In this document: positions 1-17,651 of the stretch, piece by piece | Layout of the letters: each line of letters starts with the position of its first letter | How positions within the stretch are numbered: position 1 is the stretch's first letter | Assembly (NCBI GenBank): GCA_902782955.1 | Contig: CACZPD010000168.1 | Span: 1 to 17,651, forward strand | Source of the DNA: an uncultured Erysipelotrichaceae bacterium | GTDB taxonomy: Bacteria; Bacillota_I; Bacilli_A; Erysipelotrichales; Erysipelotrichaceae | DNA length: 17,651 bases | Direction of reading: 5' to 3' | Notes under the pieces: model-generated | Told to the model about the DNA's origin: nothing | Databases searched by the model: none | Seen by the model: only the letters and a program-made list of their open reading frames with translations | Position numbers and translations under genes: made by a program

Positions 1-1311
1 GATTATATCGCAGTACCGAAATCCAACATGTACCAGTCGCTGCACACCACGATCATCGGCGATGACGGAAAGATCTTTGAAGTACAGATCCGTACAGAAG
101 ACATGGATGCCATCGCTGAAAGAGGTATCGCCGCGCACTGGCGCTACAAGGAAGGCACGAAATACGATGCCCGGAAAGAACAGAAGGAGATCGAAGACAA
201 GCTTTCATGGTTCAAGGATTTCGCTGTGTTCACTGCGGATGAAGGAGAAAACGACAGTGCTTCCGAATATATGGAAACACTGCAGAAGGATATTTTTGAC
301 GCCAATGTCTATGTTATGACACCGATGGGAAGGATCATTGACCTGCCCAGCGGTGCAACACCGATCGATTTTGCGTACCGGATCCATACGGATGTCGGAC
401 ATACGACCGTAGGTGCGATCGTAAACGATGCCATGGTGCCGCTGAATACGGAACTGCATACCGGTGATGTGGTGCAGATCAAGACGATGAAAGGTACCGG
501 TCCGAGCGAGGACTGGCTGAAGATCGTCAAGACCAACCAGGCCCGCAACAAGATCCGCAATTATCTGGCAAAGAAGGAATTTGAGCGGAAAGCGGAACAT
601 ACCGAAGAAGGTGAAAAGATCCTGGCGGATGAACTGCGCAGACGCGGGGCTGATCCGAAGGAACTGATGGACAAAAAGAAGCTGGAAGGCATTTACGGAC
701 AGTATCATGTCTCCAACTATGTTGATTTCATGTACGGCATCGCCATGAAGTCGATCAATGTCATTTCCGTATGCGACCGCCTGACCAATCAGAACAAGAT
801 CAGCGAGGATGTGGTCATATCCAATATGATCAGCCGGAATGAAGGCCGGAAAAAGACCGCTTCCAGGACCGGCATCATCGTACCCGGTGTTGAACGGATG
901 AAGATGTCGATCGCCCAGTGCTGCCATCCGGTGCATGGTGATGATATCGTCGGTTATATCACCAAAGGGGAAGGTGTCAAGGTGCACCGCCGCGACTGTC
1001 CGAACGTCGCGCATCTGCAGTCACGCCTGATCGAGGTTATGTGGGATGAAGATGTTGAAACCGAGAAGACCTATGATGCGGATCTGATCGTACTGGCGAA
1101 AGACAGGAGCTTCCTGCTGACCGATATCGTGACCGTCGTCAACCAGTGCAAGGCACCGATGACAGCCATCAGCGCTGTCCTGGACCAGGATAAACTGGAA
1201 ACAACGATCAAAATGACCGTGCAGATTCACAATGTCGAACAGCTGGAAAACGTGATCGCAAATGTCCGGAAAGTGGAATCCGTCGTGGATGTATCCCGGA
1301 TGACACGCTGA
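1..1311 (+). CDS. rel: Rel/SpoT-family (p)ppGpp synthetase/hydrolase, 3' part (5' end outside the window)
   Basis: This family makes and degrades the stringent-response alarmone (p)ppGpp from GTP/GDP and ATP. The reading frame is open from base 1, so 436 C-terminal residues are visible. The N-terminal HD hydrolase domain and most of the synthetase domain lie upstream of the window. Visible in order: the end of the synthetase domain with the conserved YQSLHTT (residues 11-17) and EVQIRT (27-32) followed by GIAAHW; a TGS domain at about residues 97-160 starting at YVMTPMG; a helical region; a zinc-finger/RIS-type domain with Cys307-Cys308-His309, His329 and Cys333; and a C-terminal ACT domain at about residues 360-436. 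This order is that of full-length Rel, not of a small alarmone synthetase. Whether the hydrolase is active cannot be judged. The gene ends just before the hisS T-box promoter; no obvious terminator follows. Identity is confident; the choice between Rel and RelA/SpoT naming is not. Confidence 0.95.
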   Translation, partial: DYIAVPKSNMYQSLHTTIIGDDGKIFEVQIRTEDMDAIAERGIAAHWRYKEGTKYDARKEQKEIEDKLSWFKDFAVFTADEGENDSASEYMETLQKDIFDANVYVMTPMGRIIDLPSGATPIDFAYRIHTDVGHTTVGAIVNDAMVPLNTELHTGDVVQIKTMKGTGPSEDWLKIVKTNQARNKIRNYLAKKEFERKAEHTEEGEKILADELRRRGADPKELMDKKKLEGIYGQYHVSNYVDFMYGIAMKSINVISVCDRLTNQNKISEDVVISNMISRNEGRKKTASRTGIIVPGVERMKMSIAQCCHPVHGDDIVGYITKGEGVKVHRRDCPNVAHLQSRLIEVMWDEDVETEKTYDADLIVLAKDRSFLLTDIVTVVNQCKAPMTAISAVLDQDKLETTIKMTVQIHNVEQLENVIANVRKVESVVDVSRMTR

Positions 1312-1322
1312 AAATTCATTGG

Positions 1323-1349
1323 TTGAATTATAGAAAAGTGTGGTATAGT
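1323..1349 (+). promoter_or_regulatory. Promoter of the hisS-aspS T-box leader
   Basis: An extended -10 element is visible: TG at 1341-1342, one base, then TATAGT at 1344-1349. Upstream lie TTGAAT (1323-1328, spacing 15) and TTGGTT (1319-1324, spacing 19); neither spacing is ideal, so the extended -10 probably carries the promoter. Transcription would start near 1356, just before T-box stem I. The promoter begins about 10 bases after the rel stop codon, so hisS-aspS has its own start site. Confidence 0.6.
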
Positions 1350-1355
1350 TTTACT

Positions 1356-1583
1356 CATAAATCAGAGAAGGAGAAATGCCTGTTCTGCGCTTTCAGAAGA
1401 GACGGTGCGGCTGGTGAAAGCACCGAAGCAGGGACAGGAAAGACACTCCGGAGATTGGTTTCTGAAATCACAGTAGGAAACCACGTTTGCCGCGTTAAGG
1501 AAAAGAGCGTACATTCCGGCAGGAATGTAAACTAAGGTGGTACCGCGCTTCAGGCGTCCTTGGAACAGAGGACGCTTTTATTT
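1356..1583 (+). promoter_or_regulatory. T-box riboswitch (hisS-aspS leader; specifier contains GACAC)
   Basis: This leader senses uncharged tRNA and controls premature termination. The conserved T-box sequence AAGGTGGTACCGCG lies at 1534-1547. Its AAGG can pair with CCTT (1558-1561), an antiterminator that competes with the terminator hairpin at 1554-1575. Stem I is closed by TCAGA (1362-1366)/TCTGA (1461-1465). It has a lower helix GGAG (1370-1373)/CTCC (1446-1449) and upper helices CCTGT (1379-1383)/ACAGG (1434-1438) and CTGC/GCAG. The specifier loop between these helices has aaagaca on its 3' side. It contains GAC (Asp, 1442-1444, followed by A) overlapping CAC (His, 1444-1446). The class assignment is secure; which tRNA is read is discussed in the findings. 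Confidence 0.93.
1554..1583 (+). terminator. Regulated intrinsic terminator of the T-box
   Basis: The hairpin arms are GCGTCCT (1554-1560) and AGGACGC (1569-1575) with an 8-base loop, followed by TTTTATTT. The 5' arm is shared with the antiterminator, so the hairpin forms when tRNA is charged and stops transcription before hisS. It ends 18 bases before the hisS start codon. Confidence 0.93.
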
Positions 1584-1601
1584 GAAACAGAGGAGGACTT
1601 T

Positions 1602-2873
1602 ATGTTATATCAGACACCCCGGGGCACATATGATATTCTGCCCGAAGAGATTCATAAATGGCAGGAAACGGAAGACCTGATCCGCCGTATTACAAAGAGA
1701 TACAGATACAGTGAGATCCGTACACCGTATTTTGAAAGCACATCCGTATTTGCCCGTGAAAATGACAGTTCCGATATGGTCAACAAGGAAATGTACACAT
1801 TTACGACCGGAAGTGAATCCTATACGCTGCGTCCGGAAGGAACAGCAGGCGTCATCCGCTCCTTTGACCAGCATAAGCTGTACGGATCCATGGAGATGCC
1901 GGCAAGATTCTATTACATGGGCGCCATGTTCCGGCATGAACGTCCGCAGAAGGGAAGACAGCGTCAGTTCCATCAGTTCGGCGTCGAGAATATCGGCATC
2001 AAAAACCCGCAGATCGACGCGGAGACGATAGCCCTCGGATATGACATCGTCAGGGAAATGGGGATCAGCAGCGTCAAGGTCCTGATCAATACGCTCGGTG
2101 ATGACATCTCCCGCGAGAATTACCGCACAGCACTGCGTGAACATTTCGCGCCGTATCTGGATGAGCTCTGCGGTGACTGCCGCAGGAGATATGACCAGAA
2201 CCCGCTCCGCATCCTTGACTGCAAGACGGATCACGAACATCCTGCGGTTCAGAATGCGCCGAAGCTCAGCGAATACCTGAATGAGGAATCAAGACAGTAT
2301 TTCGACGATGTCCTGCACGCGCTGGATGCCCTCGGCATTCCGTACGAAATCGATGAAAAACTGGTCCGCGGACTGGATTACTATACGCATACCGTATTTG
2401 AAGTCGTCTCGACAAGACCGGATTCCGGTGCCCAGGCAACTGTATTCGGCGGCGGCAGATATGATCATTTCGTATCCTATTACGGCGGTCCGGATCTCTC
2501 TGGCATCGGTTTTGCGATCGGTCTGGAGCGCCTCATTGCCCTGGCAACGGAAGAAGGACATCCTTTTGCCAAAGATGACGCCCTCGATGTTTATGTTATA
2601 GGTCTCGGTGATGTGGCGGAAGAAGTGCTGAAGATCCTGCAGGATCTCAGACACGCAGGCTTCCGGGCGGACGGCAACTTTGTCAGAAGGTCGCTCAAGG
2701 CGCAGTTCAAGAGCGCTGACAGGAGCGGTGCGGAATACATCGTGATCATCGGCGAAGATGAAGTGAAAAACGGAACGGCGAATGTTAAGAAAACAGCGGA
2801 GCGCGTGCAGGAGACTGTCACAATTGACACTCTGGCGGAAACGCTCCGTGCATGGAAAGGATCACAGAAATGA
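1602..2873 (+). CDS. hisS: Histidyl-tRNA synthetase
   Basis: A cytoplasmic class II synthetase that charges tRNA-His with histidine using ATP. The 423-residue product has the normal bacterial length. The N-terminus reads LYQTPRGTYDILPEE, typical of HisRS. Motif 2 is FRHERPQKGRQRQFHQ from residue 110, the histidine-specific motif is RGLDYYTHTVFE from residue 256 followed by GGGRYD, and motif 3 is GIGFAIGLERL. A C-terminal anticodon-binding domain follows. The ATG at 1602 is chosen because AGGAGG (1591-1596) lies 5 bases upstream. An earlier in-frame TTG at 1560 sits inside the T-box terminator and is not credible. The stop overlaps the aspS start (ATGA, 2870-2873), so the two genes are co-transcribed and translationally coupled. 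Expression is controlled by the T-box leader. Confidence 0.98.
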   Translation: MLYQTPRGTYDILPEEIHKWQETEDLIRRITKRYRYSEIRTPYFESTSVFARENDSSDMVNKEMYTFTTGSESYTLRPEGTAGVIRSFDQHKLYGSMEMPARFYYMGAMFRHERPQKGRQRQFHQFGVENIGIKNPQIDAETIALGYDIVREMGISSVKVLINTLGDDISRENYRTALREHFAPYLDELCGDCRRRYDQNPLRILDCKTDHEHPAVQNAPKLSEYLNEESRQYFDDVLHALDALGIPYEIDEKLVRGLDYYTHTVFEVVSTRPDSGAQATVFGGGRYDHFVSYYGGPDLSGIGFAIGLERLIALATEEGHPFAKDDALDVYVIGLGDVAEEVLKILQDLRHAGFRADGNFVRRSLKAQFKSADRSGAEYIVIIGEDEVKNGTANVKKTAERVQETVTIDTLAETLRAWKGSQK

Positions 2874-4630
2874 AACGTACAGACGGAAACGGAACATTAA
2901 GACTCAGTGACGCGGGACGTGAAGTCACGCTCGTCGGATGGGTCGCAAAGCAGAGAAATCTCGGCTCCCTCGTATTTATCGATCTGCGGGATACGACCGG
3001 GATCGTACAGATCACATTTGATGAGACGATGGCGGAAAAAGTCAGGGACGTGCGCTCTGAATATGTCCTGCAGGTAACCGGTACCGTGCAGAAAAGAAAA
3101 GACGCAAATCCGAAAATGGCGACAGGGGAGATTGAAGTTCTTGCTTCAGATGTTGTCATCATAAACAAGGCTGCTACACCGCCGATCACCATTGCGGACG
3201 ATACGGACACAAATGAGGATACACGTCTGAAATACCGGTATCTGGATCTCAGAAGACCGGTGCTGCAGAATAATCTGAAACTGCGTCACCGCGTATGCAT
3301 GATCGCGCGGAATACGCTGGACCGGCTCGGCTTTACGGAGATCGAGACACCGATTCTGGCCCGCAGCACACCCGAAGGCGCAAGGGATTATCTCGTTCCT
3401 TCCCGCATCTACAACGGAAAATTCTGGGCCCTGCCGCAGAGTCCGCAGATCTATAAGCAGCTCCTGATGATCGCAGGTATGGAAAAATACTTCCAGATCG
3501 CCAGATGTTTCCGGGATGAAGATCTGCGTGCGGACAGACAGCCTTCCTTCACCCAGATCGATATTGAAATGAGTTTCGGCGATGAAGAGACCGTATTTGC
3601 GACAGTTGAAGAACTGATGCAGGAGATCTTCCGCGGCACAGTCGGTTTCGAACTGCCGGCTAAATTCGACAGGCTGACATGGAATGAATGCATGGACCGT
3701 TACGGAACGGACAAGCCGGATACACGCTTCGGAAATGAAATACAGGATATTTCGTCCGTTTTTGCCGGAACGGAATTCCAGGTCTTTAAAAATGTCCTGG
3801 AGAACGGCGGGACGATCCAGTGCGTAAAATTCAACGGTGCGGATCACTACAGCCGGAAAGCGGTCGATACCCTGCAGGAGTATGTGAAACACGGCTTCAG
3901 GGCAAAGGCGCTCGCTTTCCTGAAATATACGGGCGGCACACTCTCCGGTTCTGTCGCAAAACCGCTCAGTGACAGTGAAAAACAGGAACTGATACAGAAA
4001 CTCGAACTGACGGAAAACGATATCGTATTCATCATCGCGGATAAGAAGCGTATTGCCCAGGCAGCCCTCGGCGCGCTCCGTCTGCGGGTGGCGAAGGAAC
4101 TCGGCCTTCTGCCGCATGAACAGCAATACAACTTCCTCTGGGTCACAGACTTCCCGATGTTCGAATACTCCGAAGAAGAAGACCGCTGGGTGGCGATGCA
4201 TCATCCGTTTACCGCACCGCGCGCGGAAGACGCAGACAAGCTCATCAGCGATCCGGGCAGTGTCATGAGCCGCGCCTATGATCTCGTACTCAACGGTTAT
4301 GAACTGCTGAGCGGTTCGATCCGTATCCATGAAGCGGACCTGCAGGAAAAGGTATTTGAGGCAATCGGCCTGACAATGGAGCAGGCAAAGGCCAAATTCG
4401 GTTTCTTCCTGGATGCGTTCTCCTACGGCACACCGCCGCACGGGGGAGTCGGCATCGGTCTGGAAAGACTGGTCATGGTACTGGCCGGTACAGAGAATAT
4501 CCGCGATGTCGTCGCGTTCCCGACTACAAACAGCTCGCTCGATCTCATGAGCGAATCCCCGAATGTCGTGGACCAGGCACAGCTGGATATCCTGGGAATC
4601 GAAATAGCTAAACAGAATACAGAAGAATAG
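2870..4630 (+). CDS. aspS: Aspartyl-tRNA synthetase (bacterial type)
   Basis: A cytoplasmic class II synthetase that charges tRNA-Asp with aspartate. At 586 residues it matches the bacterial-type enzyme. In order: an N-terminal OB-fold anticodon-binding domain (residues about 1-110, with LVFIDLRDTTGIVQITF), the RYLDLRRP signature, motif 2 FRDEDLRADRQPSFTQ from residue 214, the bacterial GAD insertion (about residues 290-400), and motif 3 GVGIGLERL near residues 526-534. The start is ATG 2870, which overlaps the hisS stop (ATGA) and gives the family-typical MKRT N-terminus. An in-frame ATG at 2852 would add six residues and overlap hisS further. The ribosome site is weak (GAAAGG about 9 bases upstream), consistent with coupling to hisS. 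Whether the enzyme also charges tRNA-Asn cannot be told by eye. Confidence 0.98.
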   Translation: MKRTDGNGTLRLSDAGREVTLVGWVAKQRNLGSLVFIDLRDTTGIVQITFDETMAEKVRDVRSEYVLQVTGTVQKRKDANPKMATGEIEVLASDVVIINKAATPPITIADDTDTNEDTRLKYRYLDLRRPVLQNNLKLRHRVCMIARNTLDRLGFTEIETPILARSTPEGARDYLVPSRIYNGKFWALPQSPQIYKQLLMIAGMEKYFQIARCFRDEDLRADRQPSFTQIDIEMSFGDEETVFATVEELMQEIFRGTVGFELPAKFDRLTWNECMDRYGTDKPDTRFGNEIQDISSVFAGTEFQVFKNVLENGGTIQCVKFNGADHYSRKAVDTLQEYVKHGFRAKALAFLKYTGGTLSGSVAKPLSDSEKQELIQKLELTENDIVFIIADKKRIAQAALGALRLRVAKELGLLPHEQQYNFLWVTDFPMFEYSEEEDRWVAMHHPFTAPRAEDADKLISDPGSVMSRAYDLVLNGYELLSGSIRIHEADLQEKVFEAIGLTMEQAKAKFGFFLDAFSYGTPPHGGVGIGLERLVMVLAGTENIRDVVAFPTTNSSLDLMSESPNVVDQAQLDILGIEIAKQNTEE

Positions 4631-4657
4631 TCCTGATGTCAAGACTGTTCTTTTTTT
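4625..4657 (+). terminator. Intrinsic terminator overlapping the aspS stop codon
   Basis: GAATAGTC (4625-4632) pairs with GACTGTTC (4643-4650) as 8 bp with one G-T wobble and a 10-base loop. Seven T residues follow (4651-4657). The 5' arm contains the aspS stop codon TAG (4628-4630). The T tract runs into the promoter of the following RNA gene. Confidence 0.75.
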
Positions 4658-4664
4658 CCGTCAC

Positions 4665-4673
4665 TGATACAAT
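4665..4673 (+). promoter_or_regulatory. Extended -10 promoter of 6S RNA
   Basis: TG (4665-4666), one base, then TACAAT (4668-4673) forms an extended -10 element. A start 7 bases downstream falls at about 4680, exactly where the 5' strand of the RNA closing stem begins. No good -35 is visible; that position lies in the aspS terminator T tract. Confidence 0.65.
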
Positions 4674-4679
4674 GAAATT

Positions 4680-4870
4680 GCCAGAGGACTCAGTATTTTT
4701 CCTACATTTTGATATAAGGGAATCCTGACTGGAGATTCCCGTGTTGAACACCTGGTACGCCCAGGGATCCTGACGGATGACCATGGATACCCACCTCTAC
4801 ATAAGAGGGAACATATCACCCCTCTGGCGGTCATTATAAACAGCCGCTTTGATTCAAAGCGGTTTTGTTT
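4680..4870 (+). ncRNA. ssrS: 6S RNA
   Basis: 6S RNA binds housekeeping RNA polymerase as a mimic of an open promoter. The 310-base gap between aspS and the next gene holds no credible ORF but folds as this family does. The closing stem is GCCAGAGG (4680-4687)/CCTCTGGC (4821-4828). A large central bubble follows, whose 3' side carries a small hairpin CCTCT (4794-4798)/AGAGG (4804-4808). The distal arm starts with GGGAATCC (4718-4725)/GGATACCC (4785-4792), with one mismatch. A promoter ends at 4673 and an intrinsic terminator runs 4844-4870. In Bacillus subtilis, 6S-1 RNA (bsrA) also lies immediately downstream of aspS. The fold and position together make this a strong call. The 3' end of the mature RNA is not defined; it probably lies between about 4830 and the terminator. 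Confidence 0.85.
4844..4870 (+). terminator. Intrinsic terminator of 6S RNA
   Basis: CCGCTTTG (4844-4851) pairs perfectly with CAAAGCGG (4855-4862) around a 3-base ATT loop, followed by TTTTGTTT. Confidence 0.92.
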
Positions 4871-4877
4871 ATTCCGC

Positions 4878-4906
4878 TTGAAAGCAATAATAAAAAACGA
4901 TACAAT
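4878..4906 (+). promoter_or_regulatory. Promoter of the YneF-like gene
   Basis: TTGAAA (4878-4883), a 17-base spacer, and TACAAT (4901-4906) form a good housekeeping promoter about 33 bases before the start codon. It begins 8 bases after the 6S terminator. Confidence 0.8.
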
Positions 4907-4939
4907 AACACTCGTAAAAAAGAAGAGGTGGTATAGGTA

Positions 4940-5155
4940 ATGACACAGTTTTGGTCTACATTGGGCTGGTTTATTTCCGGCGGAATCGTTGGGGCATTGA
5001 TCTGCTTCTTTGTCACAAAGAGATATTTTGAAAAGCAGATCAGGGAAAATCCTCCGGTCAACGAAAAGATGATCCGTGCAATGTTCATGCAGATGGGAAG
5101 AAAACCAAGCGAAGCGCAGATCCGTCAGGTGATGCGGTCGATGAATCAACAGTAA
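4940..5155 (+). CDS. yneF: YneF-family (UPF0154) small membrane protein
   Basis: A 71-residue protein with one N-terminal membrane segment (about residues 7-26). It is followed by the basic stretch TKRYFEKQIRENPPVNEKMI and a C-terminal amphipathic region with MGRKPSEAQIRQVMRSM. This arrangement and length are characteristic of the YneF/UPF0154 family found in Bacilli, Mollicutes and relatives. The molecular role is not established, so none is assigned. AGAGGTGG lies upstream of the ATG at a workable distance. The gene is monocistronic, with its own promoter and a terminator directly after it. Confidence 0.88.
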   Translation: MTQFWSTLGWFISGGIVGALICFFVTKRYFEKQIRENPPVNEKMIRAMFMQMGRKPSEAQIRQVMRSMNQQ

Positions 5156-5167
5156 AACAGATAAGGA

Positions 5168-5193
5168 ACACAATGAAAACATTGTGTTTTTTT
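5168..5193 (+). terminator. Intrinsic terminator after the YneF-like gene
   Basis: ACACAATG (5168-5175), loop AAAA, CATTGTGT (5180-5187), then six T residues to 5193. The stem is perfect and 8 bp long. Confidence 0.93.
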
Positions 5194-5207
5194 CATATTG
5201 CTTGAGA

Positions 5208-5213
5208 TATAAT
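5208..5213 (+). promoter_or_regulatory. -10 element of the nifJ promoter
   Basis: A consensus TATAAT lies 25 bases before the nifJ start codon. The -35 position falls in the T tract of the preceding terminator and no good hexamer is seen at 17 bases. TTGTGT at 5182-5187 would need a 20-base spacer. The ribosome site AGGAGG lies just before ATG 5239. Confidence 0.6.
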
Positions 5214-5238
5214 AATTACAGTAATAATAGGAGGACAT

Positions 5239-8200
5239 ATGAGTACTGAAAACAAAAAAGTTTTCGAAGCGATGGATGGTAATACCGCGACAGCTCACAG
5301 TGCGTATGCGTTCACTGAAGTTGCCGGAATCTATCCGATCACGCCATCTTCTCCGATGGCCGAGAATACAGACGCATGGGCTACTGAAGGCCGTGTAAAT
5401 GTATTCGGAGACAAAGTTAAAGTTGTGGAAATGCAGTCCGAAGGCGGCGCTTCCGGTACGATCCACGGCGCTCTGCAGGGCGGTGCGCTGGCTGCGACGT
5501 ATACAGCATCACAGGGTCTGCTGCTGATGATTCCAAATATCTACAAGCTGAAGGGCGAACTTCTGCCGGGCGTTATCCATGTTGCGGCACGTTCCCTTGC
5601 AACACATACTCTGAGTATTTTCGGTGATCATCAGGATGTTTATGCATGCCGTCAGACAGGCGCTGTCATGATGTGCTCTCACTCCGTTCAGGACTGTATG
5701 GATCTTGCGGGTGCTGCACACCTCGTTGCAATTGACGCATCTGTTCCGGTCATTCATTTCTTTGACGGTTTCCGTACATCCCACGAAGTCGACAAGATCG
5801 AAGTCATGGATTACGGTTTCCTCAAATCCTTACTGCCGATGGACAAAGTCCAGGCTTTCCGTGACAAGGCTCTCAACCCGCATGGAAACGCGATCACACG
5901 CGGCGGCTCCCAGAATGATGACATCTATTTCCAGGCTGCTGAAGCACAGAACGAACACTACGCTGCAGTTCCGGATATCGCTGCCAAATACTACAAGGCA
6001 ATCAGCGAGCATACAGGCCGTGACTATGCACCGTTCGTATACTACGGCGCACCGGATGCTGAACGCATTATCATCGCCATGGGTTCTGTCACAGACACGA
6101 TCACAGAAACGATCGACGCACTGACAGCACAGGGCGAAAAAGTAGGTCTCATCAAGGTCTACCTGTATCGTCCGTTCTCCCAGGCTTATCTGGAAAAAGT
6201 TCTGCCGGCTTCCGTCAAGAAAGTTGCAGTTCTCGACCGTTCCAAGGAACAGGGCACAAGAGAACCTCTGTATCTCGATGTCTGCTATGCACTGAGAAAG
6301 CATAAAGACCTCACAATTATCGGCGGCCGTTACGGTCTGTCTTCAAAGGATACAAACCCGTCCCATATCAACGGTGTATTCGAAGAACTGAAGAAAGACG
6401 ATCCGAAAGAAGAATTCACGATCGGTATCGAAGACGATGTTACAAATCTGTCTCTGCCGGCAGTTGATGTCAAGATCGACGCGGATTATACATCCTGCCT
6501 GTTCTACGGTCTCGGTTCCGACGGAACAGTCGGTGCAAACAAGAGCACCGTCAAGATCATCGGCAACAACACCGATCTCTACTCCCAGGCTTACTTCGCA
6601 TATGATTCCAAGAAGGCCGGCGGCGTTACACGTTCTCACCTGAGATTCGGCAAGAGCCCGATCCATTCCCCGTACTATATCAACAAAGCAGACTTCATTT
6701 CATGCTCATTGGATTCCTACTGCTTCAAGTATGATATGGTCAAAGACCTCAAGGAAGGCGGAACATTCCTGCTGAATACGACTTTCTCCGCTGACAGCAT
6801 CGCTGACCATCTGCCGAACAAGATGCTCGCAGAACTGGCTAAGAAGAAAGCAAAATTCTATATCATCAACGCTACACAGATCGCCCTGGATACACACATG
6901 GGCCGTCATACAAACACGATCCTGCAGAGTGCATTCTTCAAGCTGAATGAACAGATCATGCCGTATGAGAAGTCCCTCGAACTCATGAAGGATTCCGCAC
7001 GTCATACATATGCACGCAAGGGTGAAGATGTTGTAAACAACAACTGCAACGCAATCGACCGCGGTGCAAGCGGACTGGTTGAAGTTGAAGTCAAGCCGGA
7101 ATGGGCTGACCTGCAGTACGGCGATTCCCTGTTCAAGAAGACAGGCGACGCTTACTATGACAACAACCTGCAGAGAATCAACGCTCTGGAAGGCTATGAC
7201 ATGCCTGTATCCAGCTTCCTGAAGTACGGCGTTCTCGACGGATCCATTCCGGAGAATGTTGCATTCAAGGAGAAGAGAACGATCGCTACACAGGTTCCGA
7301 CATGGGATGCTTCCAAGTGTGTTGCCTGCGGCCAGTGCGCATTCGCATGTCCGCATGCTACGATCCGTCCGTTCCTTCTGAACGCTGACGAAGTTGCTAA
7401 GGCTCAGGAAATCGCTGATGCCAACAATGTCGAACTGACATTCGTAGACGACAAGAAGCTCGCTGCTTATCCGGGCGCTGCAACTGCAGGTCTGAAGTAC
7501 AGAATCCAGCTGTCACCGGCTAACTGCGTAGGCTGCGGTGTCTGTCTGAAAGTTTGTCCGACAAAGGCTCTCGGTGTTGCAGAAGTCAACGATATGCTCC
7601 AGGAAGAGCCGCTGGCAGATTATCTGTACAAAGAGACAGAATACAAGCCGCAGTACGGAAGAGAAGGAACAGTCCAGGGATCCTCTCTGCTGATGCCTTA
7701 CTTCGAAGTAAGCGGATGCTGCCCGGGCTGCGGAGAAGCTCCGTATTACAGACTGGCATCCCAGATGTTCGGTAAGGACATGATGATTGCCAACGCTACA
7801 GGCTGCTCCATGATCTACTGTTCCTCCACACCGTCCACACCGTTCGTAACAGACGGGGACAATGATGGTGTCGCATGGGCGAACTCACTGTTTGAAGACA
7901 ACGCTGAATTCGGTTATGGTATGGCAATTGCCCAGACATACAAGGCTGCCAAGATCCTCAAGATCATGGAAGACAACATGGATGCAGTTGAACCTGAACT
8001 GAAAGAAGCATTTGAAGCATACATCGCTGCCAAGGATGACCGCAACGCACAGCGCGGCATCAAGGCTAAGATCCTCGCAGGCGTCAAAGCCAGCGCAAAT
8101 GAAGCAGTCAAGGAACTGTTAAGCTACGAACGTGACCTCGTCGGCAAGTCCGTATGGATCGTCGGCGGTGACGGATGGGCATATGATATCGGCTACGGCG

Positions 8201-8790
8201 GACTCGATCATGTCATGGCCAACAACCTGAACGTCAACGTTCTCGTACTCGATACCGAAGTATATTCCAACACCGGCGGTCAGTCCTCCAAGTCTTCTCA
8301 GGCAGCTTCCATCGCGAAGTTCGCAGCCGGCGGAAAACCGCTCGCAAAGAAAGACCTCGGTCAGATCGTTATGGAATACGGTCACTGCTATGTCGCTTCC
8401 GTATCCATGGGCGCGAACCAGCTCCAGACCATCAAGGCATTCAAGGAAGCTGAAAGCTATGACGGACCTTCCATCATCATCGCTTACTGCCCATGTGCAG
8501 AACAGGGTATCAAGGGCGGTCTCGTCAATGCTCCGAAGATCATGAAGAACGCTGTTGAATGCGGCTACGTTACACTGTACCGTTATGATCCGCGCAACGA
8601 AAAACCGCTCACGATCGATTCCAAGGAACCGCAGTGGGATAAATTCCATGACTTCCTGATGAATGAAGCTCGTTACTTCAACCTGCCGAAGATCCGCGGT
8701 GCTGAAGCAGCTGAAAAACTGTTTGCGAAGACACTCAGCGACGCGCAGACACGTTACAACAAGCTGAAGAACAAAGCTGAACATCAGTAA
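5239..8790 (+). CDS. nifJ: Pyruvate:ferredoxin (flavodoxin) oxidoreductase, single-chain
   Basis: This cytoplasmic enzyme oxidises pyruvate with CoA to acetyl-CoA and CO2, reducing ferredoxin or flavodoxin; it is central to anaerobic fermentation. The 1183 residues match the fused homodimeric type. The N-terminal pyruvate/thiamine domain carries YPITPSSPMAE from residue 32. A double-cluster ferredoxin domain has Cys694, 697, 700, 704 and Cys763, 766, 769, 773. The proximal cluster ligands are Cys828, Cys831, Cys856 and probably Cys1086, with spacing like that of the Desulfovibrio africanus enzyme. The thiamine diphosphate motif starts GDG at 977-979 and runs to NTGG at 1011-1014. All key residues are present. 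AGGAGG precedes the ATG. Codon use is visibly narrower than in neighbours (for example ggc/ggt glycine and gct/gca alanine), which suggests high expression. It has its own promoter and terminator. Confidence 0.98.
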   Translation: MSTENKKVFEAMDGNTATAHSAYAFTEVAGIYPITPSSPMAENTDAWATEGRVNVFGDKVKVVEMQSEGGASGTIHGALQGGALAATYTASQGLLLMIPNIYKLKGELLPGVIHVAARSLATHTLSIFGDHQDVYACRQTGAVMMCSHSVQDCMDLAGAAHLVAIDASVPVIHFFDGFRTSHEVDKIEVMDYGFLKSLLPMDKVQAFRDKALNPHGNAITRGGSQNDDIYFQAAEAQNEHYAAVPDIAAKYYKAISEHTGRDYAPFVYYGAPDAERIIIAMGSVTDTITETIDALTAQGEKVGLIKVYLYRPFSQAYLEKVLPASVKKVAVLDRSKEQGTREPLYLDVCYALRKHKDLTIIGGRYGLSSKDTNPSHINGVFEELKKDDPKEEFTIGIEDDVTNLSLPAVDVKIDADYTSCLFYGLGSDGTVGANKSTVKIIGNNTDLYSQAYFAYDSKKAGGVTRSHLRFGKSPIHSPYYINKADFISCSLDSYCFKYDMVKDLKEGGTFLLNTTFSADSIADHLPNKMLAELAKKKAKFYIINATQIALDTHMGRHTNTILQSAFFKLNEQIMPYEKSLELMKDSARHTYARKGEDVVNNNCNAIDRGASGLVEVEVKPEWADLQYGDSLFKKTGDAYYDNNLQRINALEGYDMPVSSFLKYGVLDGSIPENVAFKEKRTIATQVPTWDASKCVACGQCAFACPHATIRPFLLNADEVAKAQEIADANNVELTFVDDKKLAAYPGAATAGLKYRIQLSPANCVGCGVCLKVCPTKALGVAEVNDMLQEEPLADYLYKETEYKPQYGREGTVQGSSLLMPYFEVSGCCPGCGEAPYYRLASQMFGKDMMIANATGCSMIYCSSTPSTPFVTDGDNDGVAWANSLFEDNAEFGYGMAIAQTYKAAKILKIMEDNMDAVEPELKEAFEAYIAAKDDRNAQRGIKAKILAGVKASANEAVKELLSYERDLVGKSVWIVGGDGWAYDIGYGGLDHVMANNLNVNVLVLDTEVYSNTGGQSSKSSQAASIAKFAAGGKPLAKKDLGQIVMEYGHCYVASVSMGANQLQTIKAFKEAESYDGPSIIIAYCPCAEQGIKGGLVNAPKIMKNAVECGYVTLYRYDPRNEKPLTIDSKEPQWDKFHDFLMNEARYFNLPKIRGAEAAEKLFAKTLSDAQTRYNKLKNKAEHQ

Positions 8791-8799
8791 TATCCATTG

Positions 8800-8827
8800 A
8801 AGGTAAGCCCCGTGCTTACCTTTTTTT
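8800..8827 (+). terminator. Intrinsic terminator of nifJ
   Basis: GGTAAGC (8802-8808) pairs with GCTTACC (8814-8820) around CCCGT, followed by seven T residues (8821-8827). Flanking A residues at 8800-8801 can extend the stem. Confidence 0.95.
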
Positions 8828-8831
8828 ATGT

Positions 8832-8847
8832 TTCAGTGTATACTGAA
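8832..8847 (+). promoter_or_regulatory. Palindrome overlapping the -10 of the first GNAT gene (candidate operator)
   Basis: TTCAGT (8832-8837) and ACTGAA (8842-8847) form an inverted repeat with a 4-base spacer. The -10-like TATACT (8839-8844) lies across its centre and right arm. A poor -35 (TTACCT, 8816-8821) sits 17 bases upstream inside the nifJ terminator. The same nine bases TTCAGTGTA recur at 9462-9470 across the -10 of the DJ-1 gene, but without the second arm. Confidence 0.4.
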
Positions 8848-8851
8848 ATGC

Positions 8852-9421
8852 ATGATACGGATGATAGAGGAAAATGATATCTTTGCGTGCTGGTGGTGGT
8901 ATAACTGGTACATAACACATTCCTACGCGACATTTGAGACGGAACCGGTTTCCAGCAGAGAATTCACGGAAAGGGTCCATGCGGTCAGGGAAAAGTATCC
9001 GTGGATCGTTCTCGAAGAGGACGGCGTCCCGGTCGGATATGCCTATCTTTCTTCTTTTAATGTAAAAGCGGCATACCGCTGGACATGTGATCTGGCAATC
9101 TACCTTGCGCCGGATAAACTCGGGCAGGGTTACGGCTCGCAGCTGATGAAAGCGATCCTGGACCTGGCTGAAAAAGACGGCTATTACAATATGGTCTCAC
9201 TCATTACATGCGGAAATACGGAGAGCGAGCGTCTGCATGAAAAGTTCGGCTTCGAGAAGACGGGTGTCATTGAGTCTGCAGGAATTAAAAACGGTCAGAA
9301 TCTGTCAGTCGCTTTCTATCAGAAAACGATCCGGAAATTTGAAGGCGGGGAGATCCCCGCAGAGCCGGTGAACCTGGATCCGTATAAAGAACAGAAAAAA
9401 GGAAGGGTACCGCTGTTTTAG
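8852..9421 (+). CDS. GNAT N-acetyltransferase, phosphinothricin acetyltransferase-like
   Basis: A cytoplasmic acetyl-CoA-dependent N-acetyltransferase of the COG1247 (Pat/MnaT-like) type. The N-terminal block with YITHSYATFETEPVS, the VGYAYLSSF and AYRWTCDLAIYL strands, motif A with GQGYGSQL (about residues 91-98) and HEKFGFEKTGV are typical of the family. Members acetylate compounds such as phosphinothricin or methionine sulfone/sulfoximine; the substrate here is unknown. The ATG at 8852 gives the family-typical MIR start and 189 residues. The upstream in-frame ATG at 8828 lies immediately after the nifJ terminator and before the probable -10, so it should not be transcribed. No ribosome site precedes 8852, and the predicted transcript start falls on or next to that ATG. 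The last 28 or so residues, rich in Pro, Glu and Lys, are a tail beyond the GNAT fold. Confidence 0.88.
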   Translation: MIRMIEENDIFACWWWYNWYITHSYATFETEPVSSREFTERVHAVREKYPWIVLEEDGVPVGYAYLSSFNVKAAYRWTCDLAIYLAPDKLGQGYGSQLMKAILDLAEKDGYYNMVSLITCGNTESERLHEKFGFEKTGVIESAGIKNGQNLSVAFYQKTIRKFEGGEIPAEPVNLDPYKEQKKGRVPLF

Positions 9422-9423
9422 GA

Positions 9424-9455
9424 AGATTGTCACAGGGATGTGATAATCTTTTTTT
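9424..9455 (+). terminator. Intrinsic terminator of the first GNAT gene
   Basis: AGATTGTCAC (9424-9433) pairs with GTGATAATCT (9440-9449), 10 bp with one G-T wobble and a 6-base loop, followed by T residues to 9455. Confidence 0.93.
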
Positions 9456-9468
9456 AGGGAATTCAGTG

Positions 9469-9474
9469 TACAAT
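9469..9474 (+). promoter_or_regulatory. -10 element for the DJ-1/GNAT operon
   Basis: TACAAT (9469-9474) lies 27 bases before the start codon. The expected -35 position falls in the preceding terminator and shows no good match. The element overlaps a TTCAGTGTA sequence shared with the promoter at 8832. Confidence 0.5.
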
Positions 9475-9501
9475 AGATAACAGGAAATCAGGAGGGTGCA
9501 T

Positions 9502-10098
9502 ATGACTGAAAAAAAGGCTGCCGTACTGCTGGCAGAAGGATTTGAGGAAATCGAAGCGCTGACCGTTGTGGATGTGCTGAGAAGGGCAGACATCATCTGC
9601 GATATGATCGCACTCGGAAATAAAACAGTTACCGGTTCACACGGCATCTCTGTAATTGCTGATCTCTGCATGGATGAAGCGGACAGAAATACATATGACA
9701 TGGTCATCCTGCCGGGCGGACAGCCGGGTTCCACACATCTGCGTGATTCGGAACAGGTCATTGCCTGGATCCGCGCATTTGACGCGCAGGATGACAAATA
9801 TGTCGCGGCCATCTGTGCAGCGCCGATGGCTGTTGCGGAAAGCGGCATCGCGGCAGGAAGAAAAGTGACTTCCTTCCCGCAGGATTTCCTGCGTGAACTG
9901 CTCAAGGACGCCGAGTATATCGATGACAATGAGCAGCTTGAGGAGATGGTGGCTGTCGACAGGAATCTGATCACGAGCCGGGGACCTGCCACAGCGCTTC
10001 CGTTTGCTTTCCGTTTAGTGGAGATACTGGGCAAAGACAGTACGCCGCTGCGTCAGGGAATGCAGTTTGATGCTTTGAAGGAAGTTATGAAAAAATGA
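9502..10098 (+). CDS. DJ-1/PfpI family protein (YajL/ThiJ-like)
   Basis: A cytoplasmic 198-residue protein of the DJ-1 branch, close in size and layout to E. coli YajL and human DJ-1. The N-terminal motif GFEEIE places Glu18 exactly where DJ-1 has Glu18. The nucleophile-elbow cysteine is Cys105 in AAICAAP, and SRGPATALPFAF near the C-terminus is also typical. Members have been reported as redox sensors, chaperones or deglycase/glyoxalase enzymes; the role is debated and I assign none. ATG 9502 is the start because AGGAGG (9490-9495) lies 6 bases upstream; the in-frame GTG at 9496 abuts that site and is rejected. Its stop overlaps the next start (ATGA, 10095-10098), so it heads a coupled three-gene unit with two GNAT acetyltransferases. 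Confidence 0.92.
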   Translation: MTEKKAAVLLAEGFEEIEALTVVDVLRRADIICDMIALGNKTVTGSHGISVIADLCMDEADRNTYDMVILPGGQPGSTHLRDSEQVIAWIRAFDAQDDKYVAAICAAPMAVAESGIAAGRKVTSFPQDFLRELLKDAEYIDDNEQLEEMVAVDRNLITSRGPATALPFAFRLVEILGKDSTPLRQGMQFDALKEVMKK

Positions 10099-10532
10099 AG
10101 ACTTCCTTCTTCAGACTGAATGAACTCAGCCCGGAAAAGCTGCTGGATATCCTGAAGCTTCGTCAGGATGTGTTCATCGTTGAACAGGAATGCATCTATC
10201 CGGACATCGATGAGACCGACAGATATGCTGTACATGCTGTTCTGGAAGAAGGAGGACAGGTCATTGCCTGTCTCAGGATCTTCCGCCGGGCAGGTGAAGA
10301 AAATACGGCGCAGATCGGACGTGTCGTTTCCGCTGTGCGCAGAAAGGGATACGGCACGGAAATACTGAAAGCTGCCCTGGAATACGCAAAAGATATCATG
10401 CACTGCAGAGAAGCATATTTGGAAGCGCAGTGCTACGCATCCGGCCTGTATGAAAAACAGGGTTTTCATATTGTCTCGGAGCCTTTTCTGGAAGACGGAA
10501 TACCGCATGTCCGTATGAGGAGGCATCTGTGA
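10095..10532 (+). CDS. elaA: ElaA-family GNAT acetyltransferase
   Basis: A 145-residue cytoplasmic acetyl-CoA-dependent acetyltransferase of unknown substrate. The N-terminal block LRQDVFIVEQECIYPDIDE (from residue 22) is the hallmark of the ElaA subgroup. Motif A follows as IGRVVSAVRRKGYGTEIL, with RRKGYG at about residues 82-87, and the C-terminus has SGLYEKQGFHIVSEPFLEDGIPHVRM. The start ATG overlaps the DJ-1 stop by ATGA. The stop overlaps the following GTG start (GTGA, 10529-10532), so translation of all three is probably coupled. Confidence 0.9.
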   Translation: MKTSFFRLNELSPEKLLDILKLRQDVFIVEQECIYPDIDETDRYAVHAVLEEGGQVIACLRIFRRAGEENTAQIGRVVSAVRRKGYGTEILKAALEYAKDIMHCREAYLEAQCYASGLYEKQGFHIVSEPFLEDGIPHVRMRRHL

Positions 10533-10999
10533 GAGAGGGAATGATACGGAAAGCTGAAGAGAAAGATCTCGCCCGGATCGCGGAGATCCTCGTTTTTAAC
10601 AACCGTCTTTTTTTCTACCCGATATTCCGGGATGAAGAATATTCTTTCAGCATTATGAATGTGGAATCCCTGATGAAGGAATACCGCGGGGATCCCGGGA
10701 TAATGGATGAGACATACGTTTATGATGACGGTCTGATCCGGGGCGTCCTGCGCTTTGACGGTGCTGAGATCATCAAGCTGTATGTCGATCCTTTCTTCCA
10801 GAACCGGGGGATCGGTCAGAAACTCCTTGCGTTTGCGCTGGAAGGAAAGGAAAAGGTATTTCTCTGGGCTCTCGAGAAAAACGAAGCAGGGCGCCGTTTT
10901 TACCGCAGAAACGGATTCAGGGAAACGGGAGAAAAAAAGTTTGAAGAAGGAACGGAAGAATATCTCATCCGTATGGAATACGTAAAACCGGATGTCTGA
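10529..10999 (+). CDS. GNAT N-acetyltransferase
   Basis: A 156-residue GNAT protein. Motif A is visible as IKLYVDPFFQNRGIGQKLL (QNRGIG at about residues 91-96), followed by WALEKNEAGRRFYRRNGFRETGE, the usual acceptor-side helix and strand. The substrate is unknown; a protein N-terminus or small-molecule amine are both possible. GTG 10529 is chosen because GAGGAGG (10517-10523) lies 5 bases upstream and the start overlaps the previous stop. ATG 10541 gives a more typical MIRKAEEKD N-terminus, but the purine-rich run before it (10531-10540) leaves no spacer. Either start is possible. The stop codon TGA (10997-10999) lies inside the extended -10 of the next gene's promoter. Confidence 0.85.
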   Translation: MREGMIRKAEEKDLARIAEILVFNNRLFFYPIFRDEEYSFSIMNVESLMKEYRGDPGIMDETYVYDDGLIRGVLRFDGAEIIKLYVDPFFQNRGIGQKLLAFALEGKEKVFLWALEKNEAGRRFYRRNGFRETGEKKFEEGTEEYLIRMEYVKPDV

Positions 11000-11005
11000 T
11001 ATAAT
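10997..11005 (+). promoter_or_regulatory. Extended -10 promoter of the CorA-like gene
   Basis: TG (10997-10998), one base, then a consensus TATAAT (11000-11005). No -35 match is seen. The TG is part of the preceding gene's stop codon, so the promoter starts within the end of that gene. The start codon at 11029 is 23 bases downstream. Confidence 0.65.
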
Positions 11006-11028
11006 AGTTCAGAAAGCAGGTGAATCAT

Positions 11029-11949
11029 ATGCCATATTACCTCATCCACGAAAGACTGGATGAATGCTGCAGGGAAGACGTCCATGGGGCGGATGCACAG
11101 TTCGTTGCAGTCCTGACACACGCGGAATTTGCCGAAGTCAGGGAATTATTTGACAAGAAAATCGATATCGAAATGGATCTGAAACATATCCATGAGACAA
11201 AGGCCGTCGTGAATATCAATTCTCTGACAGGTACATTTAATATTCCGGATCACGAAAACTACTCAGGGCATAAATTCAAGATCGCCTTTGTAATGGATGA
11301 AAAGGGAATCGTTTTTATTGATGACAGTGATTATACGCATCAGATCATGGAACGGATACATGATACCAAGAAATGGAAGCTGCCTTCCCTGGAAAGACTT
11401 ATCTATGATTTCCTTGAGGAAACGATCCGGCACGATATCTCGCTTCTGGAAAAAACAGAACAGGATCTGGATATCATGGAACGCTCGATCATGAAAGGCG
11501 AGATCGAACAGTATCCGATCCAGCTGAACGATATCCGCAGCGATCTGCTCGACATGCATATGCATTATGAACATCTGCTGGATGTTGCAAAGGAATTCGA
11601 AGAAAATGAAAATGATTTTTTCGATGATAACAATGTGCGTTATTTCCGTCTGTTTCAGGAAAGAGTCACGCGTCTGGAAGATAATGTCGATAATTTACGC
11701 GATTTGATCGTCCAGCTTCGGGACCTTGTTTCCGAACAGCTCAGCATCAAGCAGAACAACATCATGACGCTTCTGACTGTCATAACAACGATCTTTATGC
11801 CGCTTACGCTGATTGCCGGCTGGTACGGCATGAACTTTGTCAATATGCCGGAATTGTATATGGCATGGGGCTATCCTATTGTGATTATTGTCAGTCTCAT
11901 GATCGTCGTCTGCTGTCTGGTCTTCTTCAAAAAGAAGAAATGGATGTGA
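11029..11949 (+). CDS. corA: CorA-family magnesium/divalent cation transporter
   Basis: An inner-membrane pentameric channel of the CorA family, which carries Mg2+ and in some members other divalent metals. The 306-residue protein has a large soluble N-terminal region rich in charged helices (about residues 120-235, coiled-coil-like). Two C-terminal membrane segments follow: one ending in the signature YGMN (266-269), and one in the last 25 or so residues, ending with a basic KKKKWM tail. The loop after GMN reads FVNMPELYMAWGY, with glutamate in the MPEL position usual for the family. ATG 11029 follows AGGTG (11018-11022) by 6 bases; the in-frame GTG at 11020 is part of that ribosome site and is rejected. 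Metal specificity cannot be read from the sequence. Confidence 0.93.
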   Translation: MPYYLIHERLDECCREDVHGADAQFVAVLTHAEFAEVRELFDKKIDIEMDLKHIHETKAVVNINSLTGTFNIPDHENYSGHKFKIAFVMDEKGIVFIDDSDYTHQIMERIHDTKKWKLPSLERLIYDFLEETIRHDISLLEKTEQDLDIMERSIMKGEIEQYPIQLNDIRSDLLDMHMHYEHLLDVAKEFEENENDFFDDNNVRYFRLFQERVTRLEDNVDNLRDLIVQLRDLVSEQLSIKQNNIMTLLTVITTIFMPLTLIAGWYGMNFVNMPELYMAWGYPIVIIVSLMIVVCCLVFFKKKKWM

Positions 11950-11959
11950 GGATTTATAA

Positions 11960-12898
11960 ATGAAAAGAGTTTTGGTAATATTCCTGACAATTCTCTTTTT
12001 TCTGAGCGGCTGCCGGGCGGATGTACAGACCGGAAATGAGGTCAGTGCTGCCGGGCAGAGTTTTTCGTCCGCCGACATGGTGGCTTTTAAATGCCGGTTT
12101 GTTTCGGAAGACAACTATACCGGAGAAGAAGGTATCGGTTCGGCAGAATACTATTTCGAACTGAAAGTACTGGATGACGGCAGGATCGAAGGGAAAGCGC
12201 AGAGAAACGCTTACGATGAAGATCCGTCATACGACCTGGTCTTTGCCTCTGACAGGCAGACGCTTTCAGCGCTTCAGGAACTTACGGAAGAGATCAAACT
12301 GAAGGATCTGGACGGCATCAGCCATCTTGAGAATGACGCCCCGGAAGGAAAAGGCATATCGCTCAGGATACGATACGCTTCCGCAAAGATCGTCAGCTGT
12401 GAAGACAATACCAAAAACCATCTTTCACTCCGGCAGATGCTTGCGATCCGTGACTGGTTTGAACAGATATCCGGTGCCGGACGTATCCGCCGCTATCCGG
12501 TGGAAGAAATCCCGTCTGAAACATTTGTGGAAGAGACCGGTCTGGATCCGGATCTCTCATCCGTGACCAATAAAGATGTTGTTTTCACCAGGATCAGGGA
12601 AAACCGTACAGTCATCTATAAAACTGCTTTTGCCACATATGAGGGCAATGCCTATGAACTGTATTTTTCCGCGGATACGGATGCTCTTTCCCCGGAGAAT
12701 ACAGAATGGGAAAATATATATTCGTTTGATGATTTTAAAGTCAGCCTGAACAGCCGGGGGCAGGGACTCTGTGAGTGGAAAACAGATGCGTATGCTTATG
12801 CGCTGTATATGCCGGAAAACGCGGAAGAAGGCTTTCTGGAATATATGCGGCTTGCGCTGAAAGGCATTCTCTGGAATCCGCCCGGCAGCGGGGCATAG
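11960..12898 (+). CDS. Unrecognised lipoprotein
   Basis: I do not recognise this family. The 312-residue product starts with a lipoprotein signal peptide: MKR, a hydrophobic core, and the lipobox LSGC with the lipidated cysteine at residue 18. It should therefore be anchored on the outer face of the cell membrane. The mature part looks like two globular halves. One (about residues 38-165) contains YYFELKVLDDGRIEGKAQ and QMLAIRDWFEQI; the other (about 195-300) contains YKTAFATYEGNAYELYF and YAYALYMPENAEEGFLEYM. It is acidic and has no further membrane segments. The start has GTGAGGA about 8 bases upstream and lies 10 bases after the CorA-like stop, so the two genes are probably co-transcribed. 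A link to metal uptake is only suggested by that pairing. Confidence 0.8.
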   Translation: MKRVLVIFLTILFFLSGCRADVQTGNEVSAAGQSFSSADMVAFKCRFVSEDNYTGEEGIGSAEYYFELKVLDDGRIEGKAQRNAYDEDPSYDLVFASDRQTLSALQELTEEIKLKDLDGISHLENDAPEGKGISLRIRYASAKIVSCEDNTKNHLSLRQMLAIRDWFEQISGAGRIRRYPVEEIPSETFVEETGLDPDLSSVTNKDVVFTRIRENRTVIYKTAFATYEGNAYELYFSADTDALSPENTEWENIYSFDDFKVSLNSRGQGLCEWKTDAYAYALYMPENAEEGFLEYMRLALKGILWNPPGSGA

Positions 12899-12911
12899 AC
12901 ATGCGCCGGGA

Positions 12912-12939
12912 TTGACAAATATACGGTTTGAATTATGAT
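12912..12939 (+). promoter_or_regulatory. Promoter of the ECF transporter operon
   Basis: A perfect -35 TTGACA (12912-12917) is followed after 16 bases by TATGAT (12934-12939). The alternative TGATAA two bases further on would give an 18-base spacer. It lies directly after the lipoprotein gene and drives a leader of about 90 bases. Confidence 0.85.
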
Positions 12940-12944
12940 AATTT

Positions 12945-13009
12945 CGTATGAGTAAGCCGTAAAACCGTTCTGTGAACAGGGGATTATTTTACAGAATTGT
13001 CATACGGCT
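12945..13009 (+). promoter_or_regulatory. Structured 5' leader with two mutually exclusive helices (candidate regulatory RNA)
   Basis: AGCCGTA (12955-12961) can pair with TACGGCT (13003-13009), enclosing a second helix TTCTGT (12968-12973)/ACAGAA (12991-12996). CGTATGA (12945-12951) can instead pair with TCATACG (13000-13006), which shares TACG with the first helix, so the two cannot coexist. There is no T tract, so any control would more likely act on translation. The ribosome site AAGGGGG (13026-13032) lies 17 bases after the last helix. I could not match the leader to purine, preQ1, FMN, TPP, SAM, THF, fluoride or T-box consensus elements by eye. Confidence 0.45.
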
Positions 13010-13039
13010 CAGATATATTATCGATAAGGGGGTAATAAT

Positions 13040-13600
13040 ATGAATTCACAGTCTTCTACCAAAACGATCGTAGCGACAGGTCTCGGTGCGGCAGTATTTC
13101 TGGTTCTTTTCATGTATGTGAAAGTTCCTTCTCCGGTACCGGAAACGAATCTGCAGATCGCTTACGGTGTTTCCAGTTTCTTTGCGGCAGTATTCGGACC
13201 TGTCGCAGGCTTCCTTGTGGCTTTTGTCGGCCATGCGCTTTCTGATTTCATCCAGTACGGTTCTCCATGGTGGAGCTGGGTAGTGGCTTCCGGTGCCGGA
13301 GCGCTCATTACCGGTCTCTGCGCGAAGAAAGTCGCTCCTGCCGTAGAAGAAGGCAGATTCAATACACCTGAACTGATCAGTTTCGTGATCTGGGCAGTCA
13401 TCGCAAACGCTGTTGCCTGGCTGGTCGCAGCGCCTGTTCTGGATATCGTTATGTATTCCGAACCGGCATCGACTTCTTTCCTGCAGGGTGTAACCGCATT
13501 TGGTCTGGATTCCATCGTATCCTGTGTGATCGGTGCGATCCTGCTCAAAGCGTACGCTTCCACAAAAACAGGAAAAGGCAGTCTTTCCAAAGATATCTGA
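13040..13600 (+). CDS. ECF transporter S component, UPF0397 family
   Basis: The membrane substrate-binding subunit of an energy-coupling-factor transporter. The 186-residue protein is hydrophobic with about five or six membrane segments (near residues 10-28, 45-64, 78-95, 112-132 and 150-172). The N-terminal TKTIVATGLGAAVF holds the AxxxA-like small-residue face that S components use to contact the T subunit. The block GHALSDFIQYGSPWWSW (64-80) is typical of UPF0397. Databases often label the family as riboflavin-type, but the substrate is not established as far as I know. The start has AAGGGGG 7 bases upstream. The gene is followed by an intrinsic terminator and then its ATPase and T genes, so it may be made in excess over them. 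SAM hydrolase genes further downstream hint at an adenosyl- or methionine-related substrate; that is inference. Confidence 0.88.
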   Translation: MNSQSSTKTIVATGLGAAVFLVLFMYVKVPSPVPETNLQIAYGVSSFFAAVFGPVAGFLVAFVGHALSDFIQYGSPWWSWVVASGAGALITGLCAKKVAPAVEEGRFNTPELISFVIWAVIANAVAWLVAAPVLDIVMYSEPASTSFLQGVTAFGLDSIVSCVIGAILLKAYASTKTGKGSLSKDI

Positions 13601-13616
13601 TAAACCAATCATGAAC

Positions 13617-13651
13617 GGGAAAGCACGATGACTGCTTTCCCTTGTTTTTTT
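13617..13651 (+). terminator. Intrinsic terminator between the S-component and ATPase genes
   Basis: GGGAAAGCA (13617-13625) pairs with TGCTTTCCC (13633-13641) around a 7-base loop, followed by TTG and seven T residues to 13651. The hairpin is strong and lies inside what must otherwise be one operon, because no new promoter is evident in the 16 bases before the ATPase start. Confidence 0.88.
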
Positions 13652-13666
13652 CTTGAAAGGAATTCT

Positions 13667-15376
13667 ATGAAAGAACCCATAATCACCTTCACTGATTTTT
13701 CTTTTCAGTATTTTGAACAAAGTGAACCGACGCTCCATCATATCGATCTGACGATCCGGCGCGGGGAAAAAATACTGATAGCGGGACCATCCGGATCCGG
13801 AAAAAGTACACTCGGCAACTGTATCAACGGCCTGATCCCTTTTGCGCATAAGGGAAAGATCACCGGTTCTTTGAATGTGGACGGAATCGAAACAAAGAAA
13901 TCCAGTCTGTTTGAACTGTCCATGAAAGTCGGGACCGTGCTGCAGGACAGCGACGGGCAGTTTATCGGTCTGAGTGTCGGTGAGGACATCGCATTCGCGC
14001 TGGAAAATGACCTCGTTCCCCAGAAAGAGATGAAGGAACGGGTAAAAAGGATAGCTGCGATCGTTGGAATGAGTGAGCAGACTGATCATAATCCGCATAA
14101 TCTCAGCGGCGGACAGAAGCAGCGCGTTTCACTGGCAGGCGTAATGGTCGATGATGTCGACATCCTGCTGTTTGACGAACCGCTGGCCAACCTGGATCCC
14201 AGGACCGGAAAAGTTGCGATCGAACTTATTGATGATATCGCAAAGGAAGACAAAACAGTCATTATTATTGAACATCGCCTGGAAGACGTTCTGCACAGAC
14301 CGGTCGACAGGATCATCCTGATGAACGACGGGAAGATCATCGCGGACGGGACTCCGGATGAGGTGCTCGCGTCCGGTATTCTGCGGGATTACGGTATCCG
14401 GGAACCGCTTTATCTGACAGCCGCGAGATATGCCGGAAGTGAAATTACAGCGGATCTGCATCCTGCATCCCTGGAAACTTTCGATGTTTCCGGAATCAGA
14501 CATGATCTGCAGAAATGGTATGACGATCATTACAAACGCGTACCGCAGCCGCAGAAAAAGGAGATGCTGAAGATCGAAGATATCTCTTTTTCCTATTCAG
14601 GTGTCAAACCGACGCTGAATCATATCAAGGCAGTCATACATGAAGGGGAGATGCTGAGCATCGTCGGAAAGAACGGCGCCGGCAAGACAACACTTTCCTC
14701 CGTGATCTGCGGATTCATCAAACCTGATGAAGGAACGATCACCATGTACGGAGAGGATCTTTCCCGGTATTCGATCTCCGAAAGGGCGGAGTATGTCGGC
14801 ATCGTCATGCAGAATCCGAATCAGATGATCTCCAAGACGATGATCTATGACGAGGTCGCGCTTGGACTGACGATCCGGAAACTGCCTGAGGAAGAGATCA
14901 GGCAGAAAGTATATGATGTCCTGAAGATCTGCGGTCTCTATGAGTTCCGCAACTGGCCGATCAGCGCACTGAGCTTCGGACAGAAGAAAAGGGTTACCAT
15001 AGCTTCTATCCTCGTGCTGAATCCCAAGGTGCTGATACTGGATGAACCGACAGCCGGGCAGGATTATCACCATTATTCTGAGATCATGGAGTTTCTGAAG
15101 AAACTGAATGAGAACGGGCAGACGATCATCCTGATCACCCATGACATGCACCTGATGCTGGAATATACGGAAAGAGCTGTCGTTATTTCCGACGCGGAAA
15201 AACTGGCTGATCAGAAAGCCTTTGAAGTACTCTGTGACCCGGTCCTGACGGAGAAAGCGAATCTTAAGGAAACATCGCTGTTTGAACTGGCACAGAAGGC
15301 CGGGATCGGGGATCCTCTCGGATTTGTCGAGTGCTTTATCCATTATGACCGGGAGGTGCGTGCCCATGAAAATTAG
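13667..15376 (+). CDS. ECF transporter ATPase with two fused ABC domains (YkoD-like, EcfA1-EcfA2)
   Basis: The cytoplasmic energising subunit of the ECF transporter; it hydrolyses ATP to drive substrate release from the S component. The 569-residue chain carries two complete ABC domains. Domain 1 has Walker A GPSGSGKST (40-48), signature LSGGQ (146-150), Walker B ILLFDEP (166-172) and H-loop His203. Domain 2 has Walker A GKNGAGKTT (334-342), signature LSFGQ (435-439), Walker B VLILDEP (455-461) and H-loop His492. The second signature departs from LSGGQ, which also occurs in other ECF ATPases, and may make the two sites unequal. ATG 13667 is the start because GAAAGG (13655-13660) lies 6 bases upstream; an earlier in-frame ATG at 13628 lies inside the terminator hairpin. 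Its end overlaps the EcfT start by 11 bases. Confidence 0.95.
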   Translation: MKEPIITFTDFSFQYFEQSEPTLHHIDLTIRRGEKILIAGPSGSGKSTLGNCINGLIPFAHKGKITGSLNVDGIETKKSSLFELSMKVGTVLQDSDGQFIGLSVGEDIAFALENDLVPQKEMKERVKRIAAIVGMSEQTDHNPHNLSGGQKQRVSLAGVMVDDVDILLFDEPLANLDPRTGKVAIELIDDIAKEDKTVIIIEHRLEDVLHRPVDRIILMNDGKIIADGTPDEVLASGILRDYGIREPLYLTAARYAGSEITADLHPASLETFDVSGIRHDLQKWYDDHYKRVPQPQKKEMLKIEDISFSYSGVKPTLNHIKAVIHEGEMLSIVGKNGAGKTTLSSVICGFIKPDEGTITMYGEDLSRYSISERAEYVGIVMQNPNQMISKTMIYDEVALGLTIRKLPEEEIRQKVYDVLKICGLYEFRNWPISALSFGQKKRVTIASILVLNPKVLILDEPTAGQDYHHYSEIMEFLKKLNENGQTIILITHDMHLMLEYTERAVVISDAEKLADQKAFEVLCDPVLTEKANLKETSLFELAQKAGIGDPLGFVECFIHYDREVRAHEN

Positions 15377-16199
15377 AACATTCTCATATGATCAGCTGGA
15401 TACATTTGTCCACCGTCTTTCGGGATTATCCAAACTTGTATGTTTCCTGCTTCTGACGACAGCGATCATGCTGACATACGATATCCGGATCATACTGGCC
15501 ATCATGGTCTTGTCCTATGTCATGATGATGATCTCGAAGATCAGGTATTCACAGATCAGGCTTATGGTGATCTATGTATTCGCGTTCCTGGCATTCAATT
15601 TTATCCTGACATATGTATTCGCACCGGAATACGGCGTGAAGATCTACGGCACACGGCATCAGCTGTTTACGTTCGGCGGACCCTATACGGTCACGCTTGA
15701 GCAGTTATTCTACCAGGTCACAAAGTTTTCCAAATATCTCTCCGTCATCCCGCTGGGCATTATCTTTATCCTGACCACCAATCCGAGCGAATTCGCGTCT
15801 GCTCTGAACGGCATCGGCATCAGTTACAAGATCTGTACATCCCTGTCACTGACCCTGAGGTATTTTCCCGATGTGGCTGATGACTATAATTCGATCTCGC
15901 TGGCCCAGCAGGCACGCGGACTGGAAATGAGCAAAAAAGCAAAGATGATCGACCGTCTGAAACGGATCGGCGGCATCCTTATCCCGCTGATCATGACGAC
16001 GATGGACAGGATCGAGATCATATCCAACGCAATGGATCTGAGAGGGTTCGGAAAGCATAAGAAAAGAACGTGGTATGCCGCGAAGCCGCTGAAGAGGAAT
16101 GATTATATCTCCATGGCAGTATGTCTGGCTGTCCTGATCATTTCCCTGTATATCCGCTTTGCCGTAAATCACAGTATTTACTACAACCCGTTTCAGTGA
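15366..16199 (+). CDS. ecfT: ECF transporter transmembrane (T) component
   Basis: The membrane scaffold that links the ATPase to the S component. The 277-residue protein has several hydrophobic segments (near residues 22-38, 40-57, 66-85, 124-138 and 246-264) and the cytoplasmic coupling region with two Xaa-Arg-Gly motifs, ARG at 183-185 in AQQARGLEM and LRG at 225-227 in AMDLRGFG. These arginines normally dock into the two ABC domains. ATG 15366 is preceded by GGGAGGTG (15351-15358), and the gene overlaps the ATPase stop by 11 bases. An earlier in-frame start at 15282 would lie well inside the ATPase gene. The next gene starts 14 bases after its stop, so the SAM hydrolases are almost certainly co-transcribed with it. 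Confidence 0.94.
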   Translation: MKIRTFSYDQLDTFVHRLSGLSKLVCFLLLTTAIMLTYDIRIILAIMVLSYVMMMISKIRYSQIRLMVIYVFAFLAFNFILTYVFAPEYGVKIYGTRHQLFTFGGPYTVTLEQLFYQVTKFSKYLSVIPLGIIFILTTNPSEFASALNGIGISYKICTSLSLTLRYFPDVADDYNSISLAQQARGLEMSKKAKMIDRLKRIGGILIPLIMTTMDRIEIISNAMDLRGFGKHKKRTWYAAKPLKRNDYISMAVCLAVLIISLYIRFAVNHSIYYNPFQ

Positions 16200-16213
16200 G
16201 GAGGTATCCATAT

Positions 16214-17071
16214 ATGAATGAATCAATACTTCCGATTCTGGTTTTCCAGACGGATTTTACATATCTTGAAGGGGCTGTCGCAGCCATGTACGGCGTGGTC
16301 AGAAGTGTCGACCGGAATGTCGAGATCATCACGGCGACACATGATCTTCCGCAGTATGATATCTGGAGCGCTTCCTATCGTCTGCGTCAGTACATGCCGT
16401 TCTGGCCTGCCGGTACTGTATTTGTTTCCGTTGTCGACCCCGGTGTCGGGACAGCGCGCAGAGCCTGTGCGGCCCGTACCAAAGACGGATATTATATCGT
16501 CACCCCTGATAACGGGACCCTGACGCATGTCGCAGCCCGGCATGGAATCGAAGAGATCAGGGAAATCGACGAGACTGTCAACCGTCTCCCGTCAACACGC
16601 GGCACCAGTGTTTTCCACGGACGTGACCTGTTCGGCTACTGCGCCGCAAAACTGGCTTCCGGAAAGATCACATTTGAGGAAGTCGGTCCGGCATATTCAC
16701 CGGATGATATCGTGCGACTGCCGGTGCATTCCTTTGAACGCAGGGGAAATGCAGTGGAAGGCATTCTGGAGATCGATGACCCGAACTTCGGAAATCTATG
16801 GACCAATATTCCGGTCGGAGAACTGCATAAAGCAGGACTTTCCTTTGGCGATACGGTCATAGTCACGATCTGGAAGGATGGGGAAGAGATCTTCCGTAAG
16901 CCTGTCCGGTTTGATCAGACATTCGGAAACGTACAGAAGGGGGATGTGATCCTTTACAACAACGAGCTCATGAATGCGTCGCTCGCTGTTTCCCAGGGAA
17001 GTTTTAAAGAGAGTTACTGCCCGGGCTACGGACCGGAGTACCATATCTCCATTTCCGGGGAGGACGCGTGA
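16214..17071 (+). CDS. S-adenosylmethionine hydrolase (DUF62, SAM hydroxide adenosyltransferase), copy 1
   Basis: Characterised members split S-adenosylmethionine with water into adenosine and methionine. The 285-residue length fits this hydrolase group. The Asp-Arg-His triad known from the Pyrococcus enzyme is intact: Asp75 and Arg82 in VDPGVGTARR, and His135 in FHGRD. TPDNGTLTH and the C-terminal-domain motif DDPNFGNLWTNI are also present. The N-terminal motif, normally TDFGLxDG, here reads TDFTYLEG (residues 13-20): the first Asp is kept, but Gly-Leu and the second Asp are replaced (Asp by Glu19). The start ATG has AGGAGG (16199-16204) 9 bases upstream. The stop overlaps the next start as TGATG. 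I saw no long insertion of the kind that marks fluorinases. Activity on S-adenosylmethionine is probable, not shown. Confidence 0.92.
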   Translation: MNESILPILVFQTDFTYLEGAVAAMYGVVRSVDRNVEIITATHDLPQYDIWSASYRLRQYMPFWPAGTVFVSVVDPGVGTARRACAARTKDGYYIVTPDNGTLTHVAARHGIEEIREIDETVNRLPSTRGTSVFHGRDLFGYCAAKLASGKITFEEVGPAYSPDDIVRLPVHSFERRGNAVEGILEIDDPNFGNLWTNIPVGELHKAGLSFGDTVIVTIWKDGEEIFRKPVRFDQTFGNVQKGDVILYNNELMNASLAVSQGSFKESYCPGYGPEYHISISGEDA

Positions 17072-17651
17072 TGAACCGTCTGCTTGTATTTCAGACTGAT
17101 TTCGGATTGTCTGACGGTGCTGTTGCGGCGATGTACGGCGTTGCTTTATCAGTGGATGAGGACCTGAAGATCTTCAATCTCACACATGATATACCGCCGT
17201 TTGATACCTTTGAAGCTTCCTACCGTCTGTTTCAGGCAGTTCCATACTGGCCGCAGAATACGGTCTTTGTGACCGTTGTGGATCCGGGTGTGGGCAGTTC
17301 CCGGCGCAGTATCGTAGCCAGGACAAAACTAGGCCAGTATATCGTTACCCCGGATAACGGTTCCCTTTCCCATATCGCAAGGGCAGTCGGGATCGAATCC
17401 GCCCGTGTGATCAGGGAAGAGGTCGGCCGCAGGAAGAACAGCGAAAACTCCTATACGTTCCACGGCAGGGATATCTTCGCGTATACCGGCGCGCTGCTGG
17501 CATCCGGTAAGATCACCTATGATGATATCGGGGAGGAGATCGATCCTGAGGAACTGGTCATGATGAAGGGCATGTATCCTGTCATCAGTGAAACAAGCAT
17601 CCTCGGAACGATCGAAACCCTGGATGTACGATTTGGCTCCTTATGGACCAA
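17071..17651 (+). CDS. S-adenosylmethionine hydrolase (DUF62), copy 2, 5' part (cut by window end)
   Basis: A second paralogue starting at ATG 17071, which overlaps the previous stop (TGATG) and has GGGGAGG (17057-17063) upstream. About 193 residues are visible with no stop; by comparison with copy 1, about 90 residues lie beyond the window. It has the canonical N-terminal motif TDFGLSDG (residues 9-16) and the full triad: Asp71 and Arg78 in VDPGVGSSRR, His131 in FHGRD. TPDNGSLSH is present, and the final visible residues are RFGSLWT. Roughly half of the aligned N-terminal residues match copy 1 by eye, so the pair is an old duplication, not a recent one. The family forms trimers with active sites between subunits, so the two products could form mixed trimers; that is inference. 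Confidence 0.92.
   Translation, partial: MNRLLVFQTDFGLSDGAVAAMYGVALSVDEDLKIFNLTHDIPPFDTFEASYRLFQAVPYWPQNTVFVTVVDPGVGSSRRSIVARTKLGQYIVTPDNGSLSHIARAVGIESARVIREEVGRRKNSENSYTFHGRDIFAYTGALLASGKITYDDIGEEIDPEELVMMKGMYPVISETSILGTIETLDVRFGSLWT

Follow-up and report, generated by a model that had tools for sequence, protein, structure and literature searches.

The window, a stretch of 17,651 nucleotides of contig CACZPD010000168.1 (assembly GCA_902782955.1) from an uncultured Erysipelotrichaceae bacterium, ends in five genes that lie on one strand in the order S component, double ATPase, EcfT, DUF62 copy 1 and DUF62 copy 2. These genes and the elements that accompany them are listed below.

12912..12939, + strand: promoter-like site TTGACA-16-TATGAT, a consensus match only (11/12)
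12955..13010, + strand: leader hairpin AGCCGTA...TACGGCT with inner TTCTGT/ACAGAA, fold z -2.84, without Rfam family
13040..13600, + strand: S component, UPF0397, 186 aa, S-component fold (PF07155, NF010182, predicted structure)
13617..13651, + strand: intrinsic-terminator-like hairpin (13617-13641) plus T run, between the S and ATPase genes
13667..15376, + strand: double ATPase, two ABC domains and DUF3744 (Pfam), in an ORF open from 13628
15366..16199, + strand: EcfT transmembrane component, CbiQ family, 277 aa (Pfam)
16214..17071, + strand: DUF62 / SAM hydroxide adenosyltransferase copy 1, clade H1 (domains, alignment, clade)
17071..17651, + strand: 5′ part of DUF62 copy 2, which carries the clade-H2 motif DVRFGSLWT and runs past the window end

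The ATPase and EcfT genes overlap by 11 bases, a 14-base gap separates EcfT from DUF62 copy 1, and the two DUF62 copies meet in a TGATG overlap. ORFs and Pfam matches bear out this single-strand layout, which had been described in an initial annotation of the sequence. The same annotation spoke of a fusion, a wording that has to be withdrawn, since the five genes are separate and look like one operon. Translation of the ATPase gene more likely begins at the in-frame ATG at 13667, which AAAGGAA precedes, than at the beginning of its ORF at 13628. The whole stretch contains 10 promoter-like sites (5.7 expected) and 4 terminator-like sites (3.6 expected from shuffles). An element similar to the terminator-like one between S and ATPase was found in 35 of the 59 relatives scored (raw count), and the presence of this hairpin after the S gene suggests that the S component may be produced in excess. 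An Erysipelotrichaceae MAG (L001), the closest among the matches listed with an S component 98% identical, has the same five genes, and DUF62 copy 2 is complete there, with 283 aa.

The S component matches PF07155 (Pfam, E 1.1e-45, 156 bits) and reaches 202 bits against NF010182 (NCBIfam), over the cut-off of 99 required for the curated label; both families are named for riboflavin. Against PF12822, it scores 23.9 bits, below the 30.7 cut-off. Its structure was predicted by AF2 with a pLDDT of 93.1, and the best 25 Foldseek matches of the prediction are all S components (top E 2.9e-4). The top fold match is a biotin S component with a TM of 0.67 as compared to 0.61-0.63 for TmRibU, a gap that is not decisive, and TmRibU is among the five matches with E < 0.001. 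The sole significant sequence match in the PDB is RibU 3p5n (E 3.3e-5). In the Pfam search, the ATPase contains PF00005 in two stretches together with DUF3744, while EcfT belongs to the CbiQ family (E 7.7e-29) and falls below the cut-off of the cobalt equivalog TIGR02454.

DUF62 copy 1 carries both domains of its family in Pfam (SAM_HAT_N, 3.7e-47; SAM_HAT_C, 2.9e-14), and copy 2 carries SAM_HAT_N (9.3e-51), its remainder lying beyond the window. The D75, R82 and H135 triad is invariant in all 14 aligned sequences, window copies included; the role of the D-R-H triad in the hydrolases is described in an excerpt of PMC10491745. In the larger alignment, D and H are kept together in 81 of 84 H1 rows and 61 of 70 H2 rows. 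The proteins fall into two old clades, H1 and H2, which differ in their substitutions at SAM-contact positions. Throughout H1, a Glu occupies the column of the SalL NSRG Ser (equated with FlA Ser269) and, throughout H2, a Ser occupies that of the SalL FGN Asn (equated with FlA Asn215); the columns were set via SalL, and the residue roles are those of the fluorinase, transferred solely on alignment and on the spacing of motifs. Hence, FlA-type residues holding methionine and adenine are not retained, which bears on SAM specificity and not on family membership. With one presumed SAM-holding residue altered in each clade, it may be that neither H1 nor H2 acts on plain SAM. Copy 1 also remains under the curated cut-offs of the NCBIfam (R)-SAM hydrolase equivalogs, with 122.7 of 350 bits and 87.7 of 470 bits. 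The H1 and H2 proteins of operons led by a SAM-I riboswitch nest among those of operons with the S type of the window.

When the 8-kb flanks of close S relatives were surveyed (the best 80 of 316 stretches, representing 79 distinct contigs), DUF62 was found on 67 of the 79 contigs, and 8 of the 12 contigs without it end at most 1.3 kb from S. The linkage spans Bacillota, Chloroflexota and Spirochaetota and is kept through changes in gene order, such as A-T-H1-S and H2-A-T-H1-S (A, ATPase; T, EcfT). Pseudobutyrivibrio ruminis DSM 9787 (L013) is an example of a carrier in culture. Among 247 genomes of one class, 12 of the 15 with DUF62 also have the S family, on the same contig (Fisher p 2.6e-13); the S family occurs without DUF62 in 7 of the 19 S-family genomes of that class, as well as in L043 and L045. 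In the order to which genome G242 belongs, ECF genes adjoin DUF62 in 35 of 40 loci, and many loci contain two to six divergent DUF62 copies. The linkage between S and DUF62 is old and not incidental; a lack of DUF62 adjacency in related genomes, named in the initial annotation as an argument against a shared pathway, is not what these contigs show. In 8 of 119 loci, a protein of the M20 peptidase family is encoded, a hint that the substrate may carry an amide. Five loci of S type 1, the type of the window, have a GNAT-like gene after H1 (Pfam on one), which gives no clue.

Upstream of the window operon, the Rfam scan found no match and no recognised leader, be it a Met T-box, SAM-I or FMN element. 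Leaders are present directly 5′ of S in several relatives: a Met T-box in L138, L151, L157 and L177 (Rfam) and in L158 (by pattern and eye), a SAM-I riboswitch in L164, L176 and L174, and a guanine-type purine riboswitch in L152. The leader-bearing relatives mostly have the second S type (six of type 2 and one of type 1 for the Met T-boxes and SAM-I riboswitches found by Rfam), and in L174 SAM-I leads a type-1 S. The scan covered about 27 loci in which an S gene of the window's type is linked to DUF62, and a leader was recognised in L174 only; 14 of 21 type-2 loci are without an Rfam leader, and pattern scans in 79 loci gave no convincing match. A conserved leader RNA in the clade of the window was considered and discarded, as inspection by eye revealed nothing convincing beyond a smaller GCCGT/ACGGC pairing in L001.

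The gene metK lies just 5′ of S in L036 and just after H2 in L169, where it follows its own SAM-I riboswitch, and MetNIQ sets led by a Met T-box are located near L163, L174, L176 and L145. Of 119 loci, only 4 contain metK and only 5 an NlpA/MetQ gene (raw counts). MetK was found in 34 of the 40 genomes searched, hence imported SAM would not be essential. Methionine auxotrophy was considered as a reason for the system and could not be established; several frames of about 800 aa resemble MetH. A MetE-type domain is present in 7 of 45 genomes; the search for a B12-binding domain, which is not MetH-specific, gave matches in 40 of the 45 at E 0.001 and in 36 above the cut-off. A SAM-I riboswitch turns its operon on when SAM is low, therefore native SAM should not be destroyed, which sharpens the earlier argument that SAM hydrolysis is wasteful.

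We propose that the dedicated ECF importer and the two DUF62 hydrolases work as a single unit that salvages an S-adenosyl sulfonium compound, a reading that we find just on the probable side. The substrate would be extracellular SAM, most likely with the unusable (R,S) epimer among its forms, or else a closely derived compound. It would be bound outside the cell by the S component and taken up by the action of the double ATPase and EcfT, after which H1 and H2 would cleave the 5′-carbon-sulfur bond with water to yield methionine (or the methylthio part) and adenosine. MetK could then turn methionine into fresh SAM while adenosine would enter purine pools. H1 and H2 would probably share the work between two substrate forms, or make mixed trimers. 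The data show the operon layout, the conserved linkage, two hydrolase clades that differ in pocket residues and the methionine or SAM leaders of some relatives; we infer the substrate, the direction, the reaction, the division of labour and, for the window copy, the link to methionine and SAM. The import and cleavage of an adenosyl or methionine-related compound had been suggested from the window alone, and this suggestion gains support from the linkage in three phyla, from the rearrangements and from the Met T-box and SAM-I leaders of relatives. A broader hypothesis, conceivable although somewhat short of an even chance, is that of a widespread pathway in which extracellular SAM, including the spontaneous (R,S) epimer, is imported by ECF transporters and an old DUF62 pair splits different forms (the two epimers at the sulfonium centre, or SAM plus a related compound), with regulation that responds in part to methionine, SAM or purines; many DUF62 enzymes would then have this as their physiological role. 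Our literature search found no paper joining SAM hydroxide adenosyltransferase/DUF62 with an ECF transporter and none on UPF0397, and an earlier mention may exist.

According to the database label, UPF0397 would be a riboflavin transporter and DUF62 an incidental neighbour. The name of NF010182 and PF07155, the weak similarity to RibU 3p5n and the presence of TmRibU among the five Foldseek matches with E < 0.001 agree with this, and 40 of the 45 genomes are without lumazine synthase, implying that riboflavin is needed from outside. However, in 40 of the 45 genomes the FMN riboswitches sit away from these S operons; of 30 that were examined, 20 stand before genes of a different S family, which is PF12822 in the two cases run against Pfam. 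Comparison of 10 FMN-led genes with NCBIfam gave nine weak S-component matches below cut-off and one without a match, hence their identity as RibU relies on the FMN riboswitch together with a home-made profile and, for two of them, PF12822. Furthermore, the leaders found 5′ of S are of the methionine, SAM or purine type, the biotin S component precedes TmRibU in the fold search, if not decisively, and so conserved a linkage is not incidental. A riboflavin transporter is therefore highly improbable, and the remark in the initial annotation that this label fits poorly is strengthened.

Alternatively, the transporter could take up methionine or a precursor while DUF62 separately clears (R,S)-SAM formed spontaneously inside the cell, the two being together since both yield methionine. 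Met T-box and SAM-I leaders would suit any methionine supply, UPF0397 operons without DUF62 occur, StDUF62 prefers (R,S)-SAM in an excerpt of PMC12120602, and one of the genome labels in an excerpt of PMC5408102 reads "Methionine-regulated ECF transporter MtsA". We nevertheless consider this unlikely: the linkage outlasts rearrangement in three phyla, MetNIQ-type importers are already near some of these operons, and the numerous divergent DUF62 copies of many loci seem excessive for damage repair. The compound handled might also be another S-adenosyl or nucleoside sulfonium, such as a decarboxylated, a deaminated (inosyl) or an N-acylated form of SAM, H1 and H2 each being specialised. Such a substrate would be in line with the clade-wide loss of the presumed carboxylate-binding Ser in H1 and the presumed adenine-binding Asn in H2, with the M20 peptidase neighbours and with the purine riboswitch of L152. 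However, these residue roles are those transferred from the fluorinase, and to our knowledge no such compound is an established nutrient, which makes the proposal rather improbable.

Why a cell hydrolyses SAM is an open question in print, and the physiological role of known DUF62 SAM hydrolases is called unknown (PMC12120602, in excerpt). An importer that co-travels with DUF62, together with SAM-I control, provides the testable idea that these enzymes act on an imported compound. If the salvage unit proposed here is real, UPF0397 gains a function and its riboflavin label is probably a misnomer, S-adenosyl sulfoniums join the substrates of ECF transporters and the duplicated DUF62 copies acquire a role.

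The window copies resemble the DUF62 SAM hydrolases (StDUF62, PH0463 and 2zbu) in both domains and in the D-R-H triad, but differ in the score of copy 1, under the NCBIfam hydrolase cut-offs, and in forming two clades with changed SAM-contact positions. Fold and family are shared with the SalL chlorinase and the FlA fluorinase, whereas the two chlorinase-type chains aligned have Tyr at the positions that D and H occupy in copy 1, and likewise in copy 2. As in other ECF transporters with a dedicated double ATPase, the S component, with its typical fold, the duplicated ATPase and EcfT are encoded in one operon, to which two hydrolase-family genes are added in the window, and some relatives bear methionine or SAM leaders. 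ECF-RibU has the S-component fold and the database label in common with the window protein, with the difference that the two FMN-led S genes tested are PF12822, a family whose cut-off the window S component does not reach. MtsB and MtsC are the names accompanying MtsA. The likeness to MtsABC, a "methionine-regulated ECF transporter" known here from the label MtsA alone, lies in methionine regulation, by name.

The ECF transporter genes and the two genes of the SAM hydrolase family DUF62 lie in the window as follows.

12912-12939, promoter-like site upstream of the S component gene
13040-13600, S component (UPF0397; PF07155/NF010182)
13617-13641, intrinsic-terminator-like hairpin between S and ATPase genes, with a T run to 13651
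ORF from 13628, double ATPase; the likelier start is the in-frame ATG at 13667 behind AAAGGAA
15366-16199, EcfT
16214-17071, DUF62 copy 1
from 17071, DUF62 copy 2, which runs past the window end

All domain matches in the operon are well over cut-off. The gene coordinates reproduce the 11-base overlap, the 14-base gap and the TGATG overlap of the initial annotation, which had also called the genes fused; they are in fact separate, with no fusion. The scans found 10 promoter-like sites versus 5.7 in shuffles and 4 terminator-like sites versus 3.6. By a simple folding rule, a hairpin with a T run lies between S and ATPase in 35 of the 59 relatives whose ATPase closely follows S, a raw count without shuffle control (these include loci L001, L002, L005-L009 and L011-L018), hence S in excess may be a design feature, which this terminator may set. 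The leader of S (12955-13010) folds into a stable hairpin (z -2.84) that matches no Rfam family at gathering score. The AlphaFold2 model of the S component is confident (pLDDT 93.1), and its first 25 Foldseek matches are all S components, whose substrates include biotin, riboflavin, folate, thiamin and pantothenate; the best E is 2.9e-4, and none is clearly nearest.

The initial annotation had proposed surveying UPF0397 neighbourhoods for DUF62, and the adjacency is indeed kept. When GTDB genome contigs were scanned with an S alignment, 316 stretches were confirmed; the analysis took the best 80 with 8-kb flanks. Homologue lists covered at least 120 entries, from 8000 candidates scored. Among these best 80 of 316, DUF62 is present in 68 loci, or on 67 of 79 distinct contigs (L034 and L035 share one), in three phyla (Bacillota 46 of 54, Chloroflexota 17 of 21, Spirochaetota 4 of 4). 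In eight of the 12 loci without DUF62 the contig ends no more than 1.3 kb past S (L003, L009, L010, L023, L026, L053, L055, L079); L043 and L045 contain S, ATPase (A) and EcfT (T) and lack DUF62, while in L025 and L027 S has no adjoining ATPase, EcfT or DUF62, the genome of L027 (G011) carrying three DUF62 genes on a different stretch. The usual order is S-A-T-H1(-H2), H1 and H2 being two DUF62 clades; A-T-H1-S occurs in L073, L074, L075, L077, L078 and L080, and H2-A-T-H1-S in L037. Many loci come from metagenome bins, and in L034/L035 (JALEVB010000047.1) and G014:C106 two copies of the operon, inverted relative to each other, share a single 19 kb contig, probably an artefact of assembly.

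The linkage is also seen from DUF62. Among 247 genomes in the class of G013 (genome of L032, Floccifex porci), which we take to be Bacilli, 19 pass the cut-off for the NF010182 S and 15 that for DUF62; 12 genomes have both, in every case on a shared contig (Fisher p 2.6e-13, a value too small because related genomes are treated as independent). In the order of genome G242, DUF62 occurs in 46 of 148 genomes, of which 40 supplied loci and six (G011, G013, G014, G015, G019, G039) were covered already; L150, L160 and L166 repeat L030, L033 and L021. ECF genes adjoin DUF62 in 35 of these 40 loci and an S gene in 33, while L139, L143, L148, L162 and L172 have no ECF genes beside it. The first four are stand-alone DUF62 genes, on stretches without ECF genes, and their proteins read FDGRD for FHGRD, with Asp in place of the triad His; L172 (7857-8741) has a lone H2-type gene between genes resembling, by eye, thiI and ffh.

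On a tree of 66 S proteins (all trees were built by a quick method) two types separate: type 1, the window's group, has 45 of them, and type 2, a distinct PF07155 clade marked by a GGWxxWDW-like motif, has the other 21 at support 100. Type 2 operons run H2-S-A-T-H or S-A-T-H-H, and in a third layout an M20 peptidase gene separates T from H. The M20 relatives, of about 445 aa, lie inside the operon in 8 of 119 loci (L157, L158, L159, L163, L165, L171, L175, L176; Pfam run on three), with a type 2 S except in L159, whose stretch is without S; the gene hints at a substrate with an amide, or at methionine peptides. Tandem divergent DUF62 genes follow one ECF set in L164 (7639-12383, six, under a SAM-I riboswitch) and L168 (7788-11623, five). 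A GNAT-like gene follows H1 in L048, L038, L061, L062 and L065 (Pfam for L048 only), between H1 and H2 where the stretch contains both.

In some relatives, leader RNAs link the operon to methionine, SAM or purine. Directly 5′ of S, Rfam finds T-boxes in L095/L151, L097/L138, L157 and L177, SAM-I riboswitches in L164, L176 and L174, and a purine riboswitch in L094/L152 with C at the specificity position, presumably of the guanine class. With the GAC of the window's own hisS-aspS T-box marking the specifier column, visual inspection gives AUG for all four T-boxes and also for the metG T-box of L032, used as a check; L158 shows the same arrangement by pattern and eye, under the Rfam threshold. 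All 21 type 2 loci were scanned (L141 as the shorter L098) and seven have a leader (four T-box, two SAM-I, one purine). Among about 27 scanned type 1 loci with DUF62 (the window, batches of 9, 8 of 10, and 7, plus L086 and L089), only L174 has one, and Rfam finds none on seven UPF0397 genes without DUF62 (L081-L085, L087, L088). The sole Rfam match in the window, with none before S, is the T-box before hisS-aspS (1356-1564), whose Asp specifier GAC is overlapped by CAC (His). In L177, a lysine riboswitch just downstream of H2 (7040-7186, minus strand) presumably serves the next gene.

The neighbourhoods were likewise surveyed for metK, as had been proposed. As raw counts without a background rate, metK occurs in 4 of 119 loci (directly before S in L036, where TIGR01034 confirms it; just after H2 behind a SAM-I riboswitch in L169; about 5 kb off in L017 and L018), and 5 of 119 have an NlpA/MetQ gene (L052, L145, L163, L174, L176), the MetN-MetI-MetQ sets near the last four standing behind AUG-reading T-boxes. 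Genome-wide, 34 of 40 genomes bearing the loci have a metK match over cut-off. H1 and H2 of the SAM-I-led L176 nest among type 1 enzymes, with L159 and the type 1 locus L076 (support 89 and 100), and H2 of the SAM-I-led L164 joins the same group (support 82), so the enzymes are shared by both S types; through them, we infer, the methionine link may extend to the window's type.

The initial annotation considered the riboflavin label of UPF0397 a poor fit. The 45 genomes searched comprise 44 with DUF62 loci and G022, whose S locus is without DUF62. Lumazine synthase is found in 5 of them, so most depend on outside riboflavin, a point in favour of the label. FMN riboswitches occur in 40 of the 45 and, in the loci scanned with Rfam, never directly 5′ of an S gene of the window's family. 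In 20 of 30 listed FMN loci the downstream gene matches a profile for which six of the 20 served as input, and at E 10 the profile of the window S matches no FMN-downstream frame in the 30; two such genes tested with Pfam are PF12822, and none of ten tested with NCBIfam is over cut-off. Since these riboswitches lead other genes, the riboflavin name is probably wrong for this family, in agreement with the initial view. L145 has an FMN riboswitch and an S-like gene beside its ECF-DUF62 operon.

Pocket columns were read in 187 DUF62 proteins of at least 230 aa, three repeated loci being counted twice and the window's cut-off copy 2 falling among the shorter proteins left out. In the fluorinase FlA, PMC1282579 assigns Ser269 to the methionine carboxylate, Asp210 to the methionine amine and Asn215 to adenine. 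The presumed equivalent columns are those of SalL matched by motif spacing, FlA itself being outside the alignment: H1 (84 rows) carries Glu at the Ser269 column and keeps Asn215, H2 (70 rows) keeps Ser269 and has Ser for Asn215, and 33 of the 187 fit neither. In a tree of 115 rows, with the few signature columns left in, H1, H2 and the others each form one side of a branch (support 95, 99 and 99). Window copy 1 belongs to H1, its Glu lying opposite residue 269 of 1rqp as judged from stretch ends, and copy 2 has the H2 motif DVRFGSLWT. The most frequent combination is H1-H2, found in 49 of 107 loci (window and repeats counted).

SAM-I riboswitches normally switch genes off when SAM is plentiful. 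An operon behind one is on when SAM is scarce and should not destroy native SAM, hence the DUF62 enzymes of SAM-I-led operons most likely act on another, imported compound. The importer would bring in an S-adenosyl sulfonium of no direct use to the cell, for example (R,S)-SAM, to be cleaved to methionine and adenosine; methionine would fit the T-box and SAM-I leaders, and adenosine the purine riboswitch. Two epimers, or SAM and a derivative, would explain the H1/H2 pair and, given the pocket changes, plain SAM need not be a substrate of either.

The triad Asp and His are kept in 81 of 84 H1 and 61 of 70 H2 proteins, so most of these enzymes are hydrolase-like rather than halogenase-like. As PMC12120602 places the DUF62 active site between neighbouring trimer subunits, mixed H1/H2 trimers are conceivable.
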